From the NCBI RefSeq assembly GCF_011305995.1, contig NZ_CP049910.1, positions 1,054,001 through 1,118,000 of the forward strand: a stretch of DNA of 64,000 bases. The letters run 5' to 3'. Below the pieces are notes generated by a model, which saw only the letters and a list, made by a program, of their open reading frames with translations, had not been told where the DNA came from and did no database searches. Both the position numbers and the translations under genes were made by a program. Source of the DNA: Diaphorobacter sp. HDW4A. Lineage in GTDB: Bacteria > Pseudomonadota > Gammaproteobacteria > Burkholderiales > Burkholderiaceae_C. Shown here piece by piece: positions 1 to 64,000 of this stretch (positions are counted from its first letter, which is position 1; every line of letters begins with the position of its first letter).

Positions 1-62
1 TTGCACAACAGGGCCAGTTTGCAGAAGCGAAAGATGCCATCCGCCGTTGGCGTGGCGTCTAG
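1..62 (+). CDS. 3' end of an unidentified upstream gene (partial)
   Basis: Reading from base 3, nineteen codons run to a TAG at 60-62 and give a plausible charged C-terminus (AQQGQFAEAKDAIRRWRGV). The other two forward frames look less protein-like. The product cannot be identified from so little. The stop is 27 bases before the Bug receptor start, so the two genes may share a transcript. Confidence 0.4.
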   Translation, partial: AQQGQFAEAKDAIRRWRGV

Positions 63-89
63 AGACCACTCAAATCACGGAGACAAGAA

Positions 90-1049
90 ATGAAGCGACG
101 CTCTCTCATCACGGCAGGAATGGCATTTCCATTCGCCCATGTTATGGCCGGCACGGCTGATTCGGGCAAACCGGTGACTCTGGTCATCGGCTACTCCGCT
201 GGCGGCAACGTCGACAGCCTTGCGCGCATGCTGGGCAGTCGCCTTGCGAAAATCATGAATGCGACCTTCGTGGTTGATAACAAGCCAGGTGCAAACGAGA
301 TGATCGCCACGCAGACGGTGACGAGAGCCGAGCCGGATGGCCACACGATTCTGATCGCAACTGAAGCGCCCATCACCCAGAGCCAGTTTCTCTACAAGAA
401 ACTGGCCTATGTGCCCGAAGAGATCGCACCGATCATCCTGCTGGTGCAAGTGCCGCTTGTGCTCGTAGCGCGTCCGGATTTTCCCGCGAAGAATCTCAAG
501 GAGTTTCTGGAGTACGGCAGGAAAAACCAGATCATCGCCGGATCGGCCGGCATTGGCGGGGTGACCCATCTGCCCATAGCGATGCTGGCCAAGACACAGA
601 ACATCCAGTGGACCCACGCGCCCTACAAGGGGTCTGCCGCCATGTTTCCGGACCTGATCGGGGGGCGCATCGATGTCTGCTTCACCGGCAGCAGCGCAGC
701 CATTGCACAGATCAAATCGGGCAAGGTCAAAGGTCTGGGCGTGGGTTCAAAAGAGCGCATGCCCGCACTTCCCCAACTGGAAACGTTTGAAGAAGCCGGC
801 ATTGCCAACATCGGTGCGCAGTACACGATTGGCGTCTATGGGCCGCCGAACCTGCCAGAGAAGCTCCGGAGTCAACTGGCTCTGGCCAGCCAGCAGGTGC
901 TTAAGGATCCGTCGTTCGTGGCGTCCGCCATCACTCCGAACAGCTACTTTGTCGATGGAAGAGCGGGGGCTGAATTCCAGGAGTTCATCAAAGCCAGCCG
1001 CGTGAGCGAAAAAGTGCGCGTGGAAAGCTCGGGCGCCCAGCTGGAATAG
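90..1049 (+). CDS. Bug-family (TctC-like) periplasmic substrate-binding protein
   Basis: This 319-residue protein has a short N-terminal export signal (MKRRSLITAGMAFPFAHVMA). It is followed by the Bug-family opening VTLVIGYSAGGNVDSLARML and later VVDNKPGANEMIATQTV and HAPYKGSAAMFPDLIGGRIDV, all usual for tripartite tricarboxylate receptors. Such proteins bind organic acids or similar ligands in the periplasm. A GGAG box lies about 7 bases before the ATG. No TctA or TctB membrane gene is near, which is common for the many orphan Bug proteins of Burkholderiales, so the ligand and permease are unknown. The convergent LysR gene downstream could control it. Confidence 0.9.
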   Translation: MKRRSLITAGMAFPFAHVMAGTADSGKPVTLVIGYSAGGNVDSLARMLGSRLAKIMNATFVVDNKPGANEMIATQTVTRAEPDGHTILIATEAPITQSQFLYKKLAYVPEEIAPIILLVQVPLVLVARPDFPAKNLKEFLEYGRKNQIIAGSAGIGGVTHLPIAMLAKTQNIQWTHAPYKGSAAMFPDLIGGRIDVCFTGSSAAIAQIKSGKVKGLGVGSKERMPALPQLETFEEAGIANIGAQYTIGVYGPPNLPEKLRSQLALASQQVLKDPSFVASAITPNSYFVDGRAGAEFQEFIKASRVSEKVRVESSGAQLE

Positions 1050-1065
1050 GCGACAGCACGGTGGC

Positions 1066-2016
1066 TCAAGGCGCTTTGGGGGATCTGCTCTCCAGCATGT
1101 CTTCCAGGCCCAGTGAATGGGTTTCGATCGGGAAGTATTTGCGCGTCAGTATGTTCAGGAACTGCCGCGCATGGAACGAGAGGAATTCAAGCTCGCCGAA
1201 CACTGCGCGCCTCTGCCTGAAGGCCCAGGGTTCGTTAATCCGCAGACATTTGAGTCGGTATTTCTGACAAAGGCGCAATGCCACGGATTCCGGGATGATG
1301 GACACGCCGGCGTTGCTTTCTACCAGTCGCGCAATCGGGTCAAAGCTGTCCAGCAGGACCCGAAAATCGACCTGAAGTTGCGCCGCTTCGACATGCTCGG
1401 AGATGAAGTCTTTCAGCGTGCTCCCGTAGATGCTCAATTGGCGGTGCTTCACGACATCCGCCAGGCGAGGCAGTTCGGTCCGGTCGAGCGCGTGGCCGAC
1501 GGGAAAGATCACACCGATGTAGTCCGTGGAAAAGTGAATGGAGTTGAGTTCGAAAAGATCTTCGTCGCCGGTGATCAAGGCGAGATCGGATTCAAAATCA
1601 AGCACGCCACGGATAGCTTGCCGGGCATTGCGCGGATGAACATCCACTCTGACTTCGCCATCGGATTTGAGCAGCGTTGCAAGGATATCTGGAACGATCT
1701 CCGCAATGGAGGCGGCATTGGCGAGCACCCTCAACTGTCCGGCACCATGCGATTGGTTGGACGAAAATAGCTTCCGCGTCAGTTCATACTCCTTCACGAT
1801 ATTGGCTGCATGGACTCGGAAAGTATTGCCTGCAGCGGTTAATGTCAGTCCATTGTTATCGCGATAGAACAACTTGGTTCCCAATTGACCTTCCAGTGAT
1901 TTCAATCTCGAACTTGCTGCCGAGAGCGAACGTGCCTGTTCCTTCGCTCCTTGCGTCAGGCTGCCCGTGTCTGCAATCTTGAGAAAAAGTTGCATGTCCT
2001 TGATGTCGAAATTCAT
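1066..2016 (-). CDS. LysR-family transcriptional regulator
   Basis: The N-terminus is a LysR winged helix-turn-helix (MQLFLKIADTGSLTQGAKEQ ... SRLKSLEGQLGTKLFYRDNNGLTLTAAG), followed by a substrate-binding co-inducer domain. Total length is 316 residues with the start chosen here, close to the family norm. An upstream GTG at 2046 would add ten residues, but the ATG at 2016 has an AAGGGA Shine-Dalgarno about 7 bases away and begins right at the HTH. The gene converges on the Bug receptor at 90-1049, with only 16 bases between stops, and may regulate it. The effector is unknown. Confidence 0.9.
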   Translation of the reverse strand: MNFDIKDMQLFLKIADTGSLTQGAKEQARSLSAASSRLKSLEGQLGTKLFYRDNNGLTLTAAGNTFRVHAANIVKEYELTRKLFSSNQSHGAGQLRVLANAASIAEIVPDILATLLKSDGEVRVDVHPRNARQAIRGVLDFESDLALITGDEDLFELNSIHFSTDYIGVIFPVGHALDRTELPRLADVVKHRQLSIYGSTLKDFISEHVEAAQLQVDFRVLLDSFDPIARLVESNAGVSIIPESVALRLCQKYRLKCLRINEPWAFRQRRAVFGELEFLSFHARQFLNILTRKYFPIETHSLGLEDMLESRSPKAP

Positions 2017-2082
2017 TGCCAATTCCCTTGGGTGGTGTTTGTGCACGCGATAGACGTAGTCGCATACTCAGTAACGGGGCTG

Positions 2083-2233
2083 CGAAGTACCTTCAGAAGT
2101 TCTGCAGTGTTGACGGTACTTCTCTGGGGGTTGCAAGATTATTCTGGACAATAAAAAGCCCGCACTGCAAGGATGCATGTGGGTTTCGGGATGGCGTAGG
2201 ACTTCTTTGAACGAATCTTTGGCCCCAGAGGAG
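2083..2233. repeat. Left direct repeat: degraded copy of the tRNA-Arg(UCU) 3' flank (att-like)
   Basis: About 140 bases here match 19308-19448, the DNA immediately downstream of tRNA-Arg. The last 80 or so are nearly identical, including a GC hairpin and the TGGCC that encodes the tRNA CCA end. The copy then loses similarity just inside the tRNA (CCAGAGG remnant). It also carries one TGACGGTA motif at 2111-2118. I read it as an attachment-site relic of an element integrated at the tRNA; a simple segmental duplication is the alternative. Confidence 0.7.
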
Positions 2234-2589
2234 CTCACATTGTTGAAATTTATGTATATGAAATATGGATTTTCTATATGTGAATTTTGAAAGTACCGAC
2301 AAAAGAAGAAGTCCTTCTGTTCATGGCTTGGAGTTGCTGCAAATTACATGCGAAATGACCGCGGGGTAGCGCTGGTCGACCGCTTGTTTTGCGGACGCGA
2401 TGGGCTACCTCCCGCCATGACAAAGAGCTAGGCCATGCTTATGAAATAAGCACATGGATTCGTAGCCTGATCCGGTAGAAGGGGGCTTTCCCCCCACATT
2501 TACGATCACGAATTTTTCTTTAGCCCAGAGATATCGGTTGCAAGGTTATGCTTTGGCTCCGGGAGGTCGTGGTGCCCGTGCTGGTCAGC
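2234..2589. other. Intergenic stretch without a recognisable gene
   Basis: No ORF here has protein-like features. The only visible structure is a perfect 7-bp hairpin TGCTTAT-GAA-ATAAGCA near 2437-2453. The stretch lies between the att-like repeat and the IS5-family relic, and is probably decayed mobile DNA. Confidence 0.5.
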
Positions 2590-3199
2590 GGCGCGTTGTT
2601 GCACAACTCGAGCCCTTATCTGCGGTAGCCTCACCGAATGAGTGAATCGTGCTGGGGTAAGCGGCGCTACCACACCACAAACTGGAAAGCCTGGCCACAA
2701 CAAGACATTTTCGGATGCTGCCATCCAGTTTTGCCTGACCATCAAATGCCTGTTCAGTTTGCCCTTGCGCCAGGCCTTGGGTTTGGTGCAGTCGTTGTTG
2801 GGAATGGCCACCTGACTACAGCACGGTGTGTCGCAGACAAAAGGGTGTGAATGTTCAGGTGTGCTACCGTCCAAGCCGCAATGGGCTGCACTTGCTCGCG
2901 GATTCCACAGGAATCAAATTCTTGGGCGAGGGTGAATGGAAAACCAAGAAGCACGGCGCAGAGCGCCGCCGCCAGTGGCGCAAGGTGCATCTGGGGTAGG
3001 GACGAAGAAGAATTGCTTCAAACGATTGGGCGAGAAGGTGATGGCCCGCACGTTTGAGCGACAAGTGACCGAACTCAACATTCGCGCATCCATCCTCAAT
3101 CGCTTTACCGAGCTGGGCACACCCCAAACAGTGGCCATGGCATAGCTACGTCTGGGGTTGCGGAAGGCTCGGTCTTGGATGGAGATATGTAATAACGCC
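2590..3199 (+). mobile_element. Degraded IS5-family (IS903-like) element, internally deleted
   Basis: The left end (GGCGCGTTGTTGCACAACTC) and right end (revcomp GGCGTTATTACATATCTCC) resemble the GGCTTTGTTGCA ends of the IS903 group of the IS5 family. The span of about 610 bp is much shorter than an intact copy of about 1 kb. Inside are N-terminal, middle and C-terminal fragments of one transposase. A second relic of the same element lies in opposite orientation at 18881-19249. Confidence 0.8.
2639..3145 (+). pseudogene. IS5-family transposase pseudogene
   Basis: In changing frames the DNA encodes NKTFSDAAIQFCLTIKCLF, then ADSTGIKFLGEGEWKTKKHG and RRRQWRKVHLG, then LGEKVMARTFERQVTELNIR and NRFTELGTPQTV. 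These are consecutive conserved blocks of IS5/IS903-type DDE transposases. At least one frameshift is present after the N-terminal block, and a large in-gene deletion joins the middle to the C-terminus, removing most of the catalytic domain. The gene is certainly inactive. Confidence 0.8.
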
Positions 3200-3206
3200 C
3201 CGTTCG

Positions 3207-4184
3207 TCAATCAATCGCAATACCGTTGGTCCTGATGATGTCTCCCCACACGTTGCGCTCGGTTTTGACAAAGGCATCAAACGCCTGTGAATCCAAGTAC
3301 AGCGGCTCCACGCCGATCTCTATCATCTTGCGGCGAGTGTCAGGCTGTTCGGTCGCCTGACGAAGGAGGGTGCTCATTTTCTTTAGGATGTCAGGCGATG
3401 TGCCATGAGGCGCGAAGATACCATCCCACCCCACCACGTTGAAGCCGCTCACGCCTTGTTCGGCGATCGGCTTGACGCCGGGGAGCACATCACTGGGTTT
3501 GCTGGACGTGAGGCCCAGTGCGCGCAGTTTGCCGCTGGCGATATGGGCGCGCGAGGCGGTGACGGTATCGATGAGCAGCGGGATCTGGCCGCCCATCAGA
3601 TCGGTGAGTGCCTGGCCGGACGCCTTATACCTCACTCCTTGCAGCTTGGTCTGCGCTGACTTGTTCAATTGCGCCAACACGACGATAGCCGTCGTGCTGG
3701 GAAGGCCCACGCTCAGCGCTCCGGGTTGGGTGTGGGCTTGGGCGACCAGAGCGGCGATGCCATTGGTGGGGAGATTAGGCTCCGTGGTTGTGAGCACTGA
3801 AGGCAGGATGCCGATCAGGGCTACGGCGTCAAAGTCCGAGGCTGGCTTGATGCCCATGTTGGGATACAGGAATTCGTTGGCCGCGTTGGTGGCATTGGTG
3901 CCTAGCAAAAAGGTGTAGCCATCGGGCTTGGACTGGGCTGCAGCCAGCATGCCAATGTTGCCACCCGCGCCGGCCTTGTTTTCCACCACTACTGGCTGGC
4001 CTAGGCCTTTTTGCAGTTCATTGGCAATCAGCCGCATCAGCACATCCGCGCCCTGGCCTGCACCGTAGGGAACAATGACGCGCACCGGCTTTTCGGGCCA
4101 TGAGGTTGGTTGCGCTGCGGCAGGCAATGCGGTGGCGCAGACGGTGAGTGAGAGGATGGTGGCCCTGAAGAGTGCTGGCAACAT
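3207..4184 (-). CDS. Bug-family (TctC-like) periplasmic substrate-binding protein
   Basis: The 325-residue product starts with a signal peptide (MLPALFRATILSLTVCATALPAAAQ), then the Bug motif WPEKPVRVIVPYGAGQGADV and VVENKAGAGGNIG. The open frame extends to 4376, but ATG 4184 has AGGGG upstream and is the only start that places the signal peptide at the N-terminus. The gene is divergent from the IclR gene at 4366, with two IclR-type palindromes between them, so that regulator probably controls it. No TctAB membrane genes are nearby. The ligand is unknown, probably a carboxylate. Confidence 0.9.
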   Translation of the reverse strand: MLPALFRATILSLTVCATALPAAAQPTSWPEKPVRVIVPYGAGQGADVLMRLIANELQKGLGQPVVVENKAGAGGNIGMLAAAQSKPDGYTFLLGTNATNAANEFLYPNMGIKPASDFDAVALIGILPSVLTTTEPNLPTNGIAALVAQAHTQPGALSVGLPSTTAIVVLAQLNKSAQTKLQGVRYKASGQALTDLMGGQIPLLIDTVTASRAHIASGKLRALGLTSSKPSDVLPGVKPIAEQGVSGFNVVGWDGIFAPHGTSPDILKKMSTLLRQATEQPDTRRKMIEIGVEPLYLDSQAFDAFVKTERNVWGDIIRTNGIAID

Positions 4185-4231
4185 TGAATCATCCCCTGAA
4201 GTGCTTGCAGCGACGTAGCATTGGCTGTGTT

Positions 4232-4246
4232 TATTACAATGTGGAC
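4232..4246. promoter_or_regulatory. Putative IclR operator, site 1
   Basis: TATTACA-A-TGTGGAC matches the GTTCACA-N-TGTGAAC palindrome seen seven times in this block, with a degenerate left half. It lies 48 bases upstream of the Bug gene start at 4184. Confidence 0.5.
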
Positions 4247-4342
4247 GTCTATGTTCTGGTAAATTGCAGCAGCAATGGACTGCTTTGCCGTCAGAATATG
4301 GGATCAGAAAAGAATCCAACAGGGTGCGTACTCTGATCTGTT

Positions 4343-4357
4343 GTTCACAATGTAGAC
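4343..4357. promoter_or_regulatory. Putative IclR operator, site 2
   Basis: GTTCACA-A-TGTAGAC is one mismatch from a perfect palindrome and ends 9 bases before the IclR start codon at 4366, a position suited to autorepression. Confidence 0.6.
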
Positions 4358-4365
4358 ATGCCATC

Positions 4366-5154
4366 ATGATTGACAAATCAGAACCATCGTCGCGCTCCGG
4401 TACTCAGAGTCTGCAACGCGCGGCGGCGCTTTTGCGCGCACTGATGGTCAGCAATCGTCAGGGTGCATCGGCCACGGAACTGGCCGCGCATGCCGCCATC
4501 GAGCGCACCACAGCGCACCGCATGCTCAAATGTCTGGTGGAGGAAGGGTTGGTGGTGCAAGATGGCACGAGTCGGCGTTTTTATCTGGGCCCTCTCGCCT
4601 ATGAGATGGGCATTGCCGCAGCAGAGCGCACCGATCTGCGATCGCTCGGGCGGCCGATCCTCTCGAAGATTGCCGAAGTCACTGGTGATACTGCCTTCTT
4701 CATGATCCGCAGTGGAGACGATTCGGTATGCATCGACCGGGCGGAAGGTGCCTATCCGGTACGCGCCTTCGTGGTGGACGTGGGCACGCGCCGTCCGCTG
4801 GGTGTCGGCGCCAATAGTCTGTCCGTGCTGGGGGCTCTGCCCGAGGGCGAGGCGGAGGCGGTGCTACTGCGGAATGAAAAATTCATTTCCGCCATTGAAG
4901 GCTTGAGCATGGACCTCATTCGTAAACGCGTGCAGAAAGCGCGTGCTCAAGGCCATGTGGCAATGGATGTAGTGGGGCTGCCGGGGGTGAGGGCGGTTGC
5001 CGTTCCGGTCAAGACACAGAGCGGGCGGGTGATTGCGGGGTTGAGTATTTCGGCAATCCGGGCCAGGATGACGGGAGCGAGAGAGGGTGTGCTGATTGCA
5101 AGACTTCATCAGCACGCACAAGAACTGAGCCGAGCCCTGAGCATGTCTTCTTGA
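4366..5154 (+). CDS. IclR-family transcriptional regulator
   Basis: This protein of 262 residues has the IclR winged HTH (GTQSLQRAAALLRAL ... ATELAAHAAIERTTAHRMLK) followed by the effector-binding domain (RPILSKIAEVTGDTAFFMIR, VGTRRPLGVGANSLSVLGAL, GVRAVAVPVKTQSGRVIAGL). The frame is open from 4264, but ATG 4366 begins at the usual N-terminus and the upstream part is not family-like. It is divergent from the Bug receptor, with shared palindromes between. It is similar throughout to the IclR protein at 5449-6258, so the two probably arose by duplication. The effector is unknown. Confidence 0.9.
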   Translation: MIDKSEPSSRSGTQSLQRAAALLRALMVSNRQGASATELAAHAAIERTTAHRMLKCLVEEGLVVQDGTSRRFYLGPLAYEMGIAAAERTDLRSLGRPILSKIAEVTGDTAFFMIRSGDDSVCIDRAEGAYPVRAFVVDVGTRRPLGVGANSLSVLGALPEGEAEAVLLRNEKFISAIEGLSMDLIRKRVQKARAQGHVAMDVVGLPGVRAVAVPVKTQSGRVIAGLSISAIRARMTGAREGVLIARLHQHAQELSRALSMSS

Positions 5155-5448
5155 AGACTCTTGGCGTTCCGTGATTATTGAAGAACGCACAACACGATGA
5201 CAGGGTAGAGAGTCAAGGATGCGCTACCTGCGGCGGCGTTTGGGTTTTCGTTTGGTAGTCACGATAGAGACCATCCCGCGTCATTACGCTCACTTGCTTT
5301 GCAGATTTACTGCGTAGCCGACGCCTGGCGCCATGGCCCATCTCGGTTTTGCGGTGCTTGACTTCATTTTCGACTTCGCTTTGTTGGCTTGCTACTCCTG
5401 ATTCATTCTTGCCAGCCGAGTTGCGACGACTCTCGACTCTCTTGTGTT

Positions 5449-6258
5449 CTACACCGTTGCAAATCGCTCGTCAAAGGCCTTGCCCAATGCTTTTGCCTCT
5501 GTCTGCAGAATATGCCCCAGAGCCTGCTCGCGTTCTGTGCTCATACGTGCTGCCATGCCGCTGACGCTGAGGGCAGCGACGGGTCGACCTGTCTTGCTGA
5601 TGACAGGGGCGCTCACGCTACGAGCGCAGGAGACGTTGATCACATCCATTGCCACGTATCCATTGCTGCGTGCCACTTGCAACATTGATTGGATTCGCTC
5701 TACGCTCATTCCGTCGAAGGCGGCTATGCGCGGTTCGTTCTGATGGAGGCAGAGGTCGGCAACGTGTGGTGGCAAGCTGCTGAGCATGGCGAGACTTCCG
5801 CAGCCTATGCCCAATGGTCTACGCGTTCCCACGGTCACTGCCAGGGGCTGGACCGCGTAGACGCCTAAGTAGCGGTCGGCGCACACGGCGTCGTCGCCGC
5901 TGCGCATCATGAGGAAGACCGTGTCACCTGTGTCTTCGGAGATGCGTGCCAGTGCGGGTTTGCTGAGACCTGTGAAATCGACGTGCTCGGATGCGGCGAA
6001 TCCTATCTCGTGCGCGAGGCGTCCGAAGTGGTACTTGCGCGTAACCGTATCAAAGTGGAGTAGTTCCGACGCTGCCAGGCACTGCAGCATGCGATGCGCA
6101 GTGCTGCGGTCAATACCTGTGGCTATCGCTAACTGCGCTGCGGTGCCGCCTTTGCGTTGGTTGCGGGTCAATGCTTGCACCAGTGCCATGGCGCGTTGCA
6201 GGCTTTGTGTTCCGCCTGGCACCGTGGTGCCTTCTCTAACGGTGATATGAGTGTTCAT
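5449..6258 (-). CDS. IclR-family transcriptional regulator (second copy)
   Basis: This 269-residue IclR protein shares GTQSLQRAMALVQAL, IDRSTAHRMLQCL, SEDTGDTVFLMMRSGDDAVCADR and VGTRRPLGIGCGSLAML with the neighbouring regulator. ATG 6258 was chosen; a GTG at 6267 would add three residues. Neither has a strong ribosome site. A palindrome at 6253-6267 overlaps both starts, which would suit tight autoregulation. It is divergent from the Bug receptor at 6435. The 294 bases between the two regulators (5155-5448) hold no gene that I can recognise. Confidence 0.9.
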   Translation of the reverse strand: MNTHITVREGTTVPGGTQSLQRAMALVQALTRNQRKGGTAAQLAIATGIDRSTAHRMLQCLAASELLHFDTVTRKYHFGRLAHEIGFAASEHVDFTGLSKPALARISEDTGDTVFLMMRSGDDAVCADRYLGVYAVQPLAVTVGTRRPLGIGCGSLAMLSSLPPHVADLCLHQNEPRIAAFDGMSVERIQSMLQVARSNGYVAMDVINVSCARSVSAPVISKTGRPVAALSVSGMAARMSTEREQALGHILQTEAKALGKAFDERFATV

Positions 6259-6267
6259 CTTGTGCAC
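6253..6267. promoter_or_regulatory. Putative IclR operator, site 3
   Basis: GTTCATC-T-TGTGCAC overlaps the start codon of the second iclR gene. Confidence 0.5.
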
Positions 6268-6361
6268 AGCATATTTTTCGAAATCAGCGCGAAATTACTT
6301 TTGTTTGCGTAGCATGACATCACTTTTGGGTCTGAATACATTGGTGAGACCCTATTCAAGC

Positions 6362-6376
6362 ATCCACATTGTGAAC
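6362..6376. promoter_or_regulatory. Putative IclR operator, site 4
   Basis: ATCCACA-T-TGTGAAC lies 58 bases before the Bug receptor start at 6435 and about 104 bases upstream of the divergent iclR start. Confidence 0.55.
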
Positions 6377-6434
6377 ACGGTGCTGGAGCTCTTTCGAAGA
6401 CGGAATTGCAGGCACACATAGGAGCAAGCAAACC

Positions 6435-7421
6435 ATGAAACACCGCACCAGAGTGCACGTCGCACTCGCCATCGCCACCACTTGTCTGGGGTTGGGCTTT
6501 TCCAGCGAGCCACGGGCCGAAGAATGGCCGAACAAGCCCATCCGCATCATCGTGCCGTTCGGTGCTGGCGGCACCACCGATGTCGTCATGCGCATTTTGG
6601 CGAGCGGCTTGTCTGCCCGTTGGAATGTGCCGGTGGTGATTGACAACCGGACAGGTGCAGGCGGCAACATCGGATCGGAAATAGCGGCGCGCTCAGCTCC
6701 GGATGGCTACACCATGCTGGCCGGGGTGACTGCCACGCATGGCATTAACCCGAGTCTCTACGCGAAGCTGCCCTACGACCCGATCAAAGACTTCGAGCCC
6801 GTGAGCCTGATCGCCTCCACACCCAGCGTTTTCGCGGTCAACACCAGGCTGCCCGTGAGCACCTTGCCGCAGTTGATTGCGTACGCCAAGGCGCGCCCGG
6901 GTGAGTTGCACTTCGGCTCGCCGGGCAATGGGGCAACCCATCACTTGGCCGGCGAGTTGTTCAATTCACTGGCAGGCACCAAAATGGTCCATGTGCCTTA
7001 CCGCACCACGGCAGCGGCCATTACCGATACGATCGGCGGGCAGATCCAGATCATCATCGATACGCTGCCGTCCGCCATGACCTTCGTGCGCGGAGGCAAG
7101 CTCAAGCTGTTGGCGGTGACCGGCTCGCAGCGCGACCCATCACTCCCCGAGGTCCCCACGGTGATTGAGTCCGGAGTGCCGGGGTACGAGGTCACAGGAT
7201 GGTACGGCCTTCTATTTCCCGCCGGGACGCCTGCGGCGATCGTGAAGAAGGCTTCGGTGGACATCGCCCAGGTGGTCGCATCCCCAGAGATACGGGCGAA
7301 GCTGCTGGCCCAAGGTGCTGCACCTGTAGGGAGCACGCCTGCGCAGTTTGCAGAACATATCAAGCGCGAGATTGGGAAGTGGGCCGGGGTGGTGAAGGCA
7401 TCGGGAGCCAAAGTCGACTGA
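6435..7421 (+). CDS. Bug-family (TctC-like) periplasmic substrate-binding protein
   Basis: A 328-residue Bug protein with a signal peptide ending near SSEPRAEE, then WPNKPIRIIVPFGAGGTTDV, VVIDNRTGAGGNIGSE and FGSPGNGATHHLAGELF. AGGAG lies about 10 bases before the ATG. It is divergent from the second iclR gene and carries palindrome site 4 in its promoter region. It is followed by 175 bases with no clear feature before the 3' end of the convergent aldehyde dehydrogenase gene. It is the third receptor of this family within 7.5 kb, again without membrane partners, so it may share a distant TctAB pair. Confidence 0.92.
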   Translation: MKHRTRVHVALAIATTCLGLGFSSEPRAEEWPNKPIRIIVPFGAGGTTDVVMRILASGLSARWNVPVVIDNRTGAGGNIGSEIAARSAPDGYTMLAGVTATHGINPSLYAKLPYDPIKDFEPVSLIASTPSVFAVNTRLPVSTLPQLIAYAKARPGELHFGSPGNGATHHLAGELFNSLAGTKMVHVPYRTTAAAITDTIGGQIQIIIDTLPSAMTFVRGGKLKLLAVTGSQRDPSLPEVPTVIESGVPGYEVTGWYGLLFPAGTPAAIVKKASVDIAQVVASPEIRAKLLAQGAAPVGSTPAQFAEHIKREIGKWAGVVKASGAKVD

Positions 7422-7596
7422 CTGAGCAGAGGCACTTCCTGAATGAAATGAACCCGGCTTTGTCCCGGATCGGGCTGGTGGTTCGCGTTGCGTCTTTTAC
7501 TCGTAGCCTGCACCAGGCCCTTGACGGTCGGCCCCCTTTCCCCGCCGAGACAGGTAGATGACATTTCCATCACCGTGTGCGCATGGTGCGGAGCAA

Positions 7597-9063
7597 TCAA
7601 TCCAATACCCGGCTCGGCCTGGTCAGGTGCGATACGTTCTTTACCGTCGTATAGGCCTGCAATCCCTCAACCCCGCCTTCGCGCCCGTAGCCACTGTCTT
7701 TCACGCCACCGAACGGTGTCTCTGCAACGGATGCCACGAAGTGGTTGATGGACAGATTCCCACACTCCACATTGGCCATCATCGTGGCTACGTGGTCAGC
7801 GTTGTGGGTGAATCCATAGGCGGCCAGCCCGAAGGGTAGGCTGTTGGCCTGGCGGATGGCATCCTCCAGTGATGCAACTGGGTTGACCAGTGCGAGCGGG
7901 CCAAAGGGCTCTTCGGTCATGCAGCGTGCGCCGTCAGGGATGTTGGCAAGCACGGTGAGCGGATAGTAGAAGCCCGCGTTGCCATGTCGTTTGCCGCCGC
8001 TGGCAACTTGCGCACCATGGGCCACCGCATCGGCTACGAGCTGTTCCATAAATTGCAGGCGGCGCGCGTTGGCGAGCGGCCCCAGACTGGTTTGCGGATC
8101 GAGCCCGTTGCCGATGCGAAATTCCGACGCGTTGTGTGCGAATGTCTTCACGAAACGTTCATGAATGCTTTCATGCACAAAGAACCGCGTGGGCGCGACA
8201 CAGACCTGACCGGCGTTACGCGATTTGATGAAGGCAGATTTCCGGGCAACGCCTTCCACATCGACGTCTTCACAGATGAAAACCGGGCCATGGCCGCCGA
8301 GTTCCATGATCGTGGGTTTCAGGTACTGTCCTGCAAGGCTTGCGAGAGCCTTGCCCACGGGGATGGAGCCGGTGAAGGTGACGAGCCTTACGTCGGGGTG
8401 GGCGATCAAGTGGGACGATATGTCCGCAGGAATACCGAACACCAGATTGAGCACGCCCGGAGGCAGGCCCGCTTCTTCAAACGCTTTCACCATGAGCATG
8501 GCGGCGGCGGGAGTTTCTTCGGAGGCTTTGAGAACGATGGAGCAGCCCGCCGCGAGCGCACCGGCGATCTTGCGAGCGGGAGAACTGATCGGGAAGTTCC
8601 ACGGAGAGAAAGCCGCCACCACGCCGATGGGTTCGCGTAAGGCAATGTGCATCATGCCGTATTCGCCGGGGATCTGGCGCCCATAGAGGCGGCGGCCTTC
8701 GTTGGCGTCCCATTCGATGATGTCGCATGCTCGCTGCACTTCGAGGCGTGATTGCTCAATAGGCTTGCCTTGCTCCATGGTCATTACAGCCGCGATGTGA
8801 TCGCAGCGCGTGCGGATCAGCCCTGCGGCTTTGAGCATGATGGCGGCGCGTTTTTCCGCAGAGGTGGTTCGCCAGATGACCAGACCGCGTTTTGCGGCGG
8901 CTACTGCGCCGTCCAAGTCTAAGCGGGTGGCACAGGAGAGTTGGCCGATGACGGTTTCATTCGCGGGGTTGATGATGTCCAGCGTCTTTTCGGTGGTGTG
9001 CCACTTGCCATTGATGAAGAGCGGTACGTTGGGGTAGGCGGGGGCTTCGATGTGGGTAGTCAT
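7597..9063 (-). CDS. NAD(P)-dependent aldehyde dehydrogenase (GabD-like)
   Basis: A full-length 488-residue aldehyde dehydrogenase. The Asn of SPWNFP is at about 156, the general base Glu in MELGGHGP at 254, and the catalytic Cys in NAGQVCVA at 288. The C-terminal ETPFGGVKDSGYGREGG block is typical of the succinate-semialdehyde dehydrogenase subgroup. It should oxidise an aldehyde to the acid. It is the last gene of the operon that starts at 18132 and follows the GMC alcohol oxidoreductase by 37 bases, so the pair probably performs alcohol to aldehyde to acid. The exact substrate is unknown. Confidence 0.93.
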   Translation of the reverse strand: MTTHIEAPAYPNVPLFINGKWHTTEKTLDIINPANETVIGQLSCATRLDLDGAVAAAKRGLVIWRTTSAEKRAAIMLKAAGLIRTRCDHIAAVMTMEQGKPIEQSRLEVQRACDIIEWDANEGRRLYGRQIPGEYGMMHIALREPIGVVAAFSPWNFPISSPARKIAGALAAGCSIVLKASEETPAAAMLMVKAFEEAGLPPGVLNLVFGIPADISSHLIAHPDVRLVTFTGSIPVGKALASLAGQYLKPTIMELGGHGPVFICEDVDVEGVARKSAFIKSRNAGQVCVAPTRFFVHESIHERFVKTFAHNASEFRIGNGLDPQTSLGPLANARRLQFMEQLVADAVAHGAQVASGGKRHGNAGFYYPLTVLANIPDGARCMTEEPFGPLALVNPVASLEDAIRQANSLPFGLAAYGFTHNADHVATMMANVECGNLSINHFVASVAETPFGGVKDSGYGREGGVEGLQAYTTVKNVSHLTRPSRVLD

Positions 9064-9100
9064 GGCTGTGGGTGTCTGCGGTGTTTGTCGGATTGCTCGG

Positions 9101-10714
9101 TTATGGTTTCATGATCATGTCGGCGGCCTTGTCGGCGATGGCCATCACCACCGCGTTGAGGTTCCCCGAGATCATGCTGGGCATGATGGACGCATCCACC
9201 ACGCGCAGGCTTTCTATCCCATGCACCTTCAGGCGCTCGTCCACTACCGAGCCGGCTTGGTTTCTGGGGCCCATGGCGCAACTGCAGGCGGGGTGATAGG
9301 TGGAGTTGCCTTTTCTGCGTGCGGCATCCAGAAACTCGTCATCGCTCTGGATCTGCTTGCCGGGAAACTCTTCATGGTCAAAGTAGGGCCGCAAAGCCTC
9401 GGTATCAAGCAACTGGCGTGAGAGCCGCATACCCGCGATGGTGACCTTCTGGTCCAGCTCAGTCGCCAGGTAGTTGTGGTGGATGCGCGGCGCGCGGTAC
9501 GGATCATTCGCCTTGATGTGTACGGAGCCGCGGCTTTGCGGGCGCTGTTGCCACGCGGCTACGGTCATGCCGGGGGTGTCGGCCAGACGACCGATCACAC
9601 CTTCGTTATAGCTTGCCGGGGTGAAGGTGAACTGTAGATCACATGGCTCGGGCGTGACGCCCGAATGCCAGGTGCCGTAGACCAGCGTGGGCGAGAGCGC
9701 CAGAATGCCTTTGCGGTGGGTGAACCACTTGGCGATCTCGAGTGCGAGTCTAGGGCCACGCGAAATCTCGTTAATGGTGCGCATGTTCTTCACCCGTGCC
9801 ACGGTGCGGGGTGCATAGTGGTCCTGCAGACCGTTGCCCACGCCGGGCAGGGCGTGCCGCACTTCGATGCCCTGTGCGCGCAGCACCTTGGGGTCTCCGA
9901 TGCCGGAGAGTTCCAGCAGTTGCGGCGAATTGTAGGCGCCAGAAGAGACGATCACCTCGCGCCGCGCCTTCACTTCCAGCGCTTGCCCTGTGGCACCGCC
10001 TTGTTGGTATTGAACACCCGTGGCGCGCCCTTCATGCAGCATCAACCGCGTGACATGGGCATGGGTTCTAACCACCAGATTGCTGCGCCCCTTGGCAGGG
10101 TGCAGGAACGCAGTCGCAGCGCTCACGCGTCTGCCATTGCGGATGGTGCGCTGTGCGTAGGAGATGCCCTCTGCGGTAGCCCCGTTGTAGTCTCCATTGC
10201 GTGGAATGCCCAGGCTCTGCGCACCTTGTATGAAGGCGTCGCACAGTGGGTGATGCTGATCCAGATCGGTGACAGTCAGCTCGCCGTCACGTCCACGGAA
10301 TGCGGGATCGCCTTCGCCGATGCGCTGCTCCATGCGCTTGAAGTGGGGTAGCAACTCGGAGTATGACCAGCTGGTGTTGCCCATCTCGGCCCACCGGTCG
10401 AAGTCCAATGGCTGGCCCCGGTTGTAGATATGGCCGTTGATGGAGCTGGAGCCCCCCAGTGTCTTGCCGCGAGGAGCCAGCAACACCCGGCCAGCGGTGC
10501 TCTCGGAAGGCTCCTGTCGGTAGCCCCAGTTGACTGGCGAGTTTTCGAAGGTCTTGATGAAACCGGCGGGAATGTGGATGTAGGGGCTCCAATCACGTGG
10601 GCCAGCTTCGAGCAGGCACACCGTCACGTCACGGTCCTGGGTGAGCCGGTTGGCGAGCACGCAGCCTGCGGAGCCGGCGCCGACGATCACGTAGTCGAAC
10701 ACTTGTGCTGTCAT
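9101..10714 (-). CDS. GMC-family FAD-dependent oxidoreductase (choline dehydrogenase-like)
   Basis: A 537-residue GMC protein with the FAD dinucleotide motif VIVGAGSAGCVLANRL at about 9-24 and the GMC signature region (RGKTLGGSSSINGHIYNRG). The C-terminal active-site block has YHPACSCAMG and GNLNAVVMAIADKAAD. It oxidises a primary alcohol with FAD, passing electrons on or to oxygen. Its ATG overlaps the stop of the upstream hydrolase gene as ATGA, which implies coupled translation, and an aldehyde dehydrogenase follows. Choline itself is not implied, since this family covers many alcohols. Confidence 0.93.
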   Translation of the reverse strand: MTAQVFDYVIVGAGSAGCVLANRLTQDRDVTVCLLEAGPRDWSPYIHIPAGFIKTFENSPVNWGYRQEPSESTAGRVLLAPRGKTLGGSSSINGHIYNRGQPLDFDRWAEMGNTSWSYSELLPHFKRMEQRIGEGDPAFRGRDGELTVTDLDQHHPLCDAFIQGAQSLGIPRNGDYNGATAEGISYAQRTIRNGRRVSAATAFLHPAKGRSNLVVRTHAHVTRLMLHEGRATGVQYQQGGATGQALEVKARREVIVSSGAYNSPQLLELSGIGDPKVLRAQGIEVRHALPGVGNGLQDHYAPRTVARVKNMRTINEISRGPRLALEIAKWFTHRKGILALSPTLVYGTWHSGVTPEPCDLQFTFTPASYNEGVIGRLADTPGMTVAAWQQRPQSRGSVHIKANDPYRAPRIHHNYLATELDQKVTIAGMRLSRQLLDTEALRPYFDHEEFPGKQIQSDDEFLDAARRKGNSTYHPACSCAMGPRNQAGSVVDERLKVHGIESLRVVDASIMPSMISGNLNAVVMAIADKAADMIMKP

Positions 10715-11562
10715 GCTACCTCGGCTGACTGGAGGTGGGCGAGAGGCACTTCTTTATGAGGCTCTAGGTCGAGCTGCACGCACAACCCTTCGAATTGGGG
10801 TGAGGGTGCCGGGTAGCGCTGCATCACCAGCGGGTCATGCCCGGGGATGATGTGATCGCCCGAAGATGCCAGCGCACGCAGCTTGTCGTAGCCCGCGATC
10901 ATGTCGTCCAGGCGCACCAGGTTGGGGAAAGGGCGGCCGGTTTCGTAATGTTCGTAATGATGGCTTGCGTCGGATGCCAGAACCACCCAGCCTCGCCGGG
11001 TCCATACCCGCACGCATTGCAGGCCCAGGGTGTGTCCGCCGATCAGGTGCACCGACAAGCCGGGCGTCAGTGTGGCATCGCCTTGATGAAAGCGCACTCG
11101 CTCCTGGTACAGGCAGCGGATCATGCCGGTGATGTGCTCCACCTCATACGGATGGCGCAGCCTGCCGCTACACATGCACCGCCCGGTGGCGTAGGCCATT
11201 TCGGCGTCCTGGAGGTGAAAGTTGGCTTTCGGAAACAGTCCGAAATTGCCGATGTGGTCATAGTGCAAGTGGGTGACGATCACATCCTGCACCGTGGCGG
11301 GTTCCACGCCCAGAGATTGCAGCGCGCTGCCGGGATCGCACAACAGCGTGCGGCCGCGCTTTTGTGCGGTGCAAGCGTCGAAGCCGGTGTCGATCACATA
11401 GGTGGCCTGCGAGTTGCGGGCGACCCAGAGGTAGTAGTCCAGGGGCATGGAGCCATCGTGTGGGTCGCCGTCGATGAAGTTGTCGCGGCGTTTGCGGTCG
11501 TGGTGTGCATAGCGCAGTGCCAGCAGTTCAAACGGTTCGAGGTGTTGTGTGTCGGGGGTCAT
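10711..11562 (-). CDS. Metallo-beta-lactamase-fold hydrolase, N-acyl homoserine lactonase-like
   Basis: With ATG 11562 the protein has 283 residues. The dinuclear zinc motif THLHYDH gives HxHxDH at 98-103, and further ligands are visible in GGHTLG, ASDASHH and IIPGHDP. The layout resembles the AttM/AiiA lactonase branch, so a lactone or ester substrate is plausible, though not necessarily a quorum signal. The frame is open to 11865, but the internal ATG overlaps the previous stop as ATGA, as at the neighbouring junctions. The same overlap recurs at its own 3' end with the GMC gene. Confidence 0.88.
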   Translation of the reverse strand: MTPDTQHLEPFELLALRYAHHDRKRRDNFIDGDPHDGSMPLDYYLWVARNSQATYVIDTGFDACTAQKRGRTLLCDPGSALQSLGVEPATVQDVIVTHLHYDHIGNFGLFPKANFHLQDAEMAYATGRCMCSGRLRHPYEVEHITGMIRCLYQERVRFHQGDATLTPGLSVHLIGGHTLGLQCVRVWTRRGWVVLASDASHHYEHYETGRPFPNLVRLDDMIAGYDKLRALASSGDHIIPGHDPLVMQRYPAPSPQFEGLCVQLDLEPHKEVPLAHLQSAEVA

Positions 11563-12587
11563 GCCAGTGTCTCCTGCTGTTGCAGCACTTCCAGGCACAG
11601 TCGATAGATAGCTTCGCTCGCTGCGAGGGAAGTGCCGTCCACGGTGGAGATGTTCATACCAGAGTAGCCATCGTTTGCGCCTGCCAGAACCGAGGCTTTG
11701 ACGGAGGTGCTCACTGCCTCCAGCGCAGGCAGTCCACTGCTGTCGCCCGTCAGCATTGCCAACGCCACCGCAAGACCATAGGCACCCCAGTTGGATGTGG
11801 AGGCTGAGATCAGTGCATCCACTTGCGTTGCGTTGACTATGCCGCCACCGCAGCCGCACCCACAATCACGGGCAAGAGCCATGGTGGCTTCGAGAGCACG
11901 CCCCACACGACCAAAGCCTACTTCGTTGCCGCCATCGCCTATGCCGATCGTCACGCGTCGGCGGGCGTTCAACGCATCGGCAAGCAGATGCAAATGAGCT
12001 ACGGAGTCCGGGTTCTTGGGCTTGCCGCCGCTGGTATGGAAGATGCCACGATCATTGGGACCTGGCTTCTCGATGAAGATCGCGACCGATAGGTCGGGAT
12101 ATCGCTCCAGGAGCGCCAGTGTGGCGTTTTCGCCTGCTGCTGCGCCAAGCGGCCAGCTTTCAATGCGCAGGCGCTCAGTTGCACCCTGAGCATCGACCTT
12201 CAAGCCCACAGCATCGAAGGAAGCAACCACGCCGGGCAGAAATGCGGGGTCGGTTGCCACCACGATCCGATGCCCACGCGCATACAGCACACGGGCCAGA
12301 AACGCCGCGCCAGAAGGTCCGTCGGTCTCCCCCTGTGGCAGTGTGTCGGGGTTGCCAGCGCCGGTGGTGAGGAACACACTCGATTCGCGTGGCAGATCGG
12401 CCAGCAGGCGGGCGGCCTGCAGGGTCATGGGCTCGCCAGCCGCTTGCACTGCTGCATTCAACCGCAGTCGGGTGCCCCCCAGCAGTGGCCGCTTGGCCTT
12501 GAACTCGATGTTGACCAGCGCATCCAGAGATTCGAAATAGTCGATGGGGGGGGATGCGCTCGTGCTAGAGGAGGGGGAAGGGGTCAT
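11559..12587 (-). CDS. DUF4392 / glutamate cyclase-like protein
   Basis: The 342-residue product carries the features of DUF4392 proteins (bacterial relatives of D-glutamate cyclase): TTGAGNPDTLPQGETDGPSG, VTIGIGDGGNEVGFGRVG, a Cys-Gly cluster (DCGCGCGGGI) and ASTSNWGAYGLAVALAML. D-glutamate cyclase makes 5-oxoproline from D-glutamate, but the activity of this bacterial member is not known. ATG 12587 overlaps the upstream stop as ATGA and is preferred to the longer frame from 12632. Its place among alcohol, aldehyde and lactone enzymes suggests a nitrogen-containing or lactam-forming step. Confidence 0.8.
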   Translation of the reverse strand: MTPSPSSSTSASPPIDYFESLDALVNIEFKAKRPLLGGTRLRLNAAVQAAGEPMTLQAARLLADLPRESSVFLTTGAGNPDTLPQGETDGPSGAAFLARVLYARGHRIVVATDPAFLPGVVASFDAVGLKVDAQGATERLRIESWPLGAAAGENATLALLERYPDLSVAIFIEKPGPNDRGIFHTSGGKPKNPDSVAHLHLLADALNARRRVTIGIGDGGNEVGFGRVGRALEATMALARDCGCGCGGGIVNATQVDALISASTSNWGAYGLAVALAMLTGDSSGLPALEAVSTSVKASVLAGANDGYSGMNISTVDGTSLAASEAIYRLCLEVLQQQETLA

Positions 12588-13504
12588 GCTGCGCTCCCGG
12601 TCTTGAAGTCGAGCCCGAGCCATTTCTCCCACAGGGTGGCTACGATGGCGTAATCATCGGCGTGCATGCCTTCGCTTGCTGCAATGTCGTACACAGTATG
12701 TGCAGCCTGCGTGGCAAATACGGGCACGTTCAGCGAGTGGGCCAGCTCCAGGAACAGTTTGGAGTCCTTGCGGGCATTGGCGGTGGACATTCCGCCTGTG
12801 AAGTCTCCCTTGAAGAGACGCTCGCCGATGCGGTGTGTCAAAGGCCGTGCCAGGCCCGACTCGCGGTTCAGCAGGCGGTACATGATATCCATGGGAATGT
12901 CTTGTGCAGCACTCACTGCAATGGCTTCGGAGAGCACCACATACACCGCATGGGCCACGGCATTGGCCACGAGCTTGGCGCGCATTCCGCCTCCCTGCCG
13001 TTTGAGATGATGTATCTCTGCTGCGAGCGTGCGCAAAATGGCATCCACCGTAGCAACTTCGCCCTCGGCGGCACCGACCAGAAACACGGCCTGGCCCTGC
13101 TTGAGCGCGTGGATGCCGCCGATGACGGCAGTGTCCACCACCCGCGCCCCGTGTGGAGCCAGCACGGCGTCCAATTCGAAGATGTCCTGCGGCGTGACCG
13201 TGCTCGACTCCATCACCAGCAGACCAGGGTGCACGGAGTCGACCATCTGTTTGGCCACAGCGTGCGAGGCTGCGGGCGTAGGCAGGCAGAAAATCACCAC
13301 GTCCACCGCACCAGTGAGTTCTGCGACCGAAGCGGCCACGCCAACCTGACACTCTTTGACGAGAGCTGGTTCGCGGCTTTTGTCTATTTGGAGATCAAAT
13401 ACAGTCACGGCGTACGACCTCGCCAGTACGCCAGCCATCGCTTGACCCACCTGGCCGAAGCCGATGATGCCGATGCGGAATGTTTCAGAGTTTGTTGGAG
13501 TCAC
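12584..13504 (-). CDS. NAD(P)-dependent oxidoreductase, 3-hydroxyisobutyrate dehydrogenase family
   Basis: A 306-residue beta-hydroxyacid dehydrogenase. The Rossmann motif IGIIGFGQVGQAMA is at 11-24, the substrate-binding ESSTVTPQD region at about 99-107, and the catalytic Lys in GGGMRAKLVANAV at 177. It should oxidise a 3-hydroxy acid or reduce the corresponding semialdehyde. Its ATG overlaps the stop of livF (ATGA) and its own stop overlaps the DUF4392 start, so it bridges the transporter and catabolic halves of one operon. The family cannot fix the substrate. Confidence 0.88.
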   Translation of the reverse strand: MTPTNSETFRIGIIGFGQVGQAMAGVLARSYAVTVFDLQIDKSREPALVKECQVGVAASVAELTGAVDVVIFCLPTPAASHAVAKQMVDSVHPGLLVMESSTVTPQDIFELDAVLAPHGARVVDTAVIGGIHALKQGQAVFLVGAAEGEVATVDAILRTLAAEIHHLKRQGGGMRAKLVANAVAHAVYVVLSEAIAVSAAQDIPMDIMYRLLNRESGLARPLTHRIGERLFKGDFTGGMSTANARKDSKLFLELAHSLNVPVFATQAAHTVYDIAASEGMHADDYAIVATLWEKWLGLDFKTGSAA

Positions 13505-14244
13505 GTTGTTTCGCTCGCTTCAGAAGTGGTGCCGAGATAAAGAGAAATGATCTGGTCATGGCTGCTGGTTGCACGCAATTCGTGGGCATCTTTGCAGCCG
13601 ACGATGCGGCCGTTGCGCATGAAGTAGGCTCGGTCGGCCACCTTCATCGAAATCCAATAGTTCTGCTCGACCAGCAAAATAGTGAGCCCGCCGCAGCGCA
13701 GTTCCTCCAGACGTTCAAAGACCCGCTTGACCAGCAACGGTGCCAGTCCAAGAGAGGGTTCGTCTAGCAACAACAATCGAGGGCGCGACATAAGCGCGCG
13801 GCCGATCACCATCATCTGTTGCTGACCGCCGCTGAGCTGCCAAGAGGGCGCATTCAGCCGCTCCTGCAGCTCGGGAAAGAGCGCGATCACGGCATCGAAC
13901 TGTTCGCGGTTGTCGCGCCTGCTTTGGGTCATACCGCCAAGGAGCAGGTTCTCTTTCACCGTGAGCGCGCGTGCAATGGCGCGGCCCTCGGGCACATATG
14001 ACACGCCCGAGCGAACCAGGCGCTGCGCGCTGCGGCCTGTCATGTCCTCGCTCTTAAATAGCACCTTTCCGGAGAATGGCTCCATCAACCCGGCGATGGA
14101 TTTCATTAGCGTGGACTTCCCCGCACCGTTCGCCCCCAGGAGCACAGTAAGGGAGCCCTGCTTCACGGTGAGTGAGACGTCTTCGATGGCGACCTTGCCG
14201 TCGTAGCCTGCTTTCAAAGATTCGATGCGCAGAAACTCAGACAT
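13501..14244 (-). CDS. livF: Branched-chain-type ABC transporter ATPase, LivF family
   Basis: This 247-residue ATPase has Walker A GANGAGKST, a proper signature LSGGQQQMMVIGRAL and Walker B LLLLDEPSLGLAPLLV, all as in LivF. It energises uptake with LivG, LivH and LivM. Its start overlaps livG by 8 bases. The substrate may be an amino acid, amide or other small organic acid; HAAT-family systems are not limited to branched-chain amino acids. Confidence 0.92.
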   Translation of the reverse strand: MSEFLRIESLKAGYDGKVAIEDVSLTVKQGSLTVLLGANGAGKSTLMKSIAGLMEPFSGKVLFKSEDMTGRSAQRLVRSGVSYVPEGRAIARALTVKENLLLGGMTQSRRDNREQFDAVIALFPELQERLNAPSWQLSGGQQQMMVIGRALMSRPRLLLLDEPSLGLAPLLVKRVFERLEELRCGGLTILLVEQNYWISMKVADRAYFMRNGRIVGCKDAHELRATSSHDQIISLYLGTTSEASETT

Positions 14245-15010
14245 CGGCAGTACCTAGATAGATTTCCGCCACACGCGGGTCACGCTGGACTTGCGCGGGC
14301 GTGCCGGAGGCCACCACCGCGCCGAAGTTCAAGACGTGAATATGGTCGCAAATGCCCATGATGAGTTCCATGTCGTGCTCGACCACGAGAATCACGCGGT
14401 CGGGCCGCTTCAGTTGTTGGATGACGCGGGCCAGATCGGCGGTTTCGCTGGAGTTGAGTCCGGCAGCAGGCTCGTCCAGCAGAATCACCCGCGGGTCACT
14501 CACCGCAGCGCGGGCAAGCTCCACCAAGCGCATGACTCCGGGAGCGGCTTCGGCTGCGGTGAGCTGGGCCTTGCTCCCAAGGCCCACTAGCTCCAGCGCT
14601 TTCCGGGCCTTGGCCTGCGATGTGGCACGGTCACTGACTCTTTCAGGCAATGGCAGCAAGGCATCCCACCACCCCGTCCTGCGGCTGGTGTTGAGCCCGA
14701 TGGTGACGTTCTCCAGCAGCGTCAGTTCCGGGCACAGTGCCGCGTGCTGAAAGGTACGCACCAGGCCGCGCCGGGCGCGTTCCTCCGTGGGCACTTGGTT
14801 CCAGGTCTGTCCCGCGTAGGCAATCTCGCCCCTGGAGGGTTGGTAGTGGCCCGAGAGACAATTGAAGAAGCTTGTTTTTCCGGCGCCGTTGGGGCCGATG
14901 AGGCCTGTTATCTCGCCTGCGCGAAAATCCAGGCTCACATCGTTGAGCACGTGGTTGCCGCCAAAGCGCAGATCCACGTGACGCGTGTTGAGTGAAGGTA
15001 TTTCAAGCAT
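14237..15010 (-). CDS. livG: Branched-chain-type ABC transporter ATPase, LivG family, with degenerate signature motif
   Basis: With ATG 15010 the protein has 257 residues. Walker A (GPNGAGKTSFFNCLSG) and Walker B (VILLDEPAAGLNSSET) are intact. Between them, where LivG normally has an L-S/P-Y-G-x-Q signature before the R-x-x-E-x-A-R-A block, this protein reads TAAEAAPGVMRLVELARA, so the ABC signature is not recognisable. LivF of the same transporter has a normal one. The frame stays open to 15052, but the chosen start gives the usual LivG N-terminus and an 8-base overlap with livM. Confidence 0.88.
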   Translation of the reverse strand: MLEIPSLNTRHVDLRFGGNHVLNDVSLDFRAGEITGLIGPNGAGKTSFFNCLSGHYQPSRGEIAYAGQTWNQVPTEERARRGLVRTFQHAALCPELTLLENVTIGLNTSRRTGWWDALLPLPERVSDRATSQAKARKALELVGLGSKAQLTAAEAAPGVMRLVELARAAVSDPRVILLDEPAAGLNSSETADLARVIQQLKRPDRVILVVEHDMELIMGICDHIHVLNFGAVVASGTPAQVQRDPRVAEIYLGTADV

Positions 15011-15995
15011 GATGTTTGTGGCGCCACCTGCGCAGCAGGGCTGGCAACCCAAGATTGGCGATCAATGTGATCCCCAGCAGCAATGCGCCGTAGATCATGG
15101 GGGTGATCTGCCCATAGCTGGAGAGCAGTTGCGGCATGAGTGCCACGAAGGCACCCGCCACCACCACGCCGTAGATGCGGACTGAGTAGTTGCTGACCAC
15201 CGAGCCCACAAGCAGGATCACCGAGCTCCAGAACGTGAAGCTGTTGGGTGACACCAGCGACGTGGTGAAAGCAAACACCATACCGCCCAGCCCTGCAATT
15301 GCGGCGCTCAGGCTCACGACACCGAGTCGGGCTGTGCTGGCCTTCATGCCGAAGGATGCGGCCGCGTGCGGATGGTCACGTGCGGTGAGAATCATCAGTC
15401 CGATGCGCGAATGACGAAAGCGATGGATCACGAATACCGTCACCACCAGCGCTGCCAGCGCAAAGTAGTACTGCTGCAAGTCCATGGGCATGGCGTTCAG
15501 GATCGCGGTATCGAGTTGCAATCCTTCGACTCCACCGGTGAACTCCGAGAAATGCAGTAGCAAGTCGGGCGCCGCCAACCCCAGAGCCAGAGTGACCACG
15601 CTGAGGTAAACCCCTGACAGACCACGCGAAGGAAAGGCAAACAGTAGCCCCGCGACCACACTCAATGCGACAGCGATGGCGCCACTCAGTAGGAACGGTA
15701 CGCCATAGCGCATGGTGAGAATGGCGGATGCATAGGCTCCCACGGCGATGAAGAAATTCTGGCCGATCGATACCTCACCGGAATACCGGATCAGAAAAGT
15801 GCCCGAGAGCGCACAGATGCCCTGGGCTAGCATGAGCGTGAGCGCATAGCGCACGAATCCTTCGACGCCGAAAGGCAGCAGGGCGAGTGCGACCAAGGTC
15901 ACAGCGGAGAACAGCGCCTCTTTCGACCGTGGCGCAGTGCGGGTGGAGGGCTGCGTGGGCAGCGCGGATGCGACGTTTGACACAGCTTCAGACAC
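15003..15995 (-). CDS. livM: Branched-chain-type ABC transporter permease, LivM family
   Basis: A polytopic permease of about 330 residues with LivM features: GIYALSG-type SGTFLIRYSGEVSIGQNFF, FPSRGLSGVYLSVVTLALG and HSRIGLMILTARDHPHAAASFGM. I chose GTG 15995, which overlaps the livH stop by 8 bases and matches the spacing at the other junctions; an ATG at 16037 would add 14 unlikely residues. It forms the translocation pore with LivH. Confidence 0.87.
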   Translation of the reverse strand: MSEAVSNVASALPTQPSTRTAPRSKEALFSAVTLVALALLPFGVEGFVRYALTLMLAQGICALSGTFLIRYSGEVSIGQNFFIAVGAYASAILTMRYGVPFLLSGAIAVALSVVAGLLFAFPSRGLSGVYLSVVTLALGLAAPDLLLHFSEFTGGVEGLQLDTAILNAMPMDLQQYYFALAALVVTVFVIHRFRHSRIGLMILTARDHPHAAASFGMKASTARLGVVSLSAAIAGLGGMVFAFTTSLVSPNSFTFWSSVILLVGSVVSNYSVRIYGVVVAGAFVALMPQLLSSYGQITPMIYGALLLGITLIANLGLPALLRRWRHKHHA

Positions 15996-16854
15996 GACTA
16001 CCCATCCTCTTGGACAACAGGCCACCGGGGAACACACTCAGCGAAGCCAGAATGAACACCAGCAAGAACGCATTGAGCAGTTCCGGGGCCACGTAGAAAC
16101 TGAACAGGTTGCATGCCACGCCCACCAGAATGCCGCCGATGGCGCTGCCTGGGAGGCTGTCGAAGCCCCCGATGACGGCGGCCGCAAATGCTTGCAACAT
16201 GAAGGTGGTGACCGTGGTGGAGCTGAGGAAGGTGGTGGGTACGATTAACAGCGCGGCCACGACCCCCAGGATGGAAGACACCACCCACGAGAACAAGTGC
16301 ACACGGGTGATGCTCAACCCACTCACCAGCGCAGCGAACGGATCGGTGGCCACTGCACGGAACCCGATGCCCAGACGCGTATAGTCGATCACCGAAAACA
16401 GGAAGGCCACGACCAGCAGGGTGGAGAGGATCACCGCCAAGTCATATGCAGTGATCTTCATGCCCAACACATCCATAGTGAACGCGGGCAGGGGCAGATC
16501 GAGGCGCACGATGTTTGATCCGAACTTCCAAAGGATGAGGCCCTGCGCAATCAACCCCACGCCGAGCGTGCCGATGGTCGCGGTGGTGTGCGATTTCTTA
16601 AGCAGACCAGCCACCGATGCATAGGTGAGCGCCGCGATCACAACCGATGCCACCACAGCTGCGAGCACCGCCAGCGGCCACGGCCAGTTGGCGCTTCCGC
16701 TGTGCAGGTCATAAACCAGAAATGCTCCCAGACCGGCCAACGCGCCATGCGCGAAGTTGACCATGCCTGAGCTTTTGAACACCATGACCAGCCCCAGTGC
16801 ACCCAATGAATACAGGCACCCCGTGACGACTCCTTGCCAGATGACAGGCAACAT
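15988..16854 (-). CDS. livH: Branched-chain-type ABC transporter permease, LivH family
   Basis: The 288-residue permease has LivH hallmarks: QGVVTGCLYSLGALGLVMVF at the N-terminus, SGMVNFAHGALAGLGAFLVY, and TRLGIGFRAVATDPFAALVSG. Many hydrophobic segments indicate an inner-membrane protein. It lies 42 bases after the receptor gene and overlaps livM by 8 bases. Confidence 0.9.
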   Translation of the reverse strand: MLPVIWQGVVTGCLYSLGALGLVMVFKSSGMVNFAHGALAGLGAFLVYDLHSGSANWPWPLAVLAAVVASVVIAALTYASVAGLLKKSHTTATIGTLGVGLIAQGLILWKFGSNIVRLDLPLPAFTMDVLGMKITAYDLAVILSTLLVVAFLFSVIDYTRLGIGFRAVATDPFAALVSGLSITRVHLFSWVVSSILGVVAALLIVPTTFLSSTTVTTFMLQAFAAAVIGGFDSLPGSAIGGILVGVACNLFSFYVAPELLNAFLLVFILASLSVFPGGLLSKRMGSRV

Positions 16855-16896
16855 AGCTACGTCCTCTCTCGCTCTCTGTAAGTAGTGTCGGCCCGG

Positions 16897-18132
16897 TCAG
16901 TGCCCCGAAGGTGCCACGCCCTTGAACACACTTTCCGGGTAGGGTGTGAAGTCCTGCACCAGGTTGAACTTCCCGCCTTCGGCGCGGATCATGGCTTCGG
17001 CACGCGTGCCACGGTGGTCTCCCTTTTCGAACGAGACGGCATTGGTGGCCCCGGCCTGCACGTTCTTCAGAGAGTTCATCACCTCAATGATGTTCTCGCG
17101 GGTCACGGCCTTGCCGCTGTCGAGCAACTTCTCGAACGCCAACGCGAACAGTGAGCCCGCAGACCATCCATTGAGACCGAACACGCCTTGCTTGTCGTTG
17201 GGGTAGTACTTGTTGATGGCGGAACGGTACGCAGCAATCGCGGGACGATCAGAGTTCACCGGCAGCAGCCATGAAGAGAAATACGTACCATCGAGCAGCG
17301 GCCCGGCCAGGTCATAGGTAGCAGGATCGGCCACGAAGAACGGTGCGAACCAGTCACCCTTCCAAGAGATGCGGGACGCCGCACGTTGCGCGCTGGCCAG
17401 ATGCGTATTGGCACCGAACAGCAGCACCACTTGCGCACCTGCGGTCGTCACCCGTTGCACCTGGGCCGAGAGATCGGTGCTCGCCACATCGAACGAAGCA
17501 TCCGCCACTGGTGCCAGGTTGCGCGATTTCAGGTACATCTCCAGTCCCAGCTTGGCGCGACGGCCCAGTTCATCGTTTTCCCAGACCAGTGCGATCTTGT
17601 CCTTCTTGAGCACATCAAGCGCATAGCGCGCGCTCGAGGCGGCTGACAGCGCATAGTCCGGCAGCAGAGGGAACATGTTCGCTTCGGCAATGATCTTGGG
17701 TGAACCGCCACTCGGTGCAATCACCGGCAGACCCTTGGAGCGTGCGTAGGGAATGATGGCAATGTTCGTTGCCGTGCCATTGCTGGTGACGAGCGCAAAC
17801 ACATCATCGTTTTCCACCAGCCTTCGCGTGATGGCCAGACTCTGCGCCGGGTCGTAGCCATCATCTCGCACCACATAGTCCACCTTCCAGCCGCGAATAC
17901 CACCGCGCTCGTTCAGATCCTTGAAAAACGCATCGGTGGCGTGATTGATGGTGGCGTAGAACGGCACCGGTCCTGTGATGGGCGCAAAAGCGCCTACGCG
18001 CACCACCTTCTTGGCAGCGTCCACTCCGGGAGAGCTCTGCGCCTGAACTGGCAATGCAGTCAGTGCCAATGCAGCGCCGATGGTGAATGTGGCCAACACG
18101 GCACGACGCATTGTCTGAGGCTTGTTATTCAT
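16897..18132 (-). CDS. Periplasmic amino-acid/amide-type ABC receptor (Peripla_BP_6)
   Basis: The first gene of the operon encodes a 411-residue receptor with a signal peptide ending near LPVQAQ, then VVRVGAFAPITGPVPFYA and LAITRRLVENDDVFALVTS, typical of HAAT/LivK-like binding proteins. ATG 18132 has GGAG about 9 bases upstream; the longer frame to 18240 would hide the signal peptide. It delivers the substrate to LivFGHM. Three palindromic operator-like sites lie 87 to 240 bases upstream, the densest cluster in the block, so expression of the whole operon is probably IclR-controlled. Confidence 0.92.
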   Translation of the reverse strand: MNNKPQTMRRAVLATFTIGAALALTALPVQAQSSPGVDAAKKVVRVGAFAPITGPVPFYATINHATDAFFKDLNERGGIRGWKVDYVVRDDGYDPAQSLAITRRLVENDDVFALVTSNGTATNIAIIPYARSKGLPVIAPSGGSPKIIAEANMFPLLPDYALSAASSARYALDVLKKDKIALVWENDELGRRAKLGLEMYLKSRNLAPVADASFDVASTDLSAQVQRVTTAGAQVVLLFGANTHLASAQRAASRISWKGDWFAPFFVADPATYDLAGPLLDGTYFSSWLLPVNSDRPAIAAYRSAINKYYPNDKQGVFGLNGWSAGSLFALAFEKLLDSGKAVTRENIIEVMNSLKNVQAGATNAVSFEKGDHRGTRAEAMIRAEGGKFNLVQDFTPYPESVFKGVAPSGH

Positions 18133-18218
18133 GGGTGTCTCCTTCTTCCTTGTGTTCGGTTTGCACGCGGAGCAAATGGATGACAGACATGGCCATTCCT
18201 CCTCAATCCTGTCAAAAA

Positions 18219-18233
18219 GTTCACAATATGCAC
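18219..18233. promoter_or_regulatory. Putative IclR operator, site 5
   Basis: GTTCACA-A-TATGCAC, 87 bases upstream of the receptor start codon at 18132. Confidence 0.5.
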
Positions 18234-18327
18234 AAAGCAAGGCATGGTGAAACTGGCAGATAACAGGAGTTATGCGAAGTCTATTTAGATGAAGAGGTGT
18301 GACTTATACGCGAAATCCCTTTTTTAT

Positions 18328-18342
18328 GTTCGTATTGTGAAC
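18328..18342. promoter_or_regulatory. Putative IclR operator, site 6
   Basis: GTTCGTA-T-TGTGAAC; its centre is exactly 30 bases from the next site, about three helical turns, allowing binding on the same face of the DNA. Confidence 0.6.
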
Positions 18343-18357
18343 TGGTGAATTGATCGT

Positions 18358-18372
18358 GTTCATCATGTGAAC
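18358..18372. promoter_or_regulatory. Putative IclR operator, site 7
   Basis: GTTCATC-A-TGTGAAC has a perfect right half and forms a phased pair with site 6. Confidence 0.6.
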
Positions 18373-18699
18373 GCGGTTCGGTTTGGCTGGTCAAGCCACT
18401 CAGATAGACCGCCGGTGAGACTTGCAAAAGGCCATGCCGCAGCATTTGCCGTAGTGAACGGTATCGATACATCCAGTAGCGTGACGCGCCAACGATCAGA
18501 AAATAGACCCTAGGCGCGCTGCCAACGGCAGTTTCCTGGTCGTCACAAAGTCGTGACTGCACACCAACAGGAAAAGATTGATCGCAAGTACATCCGTATT
18601 GGCATTTGCGGGACCCGTGTAGGCGCCTGCTCCAAGCTACCACCTGGGTCGTGGAGCCCTGAGGTCTATGAGTGGATAGAAGGCGATGGCACTTGTGAA
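18373..18699. other. Intergenic stretch without a recognisable gene
   Basis: A 140-codon open frame on the minus strand (to 18703) lacks any recognisable domain and has a biased composition, so I do not call it. The stretch lies between the operon control region and IS relics. Confidence 0.4.
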
Positions 18700-18880
18700 T
18701 CACCCTGTTTTGAACTGAATACGAAGGGACTTCCCTGGTCCATCACTAATGCCGAAGCCTCAGTATGGAAACACGGAAGTCCAATCGGAATCCGAAGGAG
18801 TACGCCATGACCGAGCTGACACTGGGAACCATTGCGCGATTGGGTGTTGATCTCTCCAAGCGCGTTTACTAGGTCTACGC
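18700..18880 (+). mobile_element. 5' relic of an IS110/IS1111-type element
   Basis: At 18807 an ATG with GAAGGAG upstream opens MTELTLGTIARLGVDLSKRVY, the start of an IS110-family transposase (GVDLSK contains the first catalytic Asp), and then meets a stop at 18870-18872. Similarity ends at 18881 where the IS5-family end begins, so the second element appears to have inserted into or joined this gene. The left limit is approximate. Confidence 0.6.
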
Positions 18881-19249
18881 GGCTTTGTTGCATGTCTCCA
18901 TCCAAGACCGAGCCTTCCCCAGCCCCAGACGTGTAGCTATGCCACGGCCACCATATGGGGTGTGCCCAGCTCGGTAAAGCGATTGAGGATGGATGCGCGA
19001 AGCTGTATTCTGGCGCTGACCAAGTCAGATTGGTCATTCTCAACAACGACTGCACCAAACCCAAGGCCTGGTGCAAGGGCACACTGAACAGGTATTTGAC
19101 GGTCAGGCAAAACTGGATGGCAGCATCTGAAAATGTCTTGTTGCTGTCAGGCTTTTCAGTTTGTGGTGTGGTAGCGCCGCTTACCCCGGCCCGATTCACT
19201 CATTCGGTGAGGCAACCGCAGATGAGGGCTCGAGTTGTGAAACAACGCC
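18881..19249 (-). mobile_element. Degraded IS5-family (IS903-like) element, larger deletion
   Basis: It begins with a clean terminal repeat GGCTTTGTTGCATGTCTCC and ends near CGAGTTGTGAAACAACGCC at 19249. Only about 370 bases remain. The transposase N-terminal block (NKTFSDAAIQFCLTVKYLF, HQALGLVQSLLRMT) is fused directly to a C-terminal fragment (RASILNRFTELGTP) on the minus strand, with the catalytic middle deleted. It is the inverted partner of the relic at 2590-3199, with a different deletion. Confidence 0.8.
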
Positions 19250-19280
19250 ATCTGCAAGTGCCATGACAACATTTCCTCAT

Positions 19281-19346
19281 TTGACGGTATCTCGGTGACG
19301 GGACAAAGAAGTACCGTCAGAAGTGCCGTAATTTTGACGGTATCTC
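19281..19346. promoter_or_regulatory. Cluster of TGACGGTA motifs: probable integrase arm sites
   Basis: TGACGGTA occurs at 19282-19289 and 19335-19342, with an inverted TACCGTCA at 19312-19319. The same plus-minus-plus arrangement occurs in front of the P4-type integrase gene at 46.9 kb. No integrase gene remains here. I infer fossil arm-type binding sites of a lost element. Confidence 0.5.
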
Positions 19347-19448
19347 TCTGGAGGTTGGCAGATTATTCTGGACAATAAAAAACCCGCACTGCAAGGATGC
19401 ATGCGGGTTTCGGGATGGCGTAGGACTTCTTTGAACGAATCTTTGGCC
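19308..19448. repeat. Right direct repeat: 3' flank of tRNA-Arg(UCU)
   Basis: This flank matches 2083-2224; from about 19365 to 19448 identity is very high, and to the left it is lower. Together the copies bound the catabolic block. Confidence 0.7.
19371..19410 (-). terminator. Rho-independent terminator after tRNA-Arg
   Basis: On the minus strand, AAACCCGCA pairs with TGCGGGTTT around a 12-base loop, followed by a run of T residues, starting about 34 bases after the tRNA CCA end. Confidence 0.75.
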
Positions 19449-19520
19449 TGCCCAGAGGGACTCGAACCCCCGACCTATTGCTTAGAAGGCAATTGCTCTA
19501 TCCGGTTGAGCTATGGGCAG
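19444..19520 (-). tRNA. tRNA-Arg (anticodon UCU)
   Basis: The minus strand folds into a full 77-nt cloverleaf. The acceptor stem is CTGCCCA/TGGGCAG and the D arm is GCTC...GAGC. The anticodon stem ATTGC/GCAAT encloses loop CTTCTAA with anticodon TCT. The T arm is GGGGG-TTCGAGT-CCCTC, followed by discriminator G and an encoded CCA. Its 3' end is a common integration target for tyrosine recombinases, and the adjacent duplicated flank suggests it was used here. Confidence 0.97.
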
Positions 19521-19544
19521 TCTGTGTCTCGCTTGGTTGGGGTT

Positions 19545-19563
19545 GTCCAGAGGGACTCCAACC
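19545..19563 (-). repeat. Short relic resembling a tRNA 3' end
   Basis: GTCCAGAGGGACTCCAACC matches the T arm and acceptor region of the adjacent tRNA-Arg with about three mismatches. No cloverleaf can be built around it. It may be left from another tRNA copy or att event. Confidence 0.4.
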
Positions 19564-19586
19564 GATGACAACCGTCAATCATACCT

Positions 19587-19624
19587 GCCCCGCAGCGCAG
19601 CGAATGGTTGCGGGGCGTGTTTTG
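19587..19624. terminator. GC-rich hairpin between the M14 gene and tRNA-Arg
   Basis: GCCCCGC pairs with GCGGGGC around a 16-base loop. A T-rich tract follows only on the plus strand, so as a terminator for the leftward M14 gene it would be imperfect. Confidence 0.45.
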
Positions 19625-19637
19625 TTGGAGCGGCGAA

Positions 19638-21515
19638 TCAATCCGTGTCTTCGAAAACCAGTGCAGGCACCGTCATGAGGCGGGCGACGCTGTCTAGATG
19701 GTCAATCAGGTTGTTGGCGAAGTAGCTGTTCTGCGAGTCAGGCTCGAGTGCTGCGATGGCGACGTTGGCCATGGTTTGGTTCAGGGGCACGTAGTAGCTG
19801 CCCTCGGGGATGTCGATCGCGCTACGGGTGGGGGTGACGCTCACGCGGGTGATGGGGCCACCGCCTGCAACCGTGCCGCGCACATCGGGGCGCTCGGCCG
19901 TGCTGCGGCTGTTTTCCACATAGGTGTCGGCCAGTACATTGCCGGATTCGGCCACGCGCATGACCTGCACGCCCAGCATCTGCAGGCGTTCGACGGCGGT
20001 GTTCGATTGCGCCGAGAGCCAGTAGCCGCAGGGGCGCGGGCGGGTCTTGAGCGTGCGCAGGTGCAACGAGGAGTTCCAGTCGACGTTGAGTGTCGTGTCG
20101 GCGCCGGTGTTGGGGTCGAGCATGGTGACGTCGCGTTTTTCTGGCGTCTGGGCGGCTTCGATGACGACGCTGCCACGGCAGGCCTGCGAGGAGATTTCGC
20201 GGGTGACGAAGGAGCGCACTTGCTGGAGTTCGCTGGCGCGTTCGGCGGTGGTGCGCAGGGCCGAGCCGATGGCGGTGACCTGGGCGTGCACGCGGCGCTG
20301 GATGTCGGTGCGCTCCATGCCAACGCCGCGCGTTTCTATGAGCAGGCTGACGGCATTTTTCAGGCCATTGACGTTGCGGCCGGTGTCGGGCTGTGCTCCG
20401 CCCATGGACAGGCTGCGGTCGGCTAAATCTGTGGAGGTGGTGTAGTACCAGTCGGAGGTGAGTTGCTGATCCTGCAGCGACTTGCGTATCGGGTCGAGGT
20501 ACCACTGCGTGGCGGCCTTGGTCACGAACTCAGGCATGTTGGCTGTGGCGGCGTGTTGCAGTAGCGCGTCGTACTTCTGAACGGCGTTGAATTTTTGCAG
20601 GTAGCGGCCAACGACGGTGTATTCATGCGCGTCGATCATGGCGATCGGGCGGTAGGCGTTGGAGAGCTTGGCGAGTGCCTGTGCTTCGGGCGTGTTGAGC
20701 AACAGGTGGTCGCGGTTCATGTCGATGCCATTGGATGTCACGCGTTTGTGTGCATCGGCACCGTCGGGGTTGGCGCGCGGAACGATTACCACGTTGATGC
20801 GCTGCAGCAGCGGTTCGAGCAGGCCTTGCGTCAGTTCGCGGGCGATGATGAGCAGGGCTTCCGATCCTGCGGGCTCGTCGCCGTGCTGTTGGCCTACGAG
20901 CATGATGGTTGGACGTTTCGAGTCGTCCAGCGCGTCGGGCGTGGTGCCTGCGGCCTGGGTGATGATCAGGGCCTGCAGCGGAACGCCGTTTTGCGACGAA
21001 CCGATGGTCTGGACCTGCGCGTGCGTGCGGCCCGAGCCGGTGGCCGCGAGCTGGTTCAGCCAGTCGGAGAGCTCGTTGTTGGTGGTGAAGGCGCGACGGC
21101 CTTGTTCGAGACCGGGGGTGGCATAGCGCACATCGGGCGCTGGAAAGCGTGCTGCGACGGCGGTGTTGTAGGGCAGGTTGCCAGTAGACTGCGGGTCGTC
21201 GACCGAGTTGGGCAACAACGGCGAGCTGGAGACCGCGCCGGTCTGAACTTGCTGCTGACTGGGCTGCGATTGTGGACCGCGTTGTGTTCCGAGCTGCGGC
21301 GGCACCTGTCGTTGCGGTGCCTGCGTCGGTGCTTGACGGGCAGAGGACGACGAAGTCACGGCGCCGGGATGGGCTGGCCATGGCGGCAGGGGGGTGCTGG
21401 AGCAGGCGGCCAGCAACGCGGCAGACATCAACACGCCAAGCCGCAGGGAGAGCGCAGTGTGCCGCTCAAGCGAGCCGGGCTGAGCAACTAGGGGCAATGT
21501 GGTGTTCTGTGTCAT
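19638..21515 (-). CDS. M14-family zinc carboxypeptidase, lipoprotein
   Basis: The 625-residue protein has a lipoprotein signal with lipobox LLAAC (Cys at about 38), then a Pro/Gln/Ser-rich linker to about 110. The M14 peptidase domain shows zinc ligands in GQQHGDEPAG (His211, Glu214) and IDAHEYT (His297), with PRANPDGADAHKR and IDMNRDHLLLN around the substrate-binding site. It probably trims peptides or peptidoglycan stems in the periplasm, attached to a membrane. The C-terminal 200 residues are not recognised. It is transcribed alone toward the tRNA gene. Confidence 0.87.
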   Translation of the reverse strand: MTQNTTLPLVAQPGSLERHTALSLRLGVLMSAALLAACSSTPLPPWPAHPGAVTSSSSARQAPTQAPQRQVPPQLGTQRGPQSQPSQQQVQTGAVSSSPLLPNSVDDPQSTGNLPYNTAVAARFPAPDVRYATPGLEQGRRAFTTNNELSDWLNQLAATGSGRTHAQVQTIGSSQNGVPLQALIITQAAGTTPDALDDSKRPTIMLVGQQHGDEPAGSEALLIIARELTQGLLEPLLQRINVVIVPRANPDGADAHKRVTSNGIDMNRDHLLLNTPEAQALAKLSNAYRPIAMIDAHEYTVVGRYLQKFNAVQKYDALLQHAATANMPEFVTKAATQWYLDPIRKSLQDQQLTSDWYYTTSTDLADRSLSMGGAQPDTGRNVNGLKNAVSLLIETRGVGMERTDIQRRVHAQVTAIGSALRTTAERASELQQVRSFVTREISSQACRGSVVIEAAQTPEKRDVTMLDPNTGADTTLNVDWNSSLHLRTLKTRPRPCGYWLSAQSNTAVERLQMLGVQVMRVAESGNVLADTYVENSRSTAERPDVRGTVAGGGPITRVSVTPTRSAIDIPEGSYYVPLNQTMANVAIAALEPDSQNSYFANNLIDHLDSVARLMTVPALVFEDTD

Positions 21516-21699
21516 GTTGATGGGTCGCTAGCGGACCAGAAAACTCGTTTGTTGGCGCCGATGTTACCCCGCGGCGATTTCGTCAGAACGGATTGCAGGG
21601 GCGGAGGCCGCGAAGTCGCGGCGAATTCTCACAGGATCGGTTCATTTGGCGCGGGGTGAGCGACAAATGTTGACTATCTGTCGTTTGCTCGTCGAATGG

Positions 21700-21725
21700 A
21701 AAAAGCCCGGCACATGGCCGGGCTT
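21700..21725 (-). terminator. Rho-independent terminator of rhlE
   Basis: AAGCCCGGC pairs with GCCGGGCTT around a 5-base loop; on the minus strand a T run follows, 33 bases beyond the rhlE stop codon. Confidence 0.85.
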
Positions 21726-21757
21726 GTGTGTCGACTGACTCAGTCGAGAGGGGGCGA

Positions 21758-23653
21758 TCAGCGACCGTTGCCACCGAAGCGGCCGCCGCGATTGCCGCCG
21801 CCACCGCCGAATCCGCCACGGTTGCCGCCGCCGAAGCCACCACCGCCGCCATTGCCACCACGGAAACCACCGCCACCACGGCGGCCGCCACCGCCCATGC
21901 TGTCGACGCTGGTGCGCATTGGGTCAGGCTGAGCGCCGGCTCCGCGCGAATTGTGGCGTGCGCCGCCACCGAGGTGACCCAGCTGGGTGCCAAGGTGGGC
22001 GTTTTCGCCGCGTGGCTGGCTGTCGTCGTGACGACGACCACCGCCGTTGCCACCGTTGTTGCCGCCGGCATTGCGGCCATTGCCTTCACCGTCCGGGCGG
22101 CGACGTGCGCCGCCATTGTTGTTCTGCAGCGATTGGCCTGGACCACGACGTGGCCCGCGGTGGTTGTCATCGCGTTGGCCCTGACCTTGGCCTTGGCGGT
22201 CATGGCTGCGTTCGCCGCGCTCACCACGATTTTGCGATGGGCGGCGATCAGCGCGCATGGGCTGTTGGGCTGGTGAACCGTCTTCGTTCACTCGCTCGCT
22301 CTGGCCTTCGGGGGCATTGGGGCGCTTTCCGCCACCGCCGCGCTTGCCGCGTGCGTCGCCCTGGGCGGGCTTGTTGGTGCGGATGCGCTCCATCATTTCC
22401 TGACGGGCGGCCTTGGCAGCTGCCTGCATCACGTCGCGTCCTGGAGGCTTGCCTGCTCCACCCCAGATGGTCTGGCGGCCCATGGCAATGGGTTCAGCCT
22501 TCTCTTCGGGCGCGGGGCCGAAGCCGTCGATCACGTGCACAGGGATTTCCTGCTTGGTGAAGCGCTCGATTTCCATCATGAAACCTTCTTCATCCATGCA
22601 GACCAGGCTCACGGCGTGGCCCTCGCGACCGGCGCGGCCTGTGCGGCCGATGCGGTGCACATAGTCTTCGGAGACGTTCGGGATTTCGTAGTTCACGACA
22701 TGCGGCAGATCATCGATGTCGATGCCGCGTGCAGCGATGTCGGTGGCCACCAGTGCGCGGATTTCGCCGCTCTTGAATTCGCTGAGCGCCTGCGTGCGGG
22801 CGCTCTGGCTCTTGTTGCCATGCAGTGCCATGGCCTTCACGCCATTCTTGGTGAGGTAGTCGGCGACGTTGTTGGCGCCGAACTTGGTGCGTGTGAACAC
22901 CAGCACCTGGCTCCAGTCGTTCTCGCGAATGATGTGCAGCAGCACTTCCTTCTTGCGACCACGACCGACGGGGTGGATCATCTGGGTGATGCGCTGCACC
23001 GTGGTGTTGCGCGGTGTGACCTGGATCGACATCGGATCGCGCAGCAGGCCATTGGCCAGTTCGCGGATGTCATCGCTGAAAGTGGCCGAGAACAGCAGGC
23101 TCTGCTTGTCGCTGGGCACCAGCTTGAGAACCTTCTTCACATCGTGGATGAAGCCCATGTCCAGCATGCGGTCGGCCTCGTCGAGAATCAGGATCTCGAC
23201 GTTGGACAGGTCCAGGAATCCTTGCTGCTCCAGATCAAGCAGACGGCCTGGCGTTGCCACCAGCACGTCGACACCCCGCTTGATACGGTCGATCTGTGGC
23301 TTCATGCCCACGCCGCCGAAGACGACGCAGGAATTGATGTTCAGATACTTGCCGTAGGCGCGTACAGATTCTTCAACCTGTGCAGCCAGTTCGCGGGTGG
23401 GGGTGAGAACGAGGGCACGAATGCCCTTTCCACCAAACTTGTTCGAAGGTGCGGTACCCTTGGCAAGGCGAGTGAGCATGGGCAGCGTGAAAGCGGCCGT
23501 CTTGCCAGTGCCGGTCTGCGCGCCTGCCAGCAGGTCCTTGCCGGAAAGCACTGCGGGGATTGCTTGCTCTTGAATGGGAGTAGGGTTCTGATAGCCCTGT
23601 TCGGTCACGGCCTGCAGAATGGCCGGGTCCAGCTCTAGTTCGTCAAATGTCAT
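21758..23653 (-). CDS. rhlE: DEAD-box ATP-dependent RNA helicase RhlE
   Basis: A 631-residue DEAD-box helicase with Q motif ([11 protein letters not shown]), [10 protein letters not shown] at 43-52, [19 protein letters not shown] at 158-161, [16 protein letters not shown] and HRIGRTGR. Residues from about 400 form a long basic tail, and the last 60 or so are Gly/Arg-rich repeats that bind RNA. RhlE-type enzymes remodel rRNA and mRNA structure, often in the cold. The Gly-rich DNA produces long spurious open frames on the opposite strand. It is divergent from ettA. Confidence 0.95.
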
Positions 23654-23911
23654 TTATTTTCGATTGGCGCCCATCCGGGGCGCTGGGTATCAGCCTGTTC
23701 CAGAGGACTTACGGGTCATCTGGCCAGCTCACTAGGCGGATAAGGTTTTAAGAGTGGGAGCGTGGAAAAAAGCTTCCCTGTCCCCAGCTGTTGTGCTGTG
23801 GCCTTGAGGCAAACTGGTACCTTTGGCTACGGATATTGTCTCATGGACTGATAATCCGGGGTTACGCGCGAAATTATGGCGCTTTTTTCCTGACTTCTGA
23901 ACAACTAATTC

Positions 23912-25573
23912 ATGGCTCAATACGTTTTCTCGATGAATCATGTCACCAAGACTGTGCCGCCCAAGCGACAGATCTTGAAGGACATCTCCCTCAGCTTCTT
24001 TCCCGGAGCCAAGATTGGCGTGCTGGGCTTGAATGGTTCGGGCAAGTCTTCGCTCCTGAAGATCATGGCCGGCGTCGACAAGGAAATCGAAGGCGAGGCC
24101 ATTCCCATGGCTGGCCTGTCGATTGGCTATCTGCCCCAGGAGCCGAAACTCAACCCTGAGCACACCGTGCGTCAGGCGGTGGAAGAGGCCATGGCCGAGG
24201 TGAACAACGCCAAGGCGCGCCTGGAAGAGGTGTACGCCGCTTACGCCGAGGAAGATGCTGACTTCGACGCGCTGGCTGCCGAACAGGGCCAGCTCGAAGC
24301 CATCATCGCCGCAGCTGGCACCGATTCCGAGCACCAGCTCGAAATCGCCGCCGATGCGTTGCGCCTGCCGGCGTGGGACGCCATCGTTGGTCAGCTTTCC
24401 GGTGGCGAGAAGCGCCGCGTGGCGCTGTGCCAGTTGCTGCTGTCCAAGCCCGACATGTTGCTGCTCGATGAACCAACCAATCACTTGGATGCTGAATCCG
24501 TTGACTGGTTGGAGCAGTTCCTGCACCGTTTCACTGGCACCGTCGTGGCGATCACCCACGATCGCTACTTCCTGGACAACGCCGCCGAGTGGATTCTGGA
24601 ACTTGACCGTGGCCACGGCATTCCTTACAAGGGCAATTACTCCGACTGGCTGATCCAGAAGGGCAATCGTCTTGAGGCTGAACAGAAGGGCGAAGAAGCC
24701 CGCGCCAAGGCCTTGAAGAAGGAACTGGAATGGGTGCGCCAGAACGCCAAGGGGCGTCAGGCCAAATCCAAGGCGCGTATTGCCCGCTTCGAGGAGTTGA
24801 GCGACTACGAATACCAACAGCGCAACGAAACACAGGAAATCTTCATTCCTGTGGCGGAGCGTCTGGGCGCACAGGTCATTGAATTTCACGGCGTCTCCAA
24901 GTCTTTTGGCGACCGTATGCTGATCGACAACCTGACGATGACTGTTCCTGCGGGTGCGATCGTCGGCATCATCGGCCCGAACGGCGCCGGCAAGTCGACG
25001 TTGTTCAAGCTGATTGCTGGCAAAGAGCAGCCTGATACTGGCAATGTGGTGATCGGCAAGACCGTGAAAATGGCTTTCGTTGACCAGCACCGTGATGCGC
25101 TGGCCAATGAAAAGACCGTTTGGGAAGACATCTCGGGCGGCCTTGACATCATCAACGTCGGCAAATTCCAGATGGCATCGCGTGCCTACGCTGGCCGCTT
25201 CAACTTCAACGGCCAGGACCAGCAGAAGAAGGTCGGCAATCTCTCCGGTGGTGAGCGCGGCCGTCTGCACTTGGCCAAGACGCTGATTCAGGGCGGCAAC
25301 GTGCTGCTGCTGGATGAACCGTCGAACGACTTGGACGTGGAAACCCTGCGCGCGCTGGAAGATGCGCTGCTCGAATACGCGGGTACTGTGATGGTGATTT
25401 CCCACGATCGCTGGTTCCTTGACCGCATCGCCACGCACATCCTTGCCGCCGAAGGCGACTCGCAGTGGGTGTTCTTTGACGGCAACTATCAGGAATATGA
25501 AGCTGACAAGAAGAAGCGTTTGGGTGAAGAGGGCGCCAAGCCCAAGCGCATGCGCTACAAGGCACTGAAGTAA
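23912..25573 (+). CDS. ettA: ABC-F ATPase EttA (energy-dependent translational throttle)
   Basis: A 553-residue soluble tandem ATPase. First Walker A GLNGSGKSS is at about 39-47 with signature LSGGEKRR near 163; the second GPNGAGKST is near 355 with LSGGERGR near 444. Both have DEP(T/S)NxLD Walker B motifs, and no membrane segments are present. Near-identity to the E. coli EttA pattern, including the RMRYKALK C-terminus, makes the name secure. It acts at the ribosomal E site and couples the first steps of elongation to the ATP/ADP ratio. Confidence 0.95.
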   Translation: MAQYVFSMNHVTKTVPPKRQILKDISLSFFPGAKIGVLGLNGSGKSSLLKIMAGVDKEIEGEAIPMAGLSIGYLPQEPKLNPEHTVRQAVEEAMAEVNNAKARLEEVYAAYAEEDADFDALAAEQGQLEAIIAAAGTDSEHQLEIAADALRLPAWDAIVGQLSGGEKRRVALCQLLLSKPDMLLLDEPTNHLDAESVDWLEQFLHRFTGTVVAITHDRYFLDNAAEWILELDRGHGIPYKGNYSDWLIQKGNRLEAEQKGEEARAKALKKELEWVRQNAKGRQAKSKARIARFEELSDYEYQQRNETQEIFIPVAERLGAQVIEFHGVSKSFGDRMLIDNLTMTVPAGAIVGIIGPNGAGKSTLFKLIAGKEQPDTGNVVIGKTVKMAFVDQHRDALANEKTVWEDISGGLDIINVGKFQMASRAYAGRFNFNGQDQQKKVGNLSGGERGRLHLAKTLIQGGNVLLLDEPSNDLDVETLRALEDALLEYAGTVMVISHDRWFLDRIATHILAAEGDSQWVFFDGNYQEYEADKKKRLGEEGAKPKRMRYKALK

Positions 25574-25611
25574 TCAGCTCTGGCGCATGTGAATTCGCTT
25601 TGAGATATGTC

Positions 25612-25652
25612 AAACCGGGGCGATTGGGAATTCCTAGTCGCTCCGGTTTTTT
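25612..25652 (+). terminator. Rho-independent terminator of ettA
   Basis: AAACCGGGGCGA pairs with TCGCTCCGGTTT (one G-T) followed by a run of T, 39 bases after the ettA stop. Confidence 0.8.
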
Positions 25653-25810
25653 GTTGCAATTTGCAAACCGTACGCGAGCTGTTGATAGATAAAATTAACT
25701 GAAATGTTGCAGGGTAAACTTCAACTTTGAAGGGTTAAACCAACATTTTTGGGGTCTGCAAGTAGTAGCATTCACTTAAAACTACTTACACTTTTCCAGC
25801 CCCTCGCGTC

Positions 25811-28483
25811 ATGTCTTTGCCTGCTTCACGATCCACTGCGATTTTTCGCGCTTGCGTCGTCAATGCCGTCAAGGAAAGCGAGGCATTGATGGAACAGTTG
25901 ATCCGCACTACGCGCGCGGATCTCACCGAAACCGAACAGAAGGCCAGCGGCATTCAGGAGCGCATGCATCTGGGTGACGCTCTGCGTGCGCTGGACCAGC
26001 AGGAAGCCACGCTGCTCAAGAGTTACCCGATGGCGCTGCTGGAGACTTTCTCCGATGGCGGCGGTTCGGCCAACAAATCGCGTGCCGCGCTCGACACCGG
26101 CATGGATTTCGGCGAGCTCACGCTGGTCGATGACAACGAGGTGATGGCGCAGGTCGAGCTGGCCCGTGCGCAGCAGATCGCCAGTCATGCAACCGACGCA
26201 GCGCTCGCTGAACTCAACACGCTGGTCAGTTCCGCCCAGGGCTTCTCGAACGTGCAGCCCGAGCGCAACCCGTTTCGCCCCGAAAACTACATCCGTGCCT
26301 TGCAGCGCGCGGTGGATGACTGCCAAGTCTCCAGCGAAACGCGCCAGCTCTGGATCGAGCGCATGCGCGAAGTGCTCGGCCCCGAGTTGACGGCCGCCTA
26401 CAAGCGCGTGAGCGAAAGCTTGCGTGAGCATGGCGTCACCCCAGTGGGCTACATGGTGGCGTCAGTCCCCGGAACACAACGCAATAGCAATGGGGGCTCG
26501 CAAGCAGGCATGGCGCAGGGCGGTGGAACTGCGGGTTACGGTTACACCCAGAGCAATTTCGCGCCGCCCACGCATGCCGGGCTTCACGGCGGCTGGAACG
26601 CGACCGGGCTCGCCCCCATCGCTCCCATGGGCTATGGACAGCCCATGATCGCTACGCCCACCGATCCGCAGGAGGCGATTCTGGCGGCGGGCATTCTGCG
26701 CCAGATGTTGGCGGCAGGTGGCGATCCGTTTGCCTACGACGCGGTTCAGCCGATGCAGCAGCGCGTCATGCCGGTGGCGCAGCAGGTGGTGATGAATTCG
26801 GGCCACGCGGCGCCCGTGAATTACTCGAACGCACAGGCTTCCGAGGCGATGGAAGACATCGCTCAGTTGGAGAAGCTCGTTGGGCGACTGTCGGGCAACC
26901 TCGGTGTAGCGCAGCCAGTCCCTGGTGTTCCGATGATGCGAGCGGGCGAGGTCCCCGTCGTTCCCGCCACCAACTGGCAGCAGGATGTCTCCGTGCCGGG
27001 CAACCTGTCGGCCTATGGCAGTCTGTCGGCGCGCACAGCGACCGAAGTGCTCAGTCGCATGATGGATCACATCGCGCAGGATTCCCGGTTGCTCGCGCCC
27101 GTGCAGCGCGCGGTGCAGAACCTGGAGCCCGCACTCAAGCGACTGGTGCGACATGACGCGAGTTTTTTCTCTAACGAACAGCACCCTGCGCGGCGTCTGC
27201 TCGATGACCTGACGCAGCGCAGCCTCACGTTCACGGATCCGGACTCCAAGGGCTTTCGCAAATATATCCAGCTCGTCAACGCAGCCGTGCAGCATCTGGC
27301 CACGATGTCAGTGCATGACGCAAGCGCGTTCGAGCATGTCTCCGGCGCGCTGGAGAGTGCATGGAACACGCAGGTCCAGCAACTGCGCCGCCAGCAGGAC
27401 AATGAACAGAAGGCCCTGGCCGAAACCGAAAAGCGGCAGATGTTGACCGCGCGGCTAGCCAAGGATTTCCACCAACTGCCCGAGGCGCGTAATGTTCCGC
27501 CTGACATTCTGGAATTCATCACCGGCGTGTGGGCTGGGGTGGTGGCCAAGGCGCAGTGCGATGCTGTGCAGCACGGCATTCAGCCCGGCGGCGACCCGCA
27601 CGGCTATCTCGCCGTGGTGCCGCAGATTCTCTGGTGCGCGCAGCCCAGTTACAACCCTGAAGACGCGCAGCGCATTCTGCCGCTGCTGACACCAATGCAG
27701 TTCACCGTGCGCGATGGCCTGCGCAGTGTGGGGCAGCCCGATCAGAACATTGCTCTGGTGTTGCAGCGCCTTGCAGGATTGCAGAACAAGGTCGCCGAGA
27801 GTGCTGCAGAATTTCAACGCAGCACGAGGGTCGACGTGCAGATTGATGTGCCCGTCGAGCCAGAGGCGGCAGCGCCAGCTCCCGTGCCGGTATCTGTCGC
27901 CCGGGTCCCGGAACCAGCGCCGCAGCACGTGGGAAGTGTGGCAAGGGTGGAGAAAGTGGAGAAGCGCCTCTCGCGGACCCTGACGGAGACGCCTGCGCAG
28001 ACCTTTTTTGCGGAACCAGCTCCGGCGCCAGCTCCAGTAGCCATGCCCGTTTCACAGGCATTGCAGGAAACCGAACCCGTGTCTGTGTCCGCGCCAGAGA
28101 CGCTGGCGCCGTCTGAAGTCGCGGTGCCCCCCCCGCTGGACATCAGCGCGAGTGTGCCGCTGGAAGCCCCAGCAGGCGTCTCGGAAGAAACCGGTAGATC
28201 AGGCAATGGCACCGAATTCGAAGTCGGTCAGTGGGTGGAGCTCACGACCAATCAGCGCACCGTGAAGACCCAGCTCACTTGGGTCAGCCCGCACAACACG
28301 CTGTTTTTGTTCACTGCGCTTGATGCCAGCACGCAGTCGATGACGCGCCGCATGCTCGACAAGCTCAACGCCGAGGGCATGATCCGCAAGCTCGAGGATC
28401 AGCGCGTTGTGGCACGCGCGTTGGGAGCCGTCGCTGCGGACGCCAAGGACTCCAAGCTGCGCAGCAGCAAGAAAGCCGCCTGA
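25811..28483 (+). CDS. DUF1631 domain protein
   Basis: This 890-residue protein is typical of the DUF1631 family, common in Burkholderiales: an N-terminal helical block (LIRTTRADLTETEQKASGIQ, LRALDQQEATLLKSYP), a long variable middle, a helical core, a Pro/Ala-rich linker at about 680-800, and a conserved C-terminal beta module (VGQWVELTTNQRTVKTQLTW). The linker has Ala/Pro-type repeats. No signal peptide or membrane segment is seen, so it is probably cytoplasmic. Its function is not established; I make no functional claim. Confidence 0.85.
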   Translation: MSLPASRSTAIFRACVVNAVKESEALMEQLIRTTRADLTETEQKASGIQERMHLGDALRALDQQEATLLKSYPMALLETFSDGGGSANKSRAALDTGMDFGELTLVDDNEVMAQVELARAQQIASHATDAALAELNTLVSSAQGFSNVQPERNPFRPENYIRALQRAVDDCQVSSETRQLWIERMREVLGPELTAAYKRVSESLREHGVTPVGYMVASVPGTQRNSNGGSQAGMAQGGGTAGYGYTQSNFAPPTHAGLHGGWNATGLAPIAPMGYGQPMIATPTDPQEAILAAGILRQMLAAGGDPFAYDAVQPMQQRVMPVAQQVVMNSGHAAPVNYSNAQASEAMEDIAQLEKLVGRLSGNLGVAQPVPGVPMMRAGEVPVVPATNWQQDVSVPGNLSAYGSLSARTATEVLSRMMDHIAQDSRLLAPVQRAVQNLEPALKRLVRHDASFFSNEQHPARRLLDDLTQRSLTFTDPDSKGFRKYIQLVNAAVQHLATMSVHDASAFEHVSGALESAWNTQVQQLRRQQDNEQKALAETEKRQMLTARLAKDFHQLPEARNVPPDILEFITGVWAGVVAKAQCDAVQHGIQPGGDPHGYLAVVPQILWCAQPSYNPEDAQRILPLLTPMQFTVRDGLRSVGQPDQNIALVLQRLAGLQNKVAESAAEFQRSTRVDVQIDVPVEPEAAAPAPVPVSVARVPEPAPQHVGSVARVEKVEKRLSRTLTETPAQTFFAEPAPAPAPVAMPVSQALQETEPVSVSAPETLAPSEVAVPPPLDISASVPLEAPAGVSEETGRSGNGTEFEVGQWVELTTNQRTVKTQLTWVSPHNTLFLFTALDASTQSMTRRMLDKLNAEGMIRKLEDQRVVARALGAVAADAKDSKLRSSKKAA

Positions 28484-28490
28484 GCCCCGA

Positions 28491-29876
28491 TCAAACGGCC
28501 GTCGAGGCGTTGATGGATGCAGGTTCCTTGGCCTGCGCGCTCTTGTAGGTCACGCGCTTGCGTACCAATTGGATGTGGTTGCGCAGTGCATACAGTTCCT
28601 CGGCATAGGACAGCGGCACGCTGATCTTCTCGACTTGAGTTTCCAGCTTGTCGAGTTGCCCGAGCAGCTCCTTGCCGTCGAACGTGCCGCTTTCCATCTC
28701 GTCCTCGATCTCGCGCAGCTTGCCGTACCAGCGGAACACGCGCGAGCGCACTCGGAACTGGTAGAGCGGCGGCACGATGCGCGACAGCGGCAGCATCACG
28801 GCGATCAACAGACCCATCACCAGCCACATGCGCTCGATGAGGTTGGCGATCCAGAACGGCATGTAGCGCTGCAGCGATGGGGTCGGCTCATTGATTGCGC
28901 GTTCGGCTTCCTTGGCGATCGGCAACTCGGCATGTAGCGTGCTCGGAAATTCGCGTGCGCGGTTGAACCAACCGGCCGAACCGTGGATGTTCTGCGCGTT
29001 TTGCGCAAACAGCGTGAGCAGGGCGGGGTGGGTTCCCTCGCGCGCCAGCAGCGAGGTGGTCGACGCCACCAGCCGCACATCACGCTGAGGCACGTTCTTG
29101 GCCAGATCAACCACGCCGCGAGGCAGCGTGACCGGCGTGAGGAACGGAAAGCGGCGGCTGTAGGCCTCGTTCTGCGCAAAGCTCAGCAGCTGCACGCCGG
29201 GGGTCTGCAGCAACATCTGCACCATCAGCGATTCGGGGGCCGATGCGAACACGATGGCGTCAAGTTCGCCGTTCAGAAATGCGACTGTCGCGGGTGTCTG
29301 GCTCAGCTCGCTGAGCGAGAGTTCCTTGAGCTCGATGTGGTTGGCATCCAGCAGTCGCTCCATGAGCTTGGGCAAGCCACTGCCCGCAGAGCCTACGTTC
29401 ACGCGCATGCCACGCAGTTGGTGCAGGCCGTCGAGGCGTTCGCTGCGGGTGAATTTTTTGGCCGAATCGGCGCGGTAGAACAGCCATACCGGCTCGACGA
29501 ACAGACTGCCCAACGACACCAGTTCCTCGCTGTCCTCGGGTTTGAGTTCGCCACTGCCGCCCTGCACGAACGCGAGATCGACTTCGCCGTCGCGCAGCAA
29601 CTGCAGGTTGGAAGAAGAACCTTCGCTCTCGACCAGCTTGACCTCGATGCCATCGGCCTTGAGTGCCTGCTGATAGCGCTTGCCGAACTCCGCATAGGCG
29701 CTCTGGCTCGGGCCGGTGGCGAGCGTCACGGACTTGGGCGGCGTGGGCTTGAGCCACCAGTACGCACCGATCACCAGCGCTACGCCCAGAATGGCCAGCG
29801 GCCCGGCCGAGACCAGCAGATCGCGGATCGACAACAGCAGATTGCGCAGTCCGCGCGACATCTGGGTAACGGTCAT
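28491..29876 (-). CDS. TAXI-family TRAP transporter solute-binding protein with membrane anchors
   Basis: The 461-residue protein opens with one membrane helix (about 24-41). It continues with the TAXI fold (VTLATGPSQSAYAEFGKRYQ, SSSNLQLLRDGEVDLAFVQ, GSGLPKLMERLL) and ends with a second hydrophobic helix near 340-365 and a helical cytoplasmic tail (VRSRVFRWYGKLREIEDEME). Ordinary TAXI receptors are free in the periplasm, so this is the anchored subtype. It follows the P1 peptidase gene with an ATGA overlap. No TRAP permease is near, so a sensory or regulatory role is possible. Confidence 0.82.
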   Translation of the reverse strand: MTVTQMSRGLRNLLLSIRDLLVSAGPLAILGVALVIGAYWWLKPTPPKSVTLATGPSQSAYAEFGKRYQQALKADGIEVKLVESEGSSSNLQLLRDGEVDLAFVQGGSGELKPEDSEELVSLGSLFVEPVWLFYRADSAKKFTRSERLDGLHQLRGMRVNVGSAGSGLPKLMERLLDANHIELKELSLSELSQTPATVAFLNGELDAIVFASAPESLMVQMLLQTPGVQLLSFAQNEAYSRRFPFLTPVTLPRGVVDLAKNVPQRDVRLVASTTSLLAREGTHPALLTLFAQNAQNIHGSAGWFNRAREFPSTLHAELPIAKEAERAINEPTPSLQRYMPFWIANLIERMWLVMGLLIAVMLPLSRIVPPLYQFRVRSRVFRWYGKLREIEDEMESGTFDGKELLGQLDKLETQVEKISVPLSYAEELYALRNHIQLVRKRVTYKSAQAKEPASINASTAV

Positions 29877-30907
29877 GCTGCTACCTCCGCGCGCCAGTCG
29901 GCCAGGCCTGGCAGGACCATGCCATTCGGCAGCGTGATCGAGCCCGCCGCCCGCACCGCTTGCTCGGTCGCCAGCGCCACGGCCTCGGCGGCCATCGCCG
30001 CGAGTACCAGCATGCCGGGGTTTTCATCGACCAGCCCGGTGCCGAGCGCGAACAGCGTGTCACCATCCGTCATCGTGTGCACCGGGTTGATGCTGCGCGC
30101 GAGGCCGTCATGGCCCACCGTGGCCAGGCGCTGGGCCTGCACCTTGGTGATCTGCGCGTCGGTGGCGATCACGCCGATAGTCGTGTTGATGCCCGCCAGC
30201 AGTGATCGCGGCGCCTCGCCTGCGAGCAGCGCGCGGCGCGTGTCGCGCAGACGCTGTCCGTCGTCCGTGCGCGCCCCGGCCAGCGGCGCGGCGTCCTGTG
30301 GCGACACCACATCGCCCACCGCATTGCAGGCGATCAGCGCGCCCACGGTGACCCGGCCCACGCGCACCGAAGCGCTGCCGATGCCGCCCTTCATCGCATT
30401 CTGCAGACCGAACATCTTGCCCACCACGGCCCCGGCACCAGCACCGACATTGCCTTGCTCAATCACCCCACGCGACGCCGCCACGCAGGCTGCATAGCCC
30501 GCCGCCGCATCGGGGCGGATCTTCATGTCGCCCACCGTCAGATCGAACAGCACGGCAGCAGGCACGATGGGCACGAGACCCACGCCCACGTCGAGACCGA
30601 TGCCTTGTTCCTCCAGCCACCGCATGGCGCCGGTCGCGGTATCGAGCCCGTAGGCACTGCCACCGGACAGCATGACTGCGTGCACCTGCTGCACGAGGTT
30701 GGACGGTTCGAGCAAGTCGGTCTCGCGCGTGCCCGGCGCCGCGCCGCGCACATCGACACCCGCCACCGCGCCGCTGCGCGCAAGGACGACGGAACAGCCT
30801 GTCGGGCGGCGTGAATCGGTGAATTGACCGACCTCGATGCCGGTCACATCGGTGATGGAGCCGCAGGGGCCGGTGGGTGCAGAGGGGGAATGTGGGCTGG
30901 GTTGCAT
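29873..30907 (-). CDS. P1-family (DmpA-like) aminopeptidase
   Basis: With ATG 30907 the product has 344 residues. It shows the N-terminal-nucleophile P1/S58 layout: SITDVTGIEVGQFTD, GSAYGLDTATGAMRWLEEQG, AMKGGIGSASVRVG with the expected Gly-Ser self-cleavage site, and VGALIACNAVGDV. Family members release N-terminal amino acids or D-amino-acid amides after autocleavage into two chains. The stop overlaps the start of the TAXI receptor gene, so the two are translationally coupled; the receptor might sense or deliver the peptide substrate. ATG 30958 is a less likely start. Confidence 0.87.
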   Translation of the reverse strand: MQPSPHSPSAPTGPCGSITDVTGIEVGQFTDSRRPTGCSVVLARSGAVAGVDVRGAAPGTRETDLLEPSNLVQQVHAVMLSGGSAYGLDTATGAMRWLEEQGIGLDVGVGLVPIVPAAVLFDLTVGDMKIRPDAAAGYAACVAASRGVIEQGNVGAGAGAVVGKMFGLQNAMKGGIGSASVRVGRVTVGALIACNAVGDVVSPQDAAPLAGARTDDGQRLRDTRRALLAGEAPRSLLAGINTTIGVIATDAQITKVQAQRLATVGHDGLARSINPVHTMTDGDTLFALGTGLVDENPGMLVLAAMAAEAVALATEQAVRAAGSITLPNGMVLPGLADWRAEVAA

Positions 30908-30976
30908 AGCGAATGGATTATCACGCGCCAAGTTGTGAGGCTCGGTGCAAGGTCGCAAACGAATGTTGCTGAGTCC

Positions 30977-31900
30977 TCAGCCTTGATGCCAGATCACCGC
31001 CCATGCAATCAAGACACCGACCAACGCATACAGCAGTCGATACCAAGTCTGCAGCCGCAACAAGCTTTGTGCATTCAGGTTGTTGCGTAGCGCCTTCCAA
31101 GTGAACAGGCCGTGAACAGGGTACAGCAGCGCAGTGACCAGCAACCCGCGCGGTACGCGTTCCTGCAAGGCGAGCAAAAGCAAAAGGGCATACGCCATGC
31201 TGAACAGGATGAAAGCAGCGACAAAGCATGGCCTTTGCCCGAATACGACGGCGTTGGTCCGGATATGGTTCAGCCGGTCGCCCTGGAGTCCGCGAATCTC
31301 GTGATTGAGATGCCCGGCGGCAAATACCAGTCCAAAGAAGACGCTGATGGCCCAGGCATCCAGGGTTGCGGGCGCTATGGCGGCGTATCCGAGCAGAAAA
31401 TGCAGTGCACCGCCGATGACGTGCAACGCGGTGCCACCAATAGGACGAGCCTTCATGTGAAATGGCGCAAGCGAATAGAGCGCGCTGGTGGCGACGATGA
31501 GCATGCCGAACATCAACGACTCGCGGTTCAGCATCCCCAGCAGCAACAGGCTTGTGAACAGTGTCGCAAGTGCAAGCCAGCCTACGGCGGTGCGGGTCAC
31601 CCCTTTGGACGCAAAGGTTCGCGCGGAACGTGTCGGGTCTTGAATGTCTGTCTTGATTTCAGCCCAGTCGTTCACCACAAAGACATGTGCCATAAGACAC
31701 AGATTTCCAGCCACAAGCAGCGCGGCCAATTGCCACCATTGCGTCGACAGCAATCCGCCAGCCAGTTGGCTGGAGGCCAGGAGCGCCCCCATCATCGGCG
31801 TGCCCTGAAGTACCAGTACTTCGTCCAGTCGTATGCTGCCCAGAACCCGCAGACAGCCTCGTGCACTTGCGTTTTTCGTGTCGCTCAACGGGCCACTCAC
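30977..31900 (-). CDS. UbiA-family membrane prenyltransferase-like protein
   Basis: A 307-residue polytopic protein with both polar UbiA motifs: NDWAEIKTD at about 77-85 (first Asp-rich motif, N-D-x-x-E-x-x-x-D) and NHEIRGLQGDRLNHIRT at about 199-215 (second motif, Asp reduced to E/D). UbiA enzymes move a prenyl or other diphosphate-linked group on to an acceptor in the membrane. Its start overlaps the stop of the 1029-residue gene upstream (ATGA), so they are expressed together. Quinone synthesis is unlikely because no ubi or men genes are nearby. Confidence 0.8.
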   Translation of the reverse strand: MSGPLSDTKNASARGCLRVLGSIRLDEVLVLQGTPMMGALLASSQLAGGLLSTQWWQLAALLVAGNLCLMAHVFVVNDWAEIKTDIQDPTRSARTFASKGVTRTAVGWLALATLFTSLLLLGMLNRESLMFGMLIVATSALYSLAPFHMKARPIGGTALHVIGGALHFLLGYAAIAPATLDAWAISVFFGLVFAAGHLNHEIRGLQGDRLNHIRTNAVVFGQRPCFVAAFILFSMAYALLLLLALQERVPRGLLVTALLYPVHGLFTWKALRNNLNAQSLLRLQTWYRLLYALVGVLIAWAVIWHQG

Positions 31901-34900
31901 GACCTCGCTCCCTGGCGAGGCGGCGACGCGGGAACTGCTTCGCCGCCTATCTTCGAACGTTCATTGTCGTGGTACAGGCGTAGCCACAGGGCATAGCCCA
32001 TGTCACGCGACCAGTAGAAGCGTTTCACTGAAGCGCTCATGTCATTGTGAAAGAACAGCAGCGGATCGCGCGTGATCGACGCGAATCCATGGGCGGCCAG
32101 TTGCTTGAGCAGTTCGCTGTTGCTGGCCTGCTCGCTCGGGTCGATCGGCTTGCCTTGCAGTTGACGAATGCGCGCCATCACATTCAGCCAAGGCTGTTGA
32201 CCAGCCACTTGTGTGGACAGGCGATTGACAGGTAACTCAAGCGGGCAGCCAATGCTCTCCAGTTCCTTTAACCGCATGGCGATGGCGGCGGGGGCATGTT
32301 GGTAATACACCCACAGCCGTTCGTCTGCAGCGCGTTTTTGCAGCGCACGGCAAAACGGTGGTGCTTGCGCGGGATACGCGTGGTGCAGCCAGAGCAGGAT
32401 GTGGATCTGAATGCCGATGTCGGGTGGATTCGGGGCACTGCCCGGATCGATGCACTCATATTGATTTTGCGGGGCGAGCCAGGTGCGGTACAAACCGTCG
32501 GCAGTCCGATACTTCTGCAGGGTGGCCAGTGCCCGATCCTGCAAAGCCAAATTGCCATTGGATGCGACACGCCAGACCAGTGCCGTGTCATCGGCATCGG
32601 GCGTGATGCGGCAGCTGATGGTGCCGTGCGTCGCAAGATCTGTGCGGCCGTGGTAGCGCACAAGGCCTGAGTCTTCGATCTGCGTGGACAGGAACGTGCG
32701 CGCGCGCGCCAGCATCTCCTGCGCGCCCGCTTCGCGAGCGACGGGTCCGAGGATGTCGAGCATTTCCGCATTGGAGAAGATGTTCAGCTCCTGCTTGGCG
32801 TCCCGGTACTGCAGGGACTGTGTGTGCTCGGTCAGCCAGTAGCCATCGGCATGTTGTCGATGAGCCAACATGCTGGAAGCGTACTGCGCCGCTTCGGTCA
32901 GCGTCCACGTGCCTGAGGGAGGCTGCGGCATGCGGGTTGGAATGATCAGTTTGGCGGTGGGCAGCGCCAGACCTTTGCCTCCAGACTTGGGGAGCACCAG
33001 CACTGTGAGCACATGCTCGCCGGGGGAGAGGTCTCTGGCGGGCAGGGTGATGCGCCAGCCGCTTGCAGCCAGCACGGCCGTGTACTGCACCACGTCGGGT
33101 CGCTCGAAGAATGTGGTGATGCCTCGCGGATAGGGCTTGCCGTCGAAAAGCAGTTGTACCTGTGCAGGCGTGTCGCCATGGGCCAGAGCCCACCCTGCGA
33201 TGTCGACGGTGTCGCCGGCATGCACGCTGATCGAATCGATGGAGCCCTGCAGGGGCGCGACGGTCGCGTTGTCGGGCGGTGCCTTCAAGTCGAAGGTGAC
33301 ATTCGGCAGGATGCGGGGTTGTGCATTGGGGTGGGAGCGGACCATGGCAGTGAATACATGCCGTCCGGGCTCGTATTCGGTTGACGGAAACACCATGCGC
33401 CACCCGACGGGAGTTCCAATTCCGAGTGAACGTTCGACATCTGGACGCACAACAAACGTGGCGGTCGCTGCAGACCGCTTCTTTCCATCACCCAACAGAT
33501 GCAGGTCATAGGGTGCCTTCCCGCCCAGTAATGTCCAGCCTTCGACCACCATCGAACCTGAAGGGGTGAGAACCGCACGTTCGATCGACCCCATCAGCAG
33601 GGGAGTGAGGTCGTTGAAGAACACGGGCTTGGATAGAAATGGCGCGTTTGAGGTTTTCCAAGCGGCCCGCTTTTCCATCTTGTTCATTTCGGCGGGGGAT
33701 ATCTTGCTGGGCGATGCAAGGGACTGTGCATGCGCTTGACCTGTATATCCGAACGCTCCAAGAGCTTCCATGGCGATGGATGCAAGACATGCCACGATGA
33801 ATACCGCGCGCCCGCTGCGCATCAACGATTGGATTGCCACAGGCAGCAACCAAAAAAGGATCGGCAGCATGTCGGTGAGATAGCGAGGGCCCCAACTGAC
33901 TCCTTGCGTCCAATGCACGGTGGCGTAGAACAGAATCTGCACGGCGACGGCTCCCAGCAGACATCGTGCGAGCAGTGGGGACGACGCTTGCGCGATCACG
34001 GTCCGCAGTCGCAAGACGACGAGCAACAGGAACGGCGAAAAAACGAACAGCCCGTGCACAGGGCTGATCAGCAGTGCCATGATGCCTTCCGGAATCCGGG
34101 ACAGGGTCACCGCCGACTGCGCACCTTGGGCAACGATGCCGTAGCCGCCCATCACATAGCCGGTCATGCCGAGGTTGTAGGCAAGAGTCAGCGCAATTGG
34201 CACCAGTGCGCCTGCTGCAAACGCCGCATAGTGCCCGCGTGCCCAGACCAGTGCATAGGCAGCGAAGCCTGCAGCCAGCAGCGCATCAGGTGGTCGGTTG
34301 CAGGCGATGAGCGCGCATGTCAGACCGAGGCCCATGGCGCTCCATCGGTTGCAGCGGTCGGCGGTGACGAGCCATAGCGCAAAGGTCACCAGCAACTGCG
34401 CGACGCCATGCATCCACAACGCCTGACTGCTGATGACCCAAGTGGACGTGCCAAGTGCGAACACCAATGACAGCAATGCTGCGGTACGTGCGCGGGACTG
34501 TCGCCGCAGCACCAGATACAGCAAGGTGGTGGTGAGGCTCGCGACCAGCGAGGCGCTCAGCTTTTCCATCAGGCGCGCGACCTGATCGAACACGCCCGGG
34601 TGCCAACCGACATGCTCCATATAGAGATACGCCGGCAGATAGAGAGGCGTGACGAGCAGCGGTGTAACCAGGGGGTAGAGCGATACCGGATTGCCGTTGG
34701 GCCCCCGGTTGACCCAGATGATGGCTTCTTTGGGGGAGTCCGGAATCTTGACGCCTTGAGCGACTTGTTCTGCAATGGGTTCGAGTGCCAGGCTGTGGTG
34801 CTTCCAGATCGACAGAGGCAGATACCGCGCCACGTAGCTGTCTGCCGCGCCAATGGAGCGGAGATTGGCGTTGAAGACTGCAAAGCAGATCAGGCCAATG

Positions 34901-34986
34901 GCAAGGCCGATCCATACATCCTGATAGCGTGGACGGTTGGAGTTCTTTGCCATGCCCGGAGGCACCCTCGTTTTTATTGTGCTCAC
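31897..34986 (-). CDS. Large membrane protein: GT-C-like domain, two beta modules, DxDDTA alpha/alpha domain
   Basis: This 1029-residue protein is unusual. Residues 22-410 contain about ten membrane helices and GT-C-like loops (NRGPNGNPVSLYP, SWGPRYLTDMLP), as in lipid-linked sugar transferases. Residues 465-565 and 580-685 look like two related beta-sandwich modules (VVEGWTLLGGKAPYDLHLLGD; VDIAGWALAHGDTPAQVQLL). Residues 690-1005 are helical, with QHADGYWLTE, and contain TPDADDTALVW at 795-805, the exact D-x-D-D-T-A pattern of class II terpene cyclases such as squalene-hopene cyclase. It precedes and overlaps a UbiA-like gene. A role in polyprenyl or terpenoid-linked glycolipid formation is inference; a simple alpha/alpha toroid of other function is the alternative. 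Confidence 0.65.
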   Translation of the reverse strand: MSTIKTRVPPGMAKNSNRPRYQDVWIGLAIGLICFAVFNANLRSIGAADSYVARYLPLSIWKHHSLALEPIAEQVAQGVKIPDSPKEAIIWVNRGPNGNPVSLYPLVTPLLVTPLYLPAYLYMEHVGWHPGVFDQVARLMEKLSASLVASLTTTLLYLVLRRQSRARTAALLSLVFALGTSTWVISSQALWMHGVAQLLVTFALWLVTADRCNRWSAMGLGLTCALIACNRPPDALLAAGFAAYALVWARGHYAAFAAGALVPIALTLAYNLGMTGYVMGGYGIVAQGAQSAVTLSRIPEGIMALLISPVHGLFVFSPFLLLVVLRLRTVIAQASSPLLARCLLGAVAVQILFYATVHWTQGVSWGPRYLTDMLPILFWLLPVAIQSLMRSGRAVFIVACLASIAMEALGAFGYTGQAHAQSLASPSKISPAEMNKMEKRAAWKTSNAPFLSKPVFFNDLTPLLMGSIERAVLTPSGSMVVEGWTLLGGKAPYDLHLLGDGKKRSAATATFVVRPDVERSLGIGTPVGWRMVFPSTEYEPGRHVFTAMVRSHPNAQPRILPNVTFDLKAPPDNATVAPLQGSIDSISVHAGDTVDIAGWALAHGDTPAQVQLLFDGKPYPRGITTFFERPDVVQYTAVLAASGWRITLPARDLSPGEHVLTVLVLPKSGGKGLALPTAKLIIPTRMPQPPSGTWTLTEAAQYASSMLAHRQHADGYWLTEHTQSLQYRDAKQELNIFSNAEMLDILGPVAREAGAQEMLARARTFLSTQIEDSGLVRYHGRTDLATHGTISCRITPDADDTALVWRVASNGNLALQDRALATLQKYRTADGLYRTWLAPQNQYECIDPGSAPNPPDIGIQIHILLWLHHAYPAQAPPFCRALQKRAADERLWVYYQHAPAAIAMRLKELESIGCPLELPVNRLSTQVAGQQPWLNVMARIRQLQGKPIDPSEQASNSELLKQLAAHGFASITRDPLLFFHNDMSASVKRFYWSRDMGYALWLRLYHDNERSKIGGEAVPASPPRQGARS

Positions 34987-35307
34987 TCTGAAACGTACGG
35001 ATAGGGACTGAAAGCATCGTGAATGAGGTCTTGAAAGACTGTCATAAGACAGCAGTCATTCGACGTTTTCAAACCTGCATGTTCACTGTAAGTCGCGGCA
35101 GTGTAGGCCGTTACTCCTGAGTGATGTATAGATTGGTACTATTTTTATGTGAGCGGTGATGATTCGTCCGTGTGGTACCTAACTTTATATGCGTTCATGG
35201 CATATGTATCAAGTTTTATATTATTTTGAGAAATCAATCCAGATCGAGATACTTCATACCCATCAACAAACACATATGCCCTTGCGAGGGTTCTCGGAGA
35301 TAACTAC
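34987..35307. other. AT-rich divergent control region
   Basis: No gene is visible. The segment is markedly richer in A and T than its surroundings, especially 35120-35260. It separates the leftward 1029-residue gene from the rightward MetQ-like gene, so promoters for both are expected. I could not assign confident -35/-10 boxes. GGAG lies 8 bases before the metQ-like ATG. Confidence 0.5.
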
Positions 35308-36150
35308 ATGAGCTTGGTTTCGACTTCCCGCCGTTCCCTGTTGGCAGCCGCAGTGTCGGTGCTCGCGGTTTCCACGGCTTCGCTGGGGCTGGCTGGTGGT
35401 GCGCTGGCGCAGGACGCTGGCAAGAAGCAGCTGGTGATTGGCGGCACGGCGGGCTCGAACATCGATCAACTGCAGTCCGGCATCGTGCCGCTCCTGCAGA
35501 AGAAGGGCTACAAGGTCAAGCTGGTCGAGTTCAATGACTATGTGCAGCCGAATCTTGCGCTGGCCGATGGCTCGCTTGATGCGAACTTCTTCCAGCACGA
35601 GGTGTACTTCAATCAGTTCAAGGGCGACCGCAAGCTCGATCTGGTGGCGTTGACCCAAGGTCCGATCGCGCCGATGGGCATCTATTCGAAGACCCGCAAG
35701 TCGCTGACCGATGCCAAGTCCGGTGATCGCATCGCGCTGCCCAATGACGCGAGCAACTTGGCGCGTGCACTGTTGCTGGTGCAGCAGGCGGGGCTCATCA
35801 AGGTCAAGACCAACGTGAACCCGCTGCGCATCTCGGAGCTGGACATCGCCGAGAACCCGCAAAAGCTCAAGTTTGTGCCGCTCGACGCAGCGCAACTTCC
35901 GCGCTCGCTGGACGATGTGCAGTACGCCATCATCAACGGCAACTTTGCGATCTCCTCGGGTCTCAAGCTGCAGGATGCCGTGGTGCTCGAGAAGACGCCT
36001 GATCACTACCTGAACATCGTGGCCGTGAAGACCAAGGACAAGGATTCGCAATGGGCGAAGGATCTGGCAGAGGCTTTCCATTCCGCCGATTTCAAGACCG
36101 TGGTCGATACCAAGTTTGCGGGTTACGCGAAGCCGAATTTTCTGCAGTGA
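35308..36150 (+). CDS. MetQ/NlpA-family substrate-binding protein
   Basis: The 280-residue protein has a signal peptide cleaved after GALAQ, then the NlpA fold with LVIGGTAGSNIDQLQ, VKLVEFNDYVQPNLALADGSLDANFFQHEVY and FKTVVDTKFAGYAKPNF. MetQ proteins deliver methionine to MetNI. Here there is no lipobox Cys, so the protein should be soluble, and no MetN or MetI gene is adjacent. The substrate may be methionine or another small molecule such as a sulfur compound. A strong terminator follows. Confidence 0.88.
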   Translation: MSLVSTSRRSLLAAAVSVLAVSTASLGLAGGALAQDAGKKQLVIGGTAGSNIDQLQSGIVPLLQKKGYKVKLVEFNDYVQPNLALADGSLDANFFQHEVYFNQFKGDRKLDLVALTQGPIAPMGIYSKTRKSLTDAKSGDRIALPNDASNLARALLLVQQAGLIKVKTNVNPLRISELDIAENPQKLKFVPLDAAQLPRSLDDVQYAIINGNFAISSGLKLQDAVVLEKTPDHYLNIVAVKTKDKDSQWAKDLAEAFHSADFKTVVDTKFAGYAKPNFLQ

Positions 36151-36193
36151 TCTGCTGCAAGTCATAGTTTCATCCAGGTGTTAGTGGGAACTT

Positions 36194-36221
36194 GGGCCGC
36201 CGTGTGCGGCCCGTTTTTTTT
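36194..36221 (+). terminator. Rho-independent terminator of the metQ-like gene
   Basis: GGGCCGC-cgtgt-GCGGCCC followed by eight T residues, 44 bases after the stop codon. Confidence 0.92.
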
Positions 36222-36370
36222 GTCCCGGATGGTGTGACACAAGAGGTCTGCAATCGCTTTGGCGGATCGTGAAAGCTTTGATCCGCACGTCATGACCGCG
36301 TCACGCGGTGTCGAAAGAATGGCGCGCATCTCACCCTTGGGAGGGTGGGGCATTCTTCGAAACATCATTC

Positions 36371-39300
36371 ATGACTACTGCCTCCACAACTCGCTCTCCA
36401 TTCACATTCGACACGACACCTATCACGCGTGCACGCACGCAATGGCAGGCACTCGGCGGTGCACTGCTCTTTGGCCTCACGTCGGTCTCGGCATTGGCTG
36501 GACCTGCATCGTTCAACGGACGCTATGAGCAGAACTTCGACACGCTCGCGACCAGTGGCGCGACCAATGTTTGGGACAACGGCAACACGCTGACCGGCTG
36601 GTCGCTGTTCCGTCATGACAACTCGGCATTCACCGCCTATCGCAGTGGTACGGGCAGCGACAACAATGGCGCGTTCTACAGCTTTGGCGCGTCTGGAGCG
36701 GCGGAGCGCGCACTCGGCATTCTGATTTCCGCGAGCGCCTTCAACAACCCGGCTGCGGGCAGCGTCGCGGGTTGGATGGCGCTCGCGTTGAAGAACGACA
36801 CTGGCGCGCTGGTCAATGCACTGAATGTGACATTCAACGGCGAGCAGTGGCGCGGTGGCGGCAACACCAATGCGCAGACGATGGCGCTGCAGTACGGTGT
36901 CGGCGATAGCTTCGAGAGCGTCGCGAGCTGGCAGGACGCCGGTGATCTGTTTCGCTGGGCCACGCCGGTAGTGGGCGCCACGACCGCCAGCAACTTAGGC
37001 AATGACAACGGTCGCGTCGGCAATCTCGGTGGCGATCTGAACAACCTGCAGTGGGCGAATGGTCAGACGCTGTGGCTGCGCTGGGTGAACACACGCATCA
37101 GCGGTACCAACCATGGCATGGCCATTGATGATCTGGTCGTGAAGACCGCGGGTGCCGACACCACCGCGCCAACGCTGAGCACCAGTGTGCCTTCAGCTGG
37201 TGCCACCGACGTCGCGACCTCCACGAGCAGCATCACGTTGAGCTTCAATGAGTCTGTGAAGGTGGGCAGTGGCAGCTTCGAGCTGCGCCAGGGCGCGAAC
37301 GTGTTGGCGACGTTGTCAGTCACCGATGCATCGAAGGTCGCCATCAACGGCCAGACCGTGACGCTCACACCCGGCGTGGCGCTGCAGGCGAACACGGCGT
37401 ATAGCGTGGTGGCGGTGGGCGCGCCGGTTCAGGATCTGTCGAACAATGCATGGGTCGTGAAAACGCTGGCGTTCACCACGGGAGCGCCTCCGTCGATCAC
37501 GCGCATTTCGGCCATTCAAGGCAGTGGCGACGAATCGCCCATGCAGGGTATGACCGTCAATGTGAGCGCGGTTGTCACCGCCTATATGCCGGGGCTCTCG
37601 GGTTTTGTGCTGCAGGAAGCCGATGCAGATGTCGATGCAAATCCGGCCACGTCCGAAGGCATATTCGTCTACTACGGGAGCAACAACCCGGGCGTGAGTG
37701 CGGCCACCGTGGGCAAGCGGGTTCAAGTCTCCGGCACTGTCGACGAGTACAACAGCCAGACGCAGCTCAAAAACCTCACCGCCTTTCAAGTGATTGGCGA
37801 TGCAGTGCTGCCCAAACCCGTGCCACTCATGCTTCCGATCAGCGATGCTGCGTTATGGGAGCGTTATGAGGGCATGCTGGTCAAAGTGACTTCGGCGACC
37901 AGCGGCGGCAAGCTCGTCGTCAGCAATAACTACACGCTTGGTCGTTATGGTGACGTGACCTTGTCGCCAGACCAGGTTCTGCCGCAATTCACGGATGTGA
38001 ATGCACCCAGCGTGGACGGCTTTGCCGCGTATGTAAAGACCATGCAGCGCAGCCAGATCATCCTGGATGACAACAGCAGCAAGTCGAATCCTGAGTCTGT
38101 GCGTGGCCGCAATGGTCAGCCGCTCTCGGCCAGCAACTCGTTGCGTGCGGGGGATGGCGTCGATGCCATCGTCGGCGTGCTCGACCAGTTCTATAGGGCC
38201 AGTGCACCACCGGAAATCTATGAGACCAGCTACCGTGTGCAACCTACAGAGCCGTTGAAATTCACGGGTGCCGAACGCCCTACGGCCTCGGATTTGAAGG
38301 CAGCAGTTGGTGTTGCAGATTTGAAGGTTGCATCGGCCAATGTGCTCAACTTCTTCAGTCAGGTGGGGGACACCGGCAGAAATACTTCAGATGTCTTCAC
38401 GCCACCTGCGGCAGGCAGTGCGCCCATCGGGATTCGCGGTGCCAACGATGCAACGGAACTTGATCGGCAGAAGGCCAAAATCGTCGCCAACCTCGTCGGG
38501 CTCGACGCTGACGTTTATGGACTGATGGAGATTCAAAACAACGGATACGACGCGAGCAGCGCTATCCAACTGTTGGTGGGAGCGATGAACGCGAGTGCCG
38601 ACAAGCCGTCTGGCGCAGACTACGACTTCATCAAGGCTCCGTTCAATCAGGGCAGCGACGTGGCCATGGCTGGTGCGGGCACCGATGCGATTACCGTCGC
38701 CATCGTCTATCGCCGTGATCGCATCAAGCCGGAGGGGCAGGCGGCCGTGCCAAACGTGACGATCTACGATGCGTTCACCTCCGGTGTCGGTGGAGCCCGC
38801 GTGCCGATTGCACAGACCTTTTCGTTCAATGCGCCCACCGGCAAGGAGGTGTTCACCATCGCGGTGAATCACTTCAAGTCCAAGGGTAGCGTGCTCTCCA
38901 GTGGTGACAACGAAGACAAGCTTGACGGTCAGGGAGCGAACAATCCGGCTCGTCTGAAAACGGCCGAGCAGCTTCGTGCGTGGCTAGCAACACAACCCAC
39001 CCGTGCCACCACCAAGAACGTGATTCTGCTGGGTGACATCAACGCCTACAGCAAAGAAGATCCGGTCACGTACTTGGAGAAGAACGGCTACAGTAAAGTC
39101 TCGCAAGGCTATTCCTATTCGTTCCGCGGCCTATGGGGCTCGCTCGATCACATCTTTGTGAGTACCTCGCTGGCGGGCAAAGTGGGCAAGGTGGTGAAGT
39201 GGGTCATCAATGCTGATGAGCCACCGGTTCTTGACTACAACACCGAGTACAAGACCGCCGATCAGATCGCCAACTACTACGCGGCCACGGCCTACCGATC

Positions 39301-40237
39301 GAGCGACCATAACCCTATCGTCATGGGGTTGAACTTCGCCGCCGCGCCCGCCAACCAGCCACCATCCATCAGCGGTGTACCTGCGGCTGTTACGGCGGTC
39401 GCGGTGGGTGCCTCCACCAGCCTCTCCTCTATCAAAGTGGCGGATGTGGACAGCGAACAGCTCACGCTCACCCTCACCGTCATCAACGGCGTAGTGCAAG
39501 GTGTGACCGATGCAGACCCGCAGCTCGCGGGGCTGCAACTCAAGGGCACGCCAGCAGCGATCAACAGCGAGCTTGCCAAGGCCAGCTTCGTCGCTGCGGT
39601 GCAGGGCGACGCCAGCGTGGGCCTGCGCCTGAGCGATGGCGTGAACGACGCCGTCACCGCGACCTATTCCTTCAAGGTGTCCGCCGTGGTCACGCCCGGC
39701 ACCGGCTTTGAGTTGGCTCCCGGCGCGGGCGGCAACGTGACTGGCACGCTGCAGGGCGCGGGTTGCAAGCTTGCCTCGCCGCCGCAATACGTGACTTCAC
39801 AAAGTCAGGGAATCACCGCCATGCCGAGCGCGGGTGCCAGCTTGCCGCATGGCCTGCTGGTGCTCAACGCCACGGGTTGCGATGCCGGTGGTGTCCTCAC
39901 GGTGACGATGAACTACTCAAAGCCGCTGCCCGAAGGCGCCGAACTCTGGAAGTGGGGTCGTACGTCAGACAACACCTCCAAGCACTGGTACCGCGTGCCC
40001 TCCACGGTGTCCGGCCAGACGGTGAGCTTCACGCTGCAGGACGGTGGACTGGGGGATGATGATTTGAAGGCCGACGGCAACATTGCCGACCCGACCGCGC
40101 TGGTCGCTCCGCAGGCGGTGACTCCGCCCGCCGCGACGGTCGCCGTGCCGGTGCTGAATGCATGGGGACTGTTGATGTTGGCGCTGTCCTTCCTGTCGTT
40201 TGCGCCGCTGGCGCGACGCCTTTCGCGAAAGGGTTGA
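36371..40237 (+). CDS. ExeM/NucH-type secreted nuclease with IPTL-CTERM tail
   Basis: The protein of about 1288 residues has an export signal near LLFGLTSVSALAG, then an N-terminal beta domain and an SbsA-like Ig module (DTTAPTLSTSVPSAGATDVA). A DNA-binding/OB-like region leads to an endonuclease/exonuclease/phosphatase domain with the active-site blocks VASANVLNFFS, LMEIQNNGYD, VNHFKSKGS, LLGDINAY and SSDHNPIVMG. The end holds a choice-of-anchor U-like domain and a C-terminal IPTL-CTERM-like tail (VPVLNAWGLLMLALSF then RRLSRKG). It should degrade extracellular DNA. The start is uncertain: GTG 36308 also works and neither has a clear ribosome site. Confidence 0.85.
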   Translation: MTTASTTRSPFTFDTTPITRARTQWQALGGALLFGLTSVSALAGPASFNGRYEQNFDTLATSGATNVWDNGNTLTGWSLFRHDNSAFTAYRSGTGSDNNGAFYSFGASGAAERALGILISASAFNNPAAGSVAGWMALALKNDTGALVNALNVTFNGEQWRGGGNTNAQTMALQYGVGDSFESVASWQDAGDLFRWATPVVGATTASNLGNDNGRVGNLGGDLNNLQWANGQTLWLRWVNTRISGTNHGMAIDDLVVKTAGADTTAPTLSTSVPSAGATDVATSTSSITLSFNESVKVGSGSFELRQGANVLATLSVTDASKVAINGQTVTLTPGVALQANTAYSVVAVGAPVQDLSNNAWVVKTLAFTTGAPPSITRISAIQGSGDESPMQGMTVNVSAVVTAYMPGLSGFVLQEADADVDANPATSEGIFVYYGSNNPGVSAATVGKRVQVSGTVDEYNSQTQLKNLTAFQVIGDAVLPKPVPLMLPISDAALWERYEGMLVKVTSATSGGKLVVSNNYTLGRYGDVTLSPDQVLPQFTDVNAPSVDGFAAYVKTMQRSQIILDDNSSKSNPESVRGRNGQPLSASNSLRAGDGVDAIVGVLDQFYRASAPPEIYETSYRVQPTEPLKFTGAERPTASDLKAAVGVADLKVASANVLNFFSQVGDTGRNTSDVFTPPAAGSAPIGIRGANDATELDRQKAKIVANLVGLDADVYGLMEIQNNGYDASSAIQLLVGAMNASADKPSGADYDFIKAPFNQGSDVAMAGAGTDAITVAIVYRRDRIKPEGQAAVPNVTIYDAFTSGVGGARVPIAQTFSFNAPTGKEVFTIAVNHFKSKGSVLSSGDNEDKLDGQGANNPARLKTAEQLRAWLATQPTRATTKNVILLGDINAYSKEDPVTYLEKNGYSKVSQGYSYSFRGLWGSLDHIFVSTSLAGKVGKVVKWVINADEPPVLDYNTEYKTADQIANYYAATAYRSSDHNPIVMGLNFAAAPANQPPSISGVPAAVTAVAVGASTSLSSIKVADVDSEQLTLTLTVINGVVQGVTDADPQLAGLQLKGTPAAINSELAKASFVAAVQGDASVGLRLSDGVNDAVTATYSFKVSAVVTPGTGFELAPGAGGNVTGTLQGAGCKLASPPQYVTSQSQGITAMPSAGASLPHGLLVLNATGCDAGGVLTVTMNYSKPLPEGAELWKWGRTSDNTSKHWYRVPSTVSGQTVSFTLQDGGLGDDDLKADGNIADPTALVAPQAVTPPAATVAVPVLNAWGLLMLALSFLSFAPLARRLSRKG

Positions 40238-40266
40238 GGAAGTAGGGGGAGATCAGCGCAGCAAAA

Positions 40267-40296
40267 AGGCGGTCACATCCCAGGATGTGACCGCCT
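40267..40296. terminator. Bidirectional terminator hairpin
   Basis: AGGCGGTCACATCC pairs perfectly with GGATGTGACCGCCT. It has an A run on the left side and a weaker T-rich tract on the right, between the convergent nuclease and DUF4124 genes. Confidence 0.75.
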
Positions 40297-40380
40297 ATTC
40301 TTTGTGAGCGATTGCATGGGTTTATGAATCATGCAAGCTAAGTGTGGAAAATCTATAACTACACCCTTTGTTGTGGGGTA

Positions 40381-40908
40381 CTAGCTACAGTCTGAAGCGA
40401 TCACGCCGTCTGCGCGCTTGATTTCGGCTTCGCGTGCAGCGTCATCCATGAAGCCGCGCTCCCCCTTTTCGTTGACCGTGCCGATCAAGCCGCCCGACGT
40501 CAGCGAGGTCTTGGACTTGCGTGCACGGACACAGTTTTCAGCCTTGGCCTTGGCGACGCGGTCGACTTCGGCCTTCTTCTTGGCGGCTTCGTCCGCGTCG
40601 GCCTTGGCCTTGGCCTCTTCCAGTTTCTTGTCCTTGCCTGAGGCTTGCGGCAGGCCCGGCGTGCTGGCTGCACCGCTGGCTGGAGCGGCCGCAGCCGTGG
40701 CGGGCGTCTCGCTTTGCACCGGCGTGGGTTGCGACGCGGCCTTTCCGAATCCGGGTTGCTTGAGGATGTTCTTTTGCGGGACTTCCACTGGCGGCGGACG
40801 GTCGCTGTAGACCTTGCGGCCGTCCTTGTCCAGCCATTGCCATTGCGCGGACGCCCCCACCGCCCATGTGCAGGCGACAGTCAACAAAAGAAGCTTGTAC
40901 GGTTTCAT
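40381..40908 (-). CDS. DUF4124 domain protein, exported
   Basis: With ATG 40908 the product has 175 residues: a signal peptide (MKPYKLLLLTVACTWAVGASA), then the DUF4124 core WQWLDKDGRKVYSDRPPP. A charged Ala/Lys/Glu-rich helical segment follows at about 90-130 and a Cys near each end of the last 45 residues. DUF4124 proteins are periplasmic or envelope proteins of unknown role, common in this group. The longer frame to 40944 lacks support. It is divergent from guaB, about 100 bases apart. Confidence 0.85.
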   Translation of the reverse strand: MKPYKLLLLTVACTWAVGASAQWQWLDKDGRKVYSDRPPPVEVPQKNILKQPGFGKAASQPTPVQSETPATAAAAPASGAASTPGLPQASGKDKKLEEAKAKADADEAAKKKAEVDRVAKAKAENCVRARKSKTSLTSGGLIGTVNEKGERGFMDDAAREAEIKRADGVIASDCS

Positions 40909-40928
40909 TTGGTTAAGTGTAGCGGTGA

Positions 40929-42488
<1,560 letters not shown>

Positions 42489-42502
42489 TCAAGTCGAACG
42501 AT

Positions 42503-42540
42503 AAAAAGGGTCTGGACTTTGCGGTCCAGACCCTTTTTTT
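42503..42540. terminator. Bidirectional terminator between guaB and ilvD
   Basis: AAAAAGGGTCTGGAC pairs with GTCCAGACCCTTTTT, with T runs usable in both directions. It lies between the convergent stops at 42488 and 42549. Confidence 0.92.
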
Positions 42541-42548
42541 CATAGGGC

Positions 42549-44246
42549 TCAGAGATCGAACTTGTCCAGCACCGCCCCCGTGCTCGCACTCGACGCATTG
42601 AACGCAAACTTCGCCTGAACACCACGCGTATATCGCGGCGCAGGCGCTTTCCACGTAGCGCGACGCTTGGTGAGTTCTTCATCGGCAACGTTCAACTGCA
42701 GCAGTAACTCGCGCGCATCAATGGTGATGGAATCACCTTCATGTACCAGCGCGATGTTGCCGCCAGCAGCCGCTTCCGGTGCGACATGGCCTACGACCAT
42801 GCCCCAGGTGCCGCCAGAGAAGCGCCCATCTGTGATCAGGCCCACGCTTTCGCCCAGGCCCGCGCCGATCAGCGCGCCTGTGGGAGCTAACATTTCCGGC
42901 ATGCCTGGGCCGCCCTTGGGGCCGAGGTAGCGCAGCACCATCACATCGCCTGCTTTGATCTTGCAGTCCAGAATCGCGGCGAGGGCGGATTGCTCGTCTT
43001 CAAACACGCGCGCCGGGCCGGTGATGACCGGGTTCTTCAATCCGGTGATCTTGGCCACGCAGCCTTCGGGACTCAAGTTGCCTTTCAGGATCGCGAGGTG
43101 GCCTTGTTTGTAGAGGGCCTTGTCGATGGGGCGGATCACTTCAGGATTTGGCGGCGCGTCGGGCACGTCGGCCAGCGTCTCGGCGATGGTCTTGCCGGAG
43201 ATGGTGATGCAGTCGCCATGCAGCAGACCGGCGTTCAGCAGCAGCTTCATCACCTGCGGAATGCCGCCCGCGTTGTGCAGGTCGACGGCGAGGTATCTGC
43301 CGCTGGGCTTGAGGTCGCAGAGCACCGGCACCTGCTTGCGGATGCGCTCGAAATCATCGATGGACCATTCCACCTCCGCCGCGTGCGCAATCGCCAGAAA
43401 GTGCAGCACAGCGTTGGTGGATCCGCCCGTCGCCATGATCACTGCCACTGCGTTCTCGATGGACTTGCGCGTCACAATGTCGCGGGGCTTGAGGTCGTTC
43501 TTGATCGCCTCGATCAGCACCTTGGCCGATTCCTTGGCGGAGTTGGCCTTTTCGTCGTGCGGATTGGCCATGGTGGACGAGTAGGGCAGGCTCATGCCCA
43601 GCGCCTCGAATGCGCTCGACATGGTGTTGGCCGTGTACATGCCGCCGCACGAGCCGGTGCCGGGAATGGCGTGCTGTTCGATGTCCTTTAGTTCCTGATC
43701 GCTGATCTTGCCTGCGGCGTTTTCTCCGACGGCTTCGAAGACGCTCACGATGTTGAGATCGCGGCCCTTCCATTTGCCGGGCAGGATGGTGCCGCCGTAG
43801 ACGTAGATCGCAGGCACGTTGGCGCGCAGCATGCCCATCATGCCGCCGGGCATGTTCTTGTCGCAACCGCCCACCACCAGCACGCCGTCCATCCACTGGC
43901 CGCCTACGCAGGTTTCGATGCAGTCGCTGATGACTTCGCGGCTGACCAGCGAATACTTCATGCCTTCAGTGCCCATCGACATGCCGTCCGAAATGGTCGG
44001 CGTGCCGAAGACCTGCGCGTTCCCACCGGCTTCCTCGATGCCTGCAATCGCCGCATCGGCCAGCTTTTGCAGGCCGGAGTTGCAAGGCGTGATGGTGCTG
44101 TGGCCGTTGGCCACGCCCACCATCGGCTTCTTGAAATCGTCTTCCTTGTAGCCCATGCCGTAGAACATGGAGCGGTTGGCGGCGCGCGCCTTGCCTTCGG
44201 TGATATTGGCGCTGCGGCGGTTGATCTGGATGTTTTTGATTTCCAT
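42549..44246 (-). CDS. ilvD: Dihydroxy-acid dehydratase
   Basis: A 565-residue IlvD, which dehydrates 2,3-dihydroxy acids in valine, leucine and isoleucine synthesis. Seen are [29 protein letters not shown] and [14 protein letters not shown], whose cysteines bind the iron-sulfur cluster, and [16 protein letters not shown] near the C-terminus. ATG 44246 gives the usual [13 protein letters not shown]-terminus; an ATG 18 bases earlier would add six residues. It is transcribed alone and convergent with guaB. Confidence 0.97.
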
Positions 44247-44376
44247 GGCTTGTCTCGCTCTCAACTCGTTGTGGGGAATGAAGCGCCAGTATCGGTGAAC
44301 GACGCCGGCCTTTCAACGCGGAGGATGCGTGGACATGGCTTTCGCCAAGATGGTTTCTGGCCTGAATTTTGGAAAA

Positions 44377-44405
44377 TTCTGGTCAGAATGTTAGAATCTG
44401 GTCAG
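44377..44405. promoter_or_regulatory. Direct repeats upstream of the toxin-antitoxin pair
   Basis: TTCTGGTCAG (44377-44386) and ATCTGGTCAG (44396-44405) are repeated 19 bases apart, about 40 bases before the antitoxin start. This is a suitable position for autoregulatory antitoxin binding. Confidence 0.45.
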
Positions 44406-44446
44406 TGCCTGATTCTCAGGTCCGTTTTTGACTTTCAGTCCAGCCC

Positions 44447-44707
44447 ATGCAATCCGTCGGAATCTACGAAGCCAAGACCCGCTTTTCTGCCCTGATCGAA
44501 CTGGTCGAGCAGGGCGAGGAAGTGCGCATCACACGCCATGGCAAGGAAGTGGTACGGATGCTGCCGGTGCGACGTCGCCCGGTCATCTCCAACGAGCAGA
44601 TCGCCCGCGAGCTGGGCCAGATCGAAGCGCTGCAGGCGAGCATTCAACCTGCTGCGGACGCAGGCGTCGCGGTGCTGCGCGACAAGGGGCGGAGCAAAGC
44701 CGCATGA
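44447..44707 (+). CDS. Phd/YefM-family antitoxin
   Basis: The 86-residue protein has the Phd/YefM N-terminal DNA-binding fold (MQSVGIYEAKTRFSALIELV, EEVRITRHGKEVVRMLP) and a C-terminal extension that should wrap the toxin. Its stop overlaps the toxin ATG as ATGA, the common antitoxin-first arrangement. It should repress its own promoter, helped by the toxin. Confidence 0.9.
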   Translation: MQSVGIYEAKTRFSALIELVEQGEEVRITRHGKEVVRMLPVRRRPVISNEQIARELGQIEALQASIQPAADAGVAVLRDKGRSKAA

Positions 44708-45150
44708 GTGCCCAGATCACCACCTTCGTGCTCGACGCCTCCGTCACCGCCGCCTGGTTGTTGCCCGACAACGCGAGCGATGCCACGCGCCGACTCTATG
44801 CCCGCATCCGTCGCGACGAGGTCGATCCGCACGCGCCCAACCTCTGGCAATGGGAGTGCGGCAACCTGATTGCCAGCGGCGTCAACGCAGGTCGCATTCC
44901 ACAGACCTCGGTCGAAGGACTGTGGGGCGTGCTCGAAGCCATCCGCCATCGCGTGGAGCTGCATGATCTTGCGCCCGCCCAACACAAGGCAGTGCTCGAT
45001 GTCGCACTCGAAACCGGCCTGCCCACCTACGACGCGGCCTATCTGTGGCTCGCACGATCACTCAAGCTGCCGCTACTCACCTTCGACGAAGCACAGGCCA
45101 AAGCCGCCAAGAAAAGCGGCGTGGCGCTGCTTGATCTGAACGCACTCTGA
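44704..45150 (+). CDS. VapC-like PIN-domain toxin
   Basis: The 148-residue PIN-domain protein has the acidic residues expected for a metal-dependent ribonuclease: Asp11 in [13 protein letters not shown], Glu51 in WQWECGN, Asp110 in [11 protein letters not shown] and Asp128 in LTFDEAQ. VapC toxins cut tRNA or rRNA when freed from the antitoxin. The gene ends 40 bases before guaA and is co-oriented, so read-through into guaA is possible. Confidence 0.9.
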
Positions 45151-45190
45151 CAACCTCTTTTCAACCGGTTTTTCCCCGCACCAAACCACC

Positions 45191-46807
45191 ATGCAACACG
45201 ACAAGATCCTCATCCTCGATTTTGGCTCGCAGGTCACGCAGCTGATCGCCCGCCGCGTTCGCGAAGCCCATGTGTACTGCGAAGTCCATCCCTGCGATGT
45301 GACCAGCGACTGGGTGCGCGAGTTCGCCGCCGACGGCAAGCTCAAGGGCGTGATCCTCTCGGGCAGCCACGCCAGCGTCTATGAAGTGGACGACCGCGCC
45401 CCCGACGCCGTGTTCGAACTCGGCATTCCCGTGCTCGGCATCTGCTACGGCATGCAGACGATGGCCACGCAATTGGGCGGGAAGGTCGAAGGCTCCAACA
45501 GCCGCGAATTCGGTTACGCCGAGGTGCGCGCACACGGCCACACCAAGCTGCTTGAAGGTATCGAAGACTTCAGCACGCCCGAAGGCCACGGCATGCTCAA
45601 GGTCTGGATGAGCCACGGCGATAAGGTCACCCAGTTGCCCGAAGGCTTCAAGGTCATGGCCTCCACGCCAAGCTGCCCCATCGCCGGCATGGCCGATGAA
45701 GCGCGCCGCTACTACGCCGTGCAGTTCCACCCCGAAGTCACCCACACCGTGCAGGGCGCGGCCATGCTCAACCGCTTCGTGCACGGCATCTGCGGCGCGG
45801 GCGAAGACTGGATCATGGGCGACTACATCGAAGAAGCCATCGCCAAAATCCGCGAACAAGTAGGCGACGAAGAAGTCATCCTCGGCCTCTCGGGCGGCGT
45901 TGATTCGTCCGTGGCCGCAGCGCTGATCCACCGCGCCATCGGCGACCAGCTCACCTGTGTGTTCGTCGACCACGGTCTGCTGCGCCTGAACGAAGGCGAC
46001 GCAGTGATGGACATGTTCGAAGGCAAGCTGCACGCCAAGGTCGTGCGCGTCGATGCAGCAGACCTGTTCCTTGGCGAACTGGCCGGTGTCTCCGAGCCCG
46101 AACAAAAGCGCAAGATCATCGGCCGCTTGTTCGTTGACGTCTTCAAGGCAGAAGCCAGCAAGCTCAAAGCCGCCAACGCAGGCAGCAAGGGCGCAACCTT
46201 CCTGGCCCAGGGCACGATCTACCCGGACGTCATCGAATCCGGCGGCGCCAAGAGCAAGAAGGCCGTCACCATCAAGAGCCACCACAACGTGGGCGGCCTG
46301 CCAGAGCAGCTCGGACTCAAGCTCCTCGAACCCCTGCGCGACCTCTTCAAAGACGAAGTCCGCGAACTCGGCGTAGCCCTCGGCCTGCCCCGCGAGATGG
46401 TCTACCGTCACCCATTCCCAGGCCCAGGTCTGGGCGTGCGCATCCTTGGTGAAGTCAAGAAAGAATACGCCGACCTCCTGCGCCGCGCAGATGCCATCTT
46501 CATCGAAGAACTCCGCAACTGGATCGACGAAGCCACCGGCAAAAGCTGGTACGACCTCACCAGCCAGGCCTTCACCGTCTTCCTGCCAGTTAAGAGCGTG
46601 GGCGTGATGGGCGACGGCCGCACCTATGACTACGTGGTGGCGCTGCGTGCGGTGCAGACCAGCGACTTCATGACCGCCGACTGGGCCGAGCTGCCTTACG
46701 GGCTGTTGAAGAAGACTTCTGGCCGGATCATCAACGAAGTGCGCGGTATCAACCGCGTGACTTATGATGTGAGCTCGAAGCCGCCAGCTACGATTGAGTG
46801 GGAGTGA
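45191..46807 (+). CDS. guaA: GMP synthase (glutamine-hydrolysing)
   Basis: A complete 538-residue GuaA. The class I amidotransferase domain has nucleophile Cys85 in GICYGMQ and the His180/Glu182 pair in QFHPEVTH. The ATP-pyrophosphatase loop LSGGVDSS is at 233-240, and the C-terminal dimerisation domain ends in the conserved [18 protein letters not shown]. It converts XMP to GMP. The extreme 3' end is a known target of tyrosine integrases, and an integrase gene starts 210 bases downstream. The coding end is intact. Confidence 0.98.
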
Positions 46808-46930
46808 AATAGCATCGTCTCACGCTGTTTCAAGCAGACTTATAAATCACGAAAATCTCAAACGTGATAACAACTTGGGTGCATCAGGGTGTCTCACTCC
46901 GTTGTGCCCAAGCTAGCAAATCCGACGGGT

Positions 46931-46941
46931 GTCGTGACGGT
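46931..46941. promoter_or_regulatory. GTCGTGAC-type site 1, upstream of the integrase gene
   Basis: GTCGTGACGGT is one of four copies of a GTCGTGACGAC-like palindrome in the element. It overlaps the first TGACGGTA motif, so its identity as an operator is less certain than the others. Confidence 0.35.
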
Positions 46942-46997
46942 ATTGTTTGAAGCGGTCGAATTTGCCGCTTTTGATACCGTTGGATGGGCTGACGGTA
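46931..46997. promoter_or_regulatory. TGACGGTA cluster: probable integrase arm sites
   Basis: TGACGGTA at 46935-46942 and 46990-46997, with a near-inverse TACCGTTG at 46975-46982, stand between guaA and the integrase gene. The same motif set lies by tRNA-Arg at 19.3 kb. Confidence 0.5.
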
Positions 46998-47016
46998 TCA
47001 GACGGCAGAATCAGAA

Positions 47017-48366
47017 GTGAGGCTGATTTTGCTTACTGACAAAGAGCTTGGCGCTCTTTCATCCAAAGAAAAGATGTTCAAAGTAGCCGACCGCGACGGC
47101 ATGTACGTCGCGGTGCTACCTACCGGGACCAAAGCATTCCGGTACGACTACCGCCTCAACGGCAGGCGCGAAACTCTTGCTATTGGCCGATATGATCCCG
47201 CTCTCAAGTTATCCCGAGATGCCGATGCACTTGAATATGGGATGAGCTTGTCGTTGCGCGAGGCACGTGCGTTGCTAGATCGGGCGCGACTGGAGGTGGA
47301 ACGTGGAGCGTCGCCATCCCGTGCCAAGGTGGAGAAGCGCACGGCGGCCAACGCGGCCCTGACGTTTGGTGGCTGGGCAACGAAATATTTTGAGTTCAAG
47401 GCAGATCCCAGGAGCGGTGCCGAGCAGCTCGCTGACAGCACCTTGGAGCTGCGGCGCTCTACCTTTCGTCGCGTTATTGAGCCTGAGTTGGGGCGCCTGA
47501 AGCTTGAGGAGGTTACACCTCAACGCTTGATGCAGCTGTGCCTGGATGCCAAGGAGAAGCGTGGCCCTGCAGTTGGCGTTCACGTTCGCGAAGTTGTGCA
47601 CGCGGTGTTTCGCCATGCCCACGGGAACGGCATTTCTGTCCCCAACCCGGCTGACGCGATTCGTTCCAGTGCGATTGCCACATTTGAGCCGCGCGACCGA
47701 GCTCTGCCGCCGGGGGAAATTCGAAAGTTCTTCGCTGCGCTGGAGAAGGTCGCAACCACACCAACCCTGCGCCTGGCCCTGAAGTTCGTTTTGTTGACGG
47801 GCGTGCGCAAGAACGAGTTCATTGGGGCGACGTGGGCTGAAATTGACTTTGACAAGGGGCTCTGGATCATTCCTGCCTCGCGCATGAAGGCCGGAAAGCC
47901 GCATGCTGTGCCCCTCAGCGATCAGGCATTGGACATTCTCACGACATTCCGCACCTGCTTCGCCGCCAGCCAATACCTTCATCCTGGCCGTTATAATCAC
48001 GATGCGCCGATCAGCAACGCCACACTGAATCGAGTGATCGACGCGGCGGTGAAGATCATCGCGAAGGAGGAGCCAGAATTCCAGACGTTCGGCGTACATG
48101 ACCTGCGGCGCACGTTCTCCACAGGCCTCAATCGAGCCAAGTTTGATGAACGCTGGATCGAAATGAGCCTGGCGCATGCACCGCGCAACCAGATTGCCAG
48201 CATCTACAACGTCAATAAATATCTGACCGAGCGCAGAATAATGCTCCAGTGTTGGGCCGATATGGTGGAGGCATGGGGGCGCGGTGATACTGCTCGTGAG
48301 CTGATCGCCGATGCAAAGCGGCGCGCGGCGGAGGTACATGAGGATGACATCGATGACGATCTCTGA
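47017..48366 (+). CDS. P4-type tyrosine integrase
   Basis: The 449-residue integrase has the DUF4102-type N-terminal arm-binding domain (VADRDGMYVAVLPTGTKAFRYDYR), a core-binding domain at about 115-215, and the catalytic set Arg264 (TGVRKNE), His361/Arg364 (HDLRR), His387 and Tyr397 (SIYNVNKY). It starts with GTG. Position and orientation directly after guaA fit an element that integrates at the guaA 3' end. No second att copy is seen in the window, so the element continues past its right edge. Confidence 0.92.
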   Translation: MRLILLTDKELGALSSKEKMFKVADRDGMYVAVLPTGTKAFRYDYRLNGRRETLAIGRYDPALKLSRDADALEYGMSLSLREARALLDRARLEVERGASPSRAKVEKRTAANAALTFGGWATKYFEFKADPRSGAEQLADSTLELRRSTFRRVIEPELGRLKLEEVTPQRLMQLCLDAKEKRGPAVGVHVREVVHAVFRHAHGNGISVPNPADAIRSSAIATFEPRDRALPPGEIRKFFAALEKVATTPTLRLALKFVLLTGVRKNEFIGATWAEIDFDKGLWIIPASRMKAGKPHAVPLSDQALDILTTFRTCFAASQYLHPGRYNHDAPISNATLNRVIDAAVKIIAKEEPEFQTFGVHDLRRTFSTGLNRAKFDERWIEMSLAHAPRNQIASIYNVNKYLTERRIMLQCWADMVEAWGRGDTARELIADAKRRAAEVHEDDIDDDL

Positions 48367-48685
48367 GCCCGATACGTCCGGTCGAGCATTGCTCGACCAC
48401 TTGCCATCGTCAGATGCGCCGTGGAACGAGCTTGAGACTTTCTGCCAACGCATCGCTGGTCCGAGGGGGGACCCCAGGGAGATCAATGAATTGGCTGAGA
48501 TAGCGCGCGGCGTGGTGGAGGCGTTGCGCGCAGCCAGCACTCGTGATCTGCTCACAGCGGCATACTTCTTCTGGCGCAAATTCCGATGGAACGAGGGGCT
48601 CGATACTGAGGCCGAGAGCACGCTGCGCCGGGTCATTGGTGAGCTGGGGCGCCGATGTGCGGCGGAGGGGGATGGCCGGCGGTAA
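48344..48685 (+). CDS. Hypothetical protein overlapping the integrase end
   Basis: This frame encodes about 113 residues, largely helical and charged (ELAEIARGVVEALRAASTRD, LLTAAYFFWRKFRWNEG). The start overlaps the integrase 3' end; ATG 48344 (GGAGG upstream) and ATG 48353 are both possible. No known domain is recognised. Confidence 0.5.
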   Translation: MTSMTISEPDTSGRALLDHLPSSDAPWNELETFCQRIAGPRGDPREINELAEIARGVVEALRAASTRDLLTAAYFFWRKFRWNEGLDTEAESTLRRVIGELGRRCAAEGDGRR

Positions 48686-48709
48686 CGTTCCGGCCCGCAT
48701 GGTGATCAG

Positions 48710-49210
48710 CTATCGCTGTTGCTGCGCTGAGTTCTTGCGGAACTTGGCCGGCGGCACACCGTAAGCCTTCTTGAAAGTAGTGGAAAGATGACATTGTGAG
48801 CCAAAGCCACTTTTCAATGCCACATTGACGATTGATATCTCTTGCCGGTGCGCCAACAACTCCTTGGCGAGCTCTAGGCGCCGTTGTCGAACATAGGCAG
48901 CCGGCGGGAGCCCCATCGCAGCGCCAAATATCCTGGTGAGATGAAACCTTGACACGTGGGCAGCAGCGGCGATGCCGGCCACGTTCATTCGTTGGTCACC
49001 CAAGTTGGCATGGATGTATTCGACGGCCTTCATGATCCGTTTGTCGATCGGCGGTGTCGAGGTGCGAGGGGGGCCTGACGCAATTGTTGCTGCACGATGT
49101 CTGATGGCTTCGTCGAGCAGGCGGTCAAGGTAGGCATCTCGTTCGTGCCGAAGGGCCGTCTGCGCCCGCAGTAGGTGGGGCATCACGTGATCTTTCTTGG
49201 TACAGGCCAT
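48710..49210 (-). CDS. AraC-family transcriptional regulator
   Basis: A 166-residue protein consisting almost only of the AraC DNA-binding domain: YIHANLGDQRMNVAGIAAAA, VSRFHLTRIFGAAMG (first HTH) and VALKSGFGSQCHLSTTFKKAYGVPPAKFR (second HTH). The N-terminal 50 residues are too short for an effector domain, so it resembles the small SoxS/MarA type. It is the only leftward gene in the front part of the element; its target is unknown. Confidence 0.88.
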   Translation of the reverse strand: MACTKKDHVMPHLLRAQTALRHERDAYLDRLLDEAIRHRAATIASGPPRTSTPPIDKRIMKAVEYIHANLGDQRMNVAGIAAAAHVSRFHLTRIFGAAMGLPPAAYVRQRRLELAKELLAHRQEISIVNVALKSGFGSQCHLSTTFKKAYGVPPAKFRKNSAQQQR

Positions 49211-49260
49211 CTTGCACGAAGCCTCCGAATTTTGCTCGCGTTGTGATCACGCATGTGGGC

Positions 49261-49271
49261 GTCGTGACCGC
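49261..49271. promoter_or_regulatory. GTCGTGAC-type site 2
   Basis: GTCGTGACCGC lies in the divergent region between the AraC gene and the small gene at 49310. Confidence 0.4.
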
Positions 49272-49309
49272 AAGATCGGGTCATCGCAACGTCATCACAA
49301 TGAACCGAT

Positions 49310-49549
49310 ATGCCAGGATCGAACAAGGAAGGGCCGCAACCTCAAACGGCAGCCCAACGACAGCACAAGTACCAAAAGTCATTGGCAGAGAAGGGACTGG
49401 AGCGCATTACGCTCACGGTCGATCGCGCATCTGTTCAGCGCATGCGCGATATATCGCGTGACCACAACGCGACGTTTGGCGAGGTCTTCAAGCTGGGCCT
49501 GCTCGTCGCAGAGCGGGAGCTCGCCAAACGCGCGGCTGAGACGCCATGA
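49310..49549 (+). CDS. Small ribbon-helix-helix-like protein
   Basis: This 79-residue protein has a basic Gln-rich start, then RITLTVDRASVQRMRDISRD and FGEVFKLGLLVAERELAKRA. This is a strand followed by two helices, as in ribbon-helix-helix DNA-binding proteins. Its stop overlaps the next start (ATGA), which links it to the zinc-ribbon protein. The assignment is by pattern only; it could be a local repressor. Confidence 0.55.
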   Translation: MPGSNKEGPQPQTAAQRQHKYQKSLAEKGLERITLTVDRASVQRMRDISRDHNATFGEVFKLGLLVAERELAKRAAETP

Positions 49550-50439
49550 TCGAGCTGCCGATCTATCGTGCCCTCGATATTGCGCCTGGGCAAAGGTATT
49601 TCGACTGCCTGCCTCTCCGTGCGAGCCTCAGCACTTCGTCCTGCGCGCAGCGCTGGGCAGCTGCGGAGACATCCTCACAATGCCACGCATGTGAACTCGG
49701 ACGCGCACATCACGCCGATCACAATTTGGACAAGCGTCCCGGTCTCAGAAAAACCGACGCGAATGTGGGTGCGTGCTTTCGTTGCGGCCGCACTGATCTG
49801 CGGATCATCAAGGTCAACGGGTTATGCGTCTCGTGCTCGAATCGCGAGGCCGAATGGCGCAAGGGGCGCAACGGCAAGGGCAAGCCGCCGATCACGTTCA
49901 AGCCGCTCCACAGCATCGAGGTCGCGGTGCAGCGGCCTGATGCAAGCCACGAGCGGCACCTGGTGCAGGCGCTCCACGACGCTGAGGCGCTAGGCCGCGT
50001 CCTGCGCAATCTGCCCGCAGGTGGACGGCTGCAGACAAGTGAGCGGCGCGTTGTGGCTTGGAATGCCGCCACCAGTGCTTTCGAGCATGTTTGCGAGCGC
50101 TGCGGGACTGCCGGCTTGATCCTGGAGCGTATGCGGGGCGAGGGGGCTTTGGAGCGCCATGCATGGTGCTGTAACGGCGAGCCGGTTGGAGCTGGCTGGT
50201 GCCTAGCCGAAGTGCGTAGATTGCCCTTCGCGCTCGATGCCGAAGCAGCGGCAGTGTGGCTTAACACCGATCCAGATGTTCAGGAGCCGGGTGATGCGTG
50301 GGTGCCGACAGCGTATCCGTGCAAGTGCGGCGCTGGCCTAATCGAGGGGCTCCTGACAAAGCCTGCCCGCCGCTGGAATACTCGATGCAGAGCATGCGGC
50401 GATTCGAGCACGAATGATCCGATGCTTGGTGATATGTAA
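49546..50439 (+). CDS. Hypothetical multi-cysteine (zinc-ribbon-like) protein
   Basis: The 297-residue protein is rich in paired cysteines: CHAC near the start, CFRCGRTDL with GLCVSCSNRE (one treble-clef or ribbon), CERCGTAG with WCC later, and CKCG with CRACGD at the C-terminus. At least three zinc-binding modules are likely. No enzyme motif is recognised. It is translationally coupled to the small RHH-like gene; together they may bind nucleic acid. The first 45 residues look less conserved and the true start could be internal. Confidence 0.55.
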   Translation: MIELPIYRALDIAPGQRYFDCLPLRASLSTSSCAQRWAAAETSSQCHACELGRAHHADHNLDKRPGLRKTDANVGACFRCGRTDLRIIKVNGLCVSCSNREAEWRKGRNGKGKPPITFKPLHSIEVAVQRPDASHERHLVQALHDAEALGRVLRNLPAGGRLQTSERRVVAWNAATSAFEHVCERCGTAGLILERMRGEGALERHAWCCNGEPVGAGWCLAEVRRLPFALDAEAAAVWLNTDPDVQEPGDAWVPTAYPCKCGAGLIEGLLTKPARRWNTRCRACGDSSTNDPMLGDM

Positions 50440-50581
50440 TATTTGGAAAAATATCGTCTCTTATGCAGTTGAATAAGCTGAATACGAGCAGCCGATTTGT
50501 CCAATATCCTTCGGCATTTTCTGACCGTAGCGGCTGCGTGGTCATCAATTTTGATAGCGGCCTCATTTTGTCTCGCGGGAG

Positions 50582-50592
50582 TTCGTGACGAT
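50582..50592. promoter_or_regulatory. GTCGTGAC-type site 3
   Basis: TTCGTGACGAT, 52 bases upstream of the AlpA-like gene start at 50644. Confidence 0.4.
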
Positions 50593-50643
50593 ACAGTTGG
50601 TCGCAAGCCGACTTACCGGCGAATATTTCTGGAGCAAACAGTT

Positions 50644-50904
50644 ATGGCAAAGCAGAGCAGCACTTCAATCATGGATCGTGCGCTGGCGCAGATTGCAGCG
50701 GCCCGAATTCACCCAGATACGTTGCTGACGGTGAAAGCGATCGAAATGCTGACGGGCTTGAGCCGCCCGTCGCTTTATCGCCACGCCAAAGCAGGCGTAT
50801 TTCCCGCGCCGGTTATGCCCGGTCGCTGGCATGGCGGCGCAGTGCTGAAGCATCTTGCACGCAAAGCCAGCAGCAACAGCGTGATTGAAAAGAGTGTGGC
50901 CTAA
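50644..50904 (+). CDS. AlpA-like phage-type transcriptional regulator
   Basis: This 86-residue protein contains TVKAIEMLTGLSRPSLYRHAKAG followed by FPAPVMPGRWHGGAVLKHLA, the MerR-like winged HTH of AlpA proteins. AlpA activators turn on integrase or excision functions in P4-like elements. The frame is open further upstream, but ATG 50644 gives the normal family N-terminus. It precedes the excisionase-like gene. Confidence 0.8.
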   Translation: MAKQSSTSIMDRALAQIAAARIHPDTLLTVKAIEMLTGLSRPSLYRHAKAGVFPAPVMPGRWHGGAVLKHLARKASSNSVIEKSVA

Positions 50905-50920
50905 CACGGCGCGACGCGGC

Positions 50921-50931
50921 GTCGTGACGAC
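50921..50931. promoter_or_regulatory. GTCGTGAC-type site 4 (perfect palindrome)
   Basis: GTCGT-G-ACGAC is a perfect palindrome 12 bases before the excisionase-like start codon, close enough to block translation or transcription. Confidence 0.5.
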
Positions 50932-50942
50932 ATGATCTGCAT

Positions 50943-51146
50943 ATGGATGCAATTCATCACCCCCCTCAACTGGTGCGCAGAAGTGAAGCCGCTGCAATGC
51001 TTGGCATTGGCCGCAGGACTTTGTCGCGCCTTGTATCGAATGGTCGCATCTCAAAGGTGGTGATCTCATCGCGCGCCTCGCGCATCTCTCTCGCCGAGAT
51101 TCAGCGCTTTATCGCTGAGTCTAAGGCGAAGGGACACGCCCCATAA
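50943..51146 (+). CDS. Excisionase-like small HTH protein
   Basis: A 67-residue protein with a MerR/Xis-type helix-turn-helix: LVRRSEAAAMLGIGRRTLSRLVSNGRISKV then RASRISLAEIQRFIAESK. Such proteins bend DNA for excision or repress transcription. It lies just after the AlpA-like gene and ahead of a hairpin, and may drive element excision together with the integrase. Confidence 0.75.
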   Translation: MDAIHHPPQLVRRSEAAAMLGIGRRTLSRLVSNGRISKVVISSRASRISLAEIQRFIAESKAKGHAP

Positions 51147-51153
51147 ATGCGAA

Positions 51154-51182
51154 AGCCCAAACCTCTGTAAAGGTTGGGCTTC
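51154..51182 (+). terminator. Hairpin after the excisionase-like gene
   Basis: AAGCCCAAACCT pairs with AGGTTGGGCTT around a short loop 8 bases after the stop. Only a two-T tail follows, so termination may be weak. Confidence 0.6.
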
Positions 51183-51275
51183 CTGGGTACTGCTGGTGCA
51201 GTGATGCGATGTATACGAATACCATACATTTTACGTCACGACGCTGGCAGCTTCAAAATTTCTATTGGAGTTGCA

Positions 51276-51629
51276 ATGAGCGCAATGGAATTTTTGTTTG
51301 AGCTGACGCCTATCGAATACTGGCGCTGTTTGCTCAATGTTGTGTGCGGCAAGGGCCATGGCTTGAAGGTCGTTGTCTATTCGCGTGATGGGGTTGATTG
51401 CGTCGAGATTCTTGGAGGCCGCTTGCCTGGGAAGTGGCGCACCAGCATGAAACGCGCATTTGCTTATTGGGAGAAGCCGCGTTCTGGTTGGGTGCCTTGG
51501 TCAGACGCGAGTATCGTATGGCATACGTCTGATGACGGCAACGGCCCCCGTTACTCTGTGCCGAGCCAAGATGTACTTGTTGGGTTGCTCGGCGATTACA
51601 CCAGGGCTTCAACGGGGGCAACCAAATGA
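51276..51629 (+). CDS. Hypothetical protein
   Basis: The 117-residue frame starts at an ATG with GGAG about 6 bases before it. It contains MEFLFELTPIEYWRCLLNVV, VVVYSRDGVDCVEILGGRLP and a Trp-rich stretch (AYWEKPRSGWVPWSDASIVW). No family is recognised. Its stop overlaps the ATG of the 50-residue gene. Confidence 0.6.
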   Translation: MSAMEFLFELTPIEYWRCLLNVVCGKGHGLKVVVYSRDGVDCVEILGGRLPGKWRTSMKRAFAYWEKPRSGWVPWSDASIVWHTSDDGNGPRYSVPSQDVLVGLLGDYTRASTGATK

Positions 51630-51778
51630 TCGCTGTTGTCATCTACAAGAGCCGCACCTTGCAGGCAGTCCTCCTTGCAACCTGCGTGATCTCCTCATTT
51701 ACCCTCACTGACATGGCCGTTGGTACCTTGATCGACACATGGGACACTTGCACTGCGTGCGTTGGGAGCGCCGTATGA
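51626..51778 (+). CDS. Small 50-residue protein, coupled between two genes
   Basis: The frame opens with an ATG overlapping the previous stop (ATGA) and closes with a TGA overlapping the ATG of the primase-helicase gene in the same way. The product (MIAVVIYKSRTLQAVLLATC ... DTWDTCTACVGSAV) has a hydrophobic centre that could cross the membrane and four Cys residues. No family is recognised. The two exact overlaps are the main support that it is translated. Confidence 0.5.
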   Translation: MIAVVIYKSRTLQAVLLATCVISSFTLTDMAVGTLIDTWDTCTACVGSAV

Positions 51779-54657
51779 TCAGCACCTCTCTGACTCCTGA
51801 AACATTGGCTCGAAGCCTCTCGCCCCGCGCCAAGCATTCAACTCCAACGGTTCCTTTACGCGACGCCAACCCCGAACGGGTACGCTCCGCGCTTCAATTC
51901 TTGGACCCGCACGATCGCGAGGTCTGGGTCAAAATGGCGTTCGCCGTCAAGTCGGAGATGGGCGAAGCGGGTTTCGATATTTGGGATGAGTGGGGCGCGC
52001 AGCACCCACGCCCGGCATCGGAAATCAAGTCAACATGGAAGTCGGCAAAGCCGGGCGGGAAAGTCGGCCTTGGCTCGCTGATCTATGAGGCGAAGTCGGC
52101 AGGCTGGAAGGATGATTCCAAGTTCGAGAAGCCATCGGCTGAAGTGATCGCGCAGCGCCAAGCCGCTTCCGCTCAGCGCCAAGCGCAGTACGAGGCTGAG
52201 CTCACTGCTGAGCAGGAAGCCGCCGCCCAACTCGCTCAAAAGCTGTGGGATGAGGCTGAATCAGAGTTTGAGGGGCATGACTACCTAACGCGCAAAGGCG
52301 TTCAATCTCATGGCTTGAAGGTTGGCCCGTTCAGGATCGAGCGCACAGATCCGAACACTGGAGAGGTAGCCGTGTCGAGCCCGAAGGCGCTGCTGGTGCC
52401 GCTGTATGACTTTGATGGAAAACTCTGGAATGTGCAGGCCATCAGCAGGAATCCGGGCAAGAAAAATAAACGGGTACTCCAAGATAGCAAGACATCTGGG
52501 TGCTTCTTCTCCTTCGGGACGCCTCAGACGATCGATGGCCGCAAGGTGTTTATCCTCGGTGAGGGCTATGCCACATGCGCCAGCATCTTCGAGGACACCG
52601 GCCACATGGTGCTCATGTGCATCAACTCCAGCAACATCCTGAACGTCGCCAAGACGCTGCGCGAGCGCGATCCAGATGCCATCATCCTGATCGCTGCCGA
52701 CAACGATTTGTGGAGCCGCAAGCCTGATGGCACACCGCGCAATCCGGGGCTTGAGTCGGCCAACAAGGCCGCGCAGGCGGTCGGCGGCATCGTGGCCTAT
52801 CCGCCGTTCTGTGAAGCCGACGCCACCGGCAAGGATGAAAAGGGCAACGTCACCGGCCCGAAGGATTTCAACGACTGGCACGGCATCAATGGGCCGGGCT
52901 CGGTCGCCGAGGTGATCAATGCCGCCCTGGCGACCAAGGAGACGGGGGAGCCGGGTGAGGTACCGTATGTGGTGCTCGCCCCCAACATCAGAGATGCTCG
53001 CGCGATTGAGTACGCGCTCATGCTTTCGGATGACATCGAGTCTGAGCTCCGCCGCCTTGAAGGCGTCAATTCTGGTTCGAAGCTAGATCCAGACGTGTTT
53101 CCCTATGACAAGCGAGGGCTGGAACGAATGGTTCGTGGCGTGCGCGAACTGTGGCCCTCTGCTCGCATCGATATTTTGGCCGAGCGTTCGGACGCAGCAG
53201 AGGCCCGGCGGGTGGCCGATAAATTCGGCGCCAGCGTCAACTTGCCACCAGCGCCAGAAGGCGGCTGGGCGGGCTGGGGTGAGTTTTATTTGGATTCGGT
53301 CTTTGACCTCATTGGTGGCGATGAAGAAGTCCGCCAACTGGTCCAGGACGAATTGCGCAGGCTCGCGGGCGTGGCTTCGACGAGCCAGTCAGGCACATCC
53401 GTTGAGGCGGCTTCACCAGCGCCGTCCAACACATCGCCGCCAGCCCGTGAGGTGGTGGATGTGCACCACATGCAGACGGTGGACCCGTTTGACTGGCCGA
53501 ATCTAAGCGAGCGCATGAAGCCGCTGAACACCATCCCGAACCTGCGCTTCCTGCTGGACAGTTACGGGTTCACGGTGCGCTATGACGTCATTCGCAAAGA
53601 CATGCTGGTCACCCATCCCGGCCAGAGCGGTACCCGCGACAACATGCGGTCAAAGGCGATCGACACCGTGATCAGCCTGTGCGCGCTGAATAGCTTGGCC
53701 AAGACCGACACTCCATCATTCATGATGAGCATCGCCGATGACCGCCCATACAACCCGGCCGTGGAATTCATCACATCCAAGCCATGGGATGGTGTATCGC
53801 GCTTGGCGGATCTGCTGGCAACCGTGGAGACCAAACCGGGCTTCGATCGCGAGCTGTTCGCCTTCCTGATGCGCCGCTGGCTGATCTCTGCCGTTGCGGC
53901 GGTGGCAATGCCCGCTGGCTTCTGGAGCAAGGGTGTTCTGGTGTTCCAGGGCGATCAGTCGCTTGGCAAAACGACCTGGTTTCGCTCACTACTGCCGCAG
54001 CAACTGCGCGACCTGATGAAGGTGGACGCGAGCATTGATCCATCCAACAAAGACACCATCATCAGTGTTGTCTCGCACTGGCTTGTGGAGCTGGGCGAGC
54101 TGGATGGTACCCTGCGCAAGGCGGACATCGCACGTCTGAAGGGCTTCATCAGCCAGGACATCGATCAATTCCGCCGCCCATACGGCAGGACTGAGGAGAA
54201 GTTCCAGCGCCGCACTGTGTTCTTCGCATCGGTGAACCCCGAGCAATTCCTTGCCGATGACACCGGCAACGTGCGCTGGTGGACGGTGCCCGTGACCGGC
54301 GTGAACAGCGAGCACGGCATCGACATGCAGCAGCTGTGGGCCGAGGTCTACACGCTCTTCCAGGCTGGCGAGCGCTGGTGGCTTGATCGAGATGAGGAGC
54401 GCCTGCTCAACGCCAGCAACGTGCAGCATGAGCAGCGCGATCCGATCGATGAACTGATCGCCAGCAAGTACGATTTTTCCGATCCGGCTCGCCACCGTCT
54501 TACTGCAACGCAAGTGCTGTTGGCGCTCGGCTATCAGAGCCCCAGCAAGAAGCTGCTGAACGATGCGACCGGGATCATGCGCAAGCACTTCGGCGAGCCG
54601 AACAGGACCGGCAAGGGCAGGTTCTTCCAAGTGCCCAACATGATCTTGCGCTACTGA
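51775..54657 (+). CDS. Primase-helicase: PriCT-2, Toprim-like and VapE domains
   Basis: The 960-residue protein has an N-terminal PriCT-2-like domain (VRSALQFLDPHDREVWVKMA, GFDIWDEWGAQHP). A Toprim-like segment follows (ILGEGYATCASIFE near 260 and IAADND near 308). The C-terminal VapE-type superfamily 3 helicase has Walker A QGDQSLGKTTW near 726-735, LVELGELDGTLRKADIARLKGFIS and FFASVNPEQFLADDTGNVRWWTVPV. It should prime and unwind DNA at the element origin, much like P4 alpha protein. ATG 51775 overlaps the preceding small gene. A repeat-rich putative origin follows at once. Confidence 0.85.
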   Translation: MISTSLTPETLARSLSPRAKHSTPTVPLRDANPERVRSALQFLDPHDREVWVKMAFAVKSEMGEAGFDIWDEWGAQHPRPASEIKSTWKSAKPGGKVGLGSLIYEAKSAGWKDDSKFEKPSAEVIAQRQAASAQRQAQYEAELTAEQEAAAQLAQKLWDEAESEFEGHDYLTRKGVQSHGLKVGPFRIERTDPNTGEVAVSSPKALLVPLYDFDGKLWNVQAISRNPGKKNKRVLQDSKTSGCFFSFGTPQTIDGRKVFILGEGYATCASIFEDTGHMVLMCINSSNILNVAKTLRERDPDAIILIAADNDLWSRKPDGTPRNPGLESANKAAQAVGGIVAYPPFCEADATGKDEKGNVTGPKDFNDWHGINGPGSVAEVINAALATKETGEPGEVPYVVLAPNIRDARAIEYALMLSDDIESELRRLEGVNSGSKLDPDVFPYDKRGLERMVRGVRELWPSARIDILAERSDAAEARRVADKFGASVNLPPAPEGGWAGWGEFYLDSVFDLIGGDEEVRQLVQDELRRLAGVASTSQSGTSVEAASPAPSNTSPPAREVVDVHHMQTVDPFDWPNLSERMKPLNTIPNLRFLLDSYGFTVRYDVIRKDMLVTHPGQSGTRDNMRSKAIDTVISLCALNSLAKTDTPSFMMSIADDRPYNPAVEFITSKPWDGVSRLADLLATVETKPGFDRELFAFLMRRWLISAVAAVAMPAGFWSKGVLVFQGDQSLGKTTWFRSLLPQQLRDLMKVDASIDPSNKDTIISVVSHWLVELGELDGTLRKADIARLKGFISQDIDQFRRPYGRTEEKFQRRTVFFASVNPEQFLADDTGNVRWWTVPVTGVNSEHGIDMQQLWAEVYTLFQAGERWWLDRDEERLLNASNVQHEQRDPIDELIASKYDFSDPARHRLTATQVLLALGYQSPSKKLLNDATGIMRKHFGEPNRTGKGRFFQVPNMILRY

Positions 54658-54658
54658 C

Positions 54659-54747
54659 TTGGTCACTTGGTCACCTAGTTGGTCACTGAGTTGCTCACTC
54701 AAAAAATCCAATGGTGATAAGGGTATGCCTTCTTTTAGTGACCAAGT
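54659..54747. repeat. Iteron cluster, left half of a putative P4-like replication origin
   Basis: TTGGTCAC occurs at 54659-54666, 54667-54674 and 54679-54686. TTGCTCAC is at 54691-54698 and the inverse GTGACCAA at 54738-54745. The motif (revcomp RGTGACCAA) differs by one base from GGTGAACA, the iteron bound by phage P4 alpha protein. The cluster begins at the stop codon of the primase-helicase gene and is cut by the IS66 insertion at 54748. Confidence 0.6.
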
Positions 54748-54799
54748 GTAAGCGCACGGCAAACCCATGTTGACCGCCGATGGCGACCATTGCTGACGA

Positions 54800-56335
54800 T
54801 CAGATGTCAGTGGGCTGCCAGCGGTGCGGCAAGAGCTCGTCGATACGGCTGGCCTTGTGCGTGGGCAGCCTTGTGAGCACGTCCTGGAGGTAGGCATAGG
54901 GGTCATGCCCGTTCATGCGCGCCGACTGCACCAGGCTCATCACCGCCGCCGCCCGCTGGCCCGCGCGCAGGCTGCCGGCGAACAGCCAATTGGCTCTGCC
55001 AATGGCAATGGGCCGGATCTGGTTCTCGATCCAGTTGTTGTCCACGGGCAGTTGCCCGTCATCGACGAAGCGTGTCAACGCCGTCCAGCGCCTGAGGCTG
55101 TAATCCAGGGCCTTGGCCGTTGCTGAGCTATCGGGCAGTTTCTGCCGCTGCAATGTCATCCACTGGTGCAACGCATCCAGGATCGGCTTGGTGTGCTGCT
55201 GACGAATGGCTTTGCGTTGATCGGCGTTCAGTTCCTTGACCTCGCGCTCGATGTCATAGACCTTGGCGAATTGCTCCAGCGCGAACCCGGCAAGCTGGCT
55301 TTTGTTCGCCGCATGGAGGTCAAAGAGTTTGCGCCGGGCATGCGCCAGGCAGCCCACCTCGGTCACGCCACTGGCAATCAGGGCCTTGTAGCCGGCGAAG
55401 TCGTCGCAAACCAGTGCCCCCTTCCAGTCGCCCAGGAAGTTGCGGGCATGCTCGCCAGCCCTGGACTCGCAGAAGTCATACACCACGGCTTTCATGTCTT
55501 CGAACGCCCCTGGCGCGTAGGCCCACAGGTAGGCGCGATGCGTCGCTCCCTTGCCAGGTTTGAGCATTTGCACTGGCGTCTCGTCGGCGTGCAGCACACG
55601 GTGGCCGAGTATTTCCGCCTTGAGCGCATCGACTAGCGGCTGCAGCCGCACGCCGCAGGTGCCTACCCACTGCGCCAGAGTCGAGCGAGGAATGGCCAGA
55701 CCGGCGCGCGCAAAGATGCTTTCCTGACGGTACAGCGGCAAGTGGTCCGCGTATTTGGCCACCAGCACCTGGGCCAGCAGGCCGGTGGTGGGGATGCCTT
55801 TGTCGATCACATGCGCTTCAACCGGCGCCTGGGTGATGGTCTCGCATTGGGCGCAGGCCCACTTGCCACGGATGTGACGCTCCACCGTGAACACGCCGGG
55901 CACATAGTCGAGCTTTTCGGCCACGTCTTCGCCGATGCGTTTCATCTGACAGCCGCACTGGCAGGTGGTCGAATCGGGCTCGTGGCGGATCTCGCGGCGC
56001 GGCAGATTGGCCGGCAGCGGCTGGCGTTTGGGCTGTTGTTTGGCTTGCGGGGCAGCGGCCGCAGGCTGCAGCTGCTCGATCTCCAAGCAGACAGCCGCCA
56101 AGTCGGCCTCGATCTCGTCTTCGAGCAAGCTGCGCTGCTCGGCGTTGAAGCGCTCGGACTGTGCGGCGAACTTCATGCGTTTCAAGAGCGCATTCTCGTG
56201 GGTGAGCTTGGCGTTGAGCGCCTGGCTGTGGCGTAGTTCTGTGAGCAGCCGCGTGGTCATCTCGCGCAGCTGCTCGGCGCTCAGATCATCCAGGAATTGC
56301 GGCTGCATCAACATGACAGGCAGTGTGCCAAGCAT
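54800..56335 (-). CDS. tnpC: IS66 transposase TnpC
   Basis: The 511-residue IS66 transposase has the N-terminal leucine-rich helix (LREMTTRLLTELRHSQALNAKLTHENALLK), a zinc-finger region (CQCGCQ, CAQCE) and DDE-domain blocks LHADETPVQM, VCDDFAGYKAL and DNNWIENQIRPIAIGRANWLFAGS. Length is normal and no stops interrupt it. ATG 56335 or the later in-frame ATGs near the N-terminus are both possible. Confidence 0.95.
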   Translation of the reverse strand: MLGTLPVMLMQPQFLDDLSAEQLREMTTRLLTELRHSQALNAKLTHENALLKRMKFAAQSERFNAEQRSLLEDEIEADLAAVCLEIEQLQPAAAAPQAKQQPKRQPLPANLPRREIRHEPDSTTCQCGCQMKRIGEDVAEKLDYVPGVFTVERHIRGKWACAQCETITQAPVEAHVIDKGIPTTGLLAQVLVAKYADHLPLYRQESIFARAGLAIPRSTLAQWVGTCGVRLQPLVDALKAEILGHRVLHADETPVQMLKPGKGATHRAYLWAYAPGAFEDMKAVVYDFCESRAGEHARNFLGDWKGALVCDDFAGYKALIASGVTEVGCLAHARRKLFDLHAANKSQLAGFALEQFAKVYDIEREVKELNADQRKAIRQQHTKPILDALHQWMTLQRQKLPDSSATAKALDYSLRRWTALTRFVDDGQLPVDNNWIENQIRPIAIGRANWLFAGSLRAGQRAAAVMSLVQSARMNGHDPYAYLQDVLTRLPTHKASRIDELLPHRWQPTDI

Positions 56336-56379
56336 GGCACTGCGCTGCCATGCGCAGATCCACCGATTGCGCGCCGGCT

Positions 56380-56712
56380 TCAGACCATGGTGATAATGCC
56401 GGCGTTTCCCATGCGTTGCCAGGGTAGGCCCAGCACCAGGGCGTCAAGCTGGACAGGCTCCAACTGCCACTGCTCATCGCCTGGCGTCGGCCAGACGAAC
56501 TTGCCCTGGTGCAGGCGGCGAGCGGCCAGCCAGATGCCTATGCCGTCGTGCACCAGCACCTTGATGCGGTTGGCGCGTCTGTTGGCGAACAGGTAGGCAT
56601 GGTGAGGGTGGGCGGCGCCGAAGACGGCGACTACGCGGGCCAGCGCCGTGTCGGTGCCGGCGCGCATGTCCAGCGGGGCCGTGGCAAGCCAGGCAGCGTC
56701 GATACGGATCAT
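56380..56712 (-). CDS. tnpB: IS66 accessory protein TnpB
   Basis: The 110-residue TnpB shows the family pattern MRAGTDTALARVV, AYLFANRRANRIKVLVHDGIG and WLAARRLHQGKFVWP. ATG 56712 overlaps the tnpA stop (ATGA); the longer open frame to 56970 runs through tnpA. TnpB is needed for IS66 transposition, though its exact role is unclear. Confidence 0.93.
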   Translation of the reverse strand: MIRIDAAWLATAPLDMRAGTDTALARVVAVFGAAHPHHAYLFANRRANRIKVLVHDGIGIWLAARRLHQGKFVWPTPGDEQWQLEPVQLDALVLGLPWQRMGNAGIITMV

Positions 56713-57266
56713 TGCCGCAGCACCTGCAACAAACCCTGCAATGCGCGGGAACACTCGCCAGCAGCGGCCAGCGGCCAATTGACCGTCACGAGGGTGCCGT
56801 GATGACAGCACTCGATGCGGATGTCTGATGAGCAAGCTGCCGATGCAGCACTTGGGGCAGCTTGTACACCCGCTGCCTGAGGCCCCATCACCGGCGAGCC
56901 CAGCGCCACCGCGATGAAGGCGGGCACGGGGTTGGACGGCACCGGATGAGCCTGATGCGCTGGGGCACAAACAGCCTGTGCATTGGCCATTGGCTCAGCC
57001 GCTGCATCGGCGCAGTGTGGGGCGATGCCGGACGCATCAGCATGCGCGGTATCGCAGGCGCTCTGGTGCTGGCCCAGACGATGCTCCTTGAGCCAGCGAT
57101 GCAGCACGTTGGCATTCATGCCATGTTCACGCGCTGTGGCGGCAATTGATGCGCCGGGCTGCTGGCACGCAGCGATCAGTTCAGCCTTGAATTGCGCGCT
57201 GTAGACCCGGCGCGTGCGGGGGACACAGGAGCGCGAATGGGGAATCTCTTGAGACATGGTGTGCAC
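56709..57266 (-). CDS. tnpA: IS66 accessory protein TnpA
   Basis: A 185-residue protein with the Tn3/IS3-like HTH of IS66 TnpA (RRVYSAQFKAELIAACQQPG, SIAATAREHGMNANVLHRWL). The C-terminal part is Ala/Pro-rich and variable as usual. It starts 70 bases inside the right end and is coupled to tnpB. Confidence 0.92.
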   Translation of the reverse strand: MHTMSQEIPHSRSCVPRTRRVYSAQFKAELIAACQQPGASIAATAREHGMNANVLHRWLKEHRLGQHQSACDTAHADASGIAPHCADAAAEPMANAQAVCAPAHQAHPVPSNPVPAFIAVALGSPVMGPQAAGVQAAPSAASAACSSDIRIECCHHGTLVTVNWPLAAAGECSRALQGLLQVLRQ

Positions 57267-57336
57267 GATGGTTTACGTGGACACGATGGTGCTTGCAATT
57301 GCTCATTCGGGGTAGATGGGTTGGCCGGACGGATAC

Positions 57337-57545
57337 GACCAAGTGACCAACTATTCATAAGAAAAAGAATGTACCCCATATTAAGATACATGTAGTTACA
57401 CTGAGTAATGTACTCCTAGGAGAGCTGGTCACTTTAGTCACTTGGTCACCGGTTCAAATACCGCTATGAAAAAACCCGTTTAAAATCAATTGGTTGCAAT
57501 AGTTCTTATGCGGTGACCAACCCGAAAAGTGGTGACCAAGCCTGA
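57337..57545. repeat. Iteron cluster, right half of a putative P4-like origin
   Basis: The motif continues after the IS66 element: GTGACCAA at 57343-57350, CTGGTCAC 57425-57432, TTAGTCAC 57434-57441, TTGGTCAC 57442-57449, GTGACCAA 57513-57520 and 57532-57539. AT-rich DNA lies between the groups (57351-57420 and 57451-57510), as expected of an unwinding region. Joined to the left half without the IS, the origin would span about 280 bp. Confidence 0.6.
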
Positions 57546-57660
57546 AGTGCAGCGATGTGGGCCAGTTGATGCGTACGATGTGGCGAAAGCATGTGAGCGT
57601 TCGCCAACTGTTTGCGTCCTTATGCGCGCGCGTGCATGAGGCGGCAACTCCTGGAGCAAC

Positions 57661-57858
57661 ATGAGCGAGGCGATCTTCTACAGCGGGCCGGTTGATGCCT
57701 GCGATGGTTGCGGGCGTCCGCAGGGTGATCAGTCGGGGTTCGGTGATGTAGCCCTCCATGGTGCTCACGGCCATGGGACTGCTGTGCTTGCCGTGCTGTG
57801 CGGCCGATGGTGTGCGATGGGGCTGGGGCATCGGCCAGCGGTACGCGCGCCGGCCTGA
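57661..57858 (+). CDS. Possible small hypothetical protein
   Basis: A 65-residue frame with GGAG 5 bases before its ATG. It contains CDGCGRPQGDQ near the start and a later Cys, suggesting a small metal site. No family is recognised. Support is limited to the ribosome site and position. Confidence 0.3.
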   Translation: MSEAIFYSGPVDACDGCGRPQGDQSGFGDVALHGAHGHGTAVLAVLCGRWCAMGLGHRPAVRAPA

Positions 57859-57893
57859 TGCTCGGTGGGAGTTGGTGAAGGGCGGCTAGCGGA

Positions 57894-58475
57894 CTAGGCT
57901 GGTTGAGCGTCCCGCACGCGCATGATCGTGGCGCGGCTGGTGTTGAGCGCGCGTGCCACAGCAGCGATGGCCTGACCACCAGCGAGGCGTTGCAGCACAT
58001 CAGATTCCTGAGCATCAGTGAGGACACGTGGCCGGCCCAAAGCTTTGCCCTCAGCCTTGGCGCGTGCTAGGCCGGCTTGCGTGCGCTCAATCAACAGGTC
58101 GCGCTCGAATTCAGCTACGGCGCTGATCACAGCCATGGTCATCTTGCCGGCTGGACTGGTGAGATCCACGCCGCCCAGCGCAAGGCAGTGCACCCTGACA
58201 CCCATGTCGGCGAGAAACTCCACAGTGGTGCGCACGTCCATAGCGTTGCGACCAAGGCGGTCGAGCTTGGTCACTACCAGCACGTCGCCGGCCTCCAGCT
58301 TGTCCATCAACTTCCTGAAGCCGGGCCTCTCATTGGCTGCGATGCTGCCCGAGATGGTTTCGGCAACGACGCGCGTCGGCTGTACCTGGAAGCCGGCTGC
58401 GGCAATTTCCTGTACTTGGTTGTCAGTTGTTTGACCGGCGGTCGAAACACGGCAGTAGGCGAAAACGCGGGTCAT
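57894..58475 (-). CDS. Serine resolvase/invertase
   Basis: A 193-residue small serine recombinase. The nucleophile is Ser11 in FAYCRVSTAGQTTDNQ, followed by VVTKLDRLGRNAMDV, the E-helix region (MAVISAVAEFERDLLIERTQAGLARAKAEGKALGR) and a C-terminal Hin-like HTH (AAVARALNTSRATIMRV). It resolves cointegrates or inverts a segment. ATG 58475 is chosen over the frame from 58505. A block of repeats begins 10 bases upstream and is a likely res or operator region. Confidence 0.92.
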   Translation of the reverse strand: MTRVFAYCRVSTAGQTTDNQVQEIAAAGFQVQPTRVVAETISGSIAANERPGFRKLMDKLEAGDVLVVTKLDRLGRNAMDVRTTVEFLADMGVRVHCLALGGVDLTSPAGKMTMAVISAVAEFERDLLIERTQAGLARAKAEGKALGRPRVLTDAQESDVLQRLAGGQAIAAVARALNTSRATIMRVRDAQPA

Positions 58476-58485
58476 GGCATGAGTA

Positions 58486-58602
58486 TGTTCAAAAAGGATG
58501 TTCAAAAAGGATGTTCAAATCCTATCCATGTTCAAAACTGGTGTCCACTATTTTTTGAACATGTTGAAAGCAGGCGACGATAAACGGTCGTATTTGGACA
58601 CC
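58486..58602. repeat. Repeat block upstream of the resolvase (candidate res site)
   Basis: TGTTCAAA occurs at 58486, 58499 and 58512 with exact 13-base spacing, again at 58529, inverted at 58554-58561, and as TGTTGAAA at 58562-58569. An inverted pair GGTGTCCA (58540-58547) and TGGACACC (58595-58602) surrounds the right part. Confidence 0.55.
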
Positions 58603-58630
58603 TTTAGATGTGGTCCAGTTGTTGGTGTTG

Positions 58631-59083
58631 TCAGTGGCACGCGCCTAGTGTGAAATCGATCAGGTTCATGTTGCCGTTGACGTTTCGTGGCGTTGAAACC
58701 ACCGTGGCACAAATAGCCGCTCCTCTTTGACCACGTAAGTCATAGAGTTGGCCTCGCTTCTCGGTGCTGTCGAGTTTGATTTCCAGATAGACGCGCGGCA
58801 CATCGCTGGCGCAGTAGCCGTTATAGCCAATTTGCTCGCACAGTGCATCGATCCCTTGGTCGCGGGCATTGAGCAGAGCTGACACGCGATAGGGTTTGAA
58901 ATTTTCAATGCCGATACTGGTCATTTTTTTGAGAGCAGCAAAGCTCACCAACTGGGCATTTGGTGGGCCAGCGAATGCTTGTGTTTGTGAGCGATAGACC
59001 TGTGCCACTGTGGGTTGCACGGCTCCGCAGCACATCAGGAGGGCAAGACTGAGTCGTTGAGCAATGGATGTGTACGCATGCAT
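58631..59083 (-). CDS. Exported hypothetical protein
   Basis: The 150-residue product has a signal peptide (SLALLMCCGAVQPTVAQ) and a mature part with AALKKMTSIGIENFKPYRVS, four Cys residues that could form disulfides (CEQIGYNGYC, AICATVV, LGACH) and no recognised domain. It is divergent from an XRE regulator gene that may control it. The open frame extends to 59182, but the signal peptide fixes ATG 59083. Confidence 0.6.
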   Translation of the reverse strand: MHAYTSIAQRLSLALLMCCGAVQPTVAQVYRSQTQAFAGPPNAQLVSFAALKKMTSIGIENFKPYRVSALLNARDQGIDALCEQIGYNGYCASDVPRVYLEIKLDSTEKRGQLYDLRGQRGAAICATVVSTPRNVNGNMNLIDFTLGACH

Positions 59084-59169
59084 GGTGAATCTTGAATGAG
59101 TTAAGACAAGATGAGTATATGTGGAAGATCGTCCGTGGTGCAATTGTCCACATATTAAGACGATGAGGA

Positions 59170-59415
59170 ATGCCCATTGCATCCCCTAAATACGCAGATC
59201 TTCCTGAGCTGGTCGCCTTAGGAGCGGCTATTAAGCAAGTGCGTTCTGAAAAAAAAATCAGTCAAGAAGAGCTCGCTCATCGGGCAGGGATAGACCGTAG
59301 TTATGCGAGTTCGGTTGAGAGAGGACGACAAAATCCTGGCATCGTATTGGTACTGCAAATTGCCGTTGCGCTGGAAATTTCTGCCGCGGAGCTGTTGGAA
59401 CTGGCTGGGTTATGA
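59170..59415 (+). CDS. XRE-family HTH regulator
   Basis: An 81-residue protein made of one Cro/C1 helix-turn-helix (ALGAAIKQVRSEKKISQEEL, AHRAGIDRSYASSVERGRQN) and a short C-terminal helix. Small XRE proteins of this type often act as controller (C) proteins of restriction-modification systems; here hsd genes lie 1 kb away but converge on it, so that role is only a possibility. Confidence 0.85.
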   Translation: MPIASPKYADLPELVALGAAIKQVRSEKKISQEELAHRAGIDRSYASSVERGRQNPGIVLVLQIAVALEISAAELLELAGL

Positions 59416-59424
59416 GATGGCTAG

Positions 59425-60276
59425 CTGACGACTTTGCAGCGCCTCTGGACCGTCATTGGGAGGCGAATTCAACAGGCATGGCCTCCACTGCTTGGCAAAG
59501 GTGACCGTGACTGTTTCGCCCGATTCATACTTGATTTCGAAGCCGTAGGAACACCAGCGCATATTAAGCGCGGGTACACTGACCTGACCATCGTGAACAT
59601 GGCTCGAATGCCGTCGTTTTGGGCCTTTGGCAGCAGCAGTTGATGCCGCGCCATGACCCGATAAATGCGCTTGTGGTTCATCGCCTGTTGACCTTGCGAA
59701 CGTCGCTACCGGTTGAGCAGTGCCCCGGCCCTTCGATAGCCGTAGCTGGGAAGCTCAGCGATGTGGCGACGAACGTCGGCCAGCAATGACTCATTCAGAG
59801 CCGGCGCGCGGCCACCGCTGCCATCTCGCCAGTCACCGGGCCGCACATGCAGATTGGAGCGCGCACGTCCTGCAGCCAACAGACCGATTTCATTGGCTGT
59901 TCCTGGGCAACAAGGGCGAGCACGCAACCCACTTTTTTGAGACGGCGATCTCCACGGCTTCCTTGAGAATCTCGTTCTCCAAGGTCTTCTTGCCTAAGAC
60001 GCGTTGCACCTTGGCAATCTCGGCGCGGGCTGCGACCAACTCCGACGCCGGCACAACCGCTTCTCCTGCGCTCACGGCAACCAACGCGCCTTCGCGATCT
60101 AGGCTGCGCCATGTGAACAGCAGGCTTGCCGATAGGCACTCCTAGCGGGCCACGAGCGATACACTCATACCCGGTTCATAGGTCTTGCGAACCAAGGCCG
60201 CCTTCTCGGCAGCCGACCAGCATCGCCTGCGCTAGTCTCGGGTAATGACTTCGATAGTCTCGGTATGCCCAGTCAT
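59425..60276 (-). pseudogene. IS3-family (IS2-group) element remnant, orfA and orfB broken
   Basis: From ATG 60276 the minus strand encodes MTGHTETIEVITRD, a stop, then WSAAEKAALVRKTYEPGMSV, and in another frame VSAGEAVVPASELVAARAEI and VLGKKTLENEILKEAVEIAV, which are orfA. OrfB pieces follow in other frames: GGRAPALNESLLADVRRHIAELPSYGYRRA, MNHKRIYRVMARHQLLLP and RWCSYGFEIKYESGE. Several frameshifts and stops are present and the orfB catalytic end is missing, so it is dead. Confidence 0.82.
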
Positions 60277-60358
60277 TAATACAGTCCTATGCTTATGTGA
60301 AAGATAAGCGATGGGCCATGTCCAGAGATTCAGGGGGCTATCTCAGGGGCAAAAATCA

Positions 60359-63300
60359 TCATGATGGTCCCCTCATCTGCGGCAAAGGCCCCGCCGATAT
60401 TGAACGGAAAGAATAGGTAGCGTCAAACACCGAATCCGTTAGCCAACGTTTGAAATTGGGGTTATCGCTGAACTGCTTAAACAGCTCAGTGTGGTCTGAC
60501 AGCAGCTCCAGCACCACTCGGTTAAGCGCCTTGTCGTGCTCCAGCTTGGCGTTTTGCTTGTCGGAATTGGCCAGCGCGTTCTGGTACGCCTTATCCTGCG
60601 CCACCCGCGCCGGGATCTCAACGGCGATGACCTTCCGGATCTTGTCCTCGTCCTTCCATGGGATGTTGCCGAATAGATCGTTGAAGGTTTTGATGATTGC
60701 GGAGAGTTTGTCGATTTCCGCTTCCCCCTTAACGCCTGCGCCGCCCTGTGGTACTGGATCGACCAAGGCGTCTGTGTCCGCCATCGCCATCTCTAGTGCC
60801 GCTTTGGCCTCTACCCGATAACTGTCCATGTCGATCGTTTCCAGCACCCCCTTGGAGAGGTCTTCCTCCTTGGGCGCGGGTAGCTTGGGGATGAGGAAAT
60901 TCAGGAAAATCGAGAGCTTCTCCCATGTTGGGTGACCGTAGCTCAGGATCGCGGCAAGAAAGCCATAGCTGCGTACGAAGGCCTTGGCTTTGCCCTTGAA
61001 CTTGACCTGATCGTCCTCGCCGAGCTTGTCGGTGTATTCGGCCACGCACGCGTCGAGGATGGGATCGAGTTTGTCCCGGTCTGCGCCGCTCAAATACAGC
61101 GCCACCAGGTCCTCCGCCTGCTGCCAGCTATACACCTGCTGCCCGTCGAGTTCGGCCTTCAGGTCGTGCAGCTTGTTGGCATCTGTTTCACCGGTCTGGA
61201 TGGTGGCGCGGTAGTAATCCTGGAACGCCGCCTTCACCGCTTCGGCGTTGTCGGCGAAGTCGAGCACGAAAGTGTCGTGCTTCTGAGGATGCGCGCGGTT
61301 CAGACGTGACAAGGTCTGCACCGCCAGCACGCCAGCCAGCGGCTTGTCCACGTACATCGTATGCAGCAGGGGCTCATCGAAGCCGGTGACGAACTTGTTG
61401 GCAACGATTAGGAAGCGATACGGGTCTTGCTTGAGATTGGCCGGAATGTCCTTGCTCGGAAACCCGTTGAGATCGGCCTCGGTCTTCTTCTGACCACCGA
61501 TCTCGAAGTCGCCTGAGTACGCCACGATGGCCTTGTACGGGCTCTTGATCTGCGTGAGGTAGTCCGACACCTCGCGCCAGTAGTCGATGGCCCGCGCGAT
61601 GCCGTTGCAGACGATCATCGCCCGCGCCTTGCCGCCGATCTTCTGTTTGCCCCCAACCTGTGCGATGAAGTGATCGACCATGATCTCGGCCTTGCGGCGG
61701 ATGGCCTTGTCGTGCGATTCGACGTAGTGGCGGATTTTCTTCAGCGCCTTCACCTTGTCGAATTCCGGATCGTCCGCCACCGTTTTGGCCACTTGGTAGA
61801 AGCTGTCGTAGGTGGTGTAGTTCTCAACTACGTCGAGGATGAACTTCTCTTGGATGGCCTGCTTGGTGGTGTAGGTCAGTTCTTCGGGCGAGCGGAACTG
61901 AACCTTGTCGCCGACCAGGGTCTTCTCGCCGAACAACTCCAGCGTCTTGTTCTTGGGTGTGGCGGTGAACGCGAAGTAGCTAGCATTGGCCAGCAGCTTG
62001 CGCGAGGCGATGCGTTTCTCGATTTCTGCGTTCACCGCATCCTGCGTGCTGTCCTCCTCGAATTCCTCCTCAGCAACCTTGCCGCCGAGGGCTTCGTGCA
62101 TCCGCGCCGTGGTCTTGCCGCCTTGGCTGGAATGCGCCTCGTCAATCAACAGCGCGAAGCTCTTGCCGGAGAGGTCGCCCAGCTCATCGAGGATGAACGG
62201 GAATTTCTGCACCGTGGTGACGATGATCTTCTTGCCCCGGCGCAGGTACTCGCGCAGCTCCTGCGCGTTGTCGGAGTGGCCGAAGATTGCCGCAACGTGG
62301 TCGTAACCCTTGATGGTGCGGGCGATCTGCGTGTCCAGCGCGCGCCGGTCGGTAATCACGATGATGGAATCGAACTGCGCCGTCATCGGGTCGTCCTTGC
62401 GGCGCAACTCCACCAACTGGTGCGCCAGCCAGGCGATGGTGTTGCTCTTGCCGCTGCCTGCCGAATGCTGGATCAGATAGCGCTTGCCCACTCCGTCGGC
62501 GTGGGCACGGCGCAGCAGGGCGCGCACCGTGCGCAACTGATGGAAGCGCGGGAAGATCTGCTTGCGCTTCTTGCGTTTCTTGCCGCTGGCGTCCGCTTCT
62601 TCCTCCTCCACCACCTGCGCGTAGCTTTCAATGATGTTGGCCAGCGATTCGCGGGTCAGCACCTGCTTCCACATGTAGTCGGTCTTCAGGCCATCTGGGT
62701 TGGGCGGATTGCCTGCGCCGCTGTTCCAGCCCTGGTTGAATGGCAGGAACCACGATGCCTTGCCCTTGAGCTCGGTGCAGAACGCGGCCTCCGCGTCATC
62801 GACCGCGACGTGCGCGACGCAACGACCCAGCTGGAACAGCAGCTCCTGCGGGCTGCGCGTGGTCTGGTACTGGACGATGGCGTCGGCCAGGGTCTGCTTG
62901 GTCAGCGAGTTTTTCAACTCGAAGGTCAGCACCGGCAGGCCATTGATGAAGATCGCCAAGTCCAGTTCGTTGCCGGAATCGTTGCTGTAGCGCACCTGCC
63001 GAGTGACGCTGAAGATGTTCTTGCCGAAGGCATCCGCTGCAGCGGCATTGCCCGGTGTGGGCAGCAGCTTGTAGAGATCGACGTGTACCGGCCCGTGGCT
63101 CACGCCCTTGCGCAGCACGTCCACAACGCCACGCTTGGTGATCTCGCCTTGCAGGCGGTGAAGGAACTGGGTGCGCTTGATGCCGTCCGCCACCAATTCC
63201 AGTGTGTCCACTACCCTGGGCTGGGTGGCCTGCAAGAAGGCCAGCAACCGCGCCACATCCAGCGCCACATCGCGGTTGTAGTCGGCGGGCTTACCCTGCA

Positions 63301-63436
63301 CGTAGCCGTTGTGGGTGGCCGCGAAGTCCGTGGGAGCTAGCTCATTGCTGTACTCGGGCTGCGGCACTCCGGTCAGGCCGCGCACCACGCGCGCCTCAAA
63401 CCAACGCTCGCTGGTGTCAGTCTTCGCCATCGCCAT
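60359..63436 (-). CDS. hsdR: Type I restriction enzyme, endonuclease/translocase subunit HsdR
   Basis: The 1025-residue HsdR has an N-terminal PD-(D/E)xK nuclease (LDLAIFINGLPVLTFELKN, Asp159, Glu173, Lys175). The SF2 translocase shows Walker A HSAGSGKS at 324-331, DEAH at 432-435 and the FTATPKNKTL motif, with a helical C-terminus. It cuts unmodified DNA after ATP-driven translocation with HsdM and HsdS. Its start overlaps the hsdS end by about 20 bases. After WLTDSVFDATY the last 17 residues look unlike the family, close to the IS remnant, so the very end may be altered. Confidence 0.95.
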   Translation of the reverse strand: MAMAKTDTSERWFEARVVRGLTGVPQPEYSNELAPTDFAATHNGYVQGKPADYNRDVALDVARLLAFLQATQPRVVDTLELVADGIKRTQFLHRLQGEITKRGVVDVLRKGVSHGPVHVDLYKLLPTPGNAAAADAFGKNIFSVTRQVRYSNDSGNELDLAIFINGLPVLTFELKNSLTKQTLADAIVQYQTTRSPQELLFQLGRCVAHVAVDDAEAAFCTELKGKASWFLPFNQGWNSGAGNPPNPDGLKTDYMWKQVLTRESLANIIESYAQVVEEEEADASGKKRKKRKQIFPRFHQLRTVRALLRRAHADGVGKRYLIQHSAGSGKSNTIAWLAHQLVELRRKDDPMTAQFDSIIVITDRRALDTQIARTIKGYDHVAAIFGHSDNAQELREYLRRGKKIIVTTVQKFPFILDELGDLSGKSFALLIDEAHSSQGGKTTARMHEALGGKVAEEEFEEDSTQDAVNAEIEKRIASRKLLANASYFAFTATPKNKTLELFGEKTLVGDKVQFRSPEELTYTTKQAIQEKFILDVVENYTTYDSFYQVAKTVADDPEFDKVKALKKIRHYVESHDKAIRRKAEIMVDHFIAQVGGKQKIGGKARAMIVCNGIARAIDYWREVSDYLTQIKSPYKAIVAYSGDFEIGGQKKTEADLNGFPSKDIPANLKQDPYRFLIVANKFVTGFDEPLLHTMYVDKPLAGVLAVQTLSRLNRAHPQKHDTFVLDFADNAEAVKAAFQDYYRATIQTGETDANKLHDLKAELDGQQVYSWQQAEDLVALYLSGADRDKLDPILDACVAEYTDKLGEDDQVKFKGKAKAFVRSYGFLAAILSYGHPTWEKLSIFLNFLIPKLPAPKEEDLSKGVLETIDMDSYRVEAKAALEMAMADTDALVDPVPQGGAGVKGEAEIDKLSAIIKTFNDLFGNIPWKDEDKIRKVIAVEIPARVAQDKAYQNALANSDKQNAKLEHDKALNRVVLELLSDHTELFKQFSDNPNFKRWLTDSVFDATYSFRSISAGPLPQMRGPS

Positions 63437-64000
63437 CCTCCTCGTCTGTCACGTCTTCCTGGTCATCGCCCCGCGCGGCCAGCGCTGCGTCGTCCACCAC
63501 GTCCTCCGGGCCGGGCTGCCAGCTGCGCACGTCCACTTGACCGGTGACCACATCGGCAATCAAGCGGTCGCGGTATTCGCGGATCAGCTTGATTTCCTCT
63601 TCCGTGCGGGCGATGGCGACGTCCAGCGGTTGGCACTTATTGGTGATCCAGCGACAGATGGATTGCTGTTCCTCGACCGGCGGCAACGCAACGACCGCGT
63701 TTTTCACATCGTGCTTACCGAGTGCAAAACGTGTAACGCCGTTGGCGAGAACATGGAACTGCTGCGCCGTGCGCGCCGAGCCGATGACGCGAAACAGGAA
63801 CTCGCCCAACACGCGATTCGGTACGGGGCGCAGCAGGCCTAGGTGATATGCGCACACCACGCCGGGCAAATCCTCCGGCACCCAGGCGGGAACCCCTATG
63901 TCGTCCGGCGTTTCGGAATCCTTGGTCAGAATGACATCACCCGCTTTCAGCGTCAGGCGGGCGATCTCCACCTCCGTCGCTGTGGCGCGCATCAAGTCCA
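63417..64000 (-). CDS. hsdS: Type I restriction enzyme specificity subunit HsdS (partial, cut by window edge)
   Basis: About 194 residues of the HsdS C-terminal half are present, open to the window edge. They include a target-recognition domain (LKAGDVILTKDSETPDDIGVP, HVLANGVTRFALGKHDVKNA, VALPPVEEQQSICRWI), then the conserved coiled-coil helix (VAIARTEEEIKLIREYRDRLIADVVTGQVDVR). An acidic tail ends it (DDQEDVTDEEDGDGED). It sets the DNA sequence recognised by the complex. hsdM is expected beyond the right edge. Confidence 0.92.
   Translation of the reverse strand, partial: DLMRATATEVEIARLTLKAGDVILTKDSETPDDIGVPAWVPEDLPGVVCAYHLGLLRPVPNRVLGEFLFRVIGSARTAQQFHVLANGVTRFALGKHDVKNAVVALPPVEEQQSICRWITNKCQPLDVAIARTEEEIKLIREYRDRLIADVVTGQVDVRSWQPGPEDVVDDAALAARGDDQEDVTDEEDGDGED

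Follow-up and report, generated by a model that had tools for sequence, protein, structure and literature searches.

The window, a stretch of 64,000 nucleotides from Diaphorobacter sp. HDW4A, contains a two-gene module in which a gene for a fusion protein, composed of a membrane half of GT-C fold, two beta modules and an alpha/alpha toroid with the predicted fold of class II terpene cyclases, is followed by a gene for a UbiA-family prenyltransferase (Table 1). We hold it to be close to an even call that this module builds and glycosylates a cyclised, meroterpenoid-like isoprenoid component of the cell envelope. The fusion enzyme appears to be widespread in bacteria but undescribed. Its family runs to 1477 database entries, the relatives listed are mostly named 'hypothetical protein' by their sources, and among the titles and abstract openings listed in a search that covered mainly papers outside subscription, none describes either the fusion or the gene pair. 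DUF6077 and LA_3751/3752 had no occurrence in the literature searched, and the text of the lipocone paper has UbiA once and 'terpene' never (PMC12419801).

Both genes lie where the sequence-only reading had placed them; the strand, which it left out, is the minus strand, and the overlap between them reads GTGA and not ATGA as claimed. An ATG at 34951-34953 is an alternative start of the fusion gene and gives a protein of 1018 aa, the length of the database form P0003. The segment TPDADDTALVW was verified in the translation at residues 795-805. In the survey of loci the UbiA gene adjoined the fusion gene in 70/74 cases, so that the neighbour expected in orthologues is present there, and in one locus (L035) the fusion was present with no UbiA gene within 8.6 kb downstream. 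Hydrogenophaga pseudoflava and Variovorax paradoxus, both harmless, are other carriers of the pair. Among the five neighbouring genes scanned in the window's genome there were 0 polysaccharide genes.

Table 1. Features of the two-gene module (positions in the window; residues of the fusion protein unless UbiA is named).
Feature	Residues	Position	Strand	Basis or conservation
Fusion gene (GT-C half, two beta modules, toroid)	1029 aa, GTG start	31897..34986	-	
Putative GT-C glycosyltransferase half	19-443	33658..34932	-	
Asp49, first loop after TM1	49	34840..34842	-	at least 90% conserved in 81 rows; invariant in 12 rows
Beta module 1	464-567	33286..33597	-	model strands
Beta module 2, Ig-like	579-682	32941..33252	-	model strands
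Toroid domain, class II terpene-cyclase fold	690-1012	31951..32919	-	
QW-like motif QHADGYW	711-717	32836..32856	-	Q..GxW pattern in 223/240 listed relatives
DADDTA, candidate Bronsted-acid motif	797-802	32581..32598	-	DxDDT in 239/240 relatives listed
DPGSAPNPPDIGIQ	847-860	32407..32448	-	pattern in 185/240 listed relatives
HNDMSASVKRFYWS, family-specific conserved block	980-993	32008..32049	-	pattern in 203/240 listed relatives
GTGA, fusion stop overlapping UbiA start		31897..31900	-	sequence; four bases
UbiA-family prenyltransferase gene	307 aa, GTG start	30977..31900	-	
First Asp motif NDWAEIKTD	UbiA 77-85	31646..31672	-	N77, D78 and D85 invariant in 41 rows
Second acidic motif EIRGLQGD	UbiA 201-208	31277..31300	-	E201 and D208 invariant in 41 rows

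The model of the full fusion protein (mean pLDDT 88.0) has the helical C-terminal domain noticed earlier, beginning at residue 696, and this domain is predicted to form an alpha/alpha toroid whose closest fold is that of class II terpene cyclases. A common fold with terpene cyclases does not in itself show function. The DxDDT motif was kept in 239/240 relatives among the matches listed, which include the window's own protein (119/120 in one listing and 120/120 in another), the sole exception being P0013 with DSDNT. As a base rate, the 2001 open frames of 150 aa or more on either side of the gene in the fetched loci, with shadow frames counted (665,447 residues), contained DxDDTA 0 times and DxDDT once. 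Given this conservation and this base rate, the motif is not due to chance, a possibility that the sequence-only reading had left standing, and DADD is a conserved feature of the orthologues. Over 104 rows of the C-domain, 11 of which come from loci found through the motif, 36 columns were invariant, including D108, D110, D111 and T112 (domain numbering). QW-type repeats are a feature of the triterpene branch of class II cyclases, and one motif of the form Q..GxW occurs in most of the relatives listed. A low-confidence profile alignment sets DPGSAPNPPDIGIQ against the squalene-hopene cyclase stretch DPPTxDV, HNDMSASVKRFYWS has many invariant positions in alignments A1 and A2, and for DxDD the spacing agrees with that in the bacterial drimenol synthase AsDMS.

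The toroid has no Pfam model of its own; no terpene-cyclase model was present among the 25 Pfam families listed, of 29, for the 104 members of the C-domain alignment A3, and a PDB sequence search with A3 gave two chance-level matches only. Six squalene-hopene cyclases, fetched by PF13249, were used for comparison. With the uncut proteins hhalign gave a probability of 5.6% and did not pair the motifs, and with their C-terminal parts a greedy local alignment paired the motifs at 3.7-4.0%, whereas a global alignment did not. When the motif was masked the pairing was lost and the alignment moved elsewhere. Homology between the toroid and squalene-hopene cyclase at the level of sequence is thus not shown outside the motif. 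A census of standalone C-domains is unsafe, as many of them come from contigs only 1-3 kb long and are possibly fragments; the one looked at as real was L067. An apparent fusion of C-domain and UbiA (P0225) was also rejected, the toroid running in frame into the first part of UbiA, where the likeness ends in a frameshift-like manner on a contig of 1754 bases.

The N-terminal half is membrane-helical, as had been read from the sequence, with about 13 candidate helices within residues 20-413 of the model and not ten, and the GT-C likeness proposed for it was borne out by a modelled GT-C membrane fold. In GT-C glycosyltransferases the first extracytoplasmic loop carries an acidic residue, and Asp49 occupies this usual place of the catalytic acid, a role that it may have here. 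The GT-C enzymes ALG12, ArnT and AftB resemble the fusion protein in the fold of residues 19-443 and the beginning of beta module 1; to our knowledge none of them carries a toroid of the terpene-cyclase type. Both of the beta modules suspected earlier are seen as strands in the model. The first is missing from many relatives (14/20 rows of alignment A1 are gapped there), and the second has a weak Pfam match to Big_7 (E 0.015), which is below the cut-off. The top Foldseek matches of the full model were the thioester proteins TEP1 and CD109; this was read as a likeness of arrangement only, with beta modules beside a toroid, because cyclases give the toroid much higher scores. The GT-C half is exchanged among relatives, in which a second type of N-half and DUF6077 N-halves stand beside the toroid. 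Profile comparison of the N-half types with each other saw no relation; a protein with the second type (L064) had a weak match (E 0.0042) to a putative glycosyltransferase model that the window's protein also matches. PDB profile searches with two N-half alignments gave zero matches and a PDB sequence search with the whole fusion two chance-level matches only.

The partner gene had been taken for a member of the UbiA family, and PF01040 agrees (87.6 bits against a cut-off of 34.2, E 1.1e-24). Up to E 10, a PDB profile search with the UbiA set listed AfUbiA, DGGGP synthase and UBIAD1. The first two, the best-scoring solved relatives of the set, share PF01040 with the window's protein and differ from it at residue 81, which is usually Asp, is Glu in the window's protein and is mostly Gly in its relatives, and in that no NCBIfam model reaches its own cut-off in the window's UbiA.

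Prenyl transfer together with cyclisation or glycosylation on one membrane platform was the interpretation offered by the sequence-only reading. It is supported, since the predicted fold is that of terpene cyclases, DxDD is conserved and UbiA is adjacent in nearly all loci; the chemistry itself is predicted. In the order of steps that we infer, the UbiA enzyme would transfer a prenyl group from a prenyl diphosphate to a membrane-bound acceptor. The toroid would then act as a class II terpene cyclase, with D799, the second of the three Asp residues of DADD, giving a proton to the terminal double bond of the chain, which thereupon forms rings. Such protonation requires neither a metal nor an energy source, so cyclisation could occur outside the cytoplasm, on the putative periplasmic side of the toroid; if UbiA worked on the cytoplasmic side of the membrane and the toroid on the other, a flippase would be needed. 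The GT-C half would take a sugar from a polyprenyl-phosphate donor and attach it either to the isoprenoid molecule itself or to its carrier glycan. Against this proposal we count the lack of a terpene-cyclase model among the Pfam families listed, the alignment with cyclases through the motif only, the residue other than Asp at UbiA position 81, the scores that do not separate UbiA from the phosphoribosyl kind and the unsure tree that joins it to that side (see below), the locus without UbiA, the lack of polysaccharide genes among the five neighbours scanned and the need for a flippase in the arrangement just described.

The nearest known arrangements differ in their partners. The HAD-terpene cyclase fusions (AsDMS and the fungal AstC) have a soluble phosphatase-like domain where the present protein has a membrane GT-C half, and their motif is DxDTT as compared with DxDDT here, at 12-13% identity; we know of no UbiA partner of such fusions. 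In the MstE-type meroterpenoid pathway a UbiA prenyltransferase stands beside a DxDD cyclase, and the 70/74 loci with UbiA beside the DxDD protein resemble it provided that the toroid does act as a cyclase. MstE itself, a monodomain class II cyclase (merosterolic acid), is a stand-alone enzyme of a natural-product pathway without a GT-C or surface-glycan setting. Its catalytic Asp is D109 (structure 6sbe), and that of AsDMS is D333 (9m7f). The three-component pentofuranose systems (Citrobacter youngae ORF12/ORF15, GT136) have in common with the module a UbiA-family enzyme, a GT-C with an extra domain and a surface glycan; their UbiA is a PRPP user of the DPPRS kind, and the main text describing them never uses the word 'cyclase' (PMC11127046).

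A similar pentofuranose addition is an unlikely function of the present module. In that case UbiA would make polyprenyl-phosphate-ribose from PRPP, the GT-C half would pass this pentofuranose on to a glycan of the cell surface, and the toroid would bind or trim that glycan. This leaves the near-invariant DxDD of the toroid unexplained. The NCBIfam phosphoribosyl models match 10/41 and 7/41 members of the UbiA set and the general prenyltransferase model 41/41, with 17.6 versus 47.2 bits for the window's protein, and the PDB profile search listed no phosphoribosyl enzyme up to E 10 in a copy that may lack 8j8j. Applied to the window's genome at E <= 0.001, the phosphoribosyl model picks out another gene and not the partner UbiA, which is the only match of the chlorophyll-synthase model there. 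In the UbiA tree the set forms its own clade (97*) apart from five phosphoribosyl-type rows, and the KRxxE block in the second motif is found in 0/41 of the set versus 3/5 of those rows. All these results argue against a pentofuranose function. A score-based exclusion of the phosphoribosyl kind was nevertheless rejected, as it fails once the set is compared directly with proteins of both types, five of the phosphoribosyl and eight of the chlorophyll-synthase type: the UbiA profile gave 32.8 and 32.7 bits with two of the former and 30.7 with the best of the latter, and in the tree, which has long branches, the set joins the phosphoribosyl side with a support of 82, flagged as unsure.

The remaining explanations concern the toroid. 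It is rather improbable that it closes the chain end of the lipid (undecaprenyl- or octaprenyl-type) that serves the GT-C half as carrier or donor, for recycling, tagging or anchoring, with UbiA making this special carrier. The fusion to a GT-C, whose donors are polyprenyl phosphates, would suit such a role, as would a genome with two trans-prenyl synthase genes in which PF13249, the squalene-hopene cyclase model, has no match. Against it, single-domain class II enzymes described in two papers take C15 and C20 chains (PMC9128629, PMC9401909). We give little credence to the toroid being a carbohydrate-active hydrolase or epimerase of an alpha/alpha family with DADD as its acid pair. A non-catalytic module that binds or scaffolds a prenylated product beside the GT-C half would fit the motif-only likeness to active cyclases seen with Pfam, hhalign and masking, and is very improbable in view of the DxDDT motif retained by all but one of the relatives listed and the invariant columns that include its residues, in an alignment with some motif-derived rows.

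Under the preferred reading, a cyclase acting with UbiA and GT-C partners, the linkage with UbiA hints that ring-bearing isoprenoids are built into the bacterial surface. That this is the first class II terpene cyclase outside the cytoplasm, which together with UbiA and GT-C attaches a cyclised isoprenoid to a surface glycan or builds it in, as a mobile module in seven phyla, is a wider claim that we regard as doubtful. Should the reading hold, terpene cyclisation would belong to the building of the bacterial envelope as well as to small-molecule and hopanoid metabolism. The fusion would then reveal which sugar transferase pairs with which cyclase. It would also give a testable function to a large family of mostly hypothetical proteins, which would then be a source of cyclases for membrane-bound substrates.

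The two-gene unit proposed by the sequence-only reading stood as regards both genes and their overlap, the overlapping bases being GTGA and not ATGA. The assignment of the second gene to the UbiA family was upheld by PF01040 (E 1.1e-24), the sole Pfam match in the small protein. For the fusion protein, Pfam gave a weak Big_7 match and nothing else, and its N-half matched the NCBIfam LA_3751/3752 putative glycosyltransferases far under the cut-off. With an alternative shorter start at 34951-34953 the product would correspond to the 1018-aa database form (P0003). In a Foldseek list, the beta modules and toroid (residues 463-1020) were arranged like thioester/complement proteins.

Features of the gene pair and its surroundings in the window
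Feature	Position	Strand	Remarks
NMT1-like protein	28491-29876	minus	after pair, same strand; no evident link
Peptidase S58 family protein	29873-30958	minus	after pair, same strand; no evident link
UbiA gene	30977-31900	minus	307 aa
Fusion gene	31897-34986	minus	1029 aa
NlpA-type lipoprotein	35308-36150	plus	divergent from pair
Large protein	36308-40237	plus	Big_5 + endonuclease/exonuclease/phosphatase domain

The possibility that the DxDDTA motif arose by chance was not borne out: DxDDT was present in 239 of the 240 listed relatives, the window's own protein included (the remaining one, P0013, has DSDNT), while the 2001 open frames examined in the flanks (665,447 residues) contained DxDDT once and DxDDTA not at all. 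The listed relatives were 120 of 1477 found at E <= 0.001 among 5102 candidates and 120 of 509 found among 4182 candidates in a search by C-domain alone. Other blocks were also kept, namely RYHG (237/240), Q..GxW (223/240), HND..A.V.R.YWS (203/240) and DPG..PNP.D..IQ (185/240). The fetched loci were found via two patterns, and motif conservation in these loci was left out of the evidence because one pattern contains the DxDD motif; the UbiA neighbour was no selection criterion.

When UbiA was sought by tblastn in 74 loci from named genomes it was present in 70. In 68 cases the UbiA gene was downstream of the fusion gene and shared its strand. Spacing was greatest in L067, with about 420 bases separating the frames; the C-domain of this locus is standalone (348 aa). 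In L072 UbiA was downstream on the other strand (12690-13664, convergent with the fusion gene) and in L077 directly upstream of the C-domain gene. UbiA was not found in L031 and L071, where the contig ends inside the gene, in L076, a broken copy with 1.7 kb of downstream sequence remaining, or in L035, where the fusion gene is followed by 8.6 kb of readable sequence; L035 is a true exception and the only clear one among the 74 loci. No further UbiA of the same kind was detected in the flanks of these loci (tblastn, E 1e-5). The contig of L072 is labelled betaproteobacterial, yet its C-domain groups with Acidobacteriota. On a short metagenome contig, the C-domain of P0225 leads without a break in frame into the initial portion of a UbiA, after which the likeness is lost, a possible direct C-domain/UbiA fusion.

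In six loci (L053, L059, L064, L066, L068 and L073) the C-domain is joined to an N-half unmatched by that of the window's protein (phmmer, E 1e-5), and in L077 to a DUF6077 half. No relation between the N-half types was seen in profile comparison; the N-half of L064 matched weakly (E 0.0042) the same glycosyltransferase model as the window's. Because an early hydrophobic stretch is followed by an acidic motif in the unmatched N-halves, these are read as putative other GT-C types. In a tree of the 74 C-domains the six loci formed one side of a branch (support 100), L077 was placed inside the common type beside two Planctomycetota (support 96), and at least three N-half changes are required, the standalone case being one. 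The tree spans seven phyla, many rows being MAGs, and departs from taxonomy, with Variovorax placed within rhizobia and Tahibacter next to a row from Chloroflexota. It therefore appears that the C-domain and UbiA travelled as a unit, whereas the sugar-transferase half was exchanged. The distances of C-domain and UbiA were correlated (r 0.83, 71 rows), common descent also being a partial cause.

The C-domain was found in 2 of 398 drawn genomes of the phylum and in 3 of 60 relatives, both counts including the window's genome, and in 1 of 5 other genomes of the genus. UbiA adjoined the C-domain in genomes G154, G402 and G405; in G405 (L081/L096) the C-domain is frame-broken and the adjoining UbiA match is free of stops, which may represent a copy undergoing decay in a same-family relative. 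A UbiA close to protein P0002 was found in relatives G402, G405 and G400 (where the contig ends inside the gene), and a distant one in G417.

Families that recurred in the neighbourhood, with names taken from a single scanned member each, included GT2 (13 loci, in most of them immediately after UbiA), a 253-aa methyltransferase (11 loci), GDP-mannose dehydratase-like proteins (9 loci), sulfotransferases (6 loci), polysaccharide pyruvyl transferases (4 loci) and a mixed glycosyltransferase cluster (42). A protein of ~200 aa (L006, 7212-7814), similar in seven loci, recurs in the vicinity of the pair, next to a GT2 gene, and gave no Pfam match in the member scanned. Five neighbours scanned in the window (DUF1631, NMT1-like, peptidase S58, NlpA lipoprotein and nuclease-like protein) included no polysaccharide-type genes. 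The gap between the pair and the NlpA gene is A+T-richer (GC 0.508 in 35000-35499).

The strongest rival explanation is a pentofuranose system of UbiA and GT-C, an established kind (PMC11127046). It is consistent with the GT-C half as well as with the glycan setting, but gives no account of the kept DxDD and agrees more poorly with the UbiA of the pair. In a set of 41 UbiA relatives (A4), the general prenyltransferase model matched all 41 and the phosphoribosyl models 10 and 7. N77, D78, D85, E201 and D208 (numbering of the window's UbiA) were invariant, a second motif, H..[QH]E......D......T, was present in 41/41, and residue 81 is Glu in the window's protein and mostly Gly elsewhere. Against the PDB, the A4 profile matched AfUbiA (E 1.8e-9), DGGGP synthase (E 8.1e-8) and, weakly, UBIAD1. 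The comparison set held five phosphoribosyl-type proteins (two over the model cut-off, three under) and eight chlorophyll-synthase-type proteins (all over). The A4 profile score was not decisive between these kinds because two phosphoribosyl-type proteins reached 32.8 and 32.7 bits, against 30.7 for the best chlorophyll-synthase type. In a tree, the 41 members formed one clade (support 97) separate from both types. The attachment of this clade to the phosphoribosyl side (support 82) was marked as uncertain on account of long branches. The KRxxE block was present in 3/5 phosphoribosyl types, 0/8 chlorophyll-synthase types and 0/41 A4 members. Within the genome of the window, the UbiA of the pair was the only match of the chlorophyll-synthase model, and the phosphoribosyl model matched one other gene only and not this UbiA. 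We lean, not firmly, towards a prenyl diphosphate as the predicted donor. Given that the genome contains three UbiA-family genes, two trans-prenyl synthase genes and no match to PF13249 (squalene-hopene cyclase model), the predicted donor would probably be farnesyl or a long-chain diphosphate.

The reading that best accounts for the three parts and their linkage is one linked module for putative prenyl transfer, cyclisation and glycosylation, which would be performed by UbiA, the toroid and the GT-C half, respectively. Every part belongs to a known superfamily. A UbiA part reportedly also occurs in the system of MstE, a monodomain class II cyclase. MstE is a known cyclase of one domain whose substrate is a prenylated aromatic acid (PMC9401909). 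New features of the present family are its fusion to GT-C, its surface-glycan context and its broad distribution.
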